This document shows, one piece after another, positions 1 to 64,000 of a DNA stretch of 64,000 bases. Position numbers and translations under genes: made by a program. How positions within the stretch are numbered: position 1 is the first letter of the stretch; every line of letters starts with the position of its first letter. This DNA comes from Bacteroidota bacterium. GTDB lineage: Bacteria > Bacteroidota > Bacteroidia > Bacteroidales > P3. The stretch lies in the NCBI GenBank assembly GCA_017860275.1, contig JAFNAQ010000001.1, positions 248,001-312,000 on the forward strand, given 5' to 3'. The notes below the pieces were generated by a model, which did not search any database, had not been told where the DNA came from, and saw only the letters and a program-made list of their open reading frames with translations.

Positions 1-912
1 CTTATCTCTAAGATAGGTAATATTCTCATCTAAGAAATTAGTATTCATTTCATGCAGCTTAGAGCAAGAACCATTCAAATCAATAATTATATTATCGCTA
101 GAATTCTTTGTAGTTACAATTAATTTTGCATTATGACGACCTACCTTATTTGGATTATAGGAAATTGAAATAATCTTTGAATCCAATGAATCTATGTAGA
201 AATTTCTTTCATCAATACTAAATAGGCTTGTATCTCTTCCTATAAGTTTTAGAATAATATCTCCTCTTAGGTATTTGGCTTGAAATTTAAGTTTCTTTAC
301 CTGAGCATAGGTATATGGTAAGGGAATATGGTCAAACTCTATTTGATTATTAATAAGGGGAAGGAACTCATTTTCATTTTTAAATAAATAGCTAATCTCC
401 GTCTTTTTACCATTAAACCTATCGAAGAATCCACTAATCTTATTGTTTGTGATAGAGAATTGAGGATATTTACCCTTTGTTTTTATTTTAATAACATACC
501 AGCTAAGCTCTATATTATCCTTGTTTAATAATTCCTCTGTGATATGAATCTTATAAGTCTTTGAATACCTCTTTTTAAGATTAACATGCTCAACTCTTCT
601 TCCTTTTGAATCAATATAATCCTTCCACTTTTCATCTTTTCCTGTTCTATATTGTAGTCTTAAAGCATACTTAGCCTTTGAACCAATCGAAGAAACTGAG
701 CAAGTATATGTAGCATTCTCAAATCCAAGAGTAGAAAATGATAAAATCTCCCTACCCCCATTATCTATCCTACCATCTTCTGATGTTTCAAAAACAATAT
801 CCTTTTCTTGAGAAAAAGAGTTAGTTGAAAATAAGATTAGAGATAAAAAGAGAAATAGAACAGTCTTTGCAAATTTATTCTTTTGAGATATTATTGATAT
901 TATATTATTCAT
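1..912 (-). CDS. Secreted Ig-like protein, C-terminus beyond window
   Basis: The reading frame is open from an ATG at 912 to the window edge, giving 304 visible residues; the C-terminus is missing. The N-terminus has a basic stretch, a hydrophobic run (VLFLFLSLILFSTNSFS) and then QEKD, which fits a signal peptide. A segment near residues 220-280 (GRDTSLFSIDERNFYIDSLD, followed by a YNPNKVGRHNAKLIV pattern) resembles the Ig-like 'choice-of-anchor' or HYDIN-like repeats common in large Bacteroidetes surface proteins. It lies 15 bp downstream of the LysM protein gene on the same strand, so co-transcription is plausible. Its function and anchoring cannot be judged without the C-terminus. Confidence 0.7.
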   Translation of the reverse strand, partial: MNNIISIISQKNKFAKTVLFLFLSLILFSTNSFSQEKDIVFETSEDGRIDNGGREILSFSTLGFENATYTCSVSSIGSKAKYALRLQYRTGKDEKWKDYIDSKGRRVEHVNLKKRYSKTYKIHITEELLNKDNIELSWYVIKIKTKGKYPQFSITNNKISGFFDRFNGKKTEISYLFKNENEFLPLINNQIEFDHIPLPYTYAQVKKLKFQAKYLRGDIILKLIGRDTSLFSIDERNFYIDSLDSKIISISYNPNKVGRHNAKLIVTTKNSSDNIIIDLNGSCSKLHEMNTNFLDENITYLRDK

Positions 913-927
913 TATTGGTTTTTAGTT

Positions 928-2397
928 TTATCTTCCTACGGATATGATTTTGTAATCATTTAGCTTATAAATCACTGTCCTTTTGTTTTGATATCCTGTG
1001 CTATCATTCCTTCTCTCAAAATAATAAGAGTTTACCATAGTCTTAGTATTATCATGATTAGGCTCATTAATAAAGTCATCACCCTTTTGAGTCATCCCAG
1101 GTACAAAATACATCATTATATCATAGCCTAAGGCAGCATAAATTTTATCCGGCTCAGCCTTGAAATGAGTTCTAAAGTCCTTGACAAAGTTCACAAAGTT
1201 TACATTAGTATAATCATTCAAATAACTTAGAGTAAAATGATAATTAAACTTTTGCATTAGAGTTAAATCGATATTAGGGAAATCAAGCCAGCTATACTGA
1301 CCTATAAGGTTTATATTAGGAAGCTTTTTGTTTGAATTAAGTTTAGATAAGAGCTGTGTCACATAAGCTTCATTTAATTTGGGATTACCCTTATCAACAA
1401 TAGAAATATAGATATTATCCTTAGAATTATCAATCTTTTCAAATATCCTACCGGCATATTTATTATAGTCAACAATGCACCAAGAGAATCCTCCCTTTTC
1501 GAATATTTGTTTATAATATTCCATAATCGGTTTCTCCGAAGCCGAAGGAGTATAGAGAAGAATTATATTAGGATTAGAAAAGTTATTTCTAATATATCTA
1601 ATTATTGTCTCTACTTCAGCGGCGGGAGAAGGCTGAATCTTAAATAAATAAGGATTATTGTTCAAGATAGTAAGGTTAGAACTCATTGGATTAATAATAG
1701 GAATCATATTCGCATTAGCATACTCCAAAGCAATATTGAAATTCTTTTGGAATACTAAAGGGATAATCAAATCCATATCCTTCATCGACTCTGAGTTTAA
1801 AACATCTTGCATGCCCTTAGTATCTTCTTCTGCAACATCAAATACTCTTAATGAAACAGAATAGCCCTCTTGTTCAAGTTTATCCAAGGCTATTCTAGCA
1901 CCTTCGAAGAAAGTAATATATTCGAAAGATTGATATTTAGCCTTCTTCTTCTCTTCAATATTGAATTTTGTAAAGTTTAGCTGATCAATCTTATCGTAAG
2001 CCAAGGGAAGCATCATAGCAATATTCAAATGCTTTTTTGAATTATACTTTTTTGGCTTGGTATAGGTAACTGGCTTCGTATTATTATTGTTAGAATTAGT
2101 TTGTTGGCTAAAATCGGTTAATATTGTTGAAGAGTTGACCTGATTAAGTAGAGATTTATTCCTAACAGTATAAGGAATCTTGATAACCTGACCTGCTTTT
2201 AGAGTCTCTGCACTAAGCCCAGGGTTGACATCAATAATATCCTGCTCCTTCAAGAAATAAGTTCTTGAAATCCTATATAAATTCTCTCCTGCTTGAACAT
2301 TATGGATTCCATAGTTTTGTTCTTCCTTTTGCGAATAAGCATCAAAAGAAACAAGAAAGAAACTAAATACAAAGAATATTACCAATAATCTTTTCAT
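928..2397 (-). CDS. LysM domain plus type 1 periplasmic-binding-like protein
   Basis: The protein has 489 aa if it starts at the ATG at 2397, where a signal peptide begins (MKRLLVIFFVFSFFLVSFDA). A longer frame upstream overlaps guaA and lacks a signal sequence, so I prefer the shorter start. Residues about 30-80 form a LysM domain (HNVQAGENLYRISRTYFL, then LKAGQVIKIP), which binds peptidoglycan. The remainder looks like a type 1 periplasmic-binding or receptor-ligand fold (IAMMLPLAY near the start, then MDLIIPLVFQKN and ALGYDIMMYFVPGM). No permease genes are nearby, so a cell-wall-bound sensor or structural role is as likely as transport. It follows guaA by 25 bp. Confidence 0.8.
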   Translation of the reverse strand: MKRLLVIFFVFSFFLVSFDAYSQKEEQNYGIHNVQAGENLYRISRTYFLKEQDIIDVNPGLSAETLKAGQVIKIPYTVRNKSLLNQVNSSTILTDFSQQTNSNNNNTKPVTYTKPKKYNSKKHLNIAMMLPLAYDKIDQLNFTKFNIEEKKKAKYQSFEYITFFEGARIALDKLEQEGYSVSLRVFDVAEEDTKGMQDVLNSESMKDMDLIIPLVFQKNFNIALEYANANMIPIINPMSSNLTILNNNPYLFKIQPSPAAEVETIIRYIRNNFSNPNIILLYTPSASEKPIMEYYKQIFEKGGFSWCIVDYNKYAGRIFEKIDNSKDNIYISIVDKGNPKLNEAYVTQLLSKLNSNKKLPNINLIGQYSWLDFPNIDLTLMQKFNYHFTLSYLNDYTNVNFVNFVKDFRTHFKAEPDKIYAALGYDIMMYFVPGMTQKGDDFINEPNHDNTKTMVNSYYFERRNDSTGYQNKRTVIYKLNDYKIISVGR

Positions 2398-2422
2398 AAA
2401 TATTATTTTTAGACCAAAAAAA

Positions 2423-3949
2423 CTATTCCCACTCAATAGTTGCTGGTGGTTTAGAAGAAATATCATAGACAACTCTATTTACTCCCTTAACCCTATTGAT
2501 AATTGCATTTGAAGTATCTGCCAAGAAAGTATAAGGAAGATGAGACCAGTCGGCTGTCATACCATCATTACTCTCAACAGCTCTTAAGGCAACAACATTT
2601 TCATAGGTTCTCTCATCACCCATTACACCAACAGATTGAACAGGAAGTAGCATAGCACCTGCTTGCCAAACCTTGTCATAAAGACCAGAGTCTTTTAATC
2701 CTTGGATAAATATATAATCAACCTCTTGAAGTATTCTAACTTTTTCTTCAGTAATATCTGAAAGTATTCTAATTGCAAGTCCTGGTCCAGGGAAAGGATG
2801 ACGAGCAAGCAACTCTTTTCTCATATCAAGCGATGCACCAACTCTACGAACCTCATCTTTGAAAAGGCTTCTAAGTGGTTCAACAATCTTTAGCTTCATA
2901 TAATCAGGTAATCCTCCAACATTATGGTGAGACTTAATTGTTGCAGAAGGTCCTTTTACAGAAATTGATTCAATAACATCAGGATATATTGTACCTTGAG
3001 CAAGCCATTTTACATCCTGTATCTTATGAGCCTCTGCATCGAAAACATCTATAAATGTCTTTCCAATAGCCTTTCTCTTAGCCTCTGGTTCAGACAAGCC
3101 CTTTAATGCAGAATAAAATTCATTTTTAGCATCAACACCAATAACATTTAGACCCATTCCCTTATATGATTCAAGAACTTCCTCAAATTCATTCTTTCTC
3201 AATAGTCCATTATCTACAAATATACAGTTTAGGTTTTTACCTATTGCTCTATGTAATAAAACAGCAGCAACAGAGCTATCAACTCCACCAGAAAGACCAA
3301 GAACAACCTTGTCGTCTCCTAATTGAGCTCTAAGTTCAGCTATTGTTGTCTCAACAAAACTATTTGGAGTCCAATCTTGCTTTGCTCCACAAATATCTAC
3401 AACAAAATTCTTTAGAAGTGTTAGTCCATCAAGAGAATGAGTAACCTCTGGGTGGAATTGTATCGCATAAGTTTCTTCTCCTTCAATCTTGTAACCAGCA
3501 TTCTTAACGCTATCTGTAGAACAAATAATCTTGAAATTCTCTGGCATATTTAGGATGGTATCTCCATGAGACATCCAAACCTGAGAGTTTGAAGGAATAT
3601 CTTTCATTAGTTTCGAAGATGAATCAACCTCGTTTAACATTGCACGACCATATTCCCTAATCTCAGAAGGAAGTATTGTTCCTCCTGCAATATGAGCCAT
3701 ATATTGAGCACCATAACAAACTCCAAGAAGTGGTAATTTGCCTTTAAATGCAGAAAGGTCTGGTTTTGGAGAATCCTCATCTCTGCAACTACAAGGGCTT
3801 CCAGAAAGGATAACTCCAACTATATCTGAACTAATAGATGGTATTTTATTATAGGGATGTATTTCGCAATAAACATTAAGTTCTCTAACTTTTCTAGCAA
3901 TTAACTGCGTGTACTGAGAACCAAAATCCAAGATCAATATTGTTTGCAT
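2423..3949 (-). CDS. guaA: GMP synthase (glutamine-hydrolysing)
   Basis: The 508-aa protein converts XMP, glutamine and ATP to GMP in the cytoplasm, the last step of guanine nucleotide synthesis. The N-terminal class I glutamine amidotransferase domain has the nucleophile elbow GVCYGAQ and the QFHPEVTHS His/Glu pair. The ATP-pyrophosphatase domain has the P-loop GLSGGVDSS. The C-terminal dimerisation domain ends with the family-typical KPPATIEWE. Length and all key residues fit a complete GuaA. It is divergently oriented from the MATE gene at 4043. Confidence 0.97.
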
Positions 3950-4018
3950 AAACTAATGTTATAATATAATTAATCTTCAAAATTACAAAAAAACTCAATT
4001 ACTACAAAAAAACCTTTT

Positions 4019-4026
4019 TATCTTTG
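4019..4026 (+). promoter_or_regulatory. Promoter -7 box for MATE-bioB
   Basis: TATCTTTG matches the Bacteroidetes -7 consensus TAnnTTTG and ends 16 bp before the MATE ATG. I do not see a clear TTG at the expected -33 position. Confidence 0.55.
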
Positions 4027-4042
4027 CACAAAATAACTATCA

Positions 4043-5380
4043 ATGCTACTAAATAAAAACTATTATAAGTCTAATTTTAACCTTGCCCTACCAATAATCT
4101 TATCCTCAATTGGTCAATCTTTTGTTCAAATGGTAGACACAATAATGGTAGGACAATTGGGAGCAACAGAACTTGCTGCAGTAGCTTTTGCAGGAACAAT
4201 TTCGATGAATGCTCTTGTATTCGGCATGGGTATAGCAATGGCATTAACTCCTCTAACTGGTCAATGTTTTTCAAAGGGAGAGCATAGGAAAATATCTGTA
4301 TTATTTCAAAATTCTCTTGTCTTAAACCTTATCACCTCACTAATTATTATTGGTGTTCTTTTAGGTATAATGCCTTTTCTTCAATACTTTGGTCAGCCTC
4401 AGGAAATAATAGCAATTGGTAAACCATATTACTTAATAATCACACTTTCATTTATCCCAGGCATACTCTTTTTGACCTTTAAACAATTCTTCGAAGGTAT
4501 TGGAACAACAAAGGCTGCAATGGTAATTACAATATCTGCTAATATCTTAAACATAATACTCAACTATCTTCTAATCTACGGTAAATTTGGATTCCCTGCC
4601 ATGGGCGTAACGGGAGCGGCAATTGCAACATTTATCTCAAAATTCTTAATGCCAATAGCCTTTTTCTTTTATATTTTCTTCCATAAAAGATATAGGAGAT
4701 ATTTGCTATTCTTCAAGGCAAGCAATCTTTCAAAATTTATTCAAGTTAAGATACTTCGTCTTGGAATGCCAATATCAGGGCAAATGGTCTTAGAATTTGC
4801 GTCTCTTATGTTCATTACCATTATGATGGGTTGGGTAAGCAAATATGCCCTTGCGGGTTACCAAATAGTTATCTCTGTTGTTGGTACAACCTTCCTTATT
4901 GCCTCTGGTATTTCGAGCGCAACGACAATACTTGTAAGCCACGAATTTGGGGTTAAAAATTATTCAGAAATAAAAAAACATTTTAAGGTAGGCTATGTTC
5001 TAACCTTGATAATAATGGGATTTTTCTCTCTTATGATAATCCTATTTGGGAAATATATTGCACAAATATTCTCATCGGATATTCAGGTTATCTCTATTGC
5101 CTCTGAGCTTTTTATTGTTGCTGGCATATTCCAATTAATCGATGGCTCTCAGGTCTTATTCCTTGGCGCTCTAAGAGGGATAAACGATGTTGTAAAACCA
5201 ATGAAATATGCCTTTATTTCTTATATCCTAATTGCAGTGCCATTTGCATATATATGTGGATTTATTCTCGATTTAGGCTCTTGGAGCATATTCGCAGGGT
5301 TCTCTGCTGGACTTTTCTTTGCAGCAATTTTATATTATCGTAGATTCTCCCTAAGTATTAAAAAACATATTGAAAATTAA
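4043..5380 (+). CDS. MATE family multidrug efflux transporter
   Basis: The 445-aa inner-membrane protein has about 12 hydrophobic segments in two halves, each opening with the MATE pattern (LALPIILSSIGQSFVQMVDT in the first half, LRLGMPISGQMVLEFASLM in the second). Members of the NorM/MdtK family export cationic drugs or metabolites in exchange for Na+ or H+. It precedes bioB by 6 bp on the same strand, so they are probably co-transcribed. Whether the substrate is linked to biotin is unknown; the pairing alone does not show it. Length is normal for the family. Confidence 0.92.
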   Translation: MLLNKNYYKSNFNLALPIILSSIGQSFVQMVDTIMVGQLGATELAAVAFAGTISMNALVFGMGIAMALTPLTGQCFSKGEHRKISVLFQNSLVLNLITSLIIIGVLLGIMPFLQYFGQPQEIIAIGKPYYLIITLSFIPGILFLTFKQFFEGIGTTKAAMVITISANILNIILNYLLIYGKFGFPAMGVTGAAIATFISKFLMPIAFFFYIFFHKRYRRYLLFFKASNLSKFIQVKILRLGMPISGQMVLEFASLMFITIMMGWVSKYALAGYQIVISVVGTTFLIASGISSATTILVSHEFGVKNYSEIKKHFKVGYVLTLIIMGFFSLMIILFGKYIAQIFSSDIQVISIASELFIVAGIFQLIDGSQVLFLGALRGINDVVKPMKYAFISYILIAVPFAYICGFILDLGSWSIFAGFSAGLFFAAILYYRRFSLSIKKHIEN

Positions 5381-5386
5381 ATTATC

Positions 5387-6343
5387 ATGATAAATCAATT
5401 AACTGAAAAAGTAATAAGTGGTCAAAATATTAGTGTAGATGAAGCTATTTGGCTGGCAAAGAATGCTAAAAAAGAAGAATTATATGAGGCATCTCATATA
5501 ATCACTGAGAAATTTGCTTCCAAGACCTTCGATATGTGTTCTATAATTAATGCCAAGAGTGGACTATGCCCCGAAAACTGTGCATGGTGTTCTCAAAGCT
5601 CACATTACAAGACTAATGCCGATGTATATGATTTAGTGGATAAAGATACTTGCCTAAAGCTTGCAAAATATAATGAGGCTCAGGGAGTGAAGCGTTTCTC
5701 TTTAGTTACAAGTGGTAAGAAACCTAATTCAAAACAATTAGACTCTCTTTGCTCGACTTCAAACCACCTAAGAGAAAATACTAATCTAAGGCTTTGTGCA
5801 TCTCTTGGTTTATTAGAAGAAAGCGAGCTCAAGGCTCTTTTTGACCAAGGCATTGTTCGTTATCATTGCAATCTTGAAACTGCTCCTTCATATTTCCCAA
5901 AGCTTTGTTCGACTCATACAATTGAGCAAAAGATTAATACTCTAAATTCTGCAAGAAAGGTAGGTATGGATATTTGTAGTGGTGGTATTATTGGAATGGG
6001 AGAAACAATGGAGCAAAGAATTGAATTTGCCTTTACTCTAAAAGACTTAGGGGTAGGTTCAATTCCTATCAACCTTCTTCAACCAATAAAGGGTACTCCA
6101 CTAGAAAGCCAAAGCCCACTTACCGAAGAAGAGGTCTTAACAACAATAGCCTTATTTCGTTTTATCAACCCCTCAGCCTATCTACGTTTTGCTGGAGGTA
6201 GAGCACAGCTAAGCAAAGAGGCTATGCAGAAATGTCTTTATATTGGGATAAACTCTGCAATTGTTGGCGATATGCTAACAACCCTAGGCTGCGACGTATC
6301 GGAAGATAAAGAAATGATAAAACATTCAGGATATAATCTATAA
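5387..6343 (+). CDS. bioB: Biotin synthase (radical SAM), with a replaced 3' end
   Basis: The 318-aa enzyme inserts sulfur into dethiobiotin to make biotin. The radical-SAM [4Fe-4S] cysteines are C61, C65 and C68 ([12 protein letters not shown]). Conserved BioB blocks follow, including [20 protein letters not shown] and the C-terminal [10 protein letters not shown]. The rest of the biotin genes are 11 kb away. From 6152 to the stop, the sequence is nearly duplicated at 7811-8002, across a two-gene insertion. Up to codon KEMI all differences are synonymous third-base changes; only the last few residues differ (KHSGYNL here, MSSGYTL there). The gene is intact, and the last 60 or so codons probably arrived with the insertion. 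Confidence 0.96.
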
Positions 6344-6365
6344 TAGAACTATTTTAATATTTTTC

Positions 6366-6395
6366 TTGCTTTTCAGAAAACAAGTTGTATCTTTG
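6366..6395 (+). promoter_or_regulatory. Well-formed promoter with no gene downstream
   Basis: TTG at 6366-6368, a 19-bp spacer and TATCTTTG at 6388-6395 form an excellent Bacteroidetes promoter. The plus strand downstream has no convincing ORF; transcription would run antisense into the 3' end of the gene at 6438-7010. It may drive a short RNA, or be a remnant of whatever followed bioB in the donor of the insertion. Confidence 0.55.
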
Positions 6396-6427
6396 CATCA
6401 TCTTATCAACCATGTGTTGAAAAAGTT

Positions 6428-6460
6428 ACGAGGTCGTCTATTTAGGCGATCTTTGCTCTT
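6428..6460. terminator. Possible stem-loop at the end of the DUF3800 partner gene
   Basis: GAGGTCGTC (6429-6437) can pair with GGCGATCTT (6445-6453) around a 6-nt loop, with some G-U pairs. On the plus strand TGCTCTTTT follows. It could end a short plus-strand transcript from the promoter at 6388; the hairpin overlaps the last codons of the minus-strand gene. Weak evidence. Confidence 0.3.
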
Positions 6461-7010
6461 TTATAATAGAATCCCTAATCTTTGCTACAAGTTCATTCGG
6501 AGAATATCTTTTATTATTATTCTCTTTCAACCATTGGTTGTATTCTTTTTCTTTTTTTCTTGTATCATGATTATACTCACTAACAAATGCAGTCCATAAT
6601 AGTATATAATTACTTCTCACATCTAAAATCACAAAGTAATCAATATCATCACAATTATCCAACCAGATACATATTCTGTGCTTACCTCCCCGTTCCTGTT
6701 CCCATATTTTAAGTTCCCATTCTTCAGTTTTCTCAATAGCTGGTCTTGCCCAAGGAATACATTCGCATCTCCTAAGATCTGGTTCTCTTTCATTTTCAAT
6801 TTCCCCTTTATGAGTCATATGATAGAAAGTATAAGCTCTGTCTTTAAAAATAGGATTAAATTTTAAATTTAATTGACAAGAACCAAATGTTGTTTTATGA
6901 ATAATAAAATCATTTTTAAACACCTCATATATAGCATCAATATATCTATGATAATCCCCTCCATAATCTTCTAAACTTATTTTTTGAGGTAAATCTCTAT
7001 TATTTTCCAT
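6438..7010 (-). CDS. DUF3800 partner protein, function unknown
   Basis: The 190-aa product starts at ATG 7010, overlapping the DUF3800 stop by 11 bp, which points to coupled translation. A longer start at 7034 is possible. The protein is soluble and has no signal peptide. It has recognisable blocks: FYHMTHKG near residue 60, then PDLRRCECIPWARP, then a basic/aromatic core (KIWEQERGGKHRICIWLD) and DYFVILDVRSNYILLWTAF. I recall this pattern from short proteins loosely labelled 'phage P1-related', but I cannot confirm that and assign no activity. It sits inside the bioB-end insertion with DUF3800. Confidence 0.75.
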   Translation of the reverse strand: MENNRDLPQKISLEDYGGDYHRYIDAIYEVFKNDFIIHKTTFGSCQLNLKFNPIFKDRAYTFYHMTHKGEIENEREPDLRRCECIPWARPAIEKTEEWELKIWEQERGGKHRICIWLDNCDDIDYFVILDVRSNYILLWTAFVSEYNHDTRKKEKEYNQWLKENNNKRYSPNELVAKIRDSIIKEQRSPK

Positions 7011-7707
7011 AACCACCTTTCCAGATAAAAACATTAAATTTATCTTCGTGAATCAGCGTACTACTTAAAAGATTATAACCACTTCTTTCTCTAATTTTTT
7101 TTATTAGTTTTAATTTTGCATCACTCGTATTCAAATTCCTATGCAAATAGGATATTGCTCCTGTAAAAAAATCAGATAATGAAACTAGTTCTACTTCGTG
7201 AGAACGAACTTGCTGTATTTTTTTTATTATCTCCTTATTATAATCATAATTATTATTACAAAGAATCTCATGTAGTTTTTCAACTTTTTTTTGACCAAGA
7301 GTATCTTTGATATCAAGATATATATTATAAGACATAGAGGGATTAAGTATTGACTTCAACAAATCAAAATACATCTTATAATAGAAAGTATCATGTGTTT
7401 GATTAAAACGATCGTGATCTAAGAGTTTCTTATCTGGAACAACTAATACACGAAAATGTAAATCACTGTTATCAAAGAAATAATTAAGCACATCTAAGTA
7501 ATATGAATATTTAGCATTAGAAACTTTATTCCACTTCAATTCAAAATCCGATTTTAATCCATGTTCAACTTTTATCTCTCTAAGTCTTTTAAAAATCAAG
7601 TCTTTTTTCTCTTCCCTACACCAAATTGCTCCAAGAGTCATTACCGAAATATTATCATTCTCTAAATGACAACTTTCATCACAATAGATATTATATATAT
7701 CACCCAT
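7000..7707 (-). CDS. DUF3800 domain protein
   Basis: The 235-aa protein has the DUF3800 layout: an N-terminal strand ending in an acidic motif (NIYCDESCH, D10-E11), a central YLDIKDT acid and a C-terminal VELVSLSDFFTGAISYLHR block with a conserved Asp. This arrangement suggests an RNase H-like fold with grouped acidic residues. DUF3800 genes are frequent in mobile and defence regions, but no activity is established for this one. It is the first gene of a two-gene unit with 6438-7010, under its own promoter at 7765-7792, inside the bioB-end insertion. Confidence 0.88.
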   Translation of the reverse strand: MGDIYNIYCDESCHLENDNISVMTLGAIWCREEKKDLIFKRLREIKVEHGLKSDFELKWNKVSNAKYSYYLDVLNYFFDNSDLHFRVLVVPDKKLLDHDRFNQTHDTFYYKMYFDLLKSILNPSMSYNIYLDIKDTLGQKKVEKLHEILCNNNYDYNKEIIKKIQQVRSHEVELVSLSDFFTGAISYLHRNLNTSDAKLKLIKKIRERSGYNLLSSTLIHEDKFNVFIWKGGYGK

Positions 7708-7764
7708 AACTATTATTATCTATTTTACTAGTTTTATTAATTAAAGCACAATCAATTCAATCCC

Positions 7765-7792
7765 CAAAACTACTAATAATAATTTTAGTCAA
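7765..7792 (-). promoter_or_regulatory. Promoter of the DUF3800 two-gene unit
   Basis: Read on the minus strand, TTG (7792-7790), a 17-bp spacer and TAGTTTTG (7772-7765) fit the Bacteroidetes promoter consensus. The ATG of the DUF3800 gene is about 58 bp downstream. The promoter lies within 20 bp of the duplicated bioB end, so the unit carries its own expression signal. Confidence 0.55.
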
Positions 7793-7810
7793 GAAATAAA
7801 TTTATATTTT

Positions 7811-8002
7811 TTATTTCGTTTTATCAACCCCTCAGCCTATCTACGTTTTGCAGGAGGAAGAGCACAGCTAAGCAAAGAGGCAATGCAGAAATGTCTTTAT
7901 ATTGGGATAAACTCTGCAATAGTAGGCGATATGCTAACAACCCTAGGCTGCGACGTATCGGAAGATAAAGAAATGATAATGAGTTCAGGATACACGCTTT
8001 AA
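7811..8002 (+). pseudogene. bioB: Duplicate 3' end of bioB left behind the insertion
   Basis: This segment matches 6152-6343 with only five scattered substitutions up to 7977, all synonymous third-base changes (for example GCT/GCA, ATT/ATA, GTT/GTA). It then diverges into a different ending, MSSGYTL and TAA. It has no start codon and no upstream bioB sequence. Its last 18 bp overlap the 3' end of the convergent DUF1003 gene, a compact arrangement that looks ancestral. I read it as the original chromosomal gene end, displaced when a DNA segment carrying a related bioB end and two genes entered. Confidence 0.9.
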
Positions 8003-8677
8003 TATCTTAGCGAGCATCTCCATTTGAGCTTCATGTATCTCAATAATTTCTTTTTGTTCATTAATGATTAGATGATCAATCTTCTCGTTTAGAATTCCTA
8101 TTTCTATTTCTGCCTTAAGGTTTACCATATAATCTTTTTTAGCTCTTTCTCTATCTTTTTCTTCCTGACGGTTTTGACTCATCATAATAACAGGTGCTTG
8201 AAGTGCAGCAACAGACGATAAGATTAGATTCAAGAGAATAAATGGAAATGGATCAAATTGTTTATTGGTAAGCCAAAAAACATTTATGCAAATCCAAATA
8301 AGCAGAAAAATCAAAAATGAGATAATAAAAGTCCAACTTCCTCCAAACTCTGCCATCTTATCTGCTACCCTTTGACCAAAACTTAGTTTAGGTGTTTCCT
8401 CATTTTCAATTACATCGGATATAGTTTTTTTATCCTTTAGTGATGTCAATACTTTATCTTCCAATTTTGTAATTGTTCTAACATTTGTTTGCATTAAATG
8501 CTCTATATGTTTTTCTCTATAATAATCAAGCTCACTAATAGAGAGATAATCATTATCATCAAAATCAGGATGATCTTTTTTTATTAATTGTTTAATAGTT
8601 TGTCGTACCAATTTTCCTGAAATCCTATCTCCGATAGGGAATTCCTTTTTTGACAAATCACTAATAAAGGTTTTCAT
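7985..8677 (-). CDS. DUF1003 membrane protein
   Basis: The 230-aa protein has the DUF1003 signature: [19 protein letters not shown], then [19 protein letters not shown] and [12 protein letters not shown]. It has two transmembrane helices near residues 116-136 and 145-165, then a charged, probably coiled-coil C-terminus. The family's role is not settled; I make no functional claim. Its 3' end overlaps the displaced bioB end by 18 bp in convergent orientation. Confidence 0.88.
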
Positions 8678-8818
8678 ATTTTTGAATGTATTTGATATAA
8701 AAAAACAAGCATAATTCTATGCACATAGAGTATAACTAAAAAAAAAACAAATAGTTTGAATCTTACCTCTGCATCACAAGAAAATTCTTTGCAAACAAAG
8801 CGACAATTTGACTATCAT

Positions 8819-8854
8819 ATTTATGTTCAAAATTGTTCAAAATTGAACATAAAT
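8819..8854. repeat. 12-bp inverted repeat with TGTTCAA cores
   Basis: ATTTATGTTCAA (8819-8830) and its exact reverse complement (8843-8854) flank a 12-nt spacer that itself contains another TTCAA. A counterpart, ATTTTTGTTCA and its complement, lies at 40890-40925 upstream of element B. Both are about 140-150 bp left of the first G-rich motif of their element, so this is probably part of the same unit. Confidence 0.75.
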
Positions 8855-8968
8855 GAACAAATTGAATATGGAAATTACGAAGATTTTAGAAAAAATTACG
8901 ATGAAATTCATGTTCAATTTGTTCATTTTTGAATAAAAATACATCGTTTTTTTTAGTGTTTTTGAGCA

Positions 8969-9250
8969 GGGGGAAGAGAAAATGCAATTTTTCGAGCCTA
9001 TCTTCCCCCTCTAGAACTAATTGATTTTCTATATCTTGATTGAGTCAGGGGGAAGAGGGGGAAGAGAAATCCTATTGTGCGTATACTATTTTTTGAATAT
9101 TGAATATATTATTTCTAAATAAAATATTCAATATTCAATTATTCACTAACTCACTATGAAATCCTCATCCCCCTCTTCCCCCTAGAGCGACAATAAACTG
9201 ATTATTAAACAATTCCAGAGGGGGAAGAGAAATCCAAACTCTCTTCCCCC
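8969..9250. repeat. Palindromic element A, motif GGGGGAAGAG
   Basis: Eight copies of one motif occur. Forward copies are at 8969, 9048, 9057 and 9220; reverse-complement copies start at 9000, 9164, 9173 and 9241. The order is F-R-FF-RR-F-R, which is symmetric on reverse complementation. The centre holds a perfect 15-bp inverted repeat, TTGAATATTGAATAT (9093-9107) and its complement (9124-9138). Element B at 41029-41308 has the same order, length and spacing with a different motif. As RNA or cruciform DNA it could form two short outer hairpins and one long central stem. No protein is encoded. Confidence 0.85.
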
Positions 9251-9308
9251 TCATCATTATTTATCATTCAAATTTCTCCCTTATCATATCCAGAAATAAG
9301 GATGTATT

Positions 9309-9375
9309 AGATTTTTTCTAAAAGAAATCTATACTTTTCTCAGAGAAAACCATAACTTTCTCAGAGAGAAATCCA
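9309..9375. repeat. Three tandem TTTCT/AGAAA palindromes
   Basis: Three palindromic units follow each other at roughly 25-bp intervals: one with TTTCTAAAAGAAA near 9309-9330, TTTTCTCAGAGAAAA at 9335-9349, and CTTTCTCAGAGAGAA from 9356. The same CTTTCTCAGAGA sequence forms the terminator at 56210-56253. Function unknown. Confidence 0.6.
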
Positions 9376-9493
9376 CTTAGATTTGATATAAATTCACCGC
9401 TTTGTAACCTACTTTTTTATAACTAACTTATAATCAATCAATGTTCCATTGTAACCCCTCCTTAGTACAGGAAACAAGGTTTCAAAGTTTAAT

Positions 9494-9543
9494 AGGTTCA
9501 GACTTGCACTAAATCAAGAATATTTAGTACCAAGTCCAAACCT
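9494..9543. repeat. Long imperfect inverted repeat before the LRR cluster
   Basis: AGGTT, GACTTG and ACTAAAT on the left (9494-9514) pair in order with ATTTAGT, CAAGTC and AACCT on the right (9522-9543), broken by short internal loops. It lies upstream of the LRR promoter box and has no T-run, so it is not an obvious terminator. Confidence 0.55.
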
Positions 9544-9592
9544 TTATTATTAAAATCTTTTCAAAAAAATTCCATATTAATTCAAAAAAAAC

Positions 9593-9600
9593 TACCTTTG
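9593..9600 (+). promoter_or_regulatory. Promoter -7 box of the LRR cluster
   Basis: TACCTTTG fits TAnnTTTG and ends 34 bp before the ATG at 9635. No good TTG is visible at -33. Confidence 0.5.
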
Positions 9601-9634
9601 CGTAAATAAAAATTCAACACATTATAATATAGAT

Positions 9635-11500
9635 ATGAGAAAAAAACTACTAATAGTATTAGTCTTTGTATTAATATGCATTACATCAAAAGTCCAAGCC
9701 TATAGCTTCAGCGCAGTAGCGCCCTCAGGGCAAACATTATACTATAATATCACATCTTCAACTGCACCATATAAAGTTGAGATTACAAGAGAACTATTAT
9801 CTTACCCATATTATTCTACAAAACCGACAGGTGCTTTAGTTATTCCTGATTCCGTTTCATATAATGGGATAACATATTCTGTTACTTCATTAGGGGATTT
9901 TATATTTTATGATTGCTACGGTTTGGTCTCTTTAACAATTCCAACCTCTATTACGTCTATTGGACAGTATGCATTTTATGGTTGCAGCTATTTAACTTCT
10001 GTTGCAATTCCAAACTCTGTTACTTCGATTGCAAATAATTTATTTGAGGGATGCGTAGGCTTAACCTCTGTTTTAATCCCAAACTCTGTTACTTCGATTG
10101 GAAATGCTGCATTTTATCATTGCTGTTCCATAACCTCAATAACAATTCCAAACTCTGTTACTTCAATTGGCGCTGGTGCATTTTCTGCTTGTGGCAGTTT
10201 AATCTCTGTAACAATTCCTAACTCAGTTACTTCAATTGGGGGAAGTGCATTTTATTGTTGCAGAGGGTTAACCTCAATAATAATTCCAAATTCAGTTATT
10301 TCAATCGGAAATTATGCATTTCATAGTTGCAGCGGGTTAACTTCAATTGCAATTCCAAACTCTATTACTTCAATTGGTGATTATGCATTTTTTGGTTGCA
10401 GCACTTTAACTTCTGCAACAATTCCAAACTCAATTACTTCAATCGGGGAATATGCATTTTGTGGTTGCATCGGTTTAACTTCAATTACAATTCCAAACTC
10501 TATTACTTCAATTGGAGATGGTGCATTTTCTGGTTGCAGCGGATTAAATTCTATTACTTGTTTAGACACAGTTCCTCCTCAATTATTTTATGGGTCTTTT
10601 TATAATATAAATAAAGCTATCCCTATATATGTGCCTTGCTCATCAAAATTAAATTACCAAACAGCTCCAAATTGGAATACTTTTACTAATTTCATTGGAG
10701 TAAAAAACACACAAAATGTTTCTGCTTCAATCTGTCAAGGAGATATATACAAAAATTATGGAGCAAGTATTGATTCATCAGGTGTTTATACCTTCGTAAA
10801 TGGATGTGATAGCGTTATATTAAATCTTACTGTTACCCCAATTTATAGTGATACTATTACAGCATATATTTGTCAAGGACAAGTATATAACCAATATGGA
10901 TTTAATGCAGATAGTACAGAAATTTACACTCAAAACTTGCAAACTATTAATGGTTGCGATAGTATTATTACTTTAAATCTTACTGTTAATCCTAGTCCGA
11001 TAACTCCTAGTGGATTATTTGTTGAAAGGAAACATTCTTATTTAGAGATTACTTGGGATAGTGTTGGTGAAAGCTATGAAGTTTATAGAGATGATTCTTT
11101 AATTGCAACAACTTCGCAAGCAATTTATCAAGATACTAATGTCTTGAATGATTCTTCTTATTGCTATAAGGTAAAAGCATTTATAGGAAACTGCGAGAGT
11201 GATTTCTCTGTTGAAGAATGTATGCAGTTTGTTGGATTAAATGATATAAATATTAATAACCAAGATATAACTCTTTATCCAAACCCTACAAATGGAAAGG
11301 CTAAACTTTCTATTCAAAGGTTGAACGATAAGGCTCAAGTTAATATTTTTGATTTAACAGGAAGAGTGCTTAAGACATATACTATTGACACTAATCAAAA
11401 AGAATTAGAGATTGATTTATCTGGTTATGCAAAAGGTGTTTATAATATCTCAATAAATAACAACAACACTAATATTTCAAAGAAACTGATAATTCAATAA
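9635..11500 (+). CDS. BspA-like LRR surface protein with T9SS sorting domain (1)
   Basis: The 621-aa protein has a signal peptide (LLIVLVFVLICITSKVQA) and then about ten 23-residue BspA/LRR_5 repeats of the form [21 protein letters not shown] (residues about 65-310). After that come two GCDSxIxLNLTVNP repeats (about 355-450), a fibronectin III-like segment ([17 protein letters not shown]) and a type A T9SS C-terminal domain ([14 protein letters not shown], then GRVLKTY, ending in KKLIIQ). It should be exported, cleaved and anchored or released by the T9SS. BspA-type LRRs often bind host or matrix proteins, but no ligand can be inferred. First of three tandem paralogues with 13-bp spacers. Confidence 0.93.
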   Translation: MRKKLLIVLVFVLICITSKVQAYSFSAVAPSGQTLYYNITSSTAPYKVEITRELLSYPYYSTKPTGALVIPDSVSYNGITYSVTSLGDFIFYDCYGLVSLTIPTSITSIGQYAFYGCSYLTSVAIPNSVTSIANNLFEGCVGLTSVLIPNSVTSIGNAAFYHCCSITSITIPNSVTSIGAGAFSACGSLISVTIPNSVTSIGGSAFYCCRGLTSIIIPNSVISIGNYAFHSCSGLTSIAIPNSITSIGDYAFFGCSTLTSATIPNSITSIGEYAFCGCIGLTSITIPNSITSIGDGAFSGCSGLNSITCLDTVPPQLFYGSFYNINKAIPIYVPCSSKLNYQTAPNWNTFTNFIGVKNTQNVSASICQGDIYKNYGASIDSSGVYTFVNGCDSVILNLTVTPIYSDTITAYICQGQVYNQYGFNADSTEIYTQNLQTINGCDSIITLNLTVNPSPITPSGLFVERKHSYLEITWDSVGESYEVYRDDSLIATTSQAIYQDTNVLNDSSYCYKVKAFIGNCESDFSVEECMQFVGLNDININNQDITLYPNPTNGKAKLSIQRLNDKAQVNIFDLTGRVLKTYTIDTNQKELEIDLSGYAKGVYNISINNNNTNISKKLIIQ

Positions 11501-11513
11501 AATACTTCAAAGA

Positions 11514-14492
11514 ATGAAACAAAAACTACTAATAGTATTAGCCTTTGTATTAATATGCACAATCTCAAAAGTCCAAGCATACAGCTTCAGCGCAGTAGCC
11601 CCAACGGGACAAACATTGTATTATAATGTTACATCCTCAAACACTGTTGAGATTACAAATCAAAACGCAAGTTTTCCATTTAATACAACAAAACCTATAG
11701 GATCAATAATAATTCCGGATACAGTATTATATAACGGAACAACATACTCAGTAACTTCAATTGGATTTAATGCGTTTTCTGCTTGCTACAATTTAACCTC
11801 CGTAACAATTCCTAACTCAGTTACTTCAATTGGAAATGAAGCATTTTATAATTGCAACGGTTTAAACTCCGTTACAATTCCAAACTCCGTTACATCGATT
11901 GGAAATAGAGCATTTTCTAATTGCAGTGTGTTAATCTCTGTTGCTATTCCAAACGCTGTTACTATTATTGGAAATAATGCATTTTCTTATTGTAGTGGTT
12001 TAACCTCAATATCAATACCAAACGCCGTTACTTCGATTGGATTTAATGCTTTTTACGGTTGCACAAGCTTGACTTCTATAACAATTCCAACTTCTGTTAC
12101 TTCGATTGGGAATAATGCTTTTCAGAATACACCATATTACAACAATATGCCTGATGGAGTCATATATATTAACAATATACTTTACAAATATAAAGGGACA
12201 ATGCCAGCTGGAACAACAATAAATATTCCAGCTGGAACAATAAATATTTCCGAATCCGCTTTTTATGGTTGTACGAATTTAAACTCAATCACAATACCAA
12301 ACTCTGTTACTTCGATTGGCAGTGGTGCATTTTATAATTGCAGCGGTTTAACATCTGCTACAATCCCAAACTCTGTAGCATCTATTGGTACTGATGCATT
12401 GAATGGAACACCTTATTACAATAATATGCCTAGTGGAGTTGTATATATCAATAATGTGCTTTACAAATATAAAGGGGCAATGCCAGCAGGTACAATAATA
12501 AATATACCGTATGGAACAATAAGTATTTCAGGTAGAGCTTTTCAAAACTGTACCGGTTTAACCTCGATTTCAATTCCAAACTCAATCATTTCAATTGGCG
12601 ATTATGCTTTTTCAGATTGTAGTAATTTAAATCCAATTACTATTCCAAGCTCTGTCTCTTTAATTGGGAATTACGCATTTTTTGGTTGTAGTAGCTTAAC
12701 CTCTCTCACAATACCAAACTCAATTCACTCGATTGGAAATAGTGTTTTTTCAAATTGCAGCGGATTAACATCTGTTACAATCCCAAACTCAGTCTCTTCA
12801 ATAGGAGATGGTGCATTTGGAAGTTGTAGCAGTTTATCCTCTTTTACAATTCCAACCTCGGTTACTTCAATTGGCAATTATGCCTTCCTCAATAACTCAT
12901 CATTAAATACCTTATATTTTAATGCAAAGAATTGTATTGCAATGTCATATTTTCCTGTTTTTTCTGGATGCAGTCAACTAAAAAAGTTAGTAATAGGGGA
13001 TAGTGTACAAAATATTCCTTCATTTGCCTTTTATAATTGTAGTTCATTGAACTCAATCAGAAGTTATTCAATCACCCCCCCTGTTGTTTCCAGTAATAGT
13101 TTTTTTGGTGTAAACAAATCAATACCATTTCAGGTTCCATGTATTTCTGTCTCTAGATATCAGTCTACTTTATATTTGCAAGATTTCACAAACATATATG
13201 GGTATATCGACACAACCAACATTGATACAATTTGCAAGTGGCAAATATATAATAAGTTTGGATTTAACTTTTTAGCAGATACATCTGGTTTATACATTCA
13301 AACACTACAAACAAGTAATGGTTGTGATAGTATTGTGAAATTAAATCTAAAAGTATATCCAAGTTATAACTACACAATCAATGCAAGCATATGCAAAGGT
13401 CAGAGGTACACTTTGAATGGATTTGATAATGATACGGCAGGTTTATTTACACAAAATTTACTTACAATAAACGGCTGCGACAGTATAGTAAAATTAAACT
13501 TAACTATTAATCCAAACTATTTAACGACACATTCTGACACTATCTGTAAAGGACATAATTATAATAATTATGGTTTTAATTTTATAGCAGATACAACTGG
13601 TATTTATACTCAAAACTTACAAACTATTAGTGGTTGTGACAGTTTAATCAAATTATATATTATTGTAAATCCTATCTATTCTACATTAAATACCGATACT
13701 ATTTGTCAAGGACAAACTTATAATAATTATGGTTTTAATTTTATAGCAGATACAACTGGTATTTATACTCAAAACTCACAAACTATTAGTGGTTGTGACA
13801 GTATAATCAAATTAAATCTTACTGTAAATCCAAGCTATCTAAACTATTATACCGATACTATATGTCTAGGACAAATATATACCCAATTTGGATTTAATGC
13901 TGATAGTACAGGAACTTATACTCAAAACTTGCAAACTATTAATGGTTGTGATAGTGTAATTACTTTAAATCTTACTATTAATCCTAGTCCTAATACTCCT
14001 AGTGGATTATTGGTTGAAAGGAAACATTCTTATTTAGAGATTACTTGGGATAGTGTTGGAGAAAGCTATGAAGTTTATAGAGATGATTCTTTAATTGCAA
14101 CAACTTCGCAGGCAATTTATCAAGATAGTAATGTAGTAAATGATTCATCTTATTGTTATAAGATAAAGGCATTTATTGGAGACTGCGAGAGTGATTTCTC
14201 TGTTGAAGAATGTATGCAGTTTGTTGGATTAAATGATATAAATATTAATAACCATGATATAACTCTTTATCCTAACCCTACAAATGGCAAAGCTAAACTT
14301 ACTATTCAAAGTTTGAATGATAAGGCTCATGTTATTATTTTTGATTTAACGGGAAGAGCGCTTAAGACATATATTATTGACACTAATCAAAAAGAACTAG
14401 AGATTGATCTATCTGGTTATGCAAAAGGTGTTTATAATATCTCAATAAATAACAACAACACAAATATTTCAAAGAAACTGATAATTCAATAA
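11514..14492 (+). CDS. BspA-like LRR surface protein with T9SS sorting domain (2)
   Basis: The 992-aa paralogue of the preceding gene shares its signal peptide ([18 protein letters not shown]) and an almost identical sorting domain ending in KKLIIQ. Its LRR block is longer and includes two extended repeats with [20 protein letters not shown] and [13 protein letters not shown], an insertion typical of BspA families. Five GCDSxIxLNLxVNP-type repeats follow (about 600-840), each starting near a TDTICxGQxYNNYGF pattern. The 13-bp gap before it is identical to the gap after it, which shows tandem duplication of whole genes. Confidence 0.93.
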
Positions 14493-14505
14493 AATACTTC
14501 AAAGA

Positions 14506-17205
14506 ATGAAACAAAAACTACTAATAGTATTAGCCTTTATATTGATAGGCATTACATCAAAAGTCCAAGCCTACAGCTTCAGCGCAGTATGTTCATCAGG
14601 ACAAACATTGTACTATAATATAAAAACCTCAAACACTGTTGAGGTTACAAGTCAATATTTATCTTATCCTTATTATAATTCAAAACCTACCGGAGCATTA
14701 ATAATCCCGGATTCGGTAAGCTATAATGGAACAATATACTCTGTTACTTCAATCGGAAATGAAGTATTTAGTACTTGTAGCGGTTTAACCTCAATAACAA
14801 TTCCAAACTCTGTTACTTCGATAGGGAATAAAGTATTTAATGAATGTGGTAATTTAACCAGTGTAATAATGCCAAACTCAGTTACATCGATTGGAAATGA
14901 TGTATTTTATAATTGTAAAAATTTAACCTCAATAACTATTCCAAACTCCGTTACTTCGATAGGCGGTTCTGCATTTTCTGGTTGCAGCGGTTTAACCTCA
15001 ATAATTATTCCAAACTCCGTTACTTCGATAGGCGGTTCTGCATTTTCTGGTTGCAGCGGTTTAACCTCAATAATTATTCCAAACTCCGTTACTTCAATTG
15101 GAGGTTATGCATTTCAGAACTGCAGCAGTTTAGCATCTATTACAATTCCAAACTCAGTTGTATTAATTGGACCTGATGCGTTTTATAACACACCTTATTA
15201 CAATAATATACCTAATGGGGTTATATATATTAATAATATGCTTTACAAATACAAAGGCACAATGCCCTATGGTACAACAATAAATATTCCAATAGGAATA
15301 ATAAATATTTGTAGGTCTGCTTTTCAATCTTGCACCAATTTAACCTCAATAATAATTCCAAACTCCGTTACTTCAATTGGAGAATATGCTTTTAGCTACT
15401 GCAGTAATTTAAACTCTATTACAATACCAAACTCAATTACTTCAATTGGAGAATATGCATTTTATAACTGCACAAGCTTAGCCTCTATTACAATTCCAAA
15501 CGCCATTACTTCTATTGAAAATTCTACATTTTGGGCTTGCTGCAGTTTAACCTCTATTACAATACCAAACTCCGTTACTTCGATTGGAAGATATGCATTT
15601 TCTGAATGCAAATTTACCTCTGTTACAATTCCTAGCTCCATTACTACGATAGGTAGTGCAGCATTTTCTAATTGCAGCAGTTTAAACTCTATTACAATTC
15701 CAAACTCAGTAACTTCGATTGGTGGTGGTGCATTTTCCGGTACACCTTATTACAATAATATGCCTGATGGAATTGTATATATCAATAGTGTACTTTACAA
15801 ATATAAAGGCACAATGCCAGTCGGTACATCAATAAATATTCCGACTGGAATAGTAAGTATATCTGATTATGCATTTTCTATGTGCAGCGGTTTAACCTCA
15901 ATAACAATCCCAAACTCCGTCACTTCCATTAAAGATTATGTATTTTCACAGTGCAGCGGCTTAACCTCTGTTCCAATTCCAAACTCCGTTACTTCAATTG
16001 GCGATCATGCATTTTATCACTGCAGCAGTTTAGCCTCTATAACAATTCCAGACTCCGTTACTTCGATTGGCAATAATGCATTTTCTTATTGCACAGGTTT
16101 AACCTCAATAGCCTGCAAAGCAATAAATCCTCCGTCATTAAAAGGGAATCAAACATTTTTTTTTGCAAACAATACCATCCCGGTATACGTGCCTTGTGCA
16201 TCAAAATCAAATTACCAAACAGCTCCAAATTGGAGTGATTTCAATAACTTCATTGGAATAAAAAACACACAAAATATTTCAGCTTCCATCTGTCAAGGAA
16301 ATATATACACGAATTATGGAGCAAATATTGATTCATCAGGTGTTTATACCTTTGTAAATGGATGTGATAGCGTTATATTAAATCTTACTGTTACCCCTAT
16401 TCATAATGACACTATTACCTCAAACATTTGTCAAGGTCTAGTATATAATCAATATGGATTTAATGCCGACAGTACTGGGATTTATACTCAAAACTTGCAA
16501 ACTATTAATGGTTGTGATAGTATTATTACCTTAAATCTTACTGTTAATCCAATCTCTCAAACCTCTTATATCGATTCAATTTGTCAAGGACAAAATTATA
16601 ATAATTATGGTTTTAATTTTATAGCTGATACAACTGGCTTATATACACAAAACTTACATACTATAAACGGTTGCGATAGTATTATTACTTTAAATCTTAC
16701 TGTTAATCCTAGTCCTATTACTCCAAATGGATTATTGATCAAAAAGAAACCTACATATCTTGAAATTTCTTGGGATGGCAATGGAGATAGGTATGAAGTA
16801 TATAGAAATGACTCTTTGATTGCATCAACTTCGCAGGCAATTTATCAAGATAGTAATGTCTTGTATGATTCTTCCTATTGTTATAAGGTAAAAGCATTTC
16901 TTGAGGCTTGCGAAAGTGATATGTCTAAATCAGCTTGCATGAGGATCGCTGGATTAAAAGACATAAATATTAATAACCAAGATATAACTCTTTATCCTAA
17001 CCCTACAAGTAGTGATATTTATTTGAAAATAGATCAAAGTATTATTGGTTCTGGATATACAATTACAAATACATTAGGAAAGATTGTATTACAGGGAAAA
17101 CTACTAGATGTTAGTATGAATATTAATCTAAATGATTTCCCTCAAGGTATTTACTTTCTAAATATTGAAAAAACAAAACAAACCCTCAAGGTGATAAAAC
17201 AATAA
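14506..17205 (+). CDS. BspA-like LRR surface protein with a different T9SS sorting domain (3)
   Basis: The 899-aa third paralogue has a signal peptide, about 22 LRR_5 repeats, three [14 protein letters not shown] repeats and a fibronectin III-like segment. Two adjacent LRR units are identical at DNA level over 69 bp (14941-15009 and 15010-15078), so they duplicated very recently. Its sorting domain starts like the others (LYPNPTSSD) but then differs ([16 protein letters not shown], ending LKVIKQ), so the end of the gene was exchanged or diverged separately. Confidence 0.92.
14941..15078 (+). repeat. Exact 69-bp tandem duplication inside an LRR gene
   Basis: Positions 14941-15009 and 15010-15078 are identical base for base and encode one 23-residue LRR unit each. 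A multiple of three, the duplication keeps frame. Neighbouring units are diverged, so this pair is recent. Confidence 0.95.
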
Positions 17206-17211
17206 ACAAAT

Positions 17212-17526
17212 ATGGACAATGTATTAATCTGCGTTTACGCATTAATTGGTGCTATTATTATTTCAGCTATTATTGCATTTATACAATATAATAAGTACCG
17301 TAAAAACGAAATATCAATTGAGAAGGCAAAAAGAGTAAAAAAGGTAAGTTATTATTTTATGACTACTGAAATTATTTTAATGGTGGCATCTCAAATTATA
17401 TTGCAAGCATTACAAATATACGAGCTAATTTATATTGTATTTATTATAATTGCATTATCCTTCCTACCTACATTTATGTTTATTGCAATGAATATGTATA
17501 TACAAATAAAAGAGGCAAAAGAATAA
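17212..17526 (+). CDS. Small membrane protein, unknown
   Basis: The 104-aa protein has an N-terminal hydrophobic helix (VCVYALIGAIIISAIIAF-like, residues about 5-25), a short basic loop and two further hydrophobic stretches (about 45-65 and 70-95). It starts 6 bp after the third LRR gene and is likely on the same transcript. I recognise no family. Confidence 0.6.
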   Translation: MDNVLICVYALIGAIIISAIIAFIQYNKYRKNEISIEKAKRVKKVSYYFMTTEIILMVASQIILQALQIYELIYIVFIIIALSFLPTFMFIAMNMYIQIKEAKE

Positions 17527-17553
17527 GAAAATTATCTTATTGTAATTTATTCT

Positions 17554-17561
17554 TACCTTTG
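17554..17561 (+). promoter_or_regulatory. Promoter -7 box of the biotin leader/operon
   Basis: TACCTTTG fits TAnnTTTG and ends 17 bp before the ATG of the small ORF that precedes bioA. The -33 box is not clear. Confidence 0.5.
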
Positions 17562-17578
17562 CAGGGAAATTTTGATTT

Positions 17579-17953
17579 ATGAAGAAACTGTGTTTTAATA
17601 GGAGTATTGTTCGTTTTCGTCGTTGGGCGAGAAAGGGTTATTCTATTTTTTCTAGTTTGGGTAAGCAGGTTTCTATTGGGGTATTGGATTTTAGGATTAC
17701 AAATACTTCTTTAAAGAAACTCTCTGTTGGGATTGCATCTTCAATTTCAGATTTGTTTTCACTTGAAGAGGATAAAGATAAGGAGTTGGAGAGTGAGGAA
17801 TTATTGGAGAATGAGTTGGCTCTAATGCCAGCATTTTGTATGAATTTTAATATGGAGGATAAGGCCAAAAGGCTTTATCTTTTAGATATATTACCAAAGT
17901 CGTGTAGTTTCAGAATAAATAATGAAACTACACGACTTTTTTATTGTAAATAG
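17579..17953 (+). CDS. Small leader-like ORF upstream of the biotin operon
   Basis: This 124-codon ORF begins with a strongly basic/aromatic segment (RFRRWARKGYSIFSSLGKQV), has an acidic middle (EEDKDKELESEELLENE) and ends in a segment whose DNA forms two terminator-like hairpins. The stronger hairpin (17896-17939) is inside the reading frame, 12 bp before the stop, and bioA starts 17 bp after the stop. This is the layout of a leader with attenuation. The basic N-terminus resembles short unannotated Bacteroidetes proteins I have seen, but I know no function. It may instead be a genuine small protein followed by a terminator. Confidence 0.5.
   Translation: MKKLCFNRSIVRFRRWARKGYSIFSSLGKQVSIGVLDFRITNTSLKKLSVGIASSISDLFSLEEDKDKELESEELLENELALMPAFCMNFNMEDKAKRLYLLDILPKSCSFRINNETTRLFYCK
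17858..17883 (+). terminator. Upstream hairpin in the biotin leader
   Basis: GATAAGGCC (17858-17866) pairs with GGCTTTATC (17871-17879) around an AAAA loop with one G-U pair; TTTT follows. It is 13 bp upstream of the main leader hairpin. Confidence 0.45.
17896..17942 (+). terminator. Strong intrinsic terminator before bioA (possible attenuator)
   Basis: A perfect 16-bp stem, AAAGTCGTGTAGTTTC (17896-17911) with its complement (17924-17939), has a 12-nt loop and runs into T residues up to 17942. It sits between the leader promoter and bioA and inside the small ORF. Because I see no clear promoter between 17943 and 17969, readthrough or antitermination may control the biotin genes. Confidence 0.8.
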
Positions 17954-17969
17954 ATACGTTTTAAGATAG

Positions 17970-19223
17970 ATGAGAGATTTAGAATTTGATAGAGAGCATA
18001 TTTGGCATCCTTATACATCGGCGACTAACCCCTTGCCTACCTATTTGGTAAAGAGAGCAAGCGGTGTAAGGATTGAGCTTGAAGATGGAAGAGAGTTAAT
18101 TGAGGGTATGAGCTCTTGGTGGGCTTGCGTTCATGGATATAACCACCCAAGGCTTAACGAGGCTATTGAGAACCAGATAAAGGATATGTCTCATATTATG
18201 TTTGGAGGACTAACACATAAGCCGGCCATAGAGCTTGGAAAACTATTATTGACTCTTCTCCCAACGGACTTCCAGAAGATATTCTATGCCGATTCAGGTT
18301 CCGTTTCCGTTGAGGTCTCTATGAAGATGGCTATTCAGTACTGGTATTCAAAACAAAGACCTGATAAGAATAATTTTGTGACAGTACGCTCTGGCTACCA
18401 CGGAGACACTTGGAATGCTATGAGTGTTTGCGACCCTCAGACTGGTATGCACTCAATATTCGGAAGCGCTCTTCCTATACGTTACTTTGCAAAAAAGCCT
18501 AACACAAAGGAGGATATATCTTCACTAAGAGAGATAATAGAGAAGGAGAATGATAATATTGCCGCATTTATTATTGAGCCAATTGTTCAAGGAGCAGGAG
18601 GAATGAATTTCTACGATAAGGAATATCTTGAGGAAGCAGTTAAACTATGTAGAGAAAATGAAGTGCTCGTTATATTCGACGAGATAGCAACAGGCTTTGG
18701 AAGAACTGGAAGACTATTCGCATTTGAACATATTAATCTTTTGCCGGATATTCTTTGCATAGGTAAGGCTCTAACAGGAGGATATATGACAATGAGCGCA
18801 GTTATTACCACAAATAATATTGCAGAACAAATATCCAATAACTATCCCTACGCCTTTATGCATGGTCCAACCTTTATGGCTAACCCCTTAGCTTGCACTG
18901 TAGCAAAGGCATCTATTGAGTTATTACTTTCATACAATTGGAAGACAAGGGTAGAGGAAATTGAGAAGCAGTTGAATGATGAGCTATCCATTGCAAGAGA
19001 ATTTGAGCCAGTACAAGAGGTTAGGGTTATGGGAGCAATAGGCGTTATTGAGATGAAGAAGGATGTGGATATGGCTTGGATACAAAGAAGATTTGTTGAG
19101 GAAGGAGTTTGGGTTAGACCATTTGGAAGGCTAGTATATATTATGCCTGCATTTATTATTACAAAAGAGGAGCTTAGAATACTAACTTCTGCATTAATCA
19201 GAGTAGTATCTGAGATAAAATAG
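17970..19223 (+). CDS. bioA: Adenosylmethionine-8-amino-7-oxononanoate aminotransferase
   Basis: The 417-aa PLP enzyme converts KAPA to DAPA, using S-adenosylmethionine as amino donor in typical BioA. The N-terminus ([14 protein letters not shown]) and [15 protein letters not shown] are BioA hallmarks; [14 protein letters not shown] and the PLP lysine in [14 protein letters not shown] are present. Length is normal. It opens the bioA-F-G-C-D cluster; bioF starts 5 bp downstream. Confidence 0.97.
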
Positions 19224-19228
19224 GGTTT

Positions 19229-20380
19229 ATGGATTATTTTGAAAGAGAGATTGAGAAGATAAAGAAGGAGGGTAATTATAGAGAGTTACCCAAGGGCAAG
19301 AGTTTAGGAGGATTAATCTATAAGGATAATAAGAAGATGATTAATCTTGCCTCAAATGATTATCTTGGTATAGCCTCCGATATTGATTTGAGGAATAATT
19401 TTATTTCTAAGATAAATAAAGAGAATTTTATTCCATCCTACTCCTCATCAAGACTTCTAAGTGGAGGTTTCGATGCCTACGAAGAACTGGAAGAATCTCT
19501 TTCTAGGCTTTTTGGCTCAGAAGCTGCAATGGTCTTTAACTCCGGCTATCATGCCAATATTGGAATTATCCCTGCCATAAGCGACTCAAAGACATTAATC
19601 CTTGCCGATAAACTTATTCACGCTAGCCTTATTGATGGGATACTCTTATCAAAGTCAAAGTTCTTGCGCTATCATCATAATGATTACGAACATCTAGAAG
19701 AACTAATAGAAAAGAATAAGAGAGATTATGAGAGAATAATTATTGCCTCGGAGAGTATATTTAGTATGGATGGAGATGAGGCAGACCTCTTGAGAATGGT
19801 TGATATTAAAGAAAAACACAATAATATATTATTATATATAGATGAGGCTCACGCAATAGGAGTTAGAGGAGAGAGTGGTTTAGGTCTTGCACAGGAAAAA
19901 GGCTGCATGAATAAGATTGACTTTCTTGTAGGAACATTCGGAAAGGCAATAGGCTCTGTGGGAGCTTATATAATTTGTAAGAGTGTTATTAAAGAATTTC
20001 TAATAAATAAGATGAGGAGTTTTATCTTCTCCACTGCCCTACCCCCAATAAATATTGCTTGGACTAATTTTGTGATTAATAATCTAAATGGCTCTATCAA
20101 CTATAAACAAAGGAAGAATAACCTTGACAATATTTCAAAAAAACTTAGAGAGGCAATAATCAGCAAGGGTATTCCTTGTACCTCAACCTCACATATTATT
20201 CCATATATTATTGGAGATAGTGCCATAGCTATGCAAAAATCAAATCTCCTTCAGGAGAATGGTTTCTACGCTCTTGCGGTAAGACCACCTACTGTTGCTA
20301 AGGGTACTTCAAGGATTAGATTTTCTCTAAATTCAAATATTAAGGAAGAAGAAATCCTTAGTCTAATAAAATTATTATAA
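19229..20380 (+). CDS. bioF: 8-amino-7-oxononanoate synthase
   Basis: The 383-aa PLP enzyme condenses pimeloyl-ACP (or -CoA) with alanine to KAPA. Visible motifs are LASNDYLGIA, FNSGYHANIG, IDEAHAIGVRGESGLGL and the PLP-lysine region VGTFGKAIGSVGAY. It lies between bioA and bioG with gaps of 5 and 3 bp, consistent with one transcript. Confidence 0.96.
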   Translation: MDYFEREIEKIKKEGNYRELPKGKSLGGLIYKDNKKMINLASNDYLGIASDIDLRNNFISKINKENFIPSYSSSRLLSGGFDAYEELEESLSRLFGSEAAMVFNSGYHANIGIIPAISDSKTLILADKLIHASLIDGILLSKSKFLRYHHNDYEHLEELIEKNKRDYERIIIASESIFSMDGDEADLLRMVDIKEKHNNILLYIDEAHAIGVRGESGLGLAQEKGCMNKIDFLVGTFGKAIGSVGAYIICKSVIKEFLINKMRSFIFSTALPPINIAWTNFVINNLNGSINYKQRKNNLDNISKKLREAIISKGIPCTSTSHIIPYIIGDSAIAMQKSNLLQENGFYALAVRPPTVAKGTSRIRFSLNSNIKEEEILSLIKLL

Positions 20381-20383
20381 TAG

Positions 20384-21031
20384 ATGAAAGCAGAATTTAT
20401 TTACTGTTCAGGTAGCAAAAACCTAATACTATTCTTTGCAGGATGGGCAATGGATGCTAGTCCCTTTAAGGAATTAAGACCAAGAAATGCCGACCTAATG
20501 ATCGTGTATGATTATTCAGATATGACTTTCGACAAAAGCATAATTGAACATTACGATTACATTAAGCTTATTGGTTGGTCAATGGGTGTATATGCTGCTA
20601 GCTTTGTTTTCAGAAACAATGATGAAAGAATTACTCATAGCATAGCAATCAATGGCACTAAATATCCTATAGATAATGAAAGAGGAATTGCTGAAAATAT
20701 ATTCAATGGAACACTAGAGGGGTTAAATGAAAAGAGTCTCGGAAAGTTCCAGCTTAGGATGTGTGGTTCAAAGGCTGCTTTTGAAAACTATATAAAGATT
20801 CAACCTCAAAGGGATATTGAGGATATAAGAAATGAGCTTAGGGAAATTCAAAATCATTATAATATTTACGGAGTACCTCGATTTACTTGGGATATGGCTA
20901 TTATTGGATCAGGGGATAAAATCTTCTTACCAGAGAATCAAACTAAGGCTTATGGTAATGCAACAATTGTAATAAATAACTTAGAGCCTCATTACTCACA
21001 CCAACTTTTAAATGTAGTTATTAATGGATAA
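20384..21031 (+). CDS. bioG: Pimeloyl-ACP methyl ester esterase, BioG type
   Basis: The 215-aa alpha/beta hydrolase belongs to the DUF452/BioG group. It has the nucleophile elbow GWSMG (S66) and the early ILFFAGWAMD oxyanion region typical of BioG. It removes the methyl group from pimeloyl-ACP methyl ester and so ends the BioC-started acyl elongation. It replaces BioH, and the last 8 bp overlap bioC, which supports the pairing. Confidence 0.88.
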   Translation: MKAEFIYCSGSKNLILFFAGWAMDASPFKELRPRNADLMIVYDYSDMTFDKSIIEHYDYIKLIGWSMGVYAASFVFRNNDERITHSIAINGTKYPIDNERGIAENIFNGTLEGLNEKSLGKFQLRMCGSKAAFENYIKIQPQRDIEDIRNELREIQNHYNIYGVPRFTWDMAIIGSGDKIFLPENQTKAYGNATIVINNLEPHYSHQLLNVVING

Positions 21032-21770
21032 AGACTTAATTAAAAATAGATTTTTAAGAGCGTCTAAAACGTATAATAAAGAGGCTGTTGTTCAGAAGAA
21101 GATTATTGATAAGCTTATTGAAGAAGTGCTAAGTCTAGAAAGCAATAACTATGATTCAATACTTGAGATAGGTTGTGGAACTGGACTTTTGACAAAGGAA
21201 ATTATTTACAATTTCAATTTTAAACATCTAAACGTAAATGATATTTGCCCTAACCATCTATTTGGTGGACTGGATAATATTATAACAAACTATATTGAGG
21301 GAGATGCTGAGAATATTCATTTGCCAGAGAATCAAGACCTAGTTATTTCTTGTTCTGCAATTCAGTGGTTTACAAGTATAGATAATTTCTTCTCTAAGAT
21401 AAATAATACACTGAATAAGGATGGTATATTTGCTTTTACCAGCTTTGGAAAAACTAATCTTAAGGAGATAAAAACCATCACCTCTAAGGGACTAGAGTAT
21501 AAAAGCCTTGAAGGAAATAAGGAATTAATCTCAAAACACTTTGAGATAATTTACTGCTTTGAACAGGAGATTAAACTGTATTTCTCATCTGCAAAAGAAA
21601 TACTAAAGCATCTAAAGCTAACTGGTGTTACTGCAACATCTCAGAAACCTTGGACAAAGACAGACCTTAATCTATTTACCCAGGAGTATGATAAATTATT
21701 CAAGAGTGAAAAAGGATTTGAGCTAACCTATAACCCAATTTATTTTATTTGTAAGAAAGATGAGAGATAA
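21024..21770 (+). CDS. bioC: Malonyl-ACP O-methyltransferase
   Basis: The 248-aa class I SAM methyltransferase has the glycine-rich motif ILEIGCGTGLLT and a second motif (ISCSAIQWF) characteristic of BioC. It methylates malonyl-ACP so that fatty acid synthesis can build the pimeloyl chain. The N-terminal KNRFLRASKTYNKEAVVQ is the usual BioC start. It overlaps bioG by 8 bp and bioD by 11 bp. Confidence 0.94.
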   Translation: MDKDLIKNRFLRASKTYNKEAVVQKKIIDKLIEEVLSLESNNYDSILEIGCGTGLLTKEIIYNFNFKHLNVNDICPNHLFGGLDNIITNYIEGDAENIHLPENQDLVISCSAIQWFTSIDNFFSKINNTLNKDGIFAFTSFGKTNLKEIKTITSKGLEYKSLEGNKELISKHFEIIYCFEQEIKLYFSSAKEILKHLKLTGVTATSQKPWTKTDLNLFTQEYDKLFKSEKGFELTYNPIYFICKKDER

Positions 21771-22404
21771 TATATATTTTGTTTCTGGCATAGATACTAA
21801 TATTGGAAAGTCCTATGCCACAGGATACCTTGCAAGGCTTTGGCAAGAAAAAGGAGAAAGAGTAATTACCCAAAAGCTTGTGCAGACTGGTAATATTGGT
21901 TTTAGTGAAGATATTGAACTTCATCGCAAGATTATGGGCATAGAAAAGACAATAGAAGACAAAGAATTTCTTACCATGCCAGAGATTTTTTCTTACCCTT
22001 GTTCACCTCATCTTGCTGCAAAGATTGATAATAGAGATATTGACTTTGATAAGATTAAGAATGCAACTCAAGTCCTCTCTCAAAGATATGATAAGGTAAT
22101 AATTGAGGGTGCAGGTGGGCTAATGGTTCCTCTTAGGGAAGACTACCTAACAATAGATTATATATCTGAAAATCAATATCCCTTAATCTTCGTAACTGGT
22201 GGTAAGCTTGGGAGTATTAATCATACAATTCTTAGCCTTGAGGCAATTGCTTCAAGAAATATTAAACTCCATACACTAATCTATAATTCATCTTTTGGGG
22301 GTGATGAAATCATTTCAAAAGACAGTTTTGAGTTTATAAAAAACTACACCAAAAGATACTTCCCTTATACTGAGCTTATTATTTTGCCTCAAATTGAAAT
22401 ATAA
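21760..22404 (+). CDS. bioD: Dethiobiotin synthetase
   Basis: The 214-aa ATP-dependent carboxylase closes the ureido ring of dethiobiotin. The P-loop (VSGIDTNIGKSYATGYL) and the KLVQTG and EGAGGLMVPL motifs are in place. It ends the biotin cluster; the product then goes to BioB, whose gene is 16 kb upstream. Length is typical. Confidence 0.95.
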   Translation: MRDNIYFVSGIDTNIGKSYATGYLARLWQEKGERVITQKLVQTGNIGFSEDIELHRKIMGIEKTIEDKEFLTMPEIFSYPCSPHLAAKIDNRDIDFDKIKNATQVLSQRYDKVIIEGAGGLMVPLREDYLTIDYISENQYPLIFVTGGKLGSINHTILSLEAIASRNIKLHTLIYNSSFGGDEIISKDSFEFIKNYTKRYFPYTELIILPQIEI

Positions 22405-22427
22405 TAGTAAATTCTTTTCTATATTTG
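22394..22427 (+). promoter_or_regulatory. Promoter of fbp
   Basis: TTG (22394-22396), a 23-bp spacer and TATATTTG (22420-22427) lie 22 bp before the fbp ATG. The -33 box is within the last codons of bioD, so fbp can be transcribed on its own. Confidence 0.55.
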
Positions 22428-22449
22428 CAAAAGAGAAATTTACTAATCT

Positions 22450-24411
22450 ATGGACAATACTATCACTAAAGAAGAATTGAAGTTTCTTCAACTTCTTGCA
22501 AAACAATTCCCAAATATTCAATCTGCAAGTACAGAGATAATAAATCTTGAGGCAATTCTTCTTTTGCCTAAGGGGACTGAACACTTTGTAACAGATATTC
22601 ACGGAGAATACGAAACCTTCTATCATATACTTTCTAACGCCTCAGGTTCTGTGAAGAGAAAGATAGAAGAGGTCTTTGGATCATCGATAAAAAAATCGGA
22701 GAAGAACCAATTAGCAACTCTTATCTACTACCCTTTAGAGAAGATAAATATTCTTACAAATCAAGGTGAGATAGATAGGGAATGGTATATCATCACTCTT
22801 AACCGTTTGGTAGAAGTAGCCAGAGAGGTTGCAATGAAATATACTCGTTCCAAGGTTAGAAAGGCAATGCCTAAGGATTATGCATATATTATTGATGAGC
22901 TTTTGAATGAGAGCTCAATCGATAAGGCTAGCTATTTCGATAGTATTATTAAATCTATTATTGAGCTTAATCGGGCTGATTATTTTATTGAATCTATTTC
23001 TGAATTTATCAAACGCCTACTTATCGATAGGCTACATATTATTGGAGATATTTTCGATAGAGGAACAAAGGCAGAAAAGGTTATGGAGACAATCGTTAAC
23101 CATCACTCTGTAGATATTCAATGGGGAAACCACGATATAATTTGGATGGGTGCTGCTTGCGGCATCGAGATTAATATTGCTGAGGTTATCCGACTTACTG
23201 CAAGATATGCAAACTTCGATACCTTGGAGGATGATTATGGAATAAACCTAATGCCACTTATAAGCTTTGCTCTTTCTCAGTACGAAGCCGATCCTGCCAC
23301 TGCATTTATTCCTAAAAGCATTCAAAAGGAATATCTTGAAGCTGATATTAGGTTATTAACCCTTATTCATAAGGCTATCTCTGTAATATGCTTTAAGCTC
23401 GAAGGACAATTGATTCAAAGAAACCCTTCATTTAATATGGAACATCGTTTGATGTTAGATAAGATAGACTATGAGAAGGGAACGATAACTCTTGAGGGTA
23501 AGACCTATCCTTTGATTGATTCCTTCTTCCCTACCATTGACCCTAACGACCCATACAAGCTTACTAAGGAAGAAGAGATGGTTATGAGTAAGCTAAAGCT
23601 TTCTTTCCTAAATGCAGAAAAGCTACAAGAGCATATCTCATTCCTATTCTCAAAAGGAAGCATGTATCTTATCTACAATGATAATCTAATGTATCATGGT
23701 TGTATGCCTATGCTTTCAGAAAAAGAATTCAAGAGCTTTAATTTCCAAGGAGCACAAGTTAAGGGAAGAGAGCTTTGTGAGTGTTTCGAAAACACAATAA
23801 GGGCGGTTTGGCTTAACAAGGATAAATGCAATGTTGAGTGTTTCGATAGAGATTATTTCTGGTATCTATGGTGTGGAGAATGTTCTCCTATCTATGGTAA
23901 AGACAAGATGGCGACCTTTGAAAGATATTTTATTGAAGACAAATCAACTCACAAAGAGAACCAAAACCTATACTATAAACTTAGAAACGATGAGAATGTT
24001 TGTAGTTTGATTCTAAATGATTTTGGATTAGATATTAAAACATCGAGAATAATCAATGGTCATGTTCCAGTAAAGGTTATTAAGGGAGAAAACCCTGTAA
24101 TGGCTAATGGAAGGCTATTGGTTATTGATGGAGGTATGTCGAGACCTTACCAAAAGGAAACAGGTATTGGAGGTTACACACTTGTATATAGCTCAACACG
24201 CCTAGTTATTGCCTCTCATGAACCTTTCTCTTCAAGGCAAGAATCCATAGAGAAAGAAACAGATATTATATCCTCACTTCACCTTATAGAAACTCAGCAA
24301 AGTCCAATCCTAGTAGGAAATACAGATATTGGAAAAGACTTAAAGAACCAAATCCAAGACCTAAAACGCCTAATCCTATCCTTCAACAAAGGTTTAATAA
24401 TAGAAAAATAA
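22450..24411 (+). CDS. fbp: Fructose-1,6-bisphosphatase, class III
   Basis: The 653-aa protein is the large class III (Firmicutes-type) FBPase, common also in Bacteroidetes, for gluconeogenesis. Metallophosphatase motifs are visible: FVTDIHGEYETF near residue 40, IGDIFDRGTKAEKV near 200 and IQWGNHDIIWMGA near 225, with later HGCMP and NGHVPVKV blocks. Length matches the family. It appears to be a single-gene unit between its promoter and hairpins at 24431-24515. Confidence 0.95.
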   Translation: MDNTITKEELKFLQLLAKQFPNIQSASTEIINLEAILLLPKGTEHFVTDIHGEYETFYHILSNASGSVKRKIEEVFGSSIKKSEKNQLATLIYYPLEKINILTNQGEIDREWYIITLNRLVEVAREVAMKYTRSKVRKAMPKDYAYIIDELLNESSIDKASYFDSIIKSIIELNRADYFIESISEFIKRLLIDRLHIIGDIFDRGTKAEKVMETIVNHHSVDIQWGNHDIIWMGAACGIEINIAEVIRLTARYANFDTLEDDYGINLMPLISFALSQYEADPATAFIPKSIQKEYLEADIRLLTLIHKAISVICFKLEGQLIQRNPSFNMEHRLMLDKIDYEKGTITLEGKTYPLIDSFFPTIDPNDPYKLTKEEEMVMSKLKLSFLNAEKLQEHISFLFSKGSMYLIYNDNLMYHGCMPMLSEKEFKSFNFQGAQVKGRELCECFENTIRAVWLNKDKCNVECFDRDYFWYLWCGECSPIYGKDKMATFERYFIEDKSTHKENQNLYYKLRNDENVCSLILNDFGLDIKTSRIINGHVPVKVIKGENPVMANGRLLVIDGGMSRPYQKETGIGGYTLVYSSTRLVIASHEPFSSRQESIEKETDIISSLHLIETQQSPILVGNTDIGKDLKNQIQDLKRLILSFNKGLIIEK

Positions 24412-24430
24412 AACAGGAGCGAAGACTTTC

Positions 24431-24515
24431 TGGGACTTACAGAGACAATCTAAGAAGTCCCAAAAAGTCCTAGTCTGTCCTAATTCTTCGTCAAGCAGGA
24501 TTTATACTTCTGCTT
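24431..24515. terminator. Two stem-loops after fbp
   Basis: TGGGACTT (24431-24438) pairs with AAGTCCCA (24455-24462), and AAGCAG (24493-24498) pairs with CTGCTT (24510-24515). Neither has a strong T-run, but they lie between the convergent fbp and lipoprotein genes. Confidence 0.4.
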
Positions 24516-24541
24516 TCTATTATTACTAATCTGACACACTA

Positions 24542-24997
24542 CTATCTTTTAGAATTAATGTATATAAACTTTTCTTTATATGTCATTTTATTACTATTCT
24601 TTGGCAATTTATTTAAGTCATCTATTGCTGGCTCATAACCAGTTTTTGCTGATTTTTCTAAATAATCAATAGACATCCTTGCCGATGCTTCATCAATACT
24701 GTCAATTTTATTTCCTTGATAGATACAAGAATATGACCAAAAAACAGAATAAGGAGCCAAGGCATAATCCTTTTTATTGGACATAATAATTGCATATGGT
24801 AATAGTTCAATCCCTGCCCAGACATCACTATCATGAAAACAATCAATAAAAAGAGCTTGAAAGGAATTTGTATCACCTTTATAAATAACTTCACTTCTCA
24901 AATTATTAAGATATTCCAATCTTGTAATTACTTTGGGTTCTTTTTTACATGAAATAAAAACCAAAATACAAATAATAACAATGTATAGTTTTTTCAT
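24542..24997 (-). CDS. Small lipoprotein with Sel1-like segment
   Basis: The 151-aa product begins with a lipoprotein signal (KLYIVIICILVFISC, lipobox Cys17), so it is probably lipid-anchored in the envelope. The C-terminal half contains one Sel1/TPR-like turn (SIDYLEKSAKTGYEPAIDDL). No function is evident. Confidence 0.75.
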   Translation of the reverse strand: MKKLYIVIICILVFISCKKEPKVITRLEYLNNLRSEVIYKGDTNSFQALFIDCFHDSDVWAGIELLPYAIIMSNKKDYALAPYSVFWSYSCIYQGNKIDSIDEASARMSIDYLEKSAKTGYEPAIDDLNKLPKNSNKMTYKEKFIYINSKR

Positions 24998-25071
24998 ATT
25001 TTATTCTCCACTTTCCATAAATATAATAGTTTATATTTATTGTTTCCTTTTCCCAAATAGCAAATTAGATT

Positions 25072-25455
25072 CTAGCCTCTTTCGAATTTTACGAATTGGA
25101 GGTTTTTTTGTAGTTTTTGGGAGGCTTTGAAACAGACTTTTTTGGCTTTTACTCTGTGTGGCGTTACATCTTTTGGGTTTTTGTAGCCCTCGTCACTGCT
25201 TACCGATAAATAGAATATGCCTAAGCCGTTTAGGTTTACCTTATAGCCTAAATGCATCATTTCTTCTATTAGCTGTGTTGTCCCAACTACTGCCCCCAAA
25301 AGGTCTGGTTGCTTAATTGTTGAACGCTCTGCAAGCTTATCTGCTATGCCTTCTATGTCTATGGTGCCTCTATAAACACCTACTGCATAATTACTCTCTT
25401 CCCAAGTATTATTTCTTCGGAACTTCTTTTTCTTTACTTTGTATGGATGAAACAT
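25072..25455 (-). CDS. HU-like DNA-binding protein (Bacteroidetes HU-HIG type)
   Basis: The 127-aa protein has the layout of the HU-HIG family: an N-terminal beta-rich lead-in (MFHPYKVKKKKFR), the helical HU core (IDIEGIADKLAERSTIKQPDLLGAVVGTTQLIEEMM) and NLNGLGIFYLSVSSDEG. These small nucleoid or regulatory proteins bind DNA; specificity is unknown. The palindrome ladder at 25580-25663 starts 125 bp upstream, so it may be a regulatory site for this gene or its neighbour. Confidence 0.82.
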   Translation of the reverse strand: MFHPYKVKKKKFRRNNTWEESNYAVGVYRGTIDIEGIADKLAERSTIKQPDLLGAVVGTTQLIEEMMHLGYKVNLNGLGIFYLSVSSDEGYKNPKDVTPHRVKAKKVCFKASQKLQKNLQFVKFERG

Positions 25456-25896
25456 ATCTTTTTTATTTTATTTGGTTACTTATTTTCTTCTCTTTTTTAT
25501 TTGATTTATTTTCGCCCTTATCTGATTAATTTTCAGCAACTCCTGATTTAATTTCAAAAAGTCCTTATTTATTTTTACTAAGATGTGCATCTTAGCGTCT
25601 TAAGATGTACATCTTAGCTCCTTAAGATGCACATCTCAGCAAGCTAAGATGTGCATCTGAGCAAAATTAATCCCCTTTTAATTTACTTTTAATCTTATCC
25701 TCTTGCATTTATTCCTTATATTGCAGAAGTTTTATCTTATATAATTTAAATTTTATTTCGGTTAATGCAAAGATAACATTAATTTTGCAGAAAATTAAAG
25801 AATTCACAAAGAATTTTTTTACCCTAATCGTTTGACTTTATATTGTTTGGAATGATATTTGATAATGATTGGAAAAAACTAAACTTAAACAGTAAT
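25456..25896. other. Intergenic region with palindrome ladder
   Basis: About 440 bp between the divergent HU-like and DUF5686 genes carry the 22-bp ladder (25580-25663) and A/T-rich sequence with several ATTTG-like promoter candidates (25820-25870) that I cannot resolve. I see no other gene. Confidence 0.7.
25580..25663. repeat. Palindrome ladder, four units at exactly 22 bp
   Basis: Units start at 25580, 25602, 25624 and 25646, each AAGATG, two variable bases, CATCTnAGC and a short spacer. The second core, AAGATGTACATCTT, is a perfect palindrome; the others deviate by one or two bases. The exact 22-bp step puts every core on nearly the same DNA face. It could be a multi-site operator or nucleoid-protein array. 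Confidence 0.9.
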
Positions 25897-28371
25897 ATGA
25901 CTAAGAGTAAAATATATCAATTAGCACTTTTATTCTCTTTTATTTCTTTCACCTCATGCCTTTTTGGACAATCAAGAACCATAACTGGGCAAATTATTGA
26001 TGGTGCAAGCAAGGAAGGGGTTTTTGCTGCCACTATAAGCTATTCCATTGATGGATATTCAAAGGGGACTACTACCGATTTTGACGGAAACTTCTCTCTA
26101 AATGTTCCTGAGGGCATAGATAGTATAAAGATTTCTCATATCTCATATAAGCCAATTATCAAAATGGCTAAGACTTTTAAGGCAAGTGGAGTAAAGATTA
26201 GCCTTCAACCCTATGCTTCCCAAATCAAGGAGGTAGTAATTACAGCTAAGAAAGAAAAATATACCAACAAGGATAATCCTGCTGTTATTTTTATTCGAAA
26301 TGTTATTGATAATAAGAAGGATAATAATATTATCAATCACTCTCCTATGCATTATAAGGCTCATAATAAGTCTCTTTTGGCATTGGATAAGATTGATGAA
26401 AAGGATTTGGTGCGCCTAAGACTTAAACCAGTGAAAAACCTTATGAATAATATTGAGGAATCGTATTTTGGCAATAAGGATTACCTCCCTATGTACTTCT
26501 ATGAGGAGCTTTCGGAGTTATATGCAAGAGAGGGTGGCTTGCTTGAGCAACAAAGATTAGGAATACAAGACATTAAATTATCTACACTACTCGATGAAGA
26601 AAAAGCCAACCAAATTAAGGGCTCTGTGTTCTCAAACATCAATCTTTACAACGATTATATAAATATTCTTGGCAACCAACTTATGAGTCCATTGAATATT
26701 GCTGCACCAACCTTCTATAAATTCTTTATTAAAGATACTGTTGTTATTGATGGTAGAGAATGTATATGGCTTGATTTCATCCCTCGAAACATCTACGATT
26801 TAGGTTTTCTGGGTGATTTATATATTTCGAACGATGGCAAGTATGAACTTATAAGCGCTAAGCTTTCTCTGCCTGAGAAATCTAATATTAATTTTGTTGA
26901 CAAGATTGTTTTCACACAAAACTATAAGACAGATACCTTAGATATTAAGGGGAAGAGCCAAAAGCTAACCTATATTGTAGATGATGGTGTATATGCAAAG
27001 GTAAATATGTATGGAGTTAAGATGTATGGATATAGTATTAACACATACTCTCAGCCAATTTTCGAAGAATATACAATTAAGAAGAGCTCTGAGCTAAAGA
27101 ACTTCACAATAAATGAGACTAATCGTCTTTCTGCCCTGAACTCTATTGAGAAAAAGACCTATCTTTTGCCCGATAGTCTTAATAAAATAACTTGGTTTAG
27201 GGTAACAAAATATCTTTCGGAAGTATTCTATGGAGGATATATTCTAAGTGGACCATTCTATATTGGACCAATAGATAATCTTGTATCATTTAATAATATT
27301 GAAGGAACACGTCTACGCTTTAGTGGAAAAACAAATTACAAGTTAAGCAGAAAGATATTTGCCGATTGGATGGTTGCCTATGGAACAAAGGACGAGAAGT
27401 TTAAATATGATTTAGGTATAAAATATAGCTTTAACTCAGCGGCAAAGACTCCTTATTCATATCCTGCTAATTTTATTGGTATCCAATATACAAATAATAC
27501 CTTTGTGCCTGGCAGAACAATTGGGCCAAGTAATTATGATAGAATAGCTCTTTCTCTTACTGAAATTATAGATTATAAACTTGCTTGGGATAAATCCTAT
27601 GCCTTCCAATGGTATTACCAAACAAGAAAGGGCTTGACTCTTAATCCTTATATCAAATTTCAGAAAGTAGATGCCTATGGTAATTGGAACTTTGGGGATA
27701 TGTATGGAAAAGAAATATCGGGATTTGAATATAATAGAGTTGGGCTAAACCTTAGTATATCTCTAAATGGTCAAATCATTCCTAATTTTAGGTCAAAGTA
27801 TAAGAGTGGTGCTAATTATACCTCTCTAAATGTAAACTATGAGTATGGATTTGAAAACACTCACCTACTAAAGCTTAATGCCTTTAGAAAACTAAACTTC
27901 ATGCCTTTAGGTTATATGAAGATATGGGCTGAGGGTGGTTATATTTGGGGACAAATGCTTTCTCCTTACCTCTTTGTAAATTCTACCTCAAATAATATAG
28001 TTTATAGTCAGACTAGCTTTAATCTAATGAGACCAATGGAGTTTTATTCCGATAAATATGCTCAATTAATCGCTATCTATAATCTAAATGGATTCATATT
28101 TAATCGAATTCCTTTTATCAGAGAGCTAAAACTTAGAGAAGAATTTAATATTAAGATGGCTTATGGCGGCTTAAGGGATGATAATAAGTTTATGATTAAT
28201 GGAAATACAGTTCAAACCTTTGGCAAAGAGCCATATATTGAGGCTGGCTTTGGATTCCAAAACCTTTTTGGTGTGCTTGGTGTTGATTATACAAGAAGAA
28301 TAACCTATGCTAAAGACTTGCCTGAGCATAGGAAATGGGGTATTAGATTAAATCTAGTCTTTCAATTCTAA
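25897..28371 (+). CDS. DUF5686 family outer-membrane protein with carboxypeptidase-like domain
   Basis: The protein has 824 aa from the ATG at 25897, where a signal peptide starts (QLALLFSFISFTSCLFGQ); an upstream ATG gives 18 extra residues with no signal. Residues about 25-110 are a CarboxypepD_reg-like domain (ITGQIIDGASKEGVFAATIS ... DFDGNFSLNVPEG). The rest is the DUF5686 type and ends in Phe (LVFQF), as many beta-barrels do. This family is common in Bacteroidetes outer membranes; its role is not established. It converges with the MFS gene, whose stop overlaps by 4 bp. Confidence 0.85.
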   Translation: MTKSKIYQLALLFSFISFTSCLFGQSRTITGQIIDGASKEGVFAATISYSIDGYSKGTTTDFDGNFSLNVPEGIDSIKISHISYKPIIKMAKTFKASGVKISLQPYASQIKEVVITAKKEKYTNKDNPAVIFIRNVIDNKKDNNIINHSPMHYKAHNKSLLALDKIDEKDLVRLRLKPVKNLMNNIEESYFGNKDYLPMYFYEELSELYAREGGLLEQQRLGIQDIKLSTLLDEEKANQIKGSVFSNINLYNDYINILGNQLMSPLNIAAPTFYKFFIKDTVVIDGRECIWLDFIPRNIYDLGFLGDLYISNDGKYELISAKLSLPEKSNINFVDKIVFTQNYKTDTLDIKGKSQKLTYIVDDGVYAKVNMYGVKMYGYSINTYSQPIFEEYTIKKSSELKNFTINETNRLSALNSIEKKTYLLPDSLNKITWFRVTKYLSEVFYGGYILSGPFYIGPIDNLVSFNNIEGTRLRFSGKTNYKLSRKIFADWMVAYGTKDEKFKYDLGIKYSFNSAAKTPYSYPANFIGIQYTNNTFVPGRTIGPSNYDRIALSLTEIIDYKLAWDKSYAFQWYYQTRKGLTLNPYIKFQKVDAYGNWNFGDMYGKEISGFEYNRVGLNLSISLNGQIIPNFRSKYKSGANYTSLNVNYEYGFENTHLLKLNAFRKLNFMPLGYMKIWAEGGYIWGQMLSPYLFVNSTSNNIVYSQTSFNLMRPMEFYSDKYAQLIAIYNLNGFIFNRIPFIRELKLREEFNIKMAYGGLRDDNKFMINGNTVQTFGKEPYIEAGFGFQNLFGVLGVDYTRRITYAKDLPEHRKWGIRLNLVFQF

Positions 28372-29654
28372 GCTTTCTTTCTTTTGTTATAATACCAATC
28401 ATAGAAGAGTAGTCCTATTATTGAGCTAAAACCTATTGCTGAGAATGTAAGCCATAGTAGAGTTGGATTGTGAAGTTGATCTACAAAGTAAACATATAGA
28501 TAAGCTCCAAGTATTCCTCCTACACCCGAACCAATTACTCCAAAAAGGAAAGAGTATCCCATATATAAAGCCTTCTTATCCTCTGGAGAAGTTTGCCCAA
28601 TATAGGATATAAACTTTGGATGAGCTACCATCTCTCCTATTGTGAATACGAATGTTCCTATAATAAATACCCAAATTGATGAAGATACTGAAATAACCAA
28701 CATTCCAAGTGTTCCGAAACCTATTCCCAGACACATTGTTGGAAGCGCTTTCCATTTCTTTACAATGGCAGAGATAAGAATCTGTAAACTTATTATTGCT
28801 CCTGCATTTATTACAGTAACATGTTCAATATCGAATTGCCAATTAGGACTTGAAACAAATAGTGAGAGAAACTTATTTACGTATATATTAAGACTAGAGG
28901 CATCGACATAGTCCCTAACATACCAAAGAACTGTATCGAACATCTGAAAATAAAGTATCCAAAAGCCTGAATAGATTACAATCATGATTACAAAACGAAA
29001 GTCCTTTAGGACTAAAACCATCTCCTTAATAACTTCGGAAAAGGTCTTTTGATTCTCCTTACGCTTTGGTTCTTTATACACAAAGAGATTTACCCATAAG
29101 AGCATAAATGTACAAAAGGAGGCTAAAAAGAAAATATATGAGAAGGAGAAATGTTTTAGATAAGGAACAAGTATTAAAGGAAAAAGGAAGGAGCCAAGAT
29201 TTATGCTCCAGTAGAATATTCCAAAGCCTAGTGATGAGTTTTCTTCTGTTGTTTCTCTTGATATTGTTGCTGATACTATAGGTTTAAATAAACCACAACC
29301 AAAAGCCATTATTAGAAGTGATGCGAATATTGTATGGTAGGATGCAGAGAAGCCAGCAAAGAAATAACCAATGCTCATAAGCGAGAAGGCAAAGAATAGT
29401 ATCTTCCTATATCCAAATCTATCGGCTATTGCTCCAGAGAATATTGGTATTAGATATAATAAGGGTACTATTGTACTCTTTATTGCTCCTACACTTTGCC
29501 TTGAAAAGCCTAAGCCTCCTTCATCTAAAGACATTACTAAATAAACAGAAAGCACACTCATTACTCCATAGTATGAGCCTCTTTCTATAAACTCCATAAA
29601 AATTGCTGTCCAGAAATTCTTATTAAAACCCTTATTATTATTCACCTTCTTCAT
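28368..29654 (-). CDS. MFS transporter, POT/PTR-like
   Basis: The 428-aa inner-membrane protein has about 12 hydrophobic helices. FMEFIERGSYYGVMSVLSVY matches the ExxER motif of the proton-dependent oligopeptide transporter (POT) branch, and SGAIADRFGYRKIL is the MFS loop 2-3 motif. Substrate could be peptides or another solute; I cannot choose. Its start overlaps the end of the AGCS gene by 17 bp, so the two are probably one transcript. Confidence 0.82.
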   Translation of the reverse strand: MKKVNNNKGFNKNFWTAIFMEFIERGSYYGVMSVLSVYLVMSLDEGGLGFSRQSVGAIKSTIVPLLYLIPIFSGAIADRFGYRKILFFAFSLMSIGYFFAGFSASYHTIFASLLIMAFGCGLFKPIVSATISRETTEENSSLGFGIFYWSINLGSFLFPLILVPYLKHFSFSYIFFLASFCTFMLLWVNLFVYKEPKRKENQKTFSEVIKEMVLVLKDFRFVIMIVIYSGFWILYFQMFDTVLWYVRDYVDASSLNIYVNKFLSLFVSSPNWQFDIEHVTVINAGAIISLQILISAIVKKWKALPTMCLGIGFGTLGMLVISVSSSIWVFIIGTFVFTIGEMVAHPKFISYIGQTSPEDKKALYMGYSFLFGVIGSGVGGILGAYLYVYFVDQLHNPTLLWLTFSAIGFSSIIGLLFYDWYYNKRKKA

Positions 29655-30990
29655 CTAATCTATTCTCCCAAAGATATTTTCTTGTTTCCTTAACTATTAC
29701 TCCCGATAGGAATATCAATGATATTAGATTTGGAATAGCCATTAGTGCATTCATTGTGTCGGAGATATTCCAAATCAAAGTTAGGTTTATTATTGAACCA
29801 ATAAACACAACAATTACCCAAGCTATTCGATAATAAAAGACAGATTTCTTACCACCTAAATATTCTATTGCCTTTTCGCCGTAATAAGACCATCCAAGTA
29901 TTGTGGAGAAGGCAAAGGTTAGAATGCCGACGTTAAGGATAAGGGTGCCTACATAAGGGAGCTTGGAGAAGGCGGCATGGGTGAGGATGGCGGCAGAATC
30001 TTGGCTGATGTCGGGATGTGCAATTATTGAACTTACGATTACCAGCCCTGTCATTGCACAGATAACAACTGTATCCCAAAAAGTACCTGTTGAAGAAACT
30101 AAGGCTTGACGAACAGGATTACGTGTTTGAGCAGCGGCAGCAACAATTGGAGCCGAGCCAAGCCCACTCTCATTGGAGAATAATCCTCGTGCAATACCGT
30201 AGCGTGCTGCCATCATAATCGTGGAACCAAGAAATCCGGCTCCTGCGGCTTGAGGACTGAACGCAGCCTTGAAGATAAGAACTATTGAATCATCAAGATA
30301 AGAGAAATTCATAATAAGTATTGCGCTACATCCCAATATATAAAAAATTGCCATAAAAGGAACTAAACTTTCGCATACTTTAGAGATACCCTTTACTCCA
30401 AAAAATATTACCATGCTTACAATAACTACTAATATTGTCCCAGTAATATATGGAGATAGTCCGTAGGATTGACTAAGACTATCTGATATTGCCTTTGCTT
30501 GAACTCCATTACCAATCCCAAATGATGCAATAACTGTAAATACACAGAACAGTACAGCGAGCCATTTCATCTTCATTCCCTTTTCCAAAGCGTACATTGG
30601 ACCTCCAAGCATTGTTCCATCAGAAGTCTTTTGACGAAACTTTACTGCAAGCAAACCTTCCGAATACTTTGTTGCTATTCCTAATATACCTGTTATCCAA
30701 ACCCAAAGCACTGCGCCAGGTCCTCCAAGAGCAACAGCCGTGGAAACACCAACAATGTTTCCTGTTCCTATCGTAGCAGCAAGAGCAGTTGATAGCGCTG
30801 CAAATTGAGAAACATCACCTGGGGCATTCTTATCCTTTGTAAAGGATAGTTTGATTGCCTTAAATATTTTCAATTGAGGGAAACGAAGAATGATTGTTAG
30901 GTAAAGGTGAGTGCCAATCAAAAGAATAATCATCGGCCATCCCCAAATTAACCCACTAAGATCAGAGAAGAATAATTCAATTTGTTCCAT
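29638..30990 (-). CDS. Sodium:amino-acid symporter, AGCS family
   Basis: Starting at the ATG at 30990, the protein has 450 aa; the longer frame adds 29 residues of intergenic sequence and is unlikely. It carries the alanine/glycine:cation symporter signatures (AATIGTGNIVGVSTAV, LGGPGAVLWVWITGILG, and ARGLFSNESGLGSAPI). It should import alanine or glycine with Na+. It is followed by the MFS gene. Confidence 0.93.
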   Translation of the reverse strand: MEQIELFFSDLSGLIWGWPMIILLIGTHLYLTIILRFPQLKIFKAIKLSFTKDKNAPGDVSQFAALSTALAATIGTGNIVGVSTAVALGGPGAVLWVWITGILGIATKYSEGLLAVKFRQKTSDGTMLGGPMYALEKGMKMKWLAVLFCVFTVIASFGIGNGVQAKAISDSLSQSYGLSPYITGTILVVIVSMVIFFGVKGISKVCESLVPFMAIFYILGCSAILIMNFSYLDDSIVLIFKAAFSPQAAGAGFLGSTIMMAARYGIARGLFSNESGLGSAPIVAAAAQTRNPVRQALVSSTGTFWDTVVICAMTGLVIVSSIIAHPDISQDSAAILTHAAFSKLPYVGTLILNVGILTFAFSTILGWSYYGEKAIEYLGGKKSVFYYRIAWVIVVFIGSIINLTLIWNISDTMNALMAIPNLISLIFLSGVIVKETRKYLWENRLDEEGE

Positions 30991-31052
30991 AAATTCTTGT
31001 ATTAGGCTACAAATATAATAGAAAAAATTGAATAATTGAAATTTAACAAAAA

Positions 31053-31080
31053 GGGGCAAGAATTCTTCCTGCCCCAAAAA
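31053..31080 (-). terminator. Terminator after the SPFH-RHH unit
   Basis: GGGGCA (31053-31058) and TGCCCC (31070-31075) close a stem with inner pairing GAA/TTC. On the minus strand the arm is followed by TTTTT. It ends the SPFH/RHH transcript before the AGCS gene. Confidence 0.7.
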
Positions 31081-31084
31081 TAGA

Positions 31085-31255
31085 TTATTTATCTTTTTTA
31101 ATTCTTTTTTCCTTTATTAAGGCTTGTTCAAGAATATATAATATCTGCCCATTAAGACTTCGGAATTCATCTTGTGCCCATTTTTCCAAAGCCTCCATTC
31201 TTTGCGCATCTATTCTTAATACAAATGCCTTGTTTTCTTTTTTCTTCTCTGCCAT
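31085..31255 (-). CDS. Ribbon-helix-helix (Arc-type) small protein
   Basis: A 56-aa protein starts at ATG 31255, sharing one base with the SPFH stop (TAATG), and ends with TAA at 31085. The sequence shows KAFVLRIDAQRMEALEKWAQ (ribbon and first helix) and DEFRSLNGQILYILEQAL (second helix), a good Arc-type DNA-binding fold. Such tiny genes commonly accompany SPFH genes, and overlapping stop/start suggests translational coupling. Targets unknown. It is easy to miss because of its size. Confidence 0.85.
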   Translation of the reverse strand: MAEKKKENKAFVLRIDAQRMEALEKWAQDEFRSLNGQILYILEQALIKEKRIKKDK

Positions 31256-32196
31256 TATTGATGTAAGGTCCCTGTGTTTAATACTGGTTGAGCTTGTTCA
31301 TCGGAGCAGAGAACAACTAATAGATTGCTTACCATTGCTGCCTTTTTATCTTCATCAAGCTCAACGATATTTTCATTTGATAGTTTATCCAAAGCCATCT
31401 TAACCATCGATACTGCTCCTTCTACAATCTTTTCTCTTGCCGAAATGATTGCTGAGGCTTGCTGACGACGAAGCATTACTGCCGCTATCTCTGGCGCATA
31501 AGCAAGGTAATTGATTCTTGCCTCAACAATTTCAATTCCTGCTATATCTAACCTCTTATTTAATTCTAGCTCTAATTGATCGTTGATTTCTTCGCCACCA
31601 GAACGGAGAGTGATGTCGCTAGGGTTCTCGTTGTTGTCATAAGAGTATTGTCCTGCGATTATTCGTAACGAAGCATCTGATTGCACCATCACAAACTGTT
31701 GATAAGAATTCATCCTATCGTTGGTCTTTGTATTGATATCTGAACGATTATCAATGTCAAACATGACTTTAAAGGTGTCCTTAATCTTCCAAACAAGCAC
31801 AAGCCCTATCATAATAGGGTTGCCCTCTTTGTCATTGACCTTGATTGGCTCAACATCGAGGTTTCTTGCTCTGATTACAAGCTTCTTTTTACTGTAAAAA
31901 GGATTCGCCCAGAAGAAGCCATTGACCTTCATGGTGCCATTATACTTCCCAAAGAATAGCATTACCATTGCTTCGTTTGGCTCTATCAGAAGGTAACCAG
32001 GCGTTAAAAAGACTATGGAAAGGAAGAAAACAACCAGAGTGGTGACGAAAACTGACTCCATTAAGCTCGTCGACGAAGTCTGTTTAGCAAATAAAATTGT
32101 CACGATAATGAAGGCAGCTAATATCAATAACTGCACGCTTAGCATTAGAAAACCTGATGTCCTAAAGCCCTTAAACTCTTGTTCTTGTGTGTTCAT
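31255..32196 (-). CDS. SPFH/band 7 domain membrane protein
   Basis: The 313-aa protein has two N-terminal hydrophobic segments (about 14-36 and 52-72), then the SPFH domain (YLLIEPNEAMVMLFFGKYNG, VLVWKIKDTFKVMFDIDN, ARINYLAYAPEIAAVMLRRQ). Proteins of this group assemble membrane-bound oligomers and influence membrane domains or protease access; the exact job here is unknown. It is translationally coupled to the RHH gene. Confidence 0.9.
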   Translation of the reverse strand: MNTQEQEFKGFRTSGFLMLSVQLLILAAFIIVTILFAKQTSSTSLMESVFVTTLVVFFLSIVFLTPGYLLIEPNEAMVMLFFGKYNGTMKVNGFFWANPFYSKKKLVIRARNLDVEPIKVNDKEGNPIMIGLVLVWKIKDTFKVMFDIDNRSDINTKTNDRMNSYQQFVMVQSDASLRIIAGQYSYDNNENPSDITLRSGGEEINDQLELELNKRLDIAGIEIVEARINYLAYAPEIAAVMLRRQQASAIISAREKIVEGAVSMVKMALDKLSNENIVELDEDKKAAMVSNLLVVLCSDEQAQPVLNTGTLHQ

Positions 32197-32290
32197 CTTG
32201 TTAATTGTTTTTGTTTACTTGATGATATTAAATTAATATCGCAAAGATATAAACTTTTTTTCTGATAAACACAGTTTTATAACTAAATAA

Positions 32291-33193
32291 TTAATACCTC
32301 CACGCCAAGATACGGGTCTTCTTGTTGCCGTGCTCCATCGGGATTATCTTATGTTCACGAACCGATACCGTCTTTAGCAGGCGCACTAACTTCCTTAGCG
32401 TGTCCTCGCTTGAGACTATCGTGGTGAACCAATGAACATTCTGGCGGTAGATTTGGCTTTCTTCTATCATGTTCTTGAGGAAATTTGCCTCTCCTCCTGA
32501 GCACCACAGCTCGTTATCTTGCCCTGAAAAGTTCGGCGTAGGCTTATTAACAGGCTTGTTCTTGAGGTTACTCTCCTTCCTTTTCGAAGCCATCAAAGCC
32601 TCGGCACTTGAATCGTGGAACGGGGGATTGCATAAACTGACCTCGAAGAACTCGCCATTACGGATTACTCCTCTGAAAATCGAGAACGGATCATCTTGTT
32701 TTCGGATTTCAATCTTGCCTTTAAGGCTCGCATTTTTCTCGATAATAGACCTTGAGCTTGAGATGGAGACGTCGTGAATATCGCTTCCCACGAAGTCCCA
32801 ACCATATTCCGCAACTCCAATAATCGGGAAAATACAGCTGGCGCCGACGCCAATATCGAGCATTCTTGCCTTCCTCTCCTTAGAATTACAGCCTGTTAAG
32901 TCCGAGATAACGTGGATATAATCAGCTCTTGAAGGGATGGGCGGGCACAGGTATCCGCTCGGCAGTTCCCAATAATCAAGTCCGTAGAACTCGATAATCA
33001 AGGCTTTGTTCAGTGATTTTACCGCCATTGGGTCAAAGAAATCAATTGTCAGGCCGCCGTATTCTGATTCTCGGACGTAGTTTTTCAGCTCCGCGTTAGC
33101 CTTAATCAGCTTAGGAAAGTCGTATTTTCCCTTGTGTTTGTTACGTTCATGAAATCCTTCTTTCGCTGTGGTCTTGCCCTTAATCTCTTTCAT
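32291..33193 (-). CDS. rlmF: 23S rRNA (adenine-1618-N6)-methyltransferase
   Basis: The 300-aa SAM methyltransferase matches RlmF: FHERNKHKGKYDF near the start, LDIGVGASCIFPIIG (SAM site), and the amino-methylase motif CNPPFHDSSAEA, then KNMIEES. It methylates N6 of A1618 in 23S rRNA. Codon use is clearly richer in G and C than most neighbours, which may mark acquisition by transfer; I have not measured it. Confidence 0.92.
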   Translation of the reverse strand: MKEIKGKTTAKEGFHERNKHKGKYDFPKLIKANAELKNYVRESEYGGLTIDFFDPMAVKSLNKALIIEFYGLDYWELPSGYLCPPIPSRADYIHVISDLTGCNSKERKARMLDIGVGASCIFPIIGVAEYGWDFVGSDIHDVSISSSRSIIEKNASLKGKIEIRKQDDPFSIFRGVIRNGEFFEVSLCNPPFHDSSAEALMASKRKESNLKNKPVNKPTPNFSGQDNELWCSGGEANFLKNMIEESQIYRQNVHWFTTIVSSEDTLRKLVRLLKTVSVREHKIIPMEHGNKKTRILAWRY

Positions 33194-33483
33194 CTGGTTA
33201 CTTTATTTTGGTAATTTCGTCAGCAAAGGTACTCATTTTATTAATAGCCATGACGATAAGGAAAACAGAATTAACAATAAAGTGAGTAAATGGCGATTTT
33301 GATAACATTGTGTAAGGTTTCGAGTTAATTATTCCCAAAGGATTTCGTCTCTGAGAGTCGATTATTTGAAGACGAAGCATGGCGAAGAGAAAACGGCGCG
33401 TTAATATCTCATAAATAAATCCTGTTTTTCTCTTAATTATTATCAATTTTAAGATAACTAGTCGTAGAAATCAAGAAAACGGA

Positions 33484-33560
33484 GTATGATAATCAGATAA
33501 TCATACACCGATAATCAGATTTCCAGCGCTAGAAACGAGATTTCCAGCGCTGGAAATGGC
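33484..33560. repeat. Palindromes at 21-22-bp spacing (GATTTCCAGCGCTGGAAATC type)
   Basis: GATTTCCAGCGCT begins at 33518 and again at 33539; the second copy, with TTTCCAGCGCTGGAAA, is a perfect 16-bp palindrome. A GATAATCA unit starts 22 bp earlier at 33496 and pairs with GTATGAT upstream. The step matches the other ladders in this window. Confidence 0.7.
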
Positions 33561-33574
33561 GTTTTTGTAAAATA

Positions 33575-33631
33575 AAAATCTCATCCCCAGTTCTGGCAAT
33601 CAAATTACCAGTCGTAAAGATGAGATTTTTA
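33575..33631. repeat. 12-bp inverted repeat with inner hairpins
   Basis: AAAAATCTCATC (from about 33575) is the exact complement of GATGAGATTTTT (ending about 33630). The loop contains a short palindrome around CCAGTTCTGG and a related ACCAGTCGT. The T-run makes it usable as a terminator in either direction. Confidence 0.7.
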
Positions 33632-33705
33632 GTTATATTAACGAGATTATCGTACTTTGTTTTTCTTAAAATTAATACTGCTTACTTGGTAAACAATTTA
33701 TATTC

Positions 33706-33769
33706 ATCAAGAAAACAAGCCCTGTTATCAAGATAACAATATTGTTAATCAAAAGAACAAACTTTGTTA
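33706..33769. repeat. Palindrome ladder after sdhB, three units at exactly 21 bp
   Basis: ATCAA starts at 33706, 33727 and 33748. Each unit contains AACA, about four variable bases and TGTT; the middle one (AACAATATTGTT) is a perfect palindrome. The last unit ends directly before the sdhB stop. Confidence 0.8.
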
Positions 33770-33771
33770 AC

Positions 33772-34521
33772 CTATTCTTCAGAGCAGGTCTTGGCGCAAA
33801 GGAACTCTCGATTCATCCTCGCTATGTTTGAGCGTTTGATTTCTTTAGGGCATTCAGCTTCGCAAGCGTATGTGTTTGTGCAGTTACCAAAGCCCAGGGC
33901 GTCCATCTTAGCCACCATGGCTTGAACTCTAAGGGCTGCTTCTGGCTTGCCTTGAGGCAAAAGAGCAAGTTGCGAGACCTTAGCACCAACGAATAACATC
34001 GCCGAGGCGTTCTTACAGCTCGCAACGCAGGCTCCACAACCGATGCATGATGCGGAGTCCATAGCCTGGTCAGCTTGTTTCTTTGGGATAGGGATGGCGT
34101 TACCGTCGGGTACTCCTCCCGTTGTCACCGACACATAACCTCCTTCTTGGATGATTTTATCAAATGCCGAGCGGTCTACGACGAGGTCTCTGATGATAGG
34201 GAAGGGACGAGCTCTCCATGGTTCTATCGTTATCACGTCCCCGTCCTTGAACTTTCGCATGTGGAGTTGGCATGTTGTGACGCCGTCATCGCATCCGTGA
34301 GGACGACCATTTATATACAAGCCGCACATACCGCATATTCCTTCTCTACAGTCGTTGTCAAAGCACACAGGGTGCTCAACCTTGTCGACAAGCCCTTCGT
34401 TAAGGATGTCGAGCATCTCTAAAAAAGAAGTCTCTGGTGAGATTTCCGTAACCTTATAAGTTTGAAAGCGTCCCTTGCTCTTGGCATTATCTTGACGCCA
34501 TATCTTTAATGTTAGATTCAT
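33772..34521 (-). CDS. sdhB: Succinate dehydrogenase/fumarate reductase iron-sulfur subunit
   Basis: The 249-aa electron-transfer subunit holds three clusters: a [2Fe-2S] site ([20 protein letters not shown]...[10 protein letters not shown]), then [15 protein letters not shown], and [15 protein letters not shown]. It links the flavoprotein to the membrane cytochrome b. The start is one base after the sdhA stop, in the order C-A-B. In anaerobic Bacteroidetes the enzyme usually works as a fumarate reductase; direction cannot be read from sequence alone. Confidence 0.95.
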
Positions 34522-36459
34522 TTACTTGTAATTTCTTTGTTGAACATGAATAAACTCGTAGTTTAACACCTCTTTATGAAGAGCTGGTTCCGCCATTTCT
34601 CCCTTGTATTCCCATGCTCCTACGAACATGAAGTTCTCATCATCACGCTTAGCCTCGCCTTCTTCGGTCTGGTGTTCCAGCCTGAAATGACCTCCGCAGC
34701 TTTCTTCTCGTTGCAGGCCATCTCGTGCCATAAGCTCCGCGAGCTCAATATGGTCGGCCAGTCTCAAAGCCTTCTCAAGCTCAGGATTCATTGAACAAAG
34801 GTCGCCAGTTACTCTAACATTGCTCCAGAACTCATTCTTAAGCTTTGCTAATAAAGGAATCGCCTCCAAAAGACCTTCTCTTTGACGTCCCATTCCTACT
34901 TTCTCCCACATGATATGCCCAAGATCACGTTGTAAAGTGTCCACCGTCTTGGTTCCTTTAATAGATAAAATCTTCTCCATTCTCTCTTTAACAGATTTCT
35001 CTGCCTCCATAAACTCAGGCGAATCAACAGATAAACGAGGAGTGTGGATTTGATCCGAGAGGTAGTTCTGCACAGTATAAGGCAGAACGAAGTAACCATC
35101 GGCAAGTCCTTGCATAAGCGCTGAAGCTCCAAGACGGTTTGCTCCATGGTCGGAGAAGTTAGCCTCACCCGCAGCGAAGAGACCAGGGATAGTGGTCTGC
35201 AACTCATAGTCCACCCATAATCCACCCATCGTGTAGTGAACAGCAGGGTAAATCATCATAGGGGTCTCATAAGGGTTCTCGTCGACAATCTTTTCATACA
35301 TCTGGAAGAGGTTACCATATCTTGCTTCCACCTTCTCTGCGCCCAATCTTTCTATTGCCGTCTTGAAATCAAGATATACCGCTTGCCCAGTACCTACTCC
35401 ATAGCCTGCGTCGCAGCGTTCTTTAGCAGCACGGGAGGCAATATCTCTTGGTACTAAGTTGCCAAAGGCAGGGTAACGTCTTTCTAAATAGTAGTCCCTG
35501 TCTTCTTCTTTAATATCTGTTGGCTTCATCCTTCCTTCACGAATAGCTACTGAATCGTCTATGTTCTTTGGAACCCAGATTCTGCCGTCGTTACGAAGAG
35601 ACTCCGACATTAAGGTTAACTTAGATTGTTTATCTCCATGCACAGGTATGCAGGTCGGATGAATCTGAACGTAACATGGGTTTGCAAAGAACGCTCCCTT
35701 TCGGTAACATTGCACAGCGGCTGAGCCATTACAGTTCATTGCGTTGGTCGATAGGAAGTAAACATTTCCATATCCGCCTGTTGCGATGACAACTGCGTGT
35801 GCAGAGTGGCGTTCAAGCTCTCCTGTTGATAGGTTGCGTGTGATTATACCTCTTGCTCTATCATCTTTCATAACAAGCTCAACCATCTCTCTTCTCTCAT
35901 ACATCTTAACTGTTCCTGCCTTTATCTCCTTCGATAATGCAGAGTATGCTCCAAGAAGAAGCTGTTGTCCTGTTTGACCCTTGGCGTAGAAGGTTCTGCT
36001 AACTTGGGCACCACCGAATGAACGGTTGTCCAGTAGCCCACCGTAATCTCTTGCGAATGGTACTCCTTGTGCTACGCATTGGTCGATTATGCTATTAGCG
36101 ACCTCTGCTAATCGGTGTACATTAGCCTCACGAGCTCTATAATCGCCCCCTTTTATGGTGTCATAGAACAAGCGCCCTACGCTATCACCGTCGTTTTGGT
36201 AGTTCTTTGCAGCATTGACACCTCCTTGTGCGGCAATGGAATGTGCTCTTCGAGGTGAGTCGGAGATGCAAAATATCTTTACATTGAAGCCTAGCGCTCC
36301 TAGGGATGCCGCAGCAGAGGCTCCTGCAAGCCCTGTTCCAACTACGATAACGTCAAGTTTGCGTTTGTTGGCTGGGTTAACAAGCTTTTGTTCTGCCTTG
36401 TATCTTGTCCACTTTTCCGATAATGGTCCTTGAGGAATCTTGGAATTAAGTGTGCTCAT
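34522..36459 (-). CDS. sdhA: Succinate dehydrogenase/fumarate reductase flavoprotein
   Basis: The 645-aa catalytic subunit has the Rossmann motif [16 protein letters not shown], the covalent-FAD histidine region [18 protein letters not shown] and the substrate-site segment [14 protein letters not shown]. It interconverts succinate and fumarate. It sits between sdhC (28-bp gap) and sdhB. Confidence 0.95.
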
Positions 36460-36487
36460 ATGTTTATTTATTTAAATTAATCGTGAA

Positions 36488-37354
36488 TTAAAACCCCAAA
36501 AACAAGATTGCTATAGGTATAAGTGCAAATCCTAAGGGTACAATTATGGCAAAACCAATGGCAAAGTTCTCAATAACCTTGTTGTACTTGCTGTGATTAA
36601 GCCCAAATGTCTGCGCTAGTGAGTTTATTGCGTGCATTAGATGGAAGGCTAATGCCACAAAACATAGTAAATAAATTAGTGAATAGTACTTGTTCTTGAA
36701 GAACTCCTTACACATTGTGTAGAAATCAGGCTCAGCCTCGAAATCCTCACCGCAGTATTTCTTCACCTCTTCCTTAGAAAGATTTACTAAACTCTTACCA
36801 CTCTTGTCAAGTTTACCCTCAGGCAGTTGACTAAGAGCTTGGTATTGTGCCACAAGTACGGCTTGTTCTTTCTCGCCTAGCTCTCCCGATTGCATCTTCT
36901 TAGCCTTTTGTTGAAAGAAAGAGTCTACCTCTTCAATCTCCGCAGTGTATTTTCCTTCAACAATATCAAGCTTTACAAAGTAGAAATTGATGAAATGAAG
37001 AATTAAAAAGCATCCGATTATGCCTCCAGTCCAAATCATATATCTTGACATGAAATGTGTTTTACTCTTTGAAACAACCTTATAACGCACTGGGCGTGCC
37101 ATCCAGTTCTCAATAGTAAGCACGATAGCCACACCAATATGTAGTAATATTGTAGCCATGAGCACCATTTCAAATATCTTTACAATGTAGTTTGTTCCCA
37201 TGAAATGACAAGCATTTCGATACCACTCTCCGCCATCTTCTCTGAGTATACATAAGTTGATACCCATATGAACTGGTAGAAAGACCAATAGGAATAGGCC
37301 AACCGCCGCTAGTGCCATCTTCTTAGTGATGGATGCAAATTGTACTAATTTCAT
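36488..37354 (-). CDS. sdhC: Succinate dehydrogenase/fumarate reductase cytochrome b, with enlarged loop
   Basis: The 288-aa integral membrane subunit has five hydrophobic helices near residues 10-30, 55-80, 105-130, 222-245 and 262-286. Candidate heme ligands are H29, H72, H120 and H238. Between helices 3 and 4, residues about 134-218 form a long polar, Lys/Glu-rich loop. From memory, Bacteroidetes homologues are usually about 60 residues shorter in this place, so this looks like an insertion. It starts the C-A-B operon; the minus-strand TAACTTTG at 37413-37420 may be the promoter. Confidence 0.9.
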   Translation of the reverse strand: MKLVQFASITKKMALAAVGLFLLVFLPVHMGINLCILREDGGEWYRNACHFMGTNYIVKIFEMVLMATILLHIGVAIVLTIENWMARPVRYKVVSKSKTHFMSRYMIWTGGIIGCFLILHFINFYFVKLDIVEGKYTAEIEEVDSFFQQKAKKMQSGELGEKEQAVLVAQYQALSQLPEGKLDKSGKSLVNLSKEEVKKYCGEDFEAEPDFYTMCKEFFKNKYYSLIYLLCFVALAFHLMHAINSLAQTFGLNHSKYNKVIENFAIGFAIIVPLGFALIPIAILFLGF

Positions 37355-37412
37355 ACCCTTTTTCTTTTGTTTTTAATTATTTATGATCTAGTAATTTCGA
37401 AAAAATTAGTTG

Positions 37413-37420
37413 CAAAGTTA
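37413..37420 (-). promoter_or_regulatory. Promoter -7 box of the sdh operon
   Basis: On the minus strand TAACTTTG fits TAnnTTTG, about 58 bp before the sdhC ATG. The -33 box is not clear. Confidence 0.45.
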
Positions 37421-37452
37421 AGCCAAAAATTCAATTTAACCATAATATTTAA

Positions 37453-37460
37453 TACATTTG
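37453..37460 (+). promoter_or_regulatory. Promoter -7 box of the M24 peptidase gene
   Basis: TACATTTG fits TAnnTTTG and ends 24 bp before the ATG at 37485. Confidence 0.45.
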
Positions 37461-37484
37461 CAGACTTAAAACATAGTTTCCATT

Positions 37485-38648
37485 ATGAGAATAACGAAAT
37501 TAAGCCGAGAGCTTTTCATCAGAAACAGGCAAAAACTCCAAGAAAGACTTGACGAAAAAACGATAGCAATATTCTATTCTTCAGATGAATATCCACGAAA
37601 TGGAGATCAGATATTCCCTTTTCGCCAAGATTCCAACCTATTTTACCTATCAGGCATAGAGCAGCCTAACACAACGCTAGTCATTGGTAAGAATTTTTGT
37701 AACATTTTTACTAATAAAACCGACCCTCACACAGAGACATGGACTGGGCATATCTTAAGCAAAGAAGAGGTTAAGGCAATATCTGGGATAAAGACAGTGA
37801 GATATGATAGTGCCTTAGACAAGACCTTGGACAATCTTCATACAAATTACAAGCTTATAGGTCAAGAAGATAAAAGACTTATGAATATAATGGCTTCTCT
37901 TAGAGCCATTAAAGAGCCTCAGGAATTAGAAGCCTTAAAGAGGGCGATAGAGATAACGAAGAATACTTATCTTAAAATCAAGGATAGTATCAAGGTGGGC
38001 ATGATGGAGTATGAAATTGAGGCGATGATGATTTACGAGTTCGTGCGACAAGGTACAAAGGGACATAGCTTCTCTCCTATCGTTGCCTCTGGCGAGAACG
38101 CACTATGCCTTCACTACTGTGATAATGATTCTGAGTTAAAGGACAACGAATTAGTTCTTCTTGACTTTGGCTGCGAATATGAGAATTATGCTGCTGACCT
38201 TTCTATGACCCTACCAATAAACGGAGTATTCACCTCAAGACAGCAAGAAGTCTATAATAAGGTATTGGAAATACATAATAAGGTAAAGCAGGAGATGGTC
38301 AAAGGAGCAACAATTAATAAGCTAAACTATATCTGCATTGGGCTTATCAAGGATGCCTGCATAACCTTAGGACTCTTTACAAAAGAAGACCTTGAGGGCG
38401 ATGAACAAATCTATAAACAATACTATCCTCATGGAGTTAGTCACTTCTTAGGTTTAGATGCCCATGATGTTGGAGCAAAAGACCTAGAATTTCTTCCCAA
38501 TATGGTCTTAACCTGCGAACCTGGTCTATATATTAAAGAAGAAAACATAGGAATAAGGATAGAAACGGATGTTCTAATAACGGAAACTCAGCCAATAGAC
38601 CTCTTTGCCTTGGTCTACTCCCAACTTACTCCACAACCAATTTCTTAG
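37485..38648 (+). CDS. pepP: M24 family Xaa-Pro aminopeptidase
   Basis: The 387-aa cytoplasmic enzyme removes N-terminal residues before proline. An N-terminal creatinase-like domain (about 1-135; FPFRQDSNLFYLSGIEQP) precedes the pita-bread domain. The dinuclear metal ligands are present: LLDFGCEYENYAADLS (two Asp), HGVSHFLGLDAHD (His), CEPGLY and RIETD (Glu). Its 3' end overlaps the convergent LRR gene by 23 bp. Confidence 0.92.
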   Translation: MRITKLSRELFIRNRQKLQERLDEKTIAIFYSSDEYPRNGDQIFPFRQDSNLFYLSGIEQPNTTLVIGKNFCNIFTNKTDPHTETWTGHILSKEEVKAISGIKTVRYDSALDKTLDNLHTNYKLIGQEDKRLMNIMASLRAIKEPQELEALKRAIEITKNTYLKIKDSIKVGMMEYEIEAMMIYEFVRQGTKGHSFSPIVASGENALCLHYCDNDSELKDNELVLLDFGCEYENYAADLSMTLPINGVFTSRQQEVYNKVLEIHNKVKQEMVKGATINKLNYICIGLIKDACITLGLFTKEDLEGDEQIYKQYYPHGVSHFLGLDAHDVGAKDLEFLPNMVLTCEPGLYIKEENIGIRIETDVLITETQPIDLFALVYSQLTPQPIS

Positions 38649-40416
38649 AAATACCTATTTCTTTGTTTTGAACTAAGACATTATAAACTCCCTTGGCAAA
38701 ACTCCTAACATCAATATCAAGCTTATTCTCTCCCTTATCAATCATATAATTTCCAATAACCCTACCAGACAAATCCATAACCATAACCTCAGCCTTAGAC
38801 CTTAAACCCTCAATCTCCAACACAGCCTTATCTCTCGCAGGATTAGGATAAATCTTTGTCGAAACACTATTCTCCACTTCATCATCCAAACCAGCAAAAC
38901 ATCTATAATTATAAAGAAATTTCCAATACTGAGCAGCTTTATATAGATTTAATGAGCTACACGGAACAATTACTTTTACTGTAGAAGGGACATTTCTAAA
39001 AGTACTTTCTGATATGCTTGGTGGATTTATTGCTTTGCAAATTATTGAGTCTAAAATACTGCAATCCATAAATGCATAGCTCCCTATTGAACTAACCGAA
39101 CTACCAATTATTATAGAAGTTAGACTAGTACATCTTGTAAACGCTGACGACCCAATTGATTTTACAGAATCACCTATCATCAGAGAAGTTAAACTTGTAC
39201 AAAAGGAAAATGCTGACTTCCCGATTGATGTAACAGAACTCCCTAATGTTATAGATACCAAGCTATCGCAAAGAGCGAATGCAGCATTACCAATCAAAAT
39301 TAATGAGTCCGGCATTATTATTGATTTCAAACCTTTACAGCTATTAAATCCATATTCCAAAATTGACGTCACAGAGGTTGGAATTGCAACGGAGGTTAAA
39401 TTTGTACAATATGCAAATGCCATTTTCCCAATCGAAGTAATGAAGTTTGGAATTGAATACCCTCCATTTCTCCCACATGGGTAACAGACTAAGGTATCAG
39501 CATTTTTATTTAATAAAACTCCTCCAAAAGAAGAATATTTTGTATTTCCCAAATCAACATTTATTGAGTCTAAACTAGTACATCCCACAAATACATCAGA
39601 CTCAATCGAAGTTAACGATGATGAAATCAATATATTAGTTAAACCTTGACAACTAATGAATGCCGATTTTCCGATTGATACAACCGAGTTTGAAATTGCA
39701 TAACTCCCATTTCTTCCACAAGGATAACATAATAATGTATCTGCATTTTTATTGAACAAGACCCCATCTACCGATGAGAATTTTGTATTATTTGGATTTA
39801 CATTTATTGATATTAAACTACTACACGAAGAAAATGCTCTAAGTCCTATTTTTGTAACTGAGCTTGGTATCAAAACAGAAGTCAATCCATTACAAGAATT
39901 AAATGCATATATCCCAATTGACTCAACGTTGCTACCAATTACTAATGAAGTTAATCCATTGCATCCAACAAATGCACCATCTCCAATTGAAATGACTGAA
40001 TTTGGTAATATTACAGAGTCCAAAACAGAACAATTCTGAAATGCATAAACCCCAATCGATCTTAAAGAGTTGGAAAACATTACGGATTTCAAATTTTTAC
40101 AATTCTGAAATGCCCTATCATCAATATAGATTATCGAATCACCTAATACAATAGACGTCAAACCTGTACAGACCTCAAATGCGAAACTTCCAATCCCCGA
40201 AACTGTATAAGTTATTCCGTTATTGTTTACAAAATTTGGAATTGTTATTACCCCTGAATATGCTATATAATTTGGATCAATTTGAGATAAACTTGTCACT
40301 TCAACTCTATTTGAATCAATAATATTATAATATAAACCTCCTGAAGTGAAGTCGTACGCCATTGCCCCTACTGTGCAAAGCGTTGATAGAACAAAAATAA
40401 ATAATAATTTTTTCAT
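38626..40416 (-). CDS. BspA-like LRR surface protein with T9SS sorting domain (4)
   Basis: The 596-aa protein has a signal peptide (LLFIFVLSTLCTVGAMA), about 16 LRR_5 repeats including two DGVLFNKNADTLLCYPCGRNG-type units, a segment with PCSSLNLYKAAQYW and a T9SS type A sorting domain (IYPNPARDKAVLEI ... GRVIGNY ... KKLVVE). Sequence and repeat style differ from the 9.6-17 kb cluster, so it is an older paralogue. A degraded copy of its sorting domain lies 150 bp upstream at 40567-40801. Confidence 0.92.
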   Translation of the reverse strand: MKKLLFIFVLSTLCTVGAMAYDFTSGGLYYNIIDSNRVEVTSLSQIDPNYIAYSGVITIPNFVNNNGITYTVSGIGSFAFEVCTGLTSIVLGDSIIYIDDRAFQNCKNLKSVMFSNSLRSIGVYAFQNCSVLDSVILPNSVISIGDGAFVGCNGLTSLVIGSNVESIGIYAFNSCNGLTSVLIPSSVTKIGLRAFSSCSSLISINVNPNNTKFSSVDGVLFNKNADTLLCYPCGRNGSYAISNSVVSIGKSAFISCQGLTNILISSSLTSIESDVFVGCTSLDSINVDLGNTKYSSFGGVLLNKNADTLVCYPCGRNGGYSIPNFITSIGKMAFAYCTNLTSVAIPTSVTSILEYGFNSCKGLKSIIMPDSLILIGNAAFALCDSLVSITLGSSVTSIGKSAFSFCTSLTSLMIGDSVKSIGSSAFTRCTSLTSIIIGSSVSSIGSYAFMDCSILDSIICKAINPPSISESTFRNVPSTVKVIVPCSSLNLYKAAQYWKFLYNYRCFAGLDDEVENSVSTKIYPNPARDKAVLEIEGLRSKAEVMVMDLSGRVIGNYMIDKGENKLDIDVRSFAKGVYNVLVQNKEIGISKKLVVE

Positions 40417-40454
40417 ACCAAGTTTGTGTAATATTAAAATAACGATTTAGTGTT

Positions 40455-40485
40455 CAAAATTAATATAAAATTCAATATAAAACAA
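40455..40485 (-). promoter_or_regulatory. Promoter of the fourth LRR gene
   Basis: On the minus strand, TTG (40485-40483), a 20-bp spacer and TAATTTTG (40462-40455) fit the Bacteroidetes consensus, about 38 bp before the ATG at 40416. Confidence 0.55.
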
Positions 40486-40566
40486 AAAAATATTTCATAA
40501 TTCCATTCCATACATAAAATCCTCCACGGAATAGCAGAATAACATTATATAGTCAAACTCAAAAAT

Positions 40567-40801
40567 TTACTCCACAACCAATTTCTTAGAAATACTTATT
40601 TCTTTGTTTTGAACTAAGACATTATAAATCCCTTTTGCAAAGTTTCTAACATCAATATTAAACTTATTCTCTCCCTTATCAATCATATAATTTCCAATAA
40701 CCCTACCGGACAAATCCATAACCAGAACCTCAGCCATAGACCTCAAACCCTCAATCTCCAACACAGCCTTATCACTTGAAAGGTTAGGATAAAACTTTGT
40801 A
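40567..40801 (-). pseudogene. Relic of a T9SS sorting domain
   Basis: The frame ending at 40567 encodes about 75 residues nearly identical to the end of the LRR protein at 38626 (GRVIGNYMIDKGENKFNIDV, ending KKLVVE). DNA similarity includes the stop region TTACTCCACAACC. There is no signal peptide or other domain, and the conserved YPNP motif is changed to YPNL. Right of about 40801 the similarity ends. It is probably the leftover of a deleted or partially duplicated T9SS cargo gene. A 91-codon ORF can be read but I do not think it is functional. Confidence 0.8.
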
Positions 40802-40889
40802 TTTGCAAAAAAAACTTCGTAAGAGAGTAATGCCTCATGCAAAAAGTAAGTGTAAACCCAATTCAGAAAAAGTCAGTTTTTTTCTTTAT

Positions 40890-40925
40890 ATTTTTGTTCA
40901 ATTTCTTCGTATTTTGAACAAAAAT
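40890..40925. repeat. 11-bp inverted repeat with TGTTCA cores
   Basis: ATTTTTGTTCA (40890-40900) is the exact complement of TGAACAAAAAT (40915-40925). It corresponds in place to the repeat at 8819-8854 upstream of element A; the TGTTCA core is kept while the flank differs (TTTTT versus TTTAT). Confidence 0.75.
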
Positions 40926-41028
40926 CATCGTTTTGAACATAAAAAACAAGGATTTTTTACTTAATTCTTCTTTTTTTTCTGTTCAATTTGTTCAATTTTG
41001 CCCCATTTTTACCCCTATTTTGGCTAGG

Positions 41029-41308
41029 GGTGGAGATAAATCGCTATCTTTTTACTCAATCTCCACCACTTTATAAATACTGAATATCTGTAACTTATGT
41101 TTTTGTGGTGGAGATGGTGATGAGAAATGCCTATGCGTGTTAGTGATTTTTTGAATATTGAATATTTTATTTTATAGAAAATGTAATTTATGTTCAATTT
41201 ATAACAAGAGCACAATGAAATTCTCTCCACCATCTCCACCACACATACACATCTACCTAATAAACATATCATTACAGGTGGTGGAGATGAAATTAAATTA
41301 TCTCCACC
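41029..41308. repeat. Palindromic element B, motif GGTGGAGAT
   Basis: Forward motifs start at 41029, 41107, 41116 (altered) and 41280; complementary motifs at 41059, 41223, 41232 and 41300. The order F-R-FF-RR-F-R and all start-to-start distances match element A within one base (31/30, 48/48, 107/107, 47/48, 21/20). Non-motif backbone is also shared, e.g. GAGAAATnCTAT after the second pair, TTTTTTGAATATTGAATAT in the centre and CACnATGAAAT before the third pair. The central right arm is decayed here. Confidence 0.85.
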
Positions 41309-41349
41309 ACGATTTTTTTCAGACTAAATCCTCAATTGTATAAAAAAAA

Positions 41350-41366
41350 GGCGAATATTATTCGCC
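41350..41366 (-). terminator. Terminator of the ABC-F gene
   Basis: GGCGAAT (41350-41356) and ATTCGCC (41360-41366) form a tight hairpin; on the minus strand it is followed by eight T residues. Confidence 0.75.
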
Positions 41367-41388
41367 CATACAATTATAAATATCAAAT

Positions 41389-43014
<1,626 letters not shown>

Positions 43015-43215
43015 TTAATTAGCCCATTAATTGATAAAACAAAGTTATTGGATACATATATATTCCAATGCTTTATTTCATTATTTTGAAAATTCTATAA
43101 GGAAACTTGAAAAGAGAAAATCATAACCTAAACTAGCACCTATACCCTAAAATTAAGGTTTGCAAAATTACATCTTATTTATTTTATATGCAAATAAACT
43201 AATTATCAATATTTA

Positions 43216-45036
43216 TTAGCTTATTTCCATCATACAATTCTTGCAATCAAAACTAAGTTTATATCTTCTTCTATTGTCTTGTAAAAATAAATCTCCTTGA
43301 TATTCTGGAGACACATTATCTCTTTTTAGACATTGTCCTAATTGGTAACGAAGACAATGACGTGAACTCATTAGTATAATCTCATCATTTGCCAAAGTCT
43401 TTTCTAATCCATACTCTAGTTTCTTCACCCCATGACGAAGATAAAAAACCTTTGCCTTTTCGTTAGTAATATTTGCTCTATAGTCCAATTCCTCCTCTGG
43501 ATAAGGGTAGTTATTCTTCTCTAAATAAACCTCATCGGCTTCATATTCTTCTTCTCTTTTTGCTAAGAGTTTTTCACAAACCTCTCGTCGAAGAGATTTT
43601 ATTAATGAGGATTGAAAAAAGTATTTCTCCTTTACTTCGTTCTTAAAGCTATCCAGATGAAATAGTGTATTACCTAATGAGTCTATTAGTTTGAGGAGCT
43701 TTTGATCGTAGTCCTCAATATTATTAGCTAATTGTTTTTCTGCCAGAATTGTTTTTTCACACTCTATACCTGTTTCATCAATTGCCTTAAGAGAAAAACC
43801 AGTCTCAGTCTCGGATAGAATCATATTTATTCCTATACTTCTTCTGGAAACATTGGTAATCATTATCTTATTAAAGGCAAAGTCAAGGTTACGATAAACC
43901 TCTGTACCTATCTCTATATTAAGTCTCTTATTAGGAATAATATTAGGGTAATTTACTCCATTGACTAAGAAACCATCTATATCTCCTTCTTTATTGATAT
44001 AACATAACCCATCACCATTCGAAAGCTCGACCTTTGTGTCAAATATAAAACTTGAACTATCAATCTTCTTCACCCTTCCCAAATATTCTCCAAGACTCTT
44101 GGCTGAATTAATATTTCCTATTACTCCTTCTCTACCTTTGAGATAGAACTGAGTAAATCCCCTATTAAAACTCTTCTCTGGCTTAGGAGTGAAATTATAA
44201 TCTATTTTTCCTATTGAGCTTTTTGCGTATTCTCCATTATGTTCAGAAATATAATTGTCTATTTCAAGACGATAGAATGAAGTAATATTCTTTACATAGT
44301 CAATATCTTTTAACCTTCCTTCTATCTTAAAGGATCTAACTCCTGCCTCAATCATTGCAGGTATTAACTCTGATGCATTTAGGTCTTTTGGAGAAAGGAG
44401 GTGTTTATTTCTTATTAGAAACTCTCCCTTGGAATTTAGTAGGTCGTATTTTGAACGACAAGGCTGAGCACAAACCCCTCTATTCCCTGAACGTCCTGTT
44501 ATTGAATGAGAAAGATAACACTGACCACTTAATCCTGCACATATTGCACCATGTACGAAACACTCTAGTTCAATATTTGGTACAGAATTATGTATTTCAC
44601 TTATTTGATCAAGCGATAATTCTCTTGCTAGCACTACTCTTCTAAGTCCTATATTCTTTAAGAAGTCTACCTTTTGCTTTGAAAAATTATGCATCTGAGT
44701 ACTTGCATGAAGAGCAATTGGCGGAATGTCCATCTCTAGTATTCCAAGGTCTTGGATAATTATTGCATCAACTCCTATATTATATAACTGATGAAATAAA
44801 TCTTCTACCTCCATTAACTCTTCATCGAAAAGAAGTGTATTTATTGTAACATATACCTTTGCATTGAATATGTGTGCATAAGATGTCAGTTCTTCAATAT
44901 CTTCCAAACTATTTCCTGCGGCTGTTCTTGCTCCGAATACTGATGCTCCAATATAGACTGCATCGGCTCCAGAGTCAATTGCAGCTTTTCCTATTTCAAG
45001 ATTCTTTGCAGGAGATAGTAGTTCAAGATATTTCAT
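43216..45036 (-). CDS. U32 family protein, RlhA/TrhP-like RNA hydroxylase candidate
   Basis: The 606-aa protein starts MKYLELLSPAKNLEIGKAAIDSGADAVYIG, the U32 TIM-barrel-like N-terminus, and contains the U32 signature (ELECFVHGAICAGLSGQCYLS). It has several Cys in QCYLS, GVCAQPCRS and the C-terminal CKNCMMEIS. Although named peptidases, several U32 members (RlhA, TrhP) hydroxylate cytidine or uridine in rRNA/tRNA using prephenate-dependent chemistry. Which of these it is cannot be settled here. It lies 11 bp downstream of pdxJ. Confidence 0.85.
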   Translation of the reverse strand: MKYLELLSPAKNLEIGKAAIDSGADAVYIGASVFGARTAAGNSLEDIEELTSYAHIFNAKVYVTINTLLFDEELMEVEDLFHQLYNIGVDAIIIQDLGILEMDIPPIALHASTQMHNFSKQKVDFLKNIGLRRVVLARELSLDQISEIHNSVPNIELECFVHGAICAGLSGQCYLSHSITGRSGNRGVCAQPCRSKYDLLNSKGEFLIRNKHLLSPKDLNASELIPAMIEAGVRSFKIEGRLKDIDYVKNITSFYRLEIDNYISEHNGEYAKSSIGKIDYNFTPKPEKSFNRGFTQFYLKGREGVIGNINSAKSLGEYLGRVKKIDSSSFIFDTKVELSNGDGLCYINKEGDIDGFLVNGVNYPNIIPNKRLNIEIGTEVYRNLDFAFNKIMITNVSRRSIGINMILSETETGFSLKAIDETGIECEKTILAEKQLANNIEDYDQKLLKLIDSLGNTLFHLDSFKNEVKEKYFFQSSLIKSLRREVCEKLLAKREEEYEADEVYLEKNNYPYPEEELDYRANITNEKAKVFYLRHGVKKLEYGLEKTLANDEIILMSSRHCLRYQLGQCLKRDNVSPEYQGDLFLQDNRRRYKLSFDCKNCMMEIS

Positions 45037-45047
45037 CTATTTGTTTT

Positions 45048-45758
45048 TTATTTTAAACAACGTTTATATAACTGAATGGTATTTTCTAGCCCGTAGTAAA
45101 GGGCATCGCAGATTAATGCATGACCTATCGACACCTCTAATAGGTTAGAGATTTGTTTGTGGAAGTATTCAAGGTTTTCGAGGCTTAGGTCGTGTCCTGC
45201 ATTTAGACCTAAATCTTGACGCTCAGCCTCTTTTGCTGCTATTACGAATGGCTTTATAGCTTTTTCTCTGTCAAGAGGATAATCTTTTGCATAGCTTTCT
45301 GTATATAGCTCTACTCTATCGGCTCCACACTTCTTTGCTCCTATTATCATCTCTGGCACTGGGTCAACGAATACTGATACCCTACATACTTTTTTAAGTC
45401 TTGTAATTAGAGTTGTTAGATATTCTTCGTGTTTGATTGTATCCCAACCAGCATTAGAGGTTATTGCATCTGGTGCATCTGGCACTAGAGTTACCTGTGT
45501 GGGTTTTATCTCTTCTACTAAACGGATAAAGTCTTCGGTTGGATTTCCCTCAATATTAAACTCTGTGCTTAAAATTGGTTTAAGATCTCTTGCGTCTTGA
45601 TAACGTATATGCCTCTCGTCTGGTCGTGGATGAACTGTTATACCCTCTGCTCCAAAACGTTCAGCATCTATGGCAACTTGTAAGATATTTGGCATATTAC
45701 CTCCTCTTGCATTACGAATTGTTGCAACCTTATTTATGTTTACGCTTAATTTTGTCAT
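45048..45758 (-). CDS. pdxJ: Pyridoxine 5'-phosphate synthase
   Basis: The 236-aa TIM-barrel enzyme makes pyridoxine phosphate from 1-deoxyxylulose 5-phosphate and aminoacetone phosphate. It starts [17 protein letters not shown] and has [19 protein letters not shown] and the [12 protein letters not shown] loop. Length fits. It is first of a two-gene unit with the U32 gene. Confidence 0.95.
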
Positions 45759-45933
45759 AGTCCTAATAAAAATTATTCTTATTTCTAAGTATATTTATTC
45801 TCCTTGAATGGAGTTTGCAAAAATACGAATTAATTTATCATTCTATCAATCATTCTATACCTCAAGATTCAAATTATAAGCTATCAATAAAGTTAATGTG
45901 CTTGTTTTCCTTTTTTATTATACTTATATATTG

Positions 45934-45941
45934 TATCTTTG
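45934..45941 (+). promoter_or_regulatory. Promoter -7 box of recJ-ettA
   Basis: TATCTTTG fits TAnnTTTG, 66 bp before the recJ ATG. I see no TTG at proper distance. Confidence 0.5.
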
Positions 45942-46007
45942 ACGATTGATTTTTTGGTATTATGGTATACCTTTTCTGTGGAAATTATTTAAAGATTTAT
46001 ATATATT

Positions 46008-47792
46008 ATGGATAAAAGATGGGTGATAAAAAAGCGTGGGGAGAAGAGTTTGGTGGAGCAACTTGCGAAAGATTTAAAGGTTGATGAAACTTGTTCAAGA
46101 CCTGAGGATATTAAGGCATATGAAATTATTGCAAACCTCCTTGTTCAGAGGGGAATTACAAACTACGACGATGCAAAAAAGTTCTTTAGGCCTAATCTAA
46201 AAGACCTTCACGACCCCTTCCTTCTCAACGATATGGAAGAGGCAATTGAGAGAATTATTATCGCCATTAAGGGCGGAGAGAAAATATTAGTTTATGGAGA
46301 TTATGACGTTGATGGCACTTCGGCTGTTGCTTTAGTTTACTCCTATTTAGAGTTATTCTACTCTGAGGTTGATTTTTATATCCCTGATAGATATTCCGAA
46401 GGTTATGGTATTTCTTACCAAGGTATTGACTGGGCTTACGAAAATGGTTTCAAGCTTATAATTGCATTAGATTGTGGAATTAAAGCCATTAACCAAGTAA
46501 ACTATGCACAAGAAAAGGGTATTGATTTTATTATTGGAGACCATCACCTTCCTGGTGAAGAATTACCAAAGGCATGTGCTATCCTTAATCCAAAAAGAGA
46601 AGATTCTACCTACCCCTACAAAGAATTATCTGGTTGCGGTATAGGCTTTAAGCTTATTCATGCACTTAATATAAGAAAGGGATTACCTTTCGAAAAACTT
46701 ATCCCTTATCTTGATTTGGTAGCTATTTCCATTGCTGCCGATATTGTTCCAATAACTGGAGAGAATAGGGTTTTAGCTTTCTATGGTCTAAGGGTTATCA
46801 ATAAACAGCCTCGTCCAGGCTTAGAGGCTATTTTGAAATATAGCAAGGTTCTTCATGTTGAAGAAACCGATACACATAAACTTTATTTTAACCGTCAGCT
46901 TACTATAAGCGACCTTGTATTCTTGGTTGGACCAAGAATAAATGCTGCGGGAAGAATTGAATCAGGAAAAAATTCTGTTGAACTTTTAATATGTAAAAAA
47001 TTAGAAGATGCTGAAAAGATTGCTGAACAAATCAATGTAAATAATGAACAAAGACGAAAGCTAGATAATGAGGCAACGGAACAGGCCTTGAATATGGTTG
47101 CAACTCTTCAAGAATATAAAAATAGTAAGTCGACAGTCGTTTTCCAAGAGGATTGGAATAAGGGCGTTATTGGTATTGTGGCATCTCGTTTGATTGAGAA
47201 ATGTTATAAACCAACTATTGTTTTTACTAAATCTAATGATCTTATTACTGGTTCTGCACGGTCTGTAAAGGACTTTGATATTTATGCTGCGATTGAGTCT
47301 TGCTCTCATCTTTTAGAGCATTTCGGTGGGCATAAATTTGCTGCAGGACTTTCTATGAAAGAAGAAAACCTTAATGAATTTAAGAGCCTATTTGAGAAAA
47401 TGGTAGAAGAAAATATAAGAGACGAGCAATCTATTCCAGAAATAGAGATAGATGAAACCGTTTCTCTGAGTGATATTAGTCCAAAACTATTTAGAATATT
47501 AAAACAATTTGCTCCTTTTGGTCCTGAAAATCATATTCCAATATTTCAATCTCAGGGAGTTGTAGATACAGGAAATGCTAGACCTGTTGGGACAAACCAC
47601 CTTAAGATGTCTGCCATTCATTTAGATGTAAGACACCTCCCCTTTCCTTGTATTGGGTTTGGGCTTAGCGACTATTATAGAGATATTTGCAAAGGAGAAC
47701 CTTTTGATATTTGTTTTCAAATTGACGAAAACGAATGGAATGGGAGGACTTCACTACAATTGAATCTTAAAGACATTAAAATATACAAATAA
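46008..47792 (+). CDS. recJ: Single-strand DNA exonuclease RecJ
   Basis: The 594-aa DHH-family nuclease carries motifs VYGDYDVDGTSA (I), LIIALDCGI (II), IIGDHHLPG (III, DHH), and LDLVAISIAADIVP. The DHHA1 part has HFGGHKFAAGLSM; a C-terminal OB-like domain follows. It degrades 5' single strands in RecF-pathway recombination and repair. Length is normal. ettA follows by 15 bp. Confidence 0.95.
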   Translation: MDKRWVIKKRGEKSLVEQLAKDLKVDETCSRPEDIKAYEIIANLLVQRGITNYDDAKKFFRPNLKDLHDPFLLNDMEEAIERIIIAIKGGEKILVYGDYDVDGTSAVALVYSYLELFYSEVDFYIPDRYSEGYGISYQGIDWAYENGFKLIIALDCGIKAINQVNYAQEKGIDFIIGDHHLPGEELPKACAILNPKREDSTYPYKELSGCGIGFKLIHALNIRKGLPFEKLIPYLDLVAISIAADIVPITGENRVLAFYGLRVINKQPRPGLEAILKYSKVLHVEETDTHKLYFNRQLTISDLVFLVGPRINAAGRIESGKNSVELLICKKLEDAEKIAEQINVNNEQRRKLDNEATEQALNMVATLQEYKNSKSTVVFQEDWNKGVIGIVASRLIEKCYKPTIVFTKSNDLITGSARSVKDFDIYAAIESCSHLLEHFGGHKFAAGLSMKEENLNEFKSLFEKMVEENIRDEQSIPEIEIDETVSLSDISPKLFRILKQFAPFGPENHIPIFQSQGVVDTGNARPVGTNHLKMSAIHLDVRHLPFPCIGFGLSDYYRDICKGEPFDICFQIDENEWNGRTSLQLNLKDIKIYK

Positions 47793-47807
47793 AATTATAG
47801 ATTAATC

Positions 47808-49490
47808 ATGGCATTAGACGACAAAAAGATTATTTTTTCAATGGTAGGTGTTGGAAAGGTTTTCCCACCTAGTAAACAGGTTTTGAAGGATATTTATCTT
47901 TCATTTTATTATGGAGCTAAAATTGGTATTATTGGTCTTAACGGTTCTGGTAAATCAACTTTATTAAAGATTATCGCTGGGCTTGATCAATCTCATCAAG
48001 GAGAAGTACATTTCTCTCCTGGTTATAGCATTGGATATTTAGAACAAGAACCTAATCTTGACGATACAAAGACCGTTAAGGAAGTTGTAATGGAAGGAGT
48101 TAAGGAAGTTGCAGATATAATAGCAGAATATGAAGCCATAAATAATAAATTTGCTGAACCTATGTCTGACGATGAAATGAGTGCGCTTATTGAACGTCAA
48201 GGCGAGGTTATGGAGCTAATGGAACATCATGATGCTTGGAATTTAGACACTAAGCTCGAAAGAGCAATGGACGCTTTGCGTTGCCCTGAGGAAGATGCTA
48301 TTGTAAAAAATCTTTCTGGAGGTGAACGCCGCAGGGTTGCTCTTTGTAGGTTACTACTCCAAGAACCTGATATTTTATTATTAGATGAGCCTACCAACCA
48401 TTTAGATGCTGAGTCTATTGATTGGTTAGAACAACATTTGAAACAATATAAAGGAACGGTAATTGCCGTAACCCATGATAGATATTTCTTAGATAATGTT
48501 GCTGGTTGGATTCTTGAACTTGATCGTGGCGAGGGTATTCCTTGGGAAGGAAACTACACTTCTTGGCTTGAACAAAAGACCAAGAGAATGGAAATGGAAG
48601 AAAAGACAGAAAGCAAGAGAAGAAAGACACTTGAGAGAGAATTGGAATGGGTTAGAATGAGTCCTAAGGCTCGTCATGCTAAAGGTAAGGCTCGTCTTAA
48701 TGCCTATGACCAAATGATGTCTCAAGATACTAAGGAGACGGAAGATAAACTTGAAATATTTATCCCAAATGGTCCTCGTTTGGGTAATAAGGTTATTGAG
48801 GTTAATGAAGTTAGCAAGGGTTTTGGAAATAAAATCCTATTCGAAAATCTTAGTTTTTCTCTTCCACCAGCAGGTATTGTTGGGGTAATTGGACCTAATG
48901 GTGCTGGTAAGACTACTCTATTCAGAATGATTATGGGACTTCAACAACCCGATTCAGGAACCTTCGATGTTGGAGAGACTGTAAAGGTAGGTTATGTTGA
49001 CCAACAACATGAAGAAATAGATTCTGAAAAGTCTGTTTGGGAAGTTATATCTGGAGGAAATGAACAAATACAAATGGGAGGAAGAATGATTAATTCTCGT
49101 GCCTATGTTTCTCGTTTCAATTTTGCAGGCGTAGATCAAAACAAAAAAACTGGTGTACTTTCTGGAGGTGAAAGAAATCGTTTACATTTAGCTATGACCT
49201 TAAAATCTGAGGCAAATGTTCTTCTTCTTGATGAGCCTACAAATGATATTGACGTAAATACTCTTAGAGCCCTTGAGGAGGGTTTAGAAAACTTCGCTGG
49301 TTGTGCAGTAGTAATTTCTCACGACCGTTGGTTCTTAGATCGTATCGCTACTCATATAATTGCATTCGAAGGAAACTCCGAAGTCTACTTCTTCGAGGGT
49401 TCATACTCTGAATATGAAGACAGCCGCAAGAAACGTCTTGGAGATATTACACCTAAACGTCCAAGATACAGAAAGCTTATTGCCGACTAA
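47808..49490 (+). CDS. ettA: Energy-dependent translational throttle protein EttA
   Basis: The 560-aa ABC-F protein has two complete ABC domains: GLNGSGKSTLLKIIAG and LSGGERRRVALCRLLL with [15 protein letters not shown]; then GPNGAGKTTLFRMIMG and LSGGERNRLHLAM with [15 protein letters not shown]. EttA occupies the ribosomal E site and gates the first peptide bond by ATP/ADP ratio. The length and the arm-containing first domain fit EttA rather than other ABC-Fs. Confidence 0.93.
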   Translation: MALDDKKIIFSMVGVGKVFPPSKQVLKDIYLSFYYGAKIGIIGLNGSGKSTLLKIIAGLDQSHQGEVHFSPGYSIGYLEQEPNLDDTKTVKEVVMEGVKEVADIIAEYEAINNKFAEPMSDDEMSALIERQGEVMELMEHHDAWNLDTKLERAMDALRCPEEDAIVKNLSGGERRRVALCRLLLQEPDILLLDEPTNHLDAESIDWLEQHLKQYKGTVIAVTHDRYFLDNVAGWILELDRGEGIPWEGNYTSWLEQKTKRMEMEEKTESKRRKTLERELEWVRMSPKARHAKGKARLNAYDQMMSQDTKETEDKLEIFIPNGPRLGNKVIEVNEVSKGFGNKILFENLSFSLPPAGIVGVIGPNGAGKTTLFRMIMGLQQPDSGTFDVGETVKVGYVDQQHEEIDSEKSVWEVISGGNEQIQMGGRMINSRAYVSRFNFAGVDQNKKTGVLSGGERNRLHLAMTLKSEANVLLLDEPTNDIDVNTLRALEEGLENFAGCAVVISHDRWFLDRIATHIIAFEGNSEVYFFEGSYSEYEDSRKKRLGDITPKRPRYRKLIAD

Positions 49491-49518
49491 AATAGTAAAA
49501 AATATAAATTCAGGATTT

Positions 49519-49559
49519 AAGTCCTTAAGGTCTTCCAAGACTTTAGGGACTTATTTTTT
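49519..49559 (+). terminator. Terminator after ettA
   Basis: AAGTCCTTAAGGTCTT (49519-49534) pairs with AAGACTTTAGGGACTT (49537-49552) with a few G-U pairs, followed by ATTTTTTG. A strong intrinsic terminator. Confidence 0.8.
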
Positions 49560-49641
49560 GAATGTACAAATCCTATTATTTCCCAATTTCTTGATTTATA
49601 ATTTGATTCTCTATTGTTCTTGTGATTATATTTATATGGAT

Positions 49642-49674
49642 TTGTGGATATTACAAATATTTGCTGTATCTTTG
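49642..49674 (+). promoter_or_regulatory. Promoter of the DEAD-box helicase operon
   Basis: TTG (49642-49644), a 22-bp spacer and TATCTTTG (49667-49674) lie 27 bp before the ATG at 49702. Confidence 0.6.
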
Positions 49675-49701
49675 CAGATTATTCAAACAAATTATATTTA
49701 A

Positions 49702-51600
49702 ATGACATTTAAAGAATTGGGCATACGTCCAGAAATCCTAAGAGCCATAGAAGAACTTGGCTTCGAAAATGCAATGCCCGTTCAAGCAGAAACTTTACCA
49801 GTTTTATTGAACAACGACGTAAACTTAGTAGCTCTTGCACAGACTGGAACAGGCAAGACAGCAGCATTCGGTTTACCATTAATACAAAAAATAGATTACT
49901 CAAGCAGAGAAACAGAAGTTCTAATCCTTTGTCCTACTCGTGAACTTTGTATTCAAATTGCTAACGACTGCAAAAACTTCGCTAAATATGTTGATGGTTG
50001 CACTATACTACCTGTTTATGGTGGTGCTAGCATTGACGTTCAAATTCGTGCCTTAAAAAAAGGAGTAAAGATAGTAGTTGCTACTCCTGGTAGAATGAAT
50101 GACTTGATTAACAGAGGAAAGGTTAACTTTTCAAATATTAGATATGTTGTTTTAGATGAGGCTGATGAAATGTTGAACATGGGCTTCAAAGAAGATTTAG
50201 ATAAAATATTAAGCGAAACTCCTAGAGAAAAGAATACCTTATTATTCTCGGCTACTATGCCTAAGGAGGTTGAGGAAATTGCTCGAAATTATATGAGCGA
50301 TCCTGTTCGTATACAAATTGGTTCTAGAAATCAAGGTTCGGACAATGTTAAGCATTTCTATTATTTAGTTCATGCTAAAGATCGTTATCTTGCATTAAAA
50401 CGTATCGCAGACTATTATCCAGAAATATATGGTATTGTATTCTGTCGTACAAAACTTGAAACTCAAGAAGTTGCAGATATGTTGATTAGAGATGGTTATA
50501 GTGCAGATTCATTGCATGGTGACCTTTCTCAAGCACAAAGAGACCATGTTATGAATCGTTTCCGTACAAGAAATATACAAATGTTGGTTGCTACTGACGT
50601 TGCAGCTAGAGGTCTTGACGTAAATGATTTAACTCATGTTATTAATTATAATCTTCCTGATGAATTAGAACAATATGTTCACCGCTCTGGAAGAACAGGT
50701 AGAGCCGATAAATTAGGCATTTCTATCGCTATCCTTAACCTTAAGGAAAAGTATAAGATTAGAGATATTGAACGTCAAATTAAGAAAGAATTTTCTAAGG
50801 CTCAAATCCCTACTGGTGGTGAGGTATGTGAAAAGCAATTACTTAACATGATTGACAAAGTTGAGAATGTTGATGTAAACTACGTAGAGATTGAAAAATA
50901 TCTTCCTGAAATTTCAAAAAAACTTGAGTTATTGGATAAGGAAGAGTTAATAAGACGCTTCGTTTCTTTAGAATTTAATCGTTTTCTAGAATATTATCGT
51001 GGTGCTAGAGATCTTAATGTTATTGATGAAAGAAGAGAAAGAGAAGACAGAGGTGAAAGAGGTGAAAGAAGAAGCGATAGAGGCGATTCAAGAAGAGCTC
51101 CTAAGAGTGGAAACTTTGTTCGTCTTTTCGTAGGAATGGGACATAGAGATAGAGTTGTTCCTCAACGTATTATTGGAATGATCAACGACTATACTCAAGA
51201 TAGAGATATTGAAATTGGAAAGATCGATATTTTAGATAACTTCTCATACATTGAAGTTAACGCAGATAAGGCTCAAGTAATTATTGACGCTTTTGCAGAC
51301 AAAATGGTTAAAGGAAGACCTATTACTGTTGAGGTTGCTAATGCAAGAGCTGATGGTGATAGAGGTGGAGAAAGAAGTGATAGAGGCGGTAGAAGTAGTA
51401 GCCCAAGAAGAAGTGAAGGTGGACGTAGCTCTGGTGGATCTGATCGTAGAGGTGGCTCTGGTGGACGCAGCTCTGACAGAAGAAGCGAAGGTTCTAGAGG
51501 CTCTAGCGTTGGCGATAGAAGAAGAAGCGATAGCAGACCTTCATCTTCAGGTGGAGATAGAAGAAGAAGCAGTGGATCTTCAGATAGACGTAGAGATTAA
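49702..51600 (+). CDS. DEAD-box RNA helicase, DeaD-like, with Arg/Ser/Gly tail
   Basis: The 632-aa ATP-dependent RNA helicase has a Q motif (FENAMPVQAETLP), AQTGTGKTAAFG, VLDEADEML, FSATMP and HRSGRTGRA. Residues about 465-545 (NFVRLFVGMGHRDRVVPQRI) are a DbpA/CsdA-type RNA-binding domain. The last 85 residues are low-complexity Arg/Ser/Gly, typical for RNA contact or condensate formation. Cold-shock RNA unwinding or ribosome assembly is likely. It heads a run with rpe, cpsB-like, purB and an ABC exporter. Confidence 0.93.
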   Translation: MTFKELGIRPEILRAIEELGFENAMPVQAETLPVLLNNDVNLVALAQTGTGKTAAFGLPLIQKIDYSSRETEVLILCPTRELCIQIANDCKNFAKYVDGCTILPVYGGASIDVQIRALKKGVKIVVATPGRMNDLINRGKVNFSNIRYVVLDEADEMLNMGFKEDLDKILSETPREKNTLLFSATMPKEVEEIARNYMSDPVRIQIGSRNQGSDNVKHFYYLVHAKDRYLALKRIADYYPEIYGIVFCRTKLETQEVADMLIRDGYSADSLHGDLSQAQRDHVMNRFRTRNIQMLVATDVAARGLDVNDLTHVINYNLPDELEQYVHRSGRTGRADKLGISIAILNLKEKYKIRDIERQIKKEFSKAQIPTGGEVCEKQLLNMIDKVENVDVNYVEIEKYLPEISKKLELLDKEELIRRFVSLEFNRFLEYYRGARDLNVIDERREREDRGERGERRSDRGDSRRAPKSGNFVRLFVGMGHRDRVVPQRIIGMINDYTQDRDIEIGKIDILDNFSYIEVNADKAQVIIDAFADKMVKGRPITVEVANARADGDRGGERSDRGGRSSSPRRSEGGRSSGGSDRRGGSGGRSSDRRSEGSRGSSVGDRRRSDSRPSSSGGDRRRSSGSSDRRRD

Positions 51601-51625
51601 TCAAGAAAACAAGTTTTAAACAATT

Positions 51626-52267
51626 ATGATTTTAGCACCATCATTATTATCTGCTAACTTTGGCAATTTGGAAAAAGACATCAATATGATTAATGAAAGC
51701 CAAGCAGATTGGTTTCATATAGATGTAATGGACGGAGTGTTTGTACCTAATATTAGTTTCGGACAACCAGTCATTAAATTCATTAAAAAACTTGCTAAGA
51801 AACCCTTAGATGTTCATTTAATGATTGTTGATCCAGATAGATATTTTGAGGATTTCAAAAATGCAGGTGCCGATTTAATAACTGTTCATTATGAAGCGTG
51901 TACTCATCTACATCGCTCAATTTCTTCAATAAAACAATATGGAATGAAGGCTGGAGTGGTTCTAAACCCCCATACCCCCATTTCTGTTTTAGAGGATATA
52001 ATAGTAGAATGTGATTTAGTCCTTTTAATGAGTGTAAACCCAGGATTTGGAGGACAATCATTTATCGAAAACACATACAACAAAATCAAACAACTTAAGG
52101 AATTAATCATTAGAAAGAATCCAAGTTGTTTGATTGAAGTTGATGGTGGAGTTAGCATAAACAATTACAAAAAACTTATTCAAGCAGGTGCTGATGCACT
52201 AGTTGCTGGAAATGCAGTTTTCGCAAGTGAAAACCCAATTGATACTATTGCCAAATTTAAAGAATAA
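51626..52267 (+). CDS. rpe: Ribulose-phosphate 3-epimerase
   Basis: The 213-aa TIM-barrel enzyme interconverts ribulose 5-phosphate and xylulose 5-phosphate. Motifs: LAPSLLSANFGNL, WFHIDVMDGVFVPNISFG, DVHLMI, VNPGFGGQSFI and EVDGGVS. Complete and of normal length. The next gene starts 5 bp after it. Confidence 0.96.
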   Translation: MILAPSLLSANFGNLEKDINMINESQADWFHIDVMDGVFVPNISFGQPVIKFIKKLAKKPLDVHLMIVDPDRYFEDFKNAGADLITVHYEACTHLHRSISSIKQYGMKAGVVLNPHTPISVLEDIIVECDLVLLMSVNPGFGGQSFIENTYNKIKQLKELIIRKNPSCLIEVDGGVSINNYKKLIQAGADALVAGNAVFASENPIDTIAKFKE

Positions 52268-52272
52268 TCGTA

Positions 52273-53016
52273 ATGGGCTTATTCGATTTTTTATCATCAA
52301 AGACTAAACCCTTAAAAGAGGATATTGATTTAAGTATTTTAGGCACAGATATTCATTCCCATTTGATTCCTTGTGTTGACGATGGATCTCAATCTATGCA
52401 AGAGAGTATCTCCTTACTTAGACAATTAGCCGACCTTGGTTACAAAAAAGTAATCACTACACCCCATCTATTTGAAAATAGCTTTCCTGAGGGTATTGAA
52501 ATTTTAGACGAAAAAGTTCTAGACCTTAGAAACGAGGCGAAGAATAATGGGATAAACATTGAGATTGAAGTAGGATGCGAACTCCTATTAGACGATGATA
52601 TCAAAGGTAGAATCAAGAACAAACAAATAAAATCCTTTGGGGATAATAATATACTTTTTGAGATTCCAATGAGTACCCAAGTTAATGGGTTAGAGAATTG
52701 GCTTTTCGATCTCCAATTAGAAAAATACAACCTAATTATTGCTCATCCTGAGAGATACCTATACTACTCCGAAAAAAAATTTACTGAACTAAAAGATAGA
52801 GGAATCTTATTTCAACTGAATATGATTTCCCTTTCTGGCTATTATGGTAAAGAAGTTCAAACAAGGGCTGAGTGGATGGTTGAGAGTAATCTTATTGACT
52901 TAGTCGGCTCTGACTGTCATGGTCAAAGACATATTGATGCTCTTAAACGCACTCTTAGAAATCCTTATCTTAAAAAACTTATTGACTCAGGTCTTTTACA
53001 GAATAATAAATTATAG
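52273..53016 (+). CDS. CpsB/YwqE-like PHP tyrosine phosphatase
   Basis: The 247-aa protein has the PHP metal motifs TDIHSHLIPCVDDGS, ITTPHL, IIAHPERY and LVGSDCHGQRH. Family members dephosphorylate tyrosine kinases that control capsule or exopolysaccharide export. No kinase or capsule locus is in the window, although the ABC exporter and a small tyrosine phosphatase are within 5 kb. Confidence 0.9.
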   Translation: MGLFDFLSSKTKPLKEDIDLSILGTDIHSHLIPCVDDGSQSMQESISLLRQLADLGYKKVITTPHLFENSFPEGIEILDEKVLDLRNEAKNNGINIEIEVGCELLLDDDIKGRIKNKQIKSFGDNNILFEIPMSTQVNGLENWLFDLQLEKYNLIIAHPERYLYYSEKKFTELKDRGILFQLNMISLSGYYGKEVQTRAEWMVESNLIDLVGSDCHGQRHIDALKRTLRNPYLKKLIDSGLLQNNKL

Positions 53017-53019
53017 ACT

Positions 53020-54363
53020 ATGAATGAATTAAATGCAATTTCGCCTATTGACGGCAGATATAGAAAACAAGTTGAAGTACTAGCTGATTATTTTTCTGAA
53101 TCGGCTTTAATTAAATATAGAACACAAGTTGAGATTGAATATTTTATTGCTCTATGTGAGCTTGGTATTCCTCAACTAAAGAATTTCGACAAAAAAAACT
53201 TTGAAACAATTAGAGATATTTACCGCAATTTCTCCGAAAAAGAAGCTCTTGAGGTAAAGGAAATTGAGAAAACAACTAACCATGATGTTAAGGCTGTAGA
53301 ATATCTTATCAAACGTCGTTTTGACTCTCTTGGGTTACAAGAATGGAAGGAGTTTATCCATTTTGGGTTAACTTCACAAGATATAAATAATACTTCAGTC
53401 CCTTTAAGTATAAAGGATTGTCACGAAAACACTTACCTTACTCTTTTAAATGACGTTTTAGAATTATTAGACCAAAAGGCTAATGATTGGAAGAATATTC
53501 CTATGCTTGCTCATACTCACGGACAACCTGCCTCTCCTACCTTATTAGGAAAAGAACTAAAAGTTTTCGTTTATCGTCTTGAGCAACAATTGTCTTATTT
53601 TGCTTTTATTCCATTTGGTGCTAAATTTGGTGGAGCAACAGGAAACTTCAACGCTCATAAAATAGCCTTCCCTGAATATAATTGGGTTCGTTTTGCAAAT
53701 AACTTCTGTGATACTCTTGGTCTAGAAAGACAATTATATACTACTCAAATTGAGAATTATGATAATATGTCGGCTTACTTCGATGCAATAAAGAGAATAA
53801 ATATTATCCTAATAGATTTTTGCCGTGATATGTGGGCATATGTTTCTATGGAATATTTCAAACAAAGAATTAAAGAAGGAGAAGTTGGTTCTTCAGCAAT
53901 GCCACACAAGGTAAACCCTATTGACTTTGAAAATGCAGAGGGAAACCTTGGAATGGCTAACGCAATTTTCGAACACCTTTCAATGAAATTACCAATCTCT
54001 CGTCTTCAAAGAGACCTTACTGACTCAACTGTTACTCGAAATATTGGAGTTCCGATGGCTCATACAATTATTGCACTTAATTCTATTCTTAAGGGAATGA
54101 ATAAATTATTGCTTAACCAAGAAGCCCTAGAAAGAGATCTTGAAAATAATTGGGCTGTTGTTGCTGAGGCACTTCAAACAATATTGAGAAGTATCGATTA
54201 TCCTAATCCTTACGAAACCTTAAAGGCTCTAACAAGAACAAACACAAAAGTAAATGCTCAAACAATTTCTGAATTTGTTGATGGATTAGATGTTTCCGAA
54301 GAAATAAAACAAAGAATGAAAGCCGTTACTCCTCAAAACTATGTTGGAGTTTATGGAGAGTAA
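53020..54363 (+). CDS. purB: Adenylosuccinate lyase
   Basis: The 447-aa enzyme cleaves SAICAR and adenylosuccinate in purine synthesis. It starts with LNAISPIDGRYRKQVEVL; TSQDINNTSVPLS, HTHGQPASPT and the SSAMPHKVNPIDFENAEGN signature are present. It begins 3 bp after the phosphatase gene and overlaps the ABC exporter by 11 bp. Confidence 0.96.
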   Translation: MNELNAISPIDGRYRKQVEVLADYFSESALIKYRTQVEIEYFIALCELGIPQLKNFDKKNFETIRDIYRNFSEKEALEVKEIEKTTNHDVKAVEYLIKRRFDSLGLQEWKEFIHFGLTSQDINNTSVPLSIKDCHENTYLTLLNDVLELLDQKANDWKNIPMLAHTHGQPASPTLLGKELKVFVYRLEQQLSYFAFIPFGAKFGGATGNFNAHKIAFPEYNWVRFANNFCDTLGLERQLYTTQIENYDNMSAYFDAIKRINIILIDFCRDMWAYVSMEYFKQRIKEGEVGSSAMPHKVNPIDFENAEGNLGMANAIFEHLSMKLPISRLQRDLTDSTVTRNIGVPMAHTIIALNSILKGMNKLLLNQEALERDLENNWAVVAEALQTILRSIDYPNPYETLKALTRTNTKVNAQTISEFVDGLDVSEEIKQRMKAVTPQNYVGVYGE

Positions 54364-56164
54364 AAGTTTTACATTTCATTTTATAAAACCATATATAGGC
54401 AACCTAATATTATTTCTGATATTAGGTTGCCTTAGTGCTATATTATCTATTTCTTCTATTCTGTCTGCATCAAATTTTCTTCAAATTCTTTTCGGAGAAA
54501 GCATGAGTTCAGTTCCAATTTCTAACCCATCATTTATCGACAATATATTATCAAAAGTATATTCTTCGGTAATTGTTTATGGGAAACAAAATGCCTTATA
54601 TATATTTGGAGGATTAATTTTCTGCATCTACTTATTTAAGGACATTTTCACCTATCTAAGCTCTTATGTTATTGCCTCAACAAGAACAAGAATAATTCGC
54701 AATATTCGCAACACCCTTTTTCAAAAATACCTTTCTCTACCTCTGTCTTATATGAATTCTCACCGTAAGGGTGATTTAATCTCTCGTATAAGTAATGATA
54801 TTATTGAATATGATGAGAATGTTCTTAAATCACTTCAAAGCATAATAATTGGAGTAATAACTGTTATTCTTTACCTTATTATACTTTTTTATATAGATGC
54901 TAAACTAACCTCAACTGTTTTGATAATGTTTCCTATTGTTGGAGGATTGGTTTCATTTATTAGTCGTAGACTTAGGTCTAGCTCTAAACATCTTCAACAA
55001 AAGAGTTCAAATATCATTTCAATGATTGAAGAAACAATATCTGGACTAAGAATAATAAAATCTCATACAGCAATTGAGCTTGTAAATAATCGTTTTAGAA
55101 ACTATAATAGTTCCTTTACTCGGCTTAGGAATTCAATATATAGAAGGGTTGACCTTGCCTCTCCTGTAAGTGAATTCTTCGGAAATGTAATGATAATCTC
55201 ATTACTCTTAATTGGAAGTAGCAGTGTAATATCATCATCCCCTACCCTTAGCCCTGAACTATTTATTGCTTACCTAATTCTATTTGCCCTAATCATTAAG
55301 CCAGCAAAAGACATTCCTACTTCTTTATTCAATTTCAAGAAAGGAAGAGCATCTGTTGATAGATTAGTAGAGATATTAAATGTAGAGAATAATATTAATG
55401 AGCCTTATGAAGGGTCAAAACATGATATTAATCTAAAAAAGGGTATCCTTTACAAGGATGTTTGTTTTTCATATAAGGAGGGTATTGATGTTCTTAAGAA
55501 TATTAATCTATTCTTTGAAAAAGGAAAGACAACTGCCATTGTTGGTTCTTCAGGTAGTGGGAAGAGTACAATTATAGACCTTATTCCAAAGTTCTATCAG
55601 CCAAAAAGTGGAGATATATTCTTTGATGATACAAATATTAAAGATTTAAATTCAACGGATATTAGAGAAAAGATTGCTATTGTTACCCAAGACACAATAT
55701 TATTCAATGATACTATATTCAATAATATAACCTTTGGTAATAGCAAATACACAATGGAGCAAGTAATTGAAGCTGCAAAGATTGCATCTGCCGATGAATT
55801 TATTTCTGTGCTGCCTGATGGTTACAATACTATTATTGGAGATAGAGGTTCTACCCTTTCGGGAGGACAACGTCAAAGACTTAGTATTGCAAGAGCCGTT
55901 CTGAGAAATGCAGAAATACTTATCCTTGACGAGGCAACATCTGCCTTAGACACAACAAACGAGAAACTTGTTCAAGACGCAATATCGAATATTACCCTTG
56001 GAAGAACCTCAATAATTATTGCACATCGCCTTTCTACAATAGTGAATGCCGATAAAATAATAGTTATGGATAATGGAGAGATAAAAGAAGAAGGTACCCA
56101 TCAAGAACTTCTATCCCAAGGAGGAATCTACACCAAGCTATGTTCAATGCAATCCCTTGCATAA
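54353..56164 (+). CDS. MsbA-like ABC exporter
   Basis: From the ATG at 54353 the protein has 603 aa; an ATG four codons earlier is possible. It is a fused half-transporter: six N-terminal transmembrane helices (about 15-310), then an ATPase domain with VGSSGSGKSTIIDL, VTQDTILFNDTI, LSGGQRQRLSIARAVL and LILDEATSALD. Such proteins flip lipid A or other lipids, or export drugs; MsbA-like is the best general fit. It is the last gene of the run, ending before the terminator at 56210. Confidence 0.9.
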   Translation: MESKSFTFHFIKPYIGNLILFLILGCLSAILSISSILSASNFLQILFGESMSSVPISNPSFIDNILSKVYSSVIVYGKQNALYIFGGLIFCIYLFKDIFTYLSSYVIASTRTRIIRNIRNTLFQKYLSLPLSYMNSHRKGDLISRISNDIIEYDENVLKSLQSIIIGVITVILYLIILFYIDAKLTSTVLIMFPIVGGLVSFISRRLRSSSKHLQQKSSNIISMIEETISGLRIIKSHTAIELVNNRFRNYNSSFTRLRNSIYRRVDLASPVSEFFGNVMIISLLLIGSSSVISSSPTLSPELFIAYLILFALIIKPAKDIPTSLFNFKKGRASVDRLVEILNVENNINEPYEGSKHDINLKKGILYKDVCFSYKEGIDVLKNINLFFEKGKTTAIVGSSGSGKSTIIDLIPKFYQPKSGDIFFDDTNIKDLNSTDIREKIAIVTQDTILFNDTIFNNITFGNSKYTMEQVIEAAKIASADEFISVLPDGYNTIIGDRGSTLSGGQRQRLSIARAVLRNAEILILDEATSALDTTNEKLVQDAISNITLGRTSIIIAHRLSTIVNADKIIVMDNGEIKEEGTHQELLSQGGIYTKLCSMQSLA

Positions 56165-56209
56165 AAATTAAAAACAAGCAATAAACCCAAATTTTTATTC
56201 CATATACAT

Positions 56210-56253
56210 AAAACTTTCTCAGAGAAAAATAAAATTATCTCTGAGAAAGTTTT
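56210..56253. terminator. Bidirectional terminator
   Basis: A perfect 16-bp stem, AAAACTTTCTCAGAGA (56210-56225) with its complement (56238-56253), has A and T runs on both sides. It separates the convergent exporter and GldM-C genes. Its CTTTCTCAGAGA core also occurs in the palindromes at 9335-9370. Confidence 0.8.
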
Positions 56254-56291
56254 AAAGATATGGAGTATAATGTTCAAACAAAAAAAAGAAT

Positions 56292-57035
56292 CTATTTAAT
56301 TGTGTAAATGATTGCAGGATTTGAAACTTGCTTTTCACCATCAGGTCCATTTACTCTTATTGCTTCGATAACAAACTTCTCTCCTTTCTTTAGGGATTTT
56401 ATTTTTTCAATCATCTCCTTTGTGAATCTCTCATCTTTTGAAATCAGTGGAGCCTGATCTTTATCGGAAAGGGAAGCCATCATAAAATAAATGACTTTAT
56501 ATTTCACAGGAAAGTCAAAATCTTCAACTTCTACGTTGACAAATGGCTTTTTCAATAATGTTTCTTTATCTATTAATCCTCCATCATTATTATTAATATC
56601 TGCACTAACCTTAGGAATATCTTTTACCCTAAATGAAGTTTGATTTAAATAAACATTTTTACCATTTATTTTTGCATAGACATAGATATCAATAATATTA
56701 TTTTCGTCTTGTACAACAGTATCCTTTTGAATAATTGTTCCATCTTTAAGCGTAACATCCATTGTCAAAGGTAGCTCATAAGAACCATATTCAACATTAA
56801 GGATATAGTCTGCCTCTCCAATTTTTGTCAATTTAGCCTTTCCTCTAGTAACTTCTGCATAGATTTTATCATCCGAAATACCTGGGCAGGCAATCGAGAT
56901 AGGATTATCCATTCCTCTGTAGAGAATATTCATATTTGTAGACGCAACAACGATTTTTGTTTCTTTTTTTGTTTGCGCAATAAGACCTAAGCTAACAAAG
57001 CATAGCGTAAATGCTATAAAACTGAATCTTTTCAT
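56292..57035 (-). CDS. Stand-alone GldM/PorM C-terminal domain protein
   Basis: The 247-aa protein has a signal peptide (FSFIAFTLCFVSLGLIA) followed by sequence typical of the periplasmic part of GldM/PorM: NMNILYRGMDNPISIACPG (D3-like start), then TSFRVKDIPKVSADINN and VEVEDFDFPVKYKVIYF, ending with IRVNGPDGEKQVSNPAIIYTIK. Full PorM is about twice as long, has an N-terminal transmembrane helix and works in the T9SS/gliding motor. This protein lacks that helix and is exported freely, so it may be a specialised partner or competitor of the main PorM. No other T9SS core genes are nearby. Confidence 0.8.
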   Translation of the reverse strand: MKRFSFIAFTLCFVSLGLIAQTKKETKIVVASTNMNILYRGMDNPISIACPGISDDKIYAEVTRGKAKLTKIGEADYILNVEYGSYELPLTMDVTLKDGTIIQKDTVVQDENNIIDIYVYAKINGKNVYLNQTSFRVKDIPKVSADINNNDGGLIDKETLLKKPFVNVEVEDFDFPVKYKVIYFMMASLSDKDQAPLISKDERFTKEMIEKIKSLKKGEKFVIEAIRVNGPDGEKQVSNPAIIYTIK

Positions 57036-57130
57036 ATTAGAAACTATTTATTGGTTTAATCCTTCAAAAGTAGGAAATATTTTTGAATAGGGGCATATTA
57101 ATTTAATATATTTTATTTTGCTTAATGCAT

Positions 57131-57166
57131 TTGCTATTTCAGTTTTATAGAAAAAATGTATCTTTG
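57131..57166 (+). promoter_or_regulatory. Promoter of the phosphatase-transketolase operon
   Basis: TATCTTTG (57159-57166) lies only 4 bp before the ATG at 57171, so the mRNA may be nearly leaderless. TTG at 57131-57133 is 25 bp upstream, longer than usual. Confidence 0.45.
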
Positions 57167-57170
57167 TCTT

Positions 57171-57644
57171 ATGAAAAAGGTGATATTTATTTGTATGGGG
57201 AATATTTGCAGGAGTCCTGCTGCTGAGGGGGTGATGCAAAAGATTGTTGATGAAAGGGGTTTGAGTAAAGATTTCTTTCTTGACTCGGCAGGAACAATTG
57301 GTTATCACGAAGGCGAAAGGGCTGATGCAAGGATGAGGAAGGCAGCAAAAGGTAGAGGTTATGAGCTTACTTCTATCTCAAGACCTCTTAAGGCAAAGGA
57401 TTACGAACAGTTTGATTTGCTTATTGTGATGGACGATGATAACTACGAAACAGTTATCTCTCGTTCTCCTAACAAAGAATTAAACCATAAGGTAAAATAT
57501 ATGTGCGAGTTCTGCACAAAACATAAAGACAAAATAGTTCCTGACCCTTATTTTGGAGGAGAACAAGGATTTGAATATGTCCTAGACTTGTTGGAGGATT
57601 CTTGCGAAGGTTTACTAAACAAAATAATTGAAGATAATATATGA
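57171..57644 (+). CDS. Low-molecular-weight protein-tyrosine phosphatase
   Basis: From ATG 57171, 157 aa. The catalytic P-loop is CMGNICRSPAAEG at the very start, and the general acid region is DPYFGG near residue 128. Bacterial members (Wzb/Etp-like) dephosphorylate kinases of polysaccharide export, or act more broadly. Five extra codons upstream are possible, but the catalytic loop position argues for this start. Overlaps the next gene by 4 bp. Confidence 0.92.
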   Translation: MKKVIFICMGNICRSPAAEGVMQKIVDERGLSKDFFLDSAGTIGYHEGERADARMRKAAKGRGYELTSISRPLKAKDYEQFDLLIVMDDDNYETVISRSPNKELNHKVKYMCEFCTKHKDKIVPDPYFGGEQGFEYVLDLLEDSCEGLLNKIIEDNI

Positions 57645-59293
57645 AGATATTATTAACAGGAGCAAATGGTTTCCTTGGTTCTCATATTGCTGATTCATTG
57701 TCAGAGTATAAGAACATTGAACTTTTGCTTACAAAGAGAAAAAACTCTAACCTAGATAATTGTTCTCTTTTTAAGGACAAGGCTAAATGGATAAATTTGG
57801 AAGAGGATAATTGGATTGAAGAATCAATAAAGTTTAAGCCAGATATTATTATTCATTCAGCATGGATTGGGGTTACTGCAAAGGAAAGAAACGACAAGCA
57901 GGAACAAGAAAAGAATATTCCTCTTGCAAATCAACTCCTAGAGATTGCAAGCAAATCAAATATTAAGAAATTTATTGGTCTTGGCTCTCAGGCCGAGTAT
58001 GGTATTTTGGATTCTATCGTCAGCGAAGAGGAAGAGGCTAATCCTGCTTGCGAATATGGTAAGAATAAGATAAAGGTATTAGATCTAATAAAGGAAAGTG
58101 CTAAGAGAAATGGATTTGACTGGGCTTGGATAAGGATATTTTCTATTAGAGGAGAGAGAGAAAGCCTAAGCTGGCTATTACCATCGGTTGAGAATGCCTT
58201 AAATAATAAGGAGATTAACTCAATGGACTTTACAGAAGGATTACAGAAATATGCATATTTAGATGTTAAGGTTTTTGCTGAGTATATTTCAAGGATAGTT
58301 CTTAAGAAAAAGAGTGAATCTGGCATATATAATATTTCTGGCAAGGGTGCAAGAGCTATTAGGGATATAATTACTGATATTAGGGATAGGCTTAGACCTG
58401 ATTTTATTTTAAATTTCGGAGCAATTCCTACAAGAGCCATTCAATCCACATTAATAGAAGGAGATATGACTAAATTCAATAATGAGTTTATGGGAAGCCT
58501 TGAACTTGCAAAAAGAATAAGAATTCATGCAATAGAGATGACTAACCGTGGTAATAGTTCTCATATTGCTTCTGTACTATCTATTGCAGATATACTTGCT
58601 GTGCTATATAACGATGCGGTTAATATTGACCCAAACAACCCTAATGACCCACTAAGAGATAGGGTAATATTAAGTAAGGGACATGCTGGAGCTGGAATTT
58701 ATGCTGTTCTTGCAGAAAAAGGATTTATTCCAAAGGAAGAACTACTTACCCATAGCCAGAATGGAAGTAGACTTTCTGCTCATGTATCTCATAAGAATGT
58801 TCCCGGTGTTGAGCTTTCGACAGGTTCTTTGGGGCATGGACTTTCTGTAGGCGTAGGAATGGCATTGGCAGCAAAGCTAGATAATAAACCTTATATGGTA
58901 TATGTAATTGTTGGAGATGGGGAATGTGATGAAGGTTCTGTTTGGGAGGCAATAATGTTTGCTAATCATTTCAAGCTTGACAACCTTTGCCTTATAGTTG
59001 ACCATAACAAGATGCAGAGTCTTACTTGGTGCGAAGATACAATAGCCATAGATCCACTTGCACAAAAGATATCTGCCTTTGGTTGGGACGTATTTGATAT
59101 TGACGGTCATAACCACAGAGAACTTCACGAGTCTATTTGTTTAGAGAGAAATAATAAACCAAAATGTGTAATAGCAAATACAATTAAAGGAAAAGGTGTT
59201 TCCTTTATGGAGAATAATATTGTATGGCATTACCGTTCTCCACAAGGCGAAGATTATACTAATGCATTAAATGAATTGAGAAATGAGAGATAG
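57641..59293 (+). CDS. Fusion: NAD-dependent sugar epimerase/dehydratase plus transketolase N-terminal half
   Basis: The 550-aa protein has two parts. Residues 1-285 are an extended SDR epimerase/dehydratase (LLTGANGFLGSHIADSL; catalytic Y-K in CEYGKNK; late FGAIPTRAIQSTLIEGDM). Residues about 287-550 are the ThDP-binding half of a transketolase (SLELAKRIRIHAIEMTNRGN, LSKGHAGAGIYAVL, VGDGECDEGSVWEAIMFAN and DHNKMQSL). The reading frame crosses the joint with no stop, so it is a true fusion, with the epimerase's last helix apparently trimmed. Split transketolases next to sugar epimerases occur in surface-polysaccharide loci; here they are one enzyme. Likely role: making an unusual NDP-sugar by two-carbon transfer. 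Confidence 0.88.
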   Translation: MKILLTGANGFLGSHIADSLSEYKNIELLLTKRKNSNLDNCSLFKDKAKWINLEEDNWIEESIKFKPDIIIHSAWIGVTAKERNDKQEQEKNIPLANQLLEIASKSNIKKFIGLGSQAEYGILDSIVSEEEEANPACEYGKNKIKVLDLIKESAKRNGFDWAWIRIFSIRGERESLSWLLPSVENALNNKEINSMDFTEGLQKYAYLDVKVFAEYISRIVLKKKSESGIYNISGKGARAIRDIITDIRDRLRPDFILNFGAIPTRAIQSTLIEGDMTKFNNEFMGSLELAKRIRIHAIEMTNRGNSSHIASVLSIADILAVLYNDAVNIDPNNPNDPLRDRVILSKGHAGAGIYAVLAEKGFIPKEELLTHSQNGSRLSAHVSHKNVPGVELSTGSLGHGLSVGVGMALAAKLDNKPYMVYVIVGDGECDEGSVWEAIMFANHFKLDNLCLIVDHNKMQSLTWCEDTIAIDPLAQKISAFGWDVFDIDGHNHRELHESICLERNNKPKCVIANTIKGKGVSFMENNIVWHYRSPQGEDYTNALNELRNER

Positions 59294-60206
59294 GTTTGTA
59301 AGAGAATTAATAGAGATTGCACGCAAGGACAAGGATGTTGTTTTGCTTACTGGTGATTTAGGATTTGGTGTTCTTCAGCCCTATTGGGAGGAGTTTCCAA
59401 ACCAATTCGTAAACGTAGGAATTGCAGAGCAGAATATGTTAGGAATTGCCGCAGGTCTAGCAATGAATGGAAAGAAGGTCTTTGTATATTCAATTGGTAA
59501 CTTCCCTACCCTAAGGGCTATTGAATTTATCCGTAACGATATTGCATATCATAATGCTAATGTAAATATTGTCTGCGTTGGAGGTGGCTTTGCCTATGGT
59601 AGCGCAGGGATGTCTCATCACGCAACGGAGGATATAGCAATAATGAGAGCCTTGCCAAATATGGTTGTTATGACTCCTGGCGACTTACTAGAAGTTCAGG
59701 AAGCCACAAAGGCAATATACAATCATAATGGTCCTTGTTATCTTCGTCTTGGAAAGGGAGGAGAGAAACAATTTCACTCTCAGATTAATAACTTTGAGAT
59801 AGGAAAGGCTATTGAGTTTAAGAATGGTAAGGATATTGCTATTCTTTCTTGTGGAGTAATGATGGAGGAAGCGATAGAACTTGCAGAACTTCTAGAAAAG
59901 GAGAATATAAATCCTTCCTTATTTACCTTCCCAAGCGTTAAGCCAATAGATAAGTGTTTAATTGAGAAACTAGCACAAGATAATAATATTATTCTAAGCC
60001 TTGAGGAACATAATATTGTCGGAGGCTTCGGTTCAGCAATAGCCGAGATTATGGCAGAAATGCCAAACCATAAGGCAAGACTAATAAGAATAGGACTAAA
60101 CGACGAATTCACCTCAATAGTAGGAACGCAGAAATACCTAAGACAACACTACAATATCTCCGCCGACAAAATCCTAAAAAGACTAAAAGAAGAAAAAGTA
60201 ATATAA
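59283..60206 (+). CDS. Transketolase C-terminal half
   Basis: The 307-aa protein supplies the pyrimidine-binding and C-terminal domains: LLTGDLGFGVLQPYW, FVNVGIAEQNMLGIAAGLA with the catalytic Glu, and later LRLGKGGEKQ and LEEHNIVGGFGSAIAE. It should pair with the fusion protein to form one active transketolase-like enzyme. It overlaps the fusion gene by 11 bp. Confidence 0.93.
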   Translation: MRDRFVRELIEIARKDKDVVLLTGDLGFGVLQPYWEEFPNQFVNVGIAEQNMLGIAAGLAMNGKKVFVYSIGNFPTLRAIEFIRNDIAYHNANVNIVCVGGGFAYGSAGMSHHATEDIAIMRALPNMVVMTPGDLLEVQEATKAIYNHNGPCYLRLGKGGEKQFHSQINNFEIGKAIEFKNGKDIAILSCGVMMEEAIELAELLEKENINPSLFTFPSVKPIDKCLIEKLAQDNNIILSLEEHNIVGGFGSAIAEIMAEMPNHKARLIRIGLNDEFTSIVGTQKYLRQHYNISADKILKRLKEEKVI

Positions 60207-60233
60207 AACCTTAGAGAGCTGGCATGTGATGTG

Positions 60234-60275
60234 CACCCCAAAAGTTTATTGTCTAACTTTTGGGGTGTATTTTTT
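60234..60275. terminator. Terminator after the transketolase operon
   Basis: CACCCCAAAAGTT (60234-60246) and AACTTTTGGGGTG (60255-60267) form a perfect 13-bp stem followed by a T-run. It also serves the convergent T9SS cargo gene. Confidence 0.85.
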
Positions 60276-60287
60276 TATTGAATACTT

Positions 60288-61193
60288 CTATTCCACAATA
60301 AACTTCTTAGAAACCAAACCTTGTTCTGTATTTAGCTTTGCAATATAAGAACCCTTTGTGTAAGAAGAAATATTAATAGTTTTTGAATAATCCTTAACCT
60401 CTGTTTTAAGAACCCTTCTACCCATAATATCATAAATCTCAATATCCTTAATCATAAAAGAACAAGAAAAATTAATATCATCCTTAGCTGGGATTGGATA
60501 AACTAATATCTCAGCCTTGTCTTTTTCAATATCATTAAGTCCAACTGTATTCGAACAACCCTCCTTTCCATAATGATATTGCAATTCTCCGTTATATTCG
60601 TAACAACGCAAGAAACCTCCAGAACTATGAATAAGAAGATGGTATATACTGTATAATATGCCTTGCATATCTCCAATACCTTCTATCCAATTACCAACTC
60701 CCTCCATATAATTTGTGTCAGCTCTGAAAATCTCTATAATATTGAATTTTCTTCTTTGAATATTATTAATTTCAACTGTATCTATTGATAAAACTCTAAG
60801 ATAAGTATTTATATTCCCCAAAAATGTATCTCCAATGGAAAGAGAAAAATCATATAACATACGGTTTGGCCAATACTCATGGTCATATTCAGCCTTTCCC
60901 TTATAAAACACCTGTCTGTTATCATTTTCCCTTATTCCCCCTATACATTCTGCCGTAGAGGAATTAAAAACAGAGTCCTGAAACCAGTATAGTTTCTTGT
61001 ATGTCTCACTTTCAATTACAGTATCCTCTTCGGTAAGTGCAAATCTATTATAATGACTAACTGGGGTTTCAGTAATGCCAAAATAAGTTGTCCAAATCTG
61101 AAGACCGGGTTTGACCATTGGGATATATTGATAGTCCTGTGCATAGGTTGTTAAGCCACTTATTATTATTAATATAAATACTAATTTCTTCAT
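60288..61193 (-). CDS. Secreted protein with T9SS sorting domain
   Basis: The 301-aa protein has a signal peptide (LVFILIIISGLTTYAQ), a beta-rich middle domain of no family I recognise (GIGDMQGILYSIYHL near residue 175) and a type A T9SS domain (ILVYPIPAKDDINFS, GRRVLKTE, ending VSKKFIVE). Function unknown. It is exported by the T9SS. Confidence 0.82.
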   Translation of the reverse strand: MKKLVFILIIISGLTTYAQDYQYIPMVKPGLQIWTTYFGITETPVSHYNRFALTEEDTVIESETYKKLYWFQDSVFNSSTAECIGGIRENDNRQVFYKGKAEYDHEYWPNRMLYDFSLSIGDTFLGNINTYLRVLSIDTVEINNIQRRKFNIIEIFRADTNYMEGVGNWIEGIGDMQGILYSIYHLLIHSSGGFLRCYEYNGELQYHYGKEGCSNTVGLNDIEKDKAEILVYPIPAKDDINFSCSFMIKDIEIYDIMGRRVLKTEVKDYSKTINISSYTKGSYIAKLNTEQGLVSKKFIVE

Positions 61194-61395
61194 ACTTTGT
61201 GATTGTTAAATAAATCCTTAGGAGGAAATTTATACTATTATATAGCAGTTTAACAGCAAAATTAAATAAAAGTTTGATAAGAATTATCATTCAATAAGCC
61301 TTTTCGAATTTTTATTTGATTTTATTCTACTTAATCCTTATTTTATTCTCGTAAATGCTTGATTTAAACTTTTTTTATAAGGATTTATTCTTGCT

Positions 61396-61479
61396 ATGGT
61401 AGCTACCCTAGGTGTGTTATGGTAGCTACCGTAGCACTGCTAGGGTACCTACCATAATTCTATTATGATGCGCATCTAA
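61396..61479. repeat. Palindrome ladder, four units at exactly 23 bp
   Basis: Units begin at 61396, 61419, 61442 and 61465. The cores are GGTAGCTACC twice, GGTACC within AGGGTACCTACC, and GATGCGCATC. The palindrome changes from unit to unit but the 23-bp step does not. It lies about 200 bp upstream of the secreted-protein gene at 61193. Confidence 0.85.
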
Positions 61480-61498
61480 AATTATGGGGACTTTTTTT

Positions 61499-61520
61499 GG
61501 GGCGCAGGCAAGCGGCGCCC
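61499..61520. repeat. G/C-rich hairpin
   Basis: GGGCGC and GCGCCC pair around AGGCAAGCG, in otherwise very A/T-rich DNA, preceded by seven Ts. It may be an imported repeat or a stable RNA hairpin. Confidence 0.5.
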
Positions 61521-61578
61521 GTACTTTTACAAAGATAGTGATTTTATTGGAATTATCTGAGGATTTATTGTAAAAAAA

Positions 61579-61614
61579 AGAGGCTGAATTGATATTTTTT
61601 TCAATTCAGCCTCT
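61579..61614 (-). terminator. Terminator of the flavoprotein gene
   Basis: AGAGGCTGAATTGA (61579-61592) pairs perfectly with TCAATTCAGCCTCT (61601-61614). On the minus strand it is followed by eight T residues. Confidence 0.85.
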
Positions 61615-61633
61615 AAAGGTTTTATCTATTGTT

Positions 61634-62797
61634 TTAGATTATTTCCATTACTTCTTTTGTTATAGAGCATAGCTTTTCTTGTGTAGGAATAAAGTTATTA
61701 TTGAATGTCTTTACCACTTCAATATCGCTTTCTTGCATATAACGCTCCATAACCTTCATATTTTGTTGAGCCCATCCGTAACTTCCGAATAATATTGCCT
61801 TTCTCCCTTTTGGCGCTAGACCTTGAAGATAGGTTAAGAAGGATGCAACTGTTGGAAGAATACCCTTGTTGAGGGTTGGTGAACCTACGCAAATATATTC
61901 AGCCTCAACAACTTCTGTGATTATATCTGAGATATGATTTGATTTTAGGTCGAAGAGCTCATATTTATATCCCTTGTCCTCAAAGGCATTGGCAATATAA
62001 TTTGCCATCTTCTCTGTTGAGCCCCACATTGAATCATAGACAATGACAGCTTTTTTGTCTGTCTGATTTGAAGCCCATTTATTGTAGCCTTCTAAGATAC
62101 TTGAAACATTCTTTCTCCAGATTATACCATGACTTGGACAAATCATCTCAATATCCAATCCCTTTGCAACTTCTAACACTCCAAGAACTTGGTTTGAGTA
62201 TGGAAGAACAATGTTTGCATAGTATTTCTTTGCCTCTTCTAGGATAATTTCCAAAGAATATTCATCGTCGAACCTTTCAGATGTGGCAATATGTTGTCCA
62301 AATGCATCATTAGAGAATAATATCTTCTCCTCAGGGCAATAGGTAACCATATTGTCTGGCCAGTGAACCATTGGAGTCATAACGAAGCTGATATTTCTTT
62401 TTCCAATATTTACACTATCTCCCGATTTAACAACTTGAAACTTCCAGTTCTCTGTGTTATAATGTAATTTATGTTCCTTTTCTCCAGCGGCAGATGTGAT
62501 AACAGTTGCATTTGGAAGCATTGCCATAATCTCAGGCATTGCTCCAGAGTGATCCATCTCAACATGGTTAGAAACAACATAGTCAATCTTCGAAGGATCA
62601 ATAATGCTAGATATTCTTTCGATTAATTCCTTTGTTAGGTATCCTTTTACTGTATCTATTAATGTTATCTTCTCATCTATGATTAGATAAGCATTATATG
62701 TCGACCCCCTTTGTGTAAGGTATCCGTGGAAATTTCTTAAGCTCCAATCAATACCTCCTACCCAGTAGATGTCTTTTTTTACTTCTATAGCTTTCAT
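61634..62797 (-). CDS. A-type flavoprotein (FprA family)
   Basis: The 387-aa protein has a metallo-beta-lactamase-like diiron domain (NHVEMDHSGAM with His/Glu/Asp ligands; VHWPDNMVTY; CPSHGIIW) and a flavodoxin domain from about residue 250 (VIVYDSMWGSTEKMANYI, GSPTLNKGILP, FGSYGWAQQNMK). These enzymes reduce O2 or NO to harmless products in anaerobes, with electrons from rubredoxin or a reductase. Length is normal. Confidence 0.95.
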   Translation of the reverse strand: MKAIEVKKDIYWVGGIDWSLRNFHGYLTQRGSTYNAYLIIDEKITLIDTVKGYLTKELIERISSIIDPSKIDYVVSNHVEMDHSGAMPEIMAMLPNATVITSAAGEKEHKLHYNTENWKFQVVKSGDSVNIGKRNISFVMTPMVHWPDNMVTYCPEEKILFSNDAFGQHIATSERFDDEYSLEIILEEAKKYYANIVLPYSNQVLGVLEVAKGLDIEMICPSHGIIWRKNVSSILEGYNKWASNQTDKKAVIVYDSMWGSTEKMANYIANAFEDKGYKYELFDLKSNHISDIITEVVEAEYICVGSPTLNKGILPTVASFLTYLQGLAPKGRKAILFGSYGWAQQNMKVMERYMQESDIEVVKTFNNNFIPTQEKLCSITKEVMEII

Positions 62798-62813
62798 ATA
62801 TATATATTATTTA

Positions 62814-64000
62814 TTAATTCATTCCCCCTTGCATAATTTGACGAACAGCATTATCATACTGTTCAAACATTTTTTGGTTTCCTTGCTTTTTGAAATGTTC
62901 CGCCATGGTTGAATATAGCTTTATATAACAATTTCTTTCGTCTAAGCCTGATGCTTGATAAACCATAAGTAGTTGTTGCATTGTCTGGTCATCAAGACGA
63001 TCTATCTCAATTAATCCATTCAAATATCCTTCAGCGCCATAAAGGTCTCTTTGCTTCATCTTGATATTTGCAGCAAGTGAGTAGGCTGATTGAAATTTAA
63101 AATTAATCTTTATTGATTTGTCGCAAAGTGCCAATGCTTCTTGGTCTTTATTCATGATAAATAAGCCATAAGCCTTGAAATAATTACCAACTTCTGAGTT
63201 AGGATTCATCTTCAATAATTTATCCATAAGCATCACAACACTATCTCCCTTGCCAATGCGAAGATAAATCTCTGCAAGATTGGTTAGGACTGATTCATTT
63301 TGTTCATCTATTCTTATTGCCTTTTGAAGCAGAGGAATTGCCGCAGCAATAGAGTCTTTCTTCTTTAGTTCAATTGCTTGAAAATCTGTTTTGTCTTGTC
63401 TTTTCAATACGGCACAAATTGTTTTTCCATCGACCTTAACCTCATAGACAGTATTCTTTGGTGGGAAGGTTCCGTTTTGTAATTGCTCTGGAGCTATACC
63501 AGTATTACAAACTATTGCGTAATCCCAGTCTGCTTCTCCTCTTTCGTAATAACGAATAAAGGATACTTTGAAACGATTAGTATCATTACGGAAATAATAA
63601 TTCAATGGACTTACGTGCCAACAAGCAACTACAATCTTATCTCCAGTTGTCAAATTATCCTTCTTTGCATTCTTAATAACCCACTCCGATGCCTCTCTTA
63701 GGGAATGATAATAATAGTCAAGCTCATATTTTCCGTATGCATTCTTTATTCCTCCTTCAAATTCGTTGAAATAAACATATTCGTAAGGATGATTTCTAAT
63801 GGAATGAGCAATTGGGTTTATTGTCAAGATTCCAAAAGCCGAAAGAATTGCTATCTTAAAGTATTTTTTGTTTACTGATTGAACAAGGGCTTCAATTCCT
63901 AAGCCTGCCAAGGCTGCAAGAGAAGGATAAACAAATATTGCGTGACGCCATCCTCCATATACATTTGATTTATTTATTACAATCCAAAAGATTGGAAATG
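62814..64000 (-). CDS. Membrane glycosyltransferase-like protein with TPR tail, N-terminus beyond window
   Basis: The frame is open to the right window edge, giving 395 visible residues. The membrane part ends with NVYGGWRHAIFVYPSLAALAGLG and a further hydrophobic helix, as in GT39/ArnT-like phospholipid-linked glycosyltransferases. A soluble part with EYVYFNEFEGG and LREASEWVIKNA follows, then three or four tetratricopeptide repeats (about 255-380). An internal TTG at 63911 is not the start, because coding sequence clearly continues upstream. It is 16 bp upstream of the flavoprotein gene. Confidence 0.8.
   Translation of the reverse strand, partial: FPIFWIVINKSNVYGGWRHAIFVYPSLAALAGLGIEALVQSVNKKYFKIAILSAFGILTINPIAHSIRNHPYEYVYFNEFEGGIKNAYGKYELDYYYHSLREASEWVIKNAKKDNLTTGDKIVVACWHVSPLNYYFRNDTNRFKVSFIRYYERGEADWDYAIVCNTGIAPEQLQNGTFPPKNTVYEVKVDGKTICAVLKRQDKTDFQAIELKKKDSIAAAIPLLQKAIRIDEQNESVLTNLAEIYLRIGKGDSVVMLMDKLLKMNPNSEVGNYFKAYGLFIMNKDQEALALCDKSIKINFKFQSAYSLAANIKMKQRDLYGAEGYLNGLIEIDRLDDQTMQQLLMVYQASGLDERNCYIKLYSTMAEHFKKQGNQKMFEQYDNAVRQIMQGGMN

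Follow-up and report, generated by a model that had tools for sequence, protein, structure and literature searches.

What is the function of a two-gene unit that stands on its own between two copies of the 3' end of the biotin gene bioB in the chromosome of a Bacteroidota bacterium (GCA_017860275.1)? The unit lies in a 64,000-nt stretch of contig JAFNAQ010000001.1 (positions 248,001 to 312,000, forward strand), referred to below as the window, whose coordinates are used throughout; positions in other loci carry the name of the locus. The original prediction took the two genes for a defence-type or selfish module, and our analysis supports it by matches to a catalogued phage defence candidate (PDC-M04), by the constant pairing of the genes and by their embedding in restriction-modification (R-M) operons. 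The two genes probably form a portable module with an antivirus or toxin function, and not a housekeeping unit.

Organization of the locus

The features of the insertion are as follows.

6152..6345, + strand: 3' end of the intact bioB gene (copy 1), left direct repeat of the insertion
6346..6437, no strand: left spacer of 92 bp, single copy in the genome
6438..7034, - strand: partner gene, 198 aa (ATG 7034) or 190 aa (ATG 7010), predicted BECR-fold RNase; PDC-M04B, homologue of P1 RlfB
7000..7010, - strand: frame overlap of 11 bp, between the partner's second ATG (7010) and the DUF3800 stop, read from the sequence
7000..7707, - strand: DUF3800 gene, 235 aa, predicted RNase HII-fold nuclease; PF12686, PDC-M04A, homologue of P1 RlfA
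7765..7792, - strand: possible Bacteroidetes-type promoter of the pair, TTG N17 TAGTTTTG, a weak candidate from a motif scan
7811..8004, + strand: 3'-end fragment of bioB (copy 2), right direct repeat, without a start and with its own stop at the end

Profile searches placed the DUF3800 protein in Pfam family PF12686 (E 2.7e-10) and found no Pfam or NCBIfam family for the partner, while PADLOC profiles matched both proteins (PDC-M04A, E 4.4e-94, for DUF3800; PDC-M04B, E 2.9e-60, for the partner). As originally proposed, the pair is the only cargo of the insertion, since nothing else is encoded between the two copies of the bioB 3' end, and the overlap, put at about 11 bp, is exactly that when counted from the partner's second ATG. 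Among dereplicated relatives the gap is most often -4 bp (16 loci), followed by -11 bp (9) and -1 bp (8), and tight coupling is therefore a trait of the family. The claim that the pair has its own promoter stands in part: the -33 and -7 elements at 7765-7792 are near the consensus, which makes a promoter plausible, but the candidate is weak, because its spacer of 17 nt is shorter than the usual 19-21 nt.

Predicted folds of the two proteins

The model of the DUF3800 protein (pLDDT 89.4) shows an RNase H fold throughout, with no DNA-binding domain, and resembles RNase H2 (Foldseek E 2e-6; VIA Z 13.3 for 3puf and 13.2 for 1eke). Five residues (D10, E11, E56, D132 and D179) are invariant in 65 sequences, and D10-E11, D132 and D179 make up the acidic DE...D...D site typical of RNase HII. 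We take D10-E11 to be the counterpart of D7-E8 of archaeal RNase HII (model residue 4 aligned to residue 1). The RNase H-like nuclease guessed at the outset can thus be specified as RNase HII-like: we predict a metal-dependent nuclease of that fold, and the complete, retained active-site tetrad speaks for an enzyme. An RNase H fold has also been read from an AlphaFold model of another DUF3800 protein (PMC10910872).

The partner was modelled with AlphaFold2 on 75 aligned partner sequences (pLDDT 94.4). Its N-terminal helices (13-16, 20-37, 60-66, 79-83 and 85-93) precede a four-strand meander (101-107, 110-120, 123-131 and 136-143), which is followed by further helices. The BECR fold combines an N-terminal helical segment with a four-strand meander whose fourth strand bears the active-site Ser or Thr, and several BECR clades have an N-terminal His (PMC3482391). 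In the modelled partner the same architecture is seen, with T140 as the strand-4 Thr and H64, in helix 60-66, as the N-terminal His. Both residues are invariant in the 75 sequences, as are P8, G69, E72, R75, R81 and W103, so that the conserved blocks PDLRRCE...RP and R-I-x-IWL of the original prediction are real; the defined fold expected from them, which was left unnamed, is predicted to be of the BECR type. Scores of similarity are low. Foldseek returned no match to the partner model at E<=0.001 (mostly weak NTF2-like rows), and the top ranks of VIA, taken by RelE/HigB-type proteins, CdiA-CT, BrnT and MqsR, have Z values of 4.7 to 3.4 (4.7 to 3.6 for RelE, HigB, CdiA-CT and BrnT), all below 5. 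No match was found in a PDB sequence search with the profiles of either protein, or in Pfam for divergent partners. We predict that the partner is a metal-independent, BECR-type RNase acting through H64 and T140 together with conserved arginines.

Pairing, distribution and decay

A scan of one genome per species yielded 329 relatives, of which 80 loci from many phyla were kept. Wherever the contig allows, DUF3800 lies directly upstream of the partner, the exception being two near-identical contigs (L105/L109) in which the partner itself is truncated. Divergent pairs recovered with the PADLOC profiles have the same layout, and visual inspection places their His, Arg-Trp and Thr at matching positions. 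The partner hardly ever lacks DUF3800, contrary to the possibility, raised originally, that it occurs mostly alone.

Two short genes that overlap, the first being larger and regulator-like and the second encoding a predicted toxin-like fold, are what one would expect of a type II toxin-antitoxin system. Such an addiction module would have the BECR protein as toxin and DUF3800 as a (possibly enzymatic) antitoxin, and would serve mainly to stabilize the DNA that carries it, e.g. R-M operons or the P1 plasmid-prophage. Carriage by P1-like plasmids is consistent with this, since 123 of the 127 places of the pair in E. coli are on plasmids, and so is the pattern of decay, with L017/L176, where an intact DUF3800 gene accompanies a partner truncated by a nonsense mutation, and one genus in which many partners are broken. 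Partner fragments without DUF3800 persist too, however, and remnants of both kinds mean that neither gene is clearly the dangerous half. Moreover, in place of the small antitoxin with a DNA-binding domain known from type II systems we find an enzyme-like protein of 235 aa that has the invariant tetrad of RNase HII and lacks such a domain in its model, and addiction does not need a strong preference for R-M operons. This explanation is less likely than the one we favour below, but it is a serious rival. In the genus with many broken partners (g95, L009-L035), the same truncation at about residue 22 is seen in three genomes, and others have a stop near residue 114.

Association with restriction-modification operons

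When the neighbouring proteins were grouped by clustering, Pfam assigned the main clusters to HsdR, HsdS, HsdM, and type III Mod and Res. Type I or type III R-M genes lie within 6 kb of the pair in 33 of the 58 loci whose upstream flank reaches 4 kb or more, a set that contains some close relatives and does not amount to 58 independent events; of 20 arbitrary 16-kb stretches of related genomes taken as a control, 1 had an R-M match, a partial one. All 77 R-M genes in these loci are on the strand of the pair. Typically the genes run hsdM-hsdS-[DUF3800-partner]-hsdR or mod-[pair]-res, and DUF3800 usually begins a few bases after hsdS or mod. Three of the loci counted as having the pair alone adjoin genes for type IIG or ISP methyltransferases, and Drt1a, GajB and mad2/mad3 also occur as neighbours in this group. 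On a tree of dereplicated partners the distribution of the type I label requires 14 changes, no fewer than 10 of which are forced, and the pair therefore keeps moving in and out of R-M operons. In one type I operon with the pair (L112), another DUF3800 gene, distinct from that of the pair, lies between hsdM and hsdS (L112:4149-4934).

Conserved housekeeping contexts, which the original prediction had named as a contrary outcome, are thus not what surrounds the pair. A further alternative is a non-defence role in RNA metabolism, in stress or repair, with the pair merely carried along with variable loci, and one copy (L007) does lie beside a umuC-like gene. Such a role is very improbable in view of the patchy distribution (30 of 395 genomes of the phylum and none of 36 close relatives), the frequent decay and the R-M enrichment.

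The window copy itself has no R-M gene beside it, and the HsdR and N6_N4-methylase matches of its genome are on other contigs. Its nearest neighbour on the partner tree, from Paludibacter sp. (L041; support 91/63), resides in a type III operon.

Origin of the insertion

The bioB 3'-end repeats (194 nt) are 93% identical, with 13 base differences that are, save in the last seven codons, mostly silent third-position changes. The copies therefore seem to have diverged as working alleles before they were joined, and not by decay after a duplication. We infer that the duplicated bioB 3' end is the scar of recombining foreign DNA: the pair would have come with DNA whose joining at the 3' end of bioB left a second bioB fragment behind. 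In homology-facilitated illegitimate recombination, homology acts at one end and illegitimate joining occurs at the other (PMC3240628), and duplications of this kind at bioB and hsdR would be its expected trace. Single-crossover integration of a circle, or the action at the gene end of an integrase since lost, would be alternative routes of entry. Among ten genus relatives compared bioB is absent (weak, distant matches only), and in empty-site comparison within the family one relative has a full-length and another a partial copy; because bioB is so rare in the family, the donor cannot be traced in this way.

The hsdR duplications were found in type I operons. In L112 the first 66 nt of hsdR are present on both sides of the pair (95% identical), and in L061 three copies of the hsdR start flank the pair and the Walker-A cassette next to it, which suggests that modules are stacked between hsdS and hsdR via duplication of gene ends. 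These repeats and cassettes lie at L061:4181-7140 and L112:9150-10720, the Walker-A gene of L061 being zeta-toxin-like. Flanking direct repeats were considered as a general rule and rejected, as they are clear only in the window, L112, L061 and L105/L109, and weaker in L044, L063 and L068.

Several other features of the region were recorded. A perfect Bacteroidetes promoter (TTG N19 TATCTTTG) at 6366-6395 (+), within the 92-bp spacer, reads antisense into the partner; perhaps it was left over from a gene downstream in the donor, or it gives rise to antisense RNA. On the other side, a gene for a DUF1003 membrane protein (7985-8677, - strand; PF06210, E 3e-39) overlaps the bioB fragment with its 3' end by about 18 bp, on the opposite strand. 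Three large tandem ORFs follow at 9635-17205, the first two encoding BspA-like leucine-rich-repeat proteins with near-identical C-terminal domains, and the gap before them contains polypurine/polypyrimidine inverted repeats (9001-9228; AGGGGGAAGAG), whose matches to eukaryotic miRNA models are due to chance. An Rfam search of 5300-9600 for DUF3800-type RNA motifs gave chance matches only, to unrelated and mostly eukaryotic families.

The pair in phages P1 and P7

A tblastn search identified the partner as rlfB of P1 and rapB of P7, adjoining the DUF3800 genes rlfA and rapA. In both phages the pair is located downstream of repL, next to oriL, with an annotated C1 operator upstream; the P1 genes are annotated as "possibly associated with lytic replication", and PHROG labels the partner a replication protein. 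This label would be right if the pair had a function of the mobile element, such as processing of RNA or RNA:DNA that aids phage or plasmid replication or escape from defence, and had later been co-opted by hosts. C1 control, proximity to repL/oriL and an RNase HII fold, which acts on RNA:DNA hybrids, are all consistent with such a function, but both P1 genes were found to be non-essential in a CRISPRi screen, in which knock-down of either was harmless (PMC10695390). Furthermore, most copies are chromosomal, many of them in R-M operons, and viral contigs with the pair are few and mostly P1-like. We consider this explanation unlikely.

Proposed role of the pair

The presence of two linked, predicted RNases within R-M operons points to RNA cutting as a second line behind DNA restriction. 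The best explanation, to which we give a probability of about 0.5, is that the pair is an R-M-linked, RNA-targeting defence module, similar in logic to PrrC. The two proteins would be made together from their overlapping frames and act as one complex, in which the BECR RNase would be the growth-stopping effector, cutting cellular or phage RNA, and the DUF3800 protein may sense or process nucleic acid and hold the effector inactive until the cell is infected or the linked R-M enzyme fails. The complex would thereby back up DNA restriction, as PrrC does with EcoprrI. In the window, where no R-M gene adjoins the pair, this guard logic cannot apply as such, and the pair would work alone. Against this explanation stand the low scores of BECR similarity, the position of the P1 pair next to the lytic replicon together with the harmless knock-down of either gene (PMC10695390), and the fact that an antitoxin-like role is unusual for an apparently active nuclease.

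A broader version, which we put forward only tentatively, makes the pair a second arm, one that cuts RNA, of restriction systems in general (types I, III, IIG and ISP); its BECR RNase would be held by the RNase HII-like partner and freed when restriction fails or acts; the P1 copy could then be an exclusion or counter-defence device labelled as a replication function.

Comparison with known systems

The kind of pair described here is already catalogued, as the two-gene phage defence candidate PDC-M04, which has both proteins side by side; the two proteins of the window pair do not differ from it, whereas the window copy is distinguished by standing alone between duplicated bioB ends. In the literature searched we found no published anti-phage activity of PDC-M04 and no paper naming it. 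New in this study are the fold assignment of the partner, the RNase HII-fold model of DUF3800, the position of DUF3800 upstream of the partner across loci, the count of pairs embedded in R-M operons, the joint treatment with P1 rlfAB and the scar of the insertion. An uninterpreted candidate and an unexplained P1 operon are thereby brought into one testable hypothesis, which names the predicted catalytic residues (H64 and T140 of the partner; D10, E11, D132 and D179 of DUF3800).

The rlfA-rlfB genes of P1 and rapA-rapB of P7 share with the window pair their order, their overlap and all invariant residues of the partner, at identities of 52% (DUF3800) and 31% (partner). They differ in being phage-borne, C1-controlled and situated beside repL, whereas the window copy is chromosomal and its partner has a longer C-terminus.

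The predicted partner also resembles the BECR-fold RNases (RelE/HigB, colicin D/E5 and CdiA-CT tRNases) in its helices and meander, strand-4 Thr and N-terminal His. It lacks detectable sequence similarity to their Pfam and PDB members and would form a separate clade.

PrrC is encoded inside a type I R-M operon, that of the type Ic enzyme EcoprrI, which silences it until a phage anti-restriction factor releases it (PMC2610378); the relatives of the pair lie in R-M operons in 33 of 58 loci, and the window copy does not. PrrC has an ABC-type ATPase part and a different nuclease, whereas the pair consists of two small proteins without an ATPase (Pfam gave no ATPase or PrrC match) and, unlike PrrC, also occurs in type III, IIG and ISP operons. 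The pair as PrrC proper is ruled out by the missing ATPase, the different folds and the two chains.

Finally, the accessory nucleases of Cas12a2 and type VI-F CRISPR loci likewise place an RNase H-fold DUF3800 protein beside a defence effector, although those loci contain TPR fusions and no BECR partner has been described for them (PMC10910872, PMC12669027). DUF3800, found beside these CRISPR systems, is now linked to R-M systems as well.

Follow-up and report, generated by a model that had tools for sequence, protein, structure and literature searches.

Intergenic iteron arrays in a Bacteroidales genome as probable orphan origins cognate to VapE-type initiators

Introduction

The window analysed here, a stretch of 64,000 nucleotides from a Bacteroidales genome (G000:C1:248001-312000), contains two palindromic elements, A and B, which are probably orphan copies of a replication origin of the iteron type, one cognate to a VapE-type initiator whose gene they lack. 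What is seen directly is a set of repeat arrays, the association of such arrays with one kind of gene, a motif that is private to each such gene, a correlation of the motif with the C-terminal domain of the gene product, and a cassette-like pattern of sequence identity.

In this model, a complete module would comprise a BT4734-like primase domain, PriCT, a VapE-type helicase, and a C-terminal winged-helix-like domain, with the origin placed just behind the stop codon. The origin part would consist of arrays of an 8-10 bp iteron set in opposite orientations around an A+T-rich core. The C-terminal domain would bind the iterons, the helicase would load on the opened core, and the fused primase would start synthesis. 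Furthermore, the C-terminal domain and the iterons would be replaced together, in at least one locus pair like one cassette exchanged between near-identical flanks. Binding by the protein, replication itself, and the manner in which orphans arise and persist are what we infer from the arrays and genes described below.

Anatomy of elements A and B

A first-pass annotation of this DNA had described two elements, each with eight motif copies in the order F-R-FF-RR-F-R (F, forward; R, reverse), in which the motif had been swapped as a set, and a listing of the positions bears this out (Table 1). The motif is 9 bp long in both. The copies of A (GGGGGAAGA/TCTTCCCCC) start at 8969F, 9001R, 9048F, 9057F, 9165R (1 mismatch), 9174R, 9220F, and 9242R; seven of the eight are exact, and all seven exact copies within the window fall inside A. 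Those of B (GGTGGAGAT/ATCTCCACC) start at 41029F, 41059R, 41107F, 41116, 41223R (1 mismatch), 41232R, 41280F, and 41300R, with six of the eight exact and the second FF copy present in register at 41116 as the degenerate GGTGATGAG. When up to one mismatch was allowed, the A motif was absent from B and the B motif absent from A. The offsets of the copies (0, 32, 79, 88, 196, 205, 251, and 273 in A; 0, 30, 78, 87, 194, 203, 251, and 271 in B) correspond as had been claimed, but they agree within two bases rather than one.

The FF and RR pairs enclose a core of ~98 bp with 78-80% A+T, compared to 65.5% for the window. Element A is flanked by divergent genes, one for a DUF1003 protein and one for a BspA-like LRR protein, and B comes after the terminator-like hairpin with which an ABC-F gene ends. 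The surroundings of A and B contain neither a VapE-like gene nor any long piece of one, but at most a few possible codons. The minus strand of A is the orientation in which an initiator gene would come before the array.

Table 1. Positions of the features of elements A and B in the window, and of one plasmid array
Feature	Position	Strand	Remarks
Element A, probable orphan origin-like iteron array, 282 bp	8969..9250	-	eight copies of GGGGGAAGA, F-R-FF-RR-F-R
A, distal flank	8818..8968	.	in part weakly similar to the distal flank conserved in B, C29, C87, and C95
A, FF tandem iteron pair	9048..9065	+	
A, A+T-rich core between FF and RR	9067..9164	.	79.6% A+T
A, RR tandem iteron pair	9165..9182	-	
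Element B, probable orphan origin-like iteron array, 280 bp	41029..41308	-	eight copies of GGTGGAGAT, F-R-FF-RR-F-R
B, distal flank	40884..41028	.	matches the C29 and C95 flank at 98-100% identity as far as the last iteron
B, FF tandem iteron pair	41107..41124	+	second copy degenerate
B, A+T-rich core between FF and RR	41126..41222	.	78.4% A+T
B, RR tandem iteron pair	41223..41240	-	
Possible relic, last codons of a VapE gene (GAGGATTTAGTCTGA)	41316..41333	-	short and tentative, from a reading of the sequence
Apilactobacillus kunkeei plasmid array	L336 2217-2777 (OX335342.1)		

Further copies in the host genome and its relatives

Two observations had been named in advance as counting against the first-pass annotation: that A and B were the sole copies anywhere and lost their matched spacing in close relatives, and that the motif copies changed independently in homologues. 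Instead, further copies turned up in the same genome when A and the C29 copy were used as queries (C29, C87, and C95, plus the shorter C48 and C92), and the further homologues show coordinated change. The motif is GGGGGAAGAG in C29 and of the GGGTGGAG types in C87 and C95, and both motif types occur together in the mosaic C92. Similarity among motif copies is higher inside one element than across elements (0.89 versus 0.71; 0/2000 permutations). A second family follows the same logic, with 10-bp units placed on a conserved core (GGTTAAGGTA, AGTTAGGGTA, AAGTGGAGGT, AAGTAGAGGC, and AAGTGATAGT).

Similar elements are scattered through the host genome and its relatives, and the count of orphans is a lower bound. 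A scan for tandem 8-12-mers that have an inverted tandem partner gave 21 matches, versus 5 in shuffled sequence, over ~464 kb that had been partly chosen around known matches; nearly all of the matches with a period of 9-10 and arms ~100-120 bp apart belong to the elements described here. Some orphans retain a remnant of the gene: G001 C24 still has the final 38 aa of VapE and G007 C62 the final 108 aa, and several copies in the host genome, from a reading of their sequence, probably keep 5-10 VapE codons. Because part of the VapE gene is kept, the orphans would derive from units of gene plus origin.

Arrays behind VapE/BT4734 primase-helicase genes

The gene that lies ahead of several of the arrays encodes a primase-helicase with a BT4734-like N-terminal domain, PriCT, and a VapE-like helicase. 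In the host genome, an array with its own motif lies directly behind the VapE gene in five of five cases, which comprise three complete PF05272 genes and two partial genes at contig ends, the latter recognized by their homology to the tail of these proteins. A search of genome contigs with an alignment of closer VapE sequences gave five loci, and a search of viral contigs with the VapE alignment returned only distant phage primases, which were set aside. Other species of the genus also have a motif of their own behind the gene (GTGAGGGAG, GTAGGAGCA, GTAGGAGTA, ACGGGACA, and GGGGGCA), as do other families of the order (ATCTTACC, CATCTGCAA, TGACTACA, and others). Inverted arrays are found behind the BT4734/BF3469 gene of a Parabacteroides distasonis and behind one such gene of Bacteroides finegoldii (GGCGCAAAA and GTGTGAGAG), but two other B. 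finegoldii genes are without one. On a circular plasmid of 14.8 kb from Apilactobacillus kunkeei, 14 copies of GTGACATT (6 forward, 8 reverse) lie behind a VapE-like gene. An array is present in most close homologues; among VapE relatives, no clear array was seen in L158, L291, L297, L299, L334, or L335.

A strict array scanner (13/42 versus 2/151) missed known arrays, and consequently inverted repeat words were counted instead. The words were 7-mers that occur two or more times on both strands in the 400 bp after the stop codon, and they were seen for 25 of 47 VapE-type genes compared with 15 of 225 control genes, taken from the other ORFs at these loci (odds ratio 16, p=1e-12). A few loci have two locus numbers and were counted under each, which makes the p-value somewhat too small. 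The enrichment held with each of the several word lengths and thresholds tried. Motifs were called in part by eye, and the genes, being related, are not independent. Taken together, the recurrence across Bacteroidales of an initiator gene paired with a private motif suggests a job for a gene family that lacks an assigned function.

These arrays also bear on whether the copies must pair with each other, as had been postulated earlier. If A and B were a structured RNA or a cruciform, changes in the motif would be compensatory, and both the strong predicted folds (z-scores of -11.7 for A and -7.2 for B) and the joint change of the two arms would fit. However, stacked inverted repeats give such z-scores anyway, and an Rfam scan of the window had 0 matches at the gathering score. 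In addition, the order of the arrays differs from locus to locus, and the numbers of forward and reverse iterons are often unequal (6/2, 6/8, 5/4, 3/2). Given these unequal numbers and the two motifs mixed in C92, pairing is not needed. Since it would also fail to explain why the arrays go with an initiator gene that has its private motif, a structured RNA or cruciform is very unlikely.

The surroundings of the genes were recorded as well. Within the genus, modules of VapE and origin often stand beside restriction-modification or defence-like genes (L122 974-2859; L123 7267-11500; L156; L161 5371-8499; L121 1770-4691), such neighbours being an EcoRV-type endonuclease with a D12 methyltransferase, NgoPII with a C5 methyltransferase and GmrSD, type I systems, and an HD-CE/HSP90-like gene. 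Upstream of VapE, a divergently oriented gene for an HU-HIG DNA-binding protein is found repeatedly (L156 6616-7065, L121 7817-8251, L157, L158, L161), and the companions of the BT4734/BF3469 gene in Bacteroides and Parabacteroides are DUF4248, HU, and an amidase or glucosaminidase (L330, L331). The 8.2-kb Terrisporobacter plasmid pTM2 (L332, NZ_CP101639.1) resembles a small phage satellite in having both a phage major capsid gene and a gene for VapE. A VapE nearly identical to that of Bacteroidales UBA4866 occurs on a Bacilli MAG contig (L257, STD2_241), which is probably mis-binned.

Why the motif changes as a set

The motif appears to differ from locus to locus because change in the initiator's C-terminal domain goes hand in hand with change in its iterons; the backbone thus stays the same while all copies, whichever way they point, take on a different motif. 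The species G001 has one backbone in five copies, and each of these elements has an iteron of its own that recurs across its motif copies; identity is 59% in the iteron columns and 88% in the backbone columns (7 of 3000 random block pairs are as low). When B is compared with C29 in the host genome, the distal flank is 98-100% identical, while the iteron block outside the core is ~50-65% identical. In the gene-bearing pair C44/C85, also of the host genome, the helicase tail is identical at 99 of 99 bp; after it, the C-terminal domain, the iterons, and the core diverge, and the sequences are then 92-100% identical again. This is the pattern that exchange of a specificity cassette, composed of a coding part and its site, would leave. 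Alternatively, fast divergence of the block under selection could have produced it.

For 20 gene-array pairs, motif similarity correlates with the identity of the C-terminal domain, given helicase identity (Mantel test, 1/2000), whereas it shows no correlation with helicase identity itself. The domain has a winged-helix-like predicted secondary structure, and its VIA structural matches are only winged-helix domains and are weak (Z 5-7); Foldseek returned nothing at E<0.001. The structure prediction is poor (mean pLDDT 43, with only the C-terminal domain at 60-80): a full-length model was of low confidence and one of the C-terminal part was poor, so that a winged-helix-like fold is no more than suggested. 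The first-pass proposal of a specific binding partner that differs for each element is thus supported by the arrays behind VapE/BT4734 primase-helicase genes, by their private motifs, and by a motif that tracks the C-terminal domain. On this evidence, the coordinated swap seems to reflect initiator specificity.

It might instead be argued that concerted evolution alone is at work, with slippage and template switching between inverted repeats homogenizing the copies in the absence of any function. Tandem inverted short repeats are prone to both processes, the homogeneity within elements fits, and the partly mixed C92 resembles an intermediate. Nevertheless, homogenization by itself explains neither the placement of arrays directly behind VapE genes throughout the order, nor the correlation with the C-terminal domain, nor flanks that are 98-100% identical beside fully different motifs. 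As a sole cause it is very unlikely, although it may still account for how a new motif reaches all copies. A bolder form of the initiator-origin model, which we regard as a tentative and rather doubtful extension, is that Bacteroidales chromosomes hold a diversifying set of initiator-origin pairs in which the C-terminal DNA-binding domain and the iterons are exchanged as one specificity cassette. The gene-less origins would then act in trans, either hitch-hiking on an initiator already resident, which spreads them, or serving as decoys by which the initiators of invading satellites are titrated.

Comparison with known systems

The earlier statement that no element like this had been described goes too far, since the origins of the staphylococcal SaPIs are comparable in layout: their iterons lie directly downstream of a helicase whose C-terminal domain reads them (PMC7581432). 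The SCCmec helicase Cch2 uses its C-terminal domain to bind direct repeats that lie downstream of its gene, and the putative origin there has three 5-nt iterons in direct orientation (PMC7581432). The Bacteroidales arrays, in contrast to the Cch2 origin, are inverted 8-10-mers. At VapE-bearing loci they resemble a SaPI origin in that short iterons lie directly downstream of an initiator helicase gene, which A and B are without. As in SaPIs, the initiator is related to Rep/VapE; its helicase has PF05272 matches and is homologous to the solved VapE 7pds (E=1.1e-24), which we take to be the Rep of SaPI5. SaPI origins have an A+T-rich region between oppositely oriented iteron sets, and a core of this kind is present in A and B (79.6% and 78.4% A+T versus 65.5%). 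Unlike those of SaPIs, the Bacteroidales arrays go with a BT4734-like primase domain, have HU-like (HU-HIG) and restriction-modification genes among the annotated near neighbours of their VapE loci, and exist in numerous gene-less copies.

In previous work, VirE/VapE domains were predicted to be helicases of mobile elements, and the C-terminal winged helices of related primases were suggested to recognize origins (PMC5862659). Together with the SaPI-like layout and the homology of the helicase to 7pds, this has led us to read A and B as orphan origins. The genes ahead of the arrays belong to the BT4734/BF3469 family of Bacteroidales (PF08800 + PF05272), for which the literature searched describes no origin or iterons. 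The function proposed for these primase-helicases is therefore that of replication initiators, each with a private iteron origin behind its gene, and a class of intergenic palindromes would be accounted for as orphan origins. Genes of this type occur in many Bacteroidales, gut Bacteroides included. They would provide a natural series of initiator-origin pairs that differ in specificity on one scaffold, making the evolution of origin specificity directly testable, and such pairs could yield replicons for use in Bacteroidales.

Dispersed intergenic repeats that contain inverted repeats also call to mind MITEs or REP-like sequences moved by a transposase. Like the REP/RAYT palindromes, the elements are dispersed, are tied to a gene whose product acts on DNA, and include gene-less copies. 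Yet the host genome has no Y1 transposase (0 matches to PF01797), and A/B-type elements, unlike REP, are tandem arrays of short motifs that change coherently. Furthermore, a MITE would conserve its terminal inverted repeats between copies, whereas here conservation is lowest in the iterons, contrary to what is expected of transposon ends. Transposable repeats of either kind are thus highly improbable.

The genome also holds other short intergenic repeats, seen at 9308-9380 of the window, at L096 13979-14044, and at L013, L033, and L034. Their types are a GGACTAATT inverted tandem, GGGGCGAAT...ATTCGCCCC palindromes, AGAATAAGATTCTA arrays, and CTCAGAGAGAAA repeats.

Follow-up and report, generated by a model that had tools for sequence, protein, structure and literature searches.

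Palindromic ladders with steps of 21-23 bp precede HU-HIG and secreted-protein genes in Bacteroidales

A ladder of short palindromes at an exact step of 23 bp was found in a 64,000-nucleotide stretch of DNA (hereafter the window) from a Bacteroidota bacterium of the order Bacteroidales. Its regularity exceeds chance by far, and it is a member of a class. It is probably a DNA operator array for a protein of the HU-HIG family; the likeliest partner is the product of C87:80885-81259 in the same genome. Each HU-HIG paralogue would have a palindromic word of its own.

The window ladder and its copies

The ladder consists of three GGTA-N2-TACC units followed by a fourth unit, GATGCGCATC (Table 1). 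All four dyad centres are spaced by exactly 23 bp, and both TRF and a repeat finder detected the ladder with period 23, in agreement with the preliminary description. That description had classed the third core as GGTACC-type. The arms of this core (GGTA and TACC) do lie on the grid, but its centre is CC, so that unit 3 is not fully palindromic, and the 6-mer GGTACC itself sits 2 bp off the grid.

Table 1 Features of the window that concern the ladders (window coordinates)
Feature	Position	Strand	Remarks
Ladder units 1-3	61392..61460	.	consensus TA-N-GGTA-SS-TACC-N-TA
Unit 1 core GGTAGCTACC	61398-61407		dyad centre 61402.5
Unit 2 core GGTAGCTACC	61421-61430		dyad centre 61425.5
Unit 3 core GGTACCTACC	61444-61453		dyad centre 61448.5
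Unit 4 GATGCGCATC	61467..61476	.	dyad centre 61471.5; word of AAGATGYRCATCTT ladders
-7 box TATCTTTG (+ strand: CAAAGATA)	61530..61537	-	84 bp before first core
G+C-rich stem-loop GGGCGC..GCGCCC	61500..61520	-	between promoter and ladder
A+T-rich leader stretch, 21-bp repeats (AAGGATT motifs)	61308..61391	-	between ladder and gene; kept among copies
Secreted protein gene, type IX secretion C-terminal signal (Por_Secre_tail)	60288..61193	-	downstream of ladder, presumed target
HU-HIG (PF18291) gene, 127 aa	25072..25455	-	downstream of 25579-25664 ladder
Second ladder, TAAGATGYRCATCTTA x4 at 22 bp	25579..25664	.	same word (AAGATGYRCATCTT) as unit 4; 9 such ladders in genome
Third G+C-rich ladder, TTTCCAGCGCTGGAAA at 21 bp	33517..33558	.	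matches ladder before HU-HIG gene C91:50435-50764 (L160)

Self-match segments were counted in 464 kb of unselected sequence from the genus (the window and twenty 20-kb stretches). Intergenic DNA contained 24, 11, and 4 segments at lags of 21, 22, and 23 bp, respectively, as opposed to 2 for all other lags between 12 and 41 bp, and in the coding DNA of the sample none were found at lags 21-23. Given this pile-up in intergenic DNA of the genus, the window ladder is not a chance occurrence. The first controls for the lag analysis, neighbours of HU-HIG genes, were themselves contaminated and were replaced by the unselected 464 kb and by shuffles.

Other repeats were seen in the same DNA. Ladders of 21 bp also exist in a second, A+T-rich form (e.g. 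TTTTCTCAGAGAAAA), present in intergenic regions of the window (61316-61366, 25497-25582, 9314-9370, and 56208-56248) and often located between a palindrome ladder and a gene. Most of the 24 segments at 21 bp in the 464 kb displayed no match to an HU-HIG word. The window also holds large arrays of 69-bp coding repeats (9878-16110), by appearance encoding BspA-like leucine-rich repeat proteins.

When the whole genome (2.93 Mb, 111 contigs) was searched, the word was found at about 20 sites, nearly all with three units at 23 bp; this number is a lower bound, because several copies sit at contig ends. Alignment of the copies revealed a common block of ~235 bp, beyond which similarity ends. The block comprises, in this order, (i) a -7 box (TAnnTTTG, the Bacteroidetes -7 consensus); (ii) a variable hairpin; (iii) the motif GATGYRCATC; (iv) the three units; and (v) an A+T-rich stretch with 21-bp repeats. 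Of the 17 complete dispersed copies, 14 have the -7 box 83-103 bp ahead of the first core. Since it precedes the ladder at a conserved distance, the ladder is probably located in a transcribed leader, here that of the minus-strand gene at 60288-61193. The exact 23-bp step to unit 4, part of the preliminary description, is a property of the window copy and of one other; it amounts to 22 bp in 14 copies and to 30 bp in one. In congeners, synteny at the window locus is absent and different ladders are present there.

Also, the stem-loop of the window copy is swapped for another hairpin (GGGGCGAACCTATGTGTTCGCCC) in other copies. At this position between promoter and ladder (window 61500-61520; L009, L011, L012, L019, L026, and L027), two unrelated REP-like sequences alternate in copies that are otherwise near-identical.

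Copies with a testable downstream gene were found in leader orientation. According to a crude signal-peptide predictor, nine of these 11 downstream genes encode a protein with a signal peptide, compared with a background of 28% (p = 4 × 10−4; nine out of ten if HU-HIG is excluded). The remaining two encode an HU-HIG protein and a protein without a signal.

The presence of about 20 near-identical copies of ~235 bp, several of them at contig ends, together with the REP-like hairpin beside the ladder, would also be compatible with a selfish or passively amplified repeat (a MITE- or REP-like cassette) that has no regulatory role and is associated with HU-HIG only secondarily. We consider such an origin unlikely. 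Neither terminal inverted repeats nor target-site duplications were noticed at the block ends in an unsystematic inspection of the copy alignment, and the testable copies are in leader orientation, mostly before genes for secreted proteins. Moreover, it would leave unexplained why dozens of unrelated words with 21-23 bp steps occur before the genes of one protein family. REP elements are stem-loops of 20-40 bp tagged by GTAG or CGTC (PMC3733652). The ladders resemble them as dispersed intergenic palindromes with a REP-like hairpin nearby, but consist of phased short palindromes without loop and without GTAG/CGTC tag, and are tied to HU-HIG genes.

HU-HIG genes and their words

One copy of the ladder lies 93 bp before C87:80885-81259, whose product matches PF18291 with 94.3 bits (gathering cut-off 26.2) and is thus an HU-HIG protein. 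HU-HIG is a Bacteroidetes-rich branch of HU/IHF, reportedly defined in a sequence analysis by Burroughs and colleagues in 2017, and the ladder-adjacent genes belong to it by the curated cut-off; for the HU-HIG gene of the window, the match is 71.3 bits (cut-off 26.2). Ladder-adjacent HU-HIG proteins match Bac_DNA_binding more weakly. When the window protein was modelled with AlphaFold from its sequence alone, the pLDDT was 39.5, too low to bear on an HU/IHF fold. In total, the genome contains 23 matches to PF18291, including one canonical HU.

The association with ladders extends over the family. The lag profile of 103 HU-HIG upstream regions, taken from eleven congeneric genomes, has peaks at 21-23 bp and multiples thereof and nowhere else. 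A ladder of 21, 22, or 23 bp was detected in 55% of these regions compared with 0.3% of dinucleotide shuffles; in the other 45%, a clear ladder is missing. Restricted to steps of 22 or 23 bp, ladders precede 50 of 103 HU-HIG genes but only 11 of 332 other genes (odds ratio 27, p = 4 × 10−26). Of the HU-HIG ladders, 56% have a consensus unit that is palindromic at 5 or more of 6 arm positions, compared with 7% of shuffled units. Canonical HU genes, including those of the Bacteroides/Tannerella comparison, showed no ladder. Two congeners (G003 and G010) carry a single GGTAGCTACC ladder that does not adjoin an HU-HIG gene; a close orthologue of the presumed partner was not found in either. A stretch of G010 (L130) is contained in L072 from Bacteroidales bacterium UBA4893, which places UBA4893 within the genus of the window.

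Further afield, a scan of public genomes returned eight loci from Bacteroides assemblies in which an HU-HIG gene is preceded, at 70-220 bp, by a GGTASSTACC ladder whose step is exactly 23 bp. Two more loci, from Prevotellaceae and Tannerella, have the ladder following the HU-HIG gene. HU-HIG genes with other words in Bacteroides and Tannerella are also accompanied by 22/23-bp ladders. Matches in Planctomycetaceae and actinobacteria displayed other steps or single pairs. The Planctomycetaceae loci (L031, L050, L055, L070, and L089) are long GGTASSTACC arrays with ~21-bp steps, in assemblies that carry the label of another phylum.

Ladder words differ between HU-HIG paralogues; further words in this genome include AAAAAGCGGCTTTTT, AAAATGGCATTTT, and AACATGGCATGTT, among others. 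Similarity between HU-HIG proteins correlates with similarity between their words (Mantel r = 0.51, reached in 0 of 2000 permutations), a correlation to which species relatedness contributes. In the IWKKKF subfamily, the core ATGSCAT is kept while the arms change on both sides (TAATGCCATTA, ACAATGCCATTGT, and ATCATGGCATGAT). At locus L190 (G005:C39:33287-34502), GGTATATACC occurs three times at exactly 23 bp, 214-260 bp before the start of an HU-HIG gene; the encoded protein is 44% identical to the presumed partner of the window ladder, and the half-sites of the two ladders are the same while the centre differs. One exception was detected: the HU-HIG protein of L177 is almost identical to that of L191 over the aligned region, yet a different ladder lies upstream. 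The alignment suggests that the L177 ladder belongs to a divergent leader.

The words are shared with ladders dispersed over the genome. Based on match scores and thresholds devised within the present analysis, each of the five dispersed 22/23-bp ladders in the own-genome sample matched an HU-HIG word of that genome (scores 20-61, shuffled maximum 14.7), as did 13 of 14 over all congeners when matched to any HU-HIG word. Among the 21-bp ladders of the own genome, the one at window position 33517 matched L160 (score 43) and the one at 13437 of L256 matched L148 (score 25); the other, A+T-rich ones had no HU-HIG word match. The word AGATGYRCATCT forms ladders at nine places in the genome, eight with a step of 22 bp and one with 23 bp. 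As unit 4 carries this word, the leader of the window ladder may be under two paralogues. A two-word compound array was also seen within one intergenic region (G000:C53:18984-19307, L015), where a GGTAGGTACC ladder is followed after ~200 bp by a AGATGYRCATCT ladder at 23 bp.

Since the units of the window ladder are not all alike, the preliminary description had proposed that palindromicity and phase, rather than a word, are under selection, which would be unusual for operators. Across loci, this holds: palindrome and phase are kept in dozens of unrelated words with steps of 21-23 bp. Within a ladder it does not: practically every copy has GGTA-N2-TACC in each of the three units, and unit 4 is no drifted form of that palindrome but carries the word of another HU-HIG ladder. 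The ladders behave like operators that keep their word, and it is between paralogues that the word varies.

Step and palindrome follow a spacing rule. Where the palindromes of HU-HIG ladders are clear, 15 of 17 ladders with a step of 22 bp have an odd centre, and all seven with a step of 23 bp have an even centre (Fisher p = 1 × 10−4; 0.02 when collapsed by word), with most of the 23-bp ladders coming from one protein clade. For units of the ATG..CAT type, the rule holds neighbouring half-sites 16 bp apart. Such a constant distance is as expected if neighbouring dimers touch. The AAGATG ladder (22 bp) is an exception to the rule.

DNA or RNA

Given that most copies have a -7 box ahead of the ladder and that the leader folds well (z = -4.5 for the window ladder and -8.3 for 25575-25668), the ladder could alternatively be an RNA element, i.e. 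stem-loops in a transcribed leader that serve as an attenuator, in mRNA stability, or as a protein-RNA site. Any ladder of this kind, however, folds well as RNA, and the palindromes have no loop. The folds of L214 and L167 were left out of account. In 33 ladders, pairs of units displayed one-sided variation in 245 cases and compensatory change in 22 (shuffles 19.1 ± 5.0); pairing at variable positions was 0.520 compared with 0.519 after shuffling. G.T mismatches in the ladder palindromes were not in excess over A.C mismatches (38 vs. 28, p = 0.27). For the long leader hairpin, covariation was limited to one double change over 14 distinct copies. No Rfam match at gathering threshold was obtained within the window. 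Of 20 ladders with a recognizable full promoter, ten lie upstream of it, and hence outside the transcript, and ten downstream; -7 boxes alone are uninformative on the side of HU-HIG ladders. Taken as an RNA element, the ladder would be hard to reconcile with these results, and we regard this alternative as improbable.

Protein half-sites on DNA are favoured by the equal standing of G.T and A.C mismatches, the one-sided variation, and the ladders upstream of the promoter. Because compensatory change within ladders was tested for and not found, selection is on half-sites and not on self-complementarity as such. Thus, the checks proposed in the preliminary description came out against it within ladders, where changes between units are mostly one-sided, and lent no support to a role as RNA; between paralogues, palindromicity and phase are kept.

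Proposed role and relation to known systems

From these patterns we infer that HU-HIG proteins bind the ladders specifically and cooperatively, act as repressors, and control their own genes as well as those of surface proteins. HU-HIG proteins belong to the HU/IHF superfamily and are presumably dimeric; each paralogue would recognize its own palindromic word. As the sites are iterated at 21-23 bp, i.e. two helical turns, dimers would align on one face of the DNA and could bind cooperatively. An array in the promoter or leader of the paralogue's own gene would confer autoregulation, and arrays in leaders or promoters of other genes would define its targets, in this case mainly secreted proteins. 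In the window element, where the array probably lies downstream of the start site, the bound protein might act as a roadblock or as a silencing filament. With unit 4, the same leader would be open to a second HU-HIG paralogue. As in an operator array, one word is repeated near the promoters of a set of genes that includes the gene of the presumed regulator.

HU is the textbook example of an unspecific DNA-binding protein, and if the ladders are read correctly, word recognition must be new to the HU-HIG branch. Canonical HU binds DNA without sequence specificity (PMC5683647). In the open-access papers searched, no description of ladders, words, or target sites for HU-HIG was found.

Iterons and multi-site operator arrays of plasmid initiators and partition proteins are identical tandem sites about two helical turns apart and often autoregulatory. 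The ladders share direct repeats at two-turn spacing with iterons, their steps being only 21, 22, and 23 bp. They differ in being chromosomal, palindromic, and dispersed over many promoters, with one word per paralogue among about 20 HU-like proteins. Where iterons would be accompanied by an origin and an initiator gene, about 20 intergenic copies are found here, mostly before genes for secreted proteins. Two-turn iteration is generally known from iterons and centromere-like arrays, and ladders lie in intergenic DNA at intervals of about 12-15 kb; possibly, HU-HIG binds them as sites of chromosome organization, similar to partition sites, iterons, or nucleoid domains, and any regulation of genes is a side effect. 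Their fixed position relative to promoter and gene, as well as the enrichment of secreted-protein genes, make this very unlikely.

The ladders look like an unrecognized addressing system for the switching of surface-protein genes. If they are operator arrays, a candidate target word follows directly from sequence for many HU-HIG members, so that target sets would become predictable and testable in culturable Bacteroides. The pairs of paralogue and word would provide natural data on how HU-type proteins gain sequence recognition. In that case, one protein fold would have diversified into a large orthogonal set of regulators for the secreted proteins of an abundant bacterial group. In a wider and more tentative picture, which we hold to be possible though not the likelier case, Bacteroidales would have sequence-addressed chromatin: the HU-like paralogues of a genome, about 20 in number and each provided with a separate word and step, would form phased filaments that switch private sets of surface-protein genes, and word and step would co-diverge against cross-talk.
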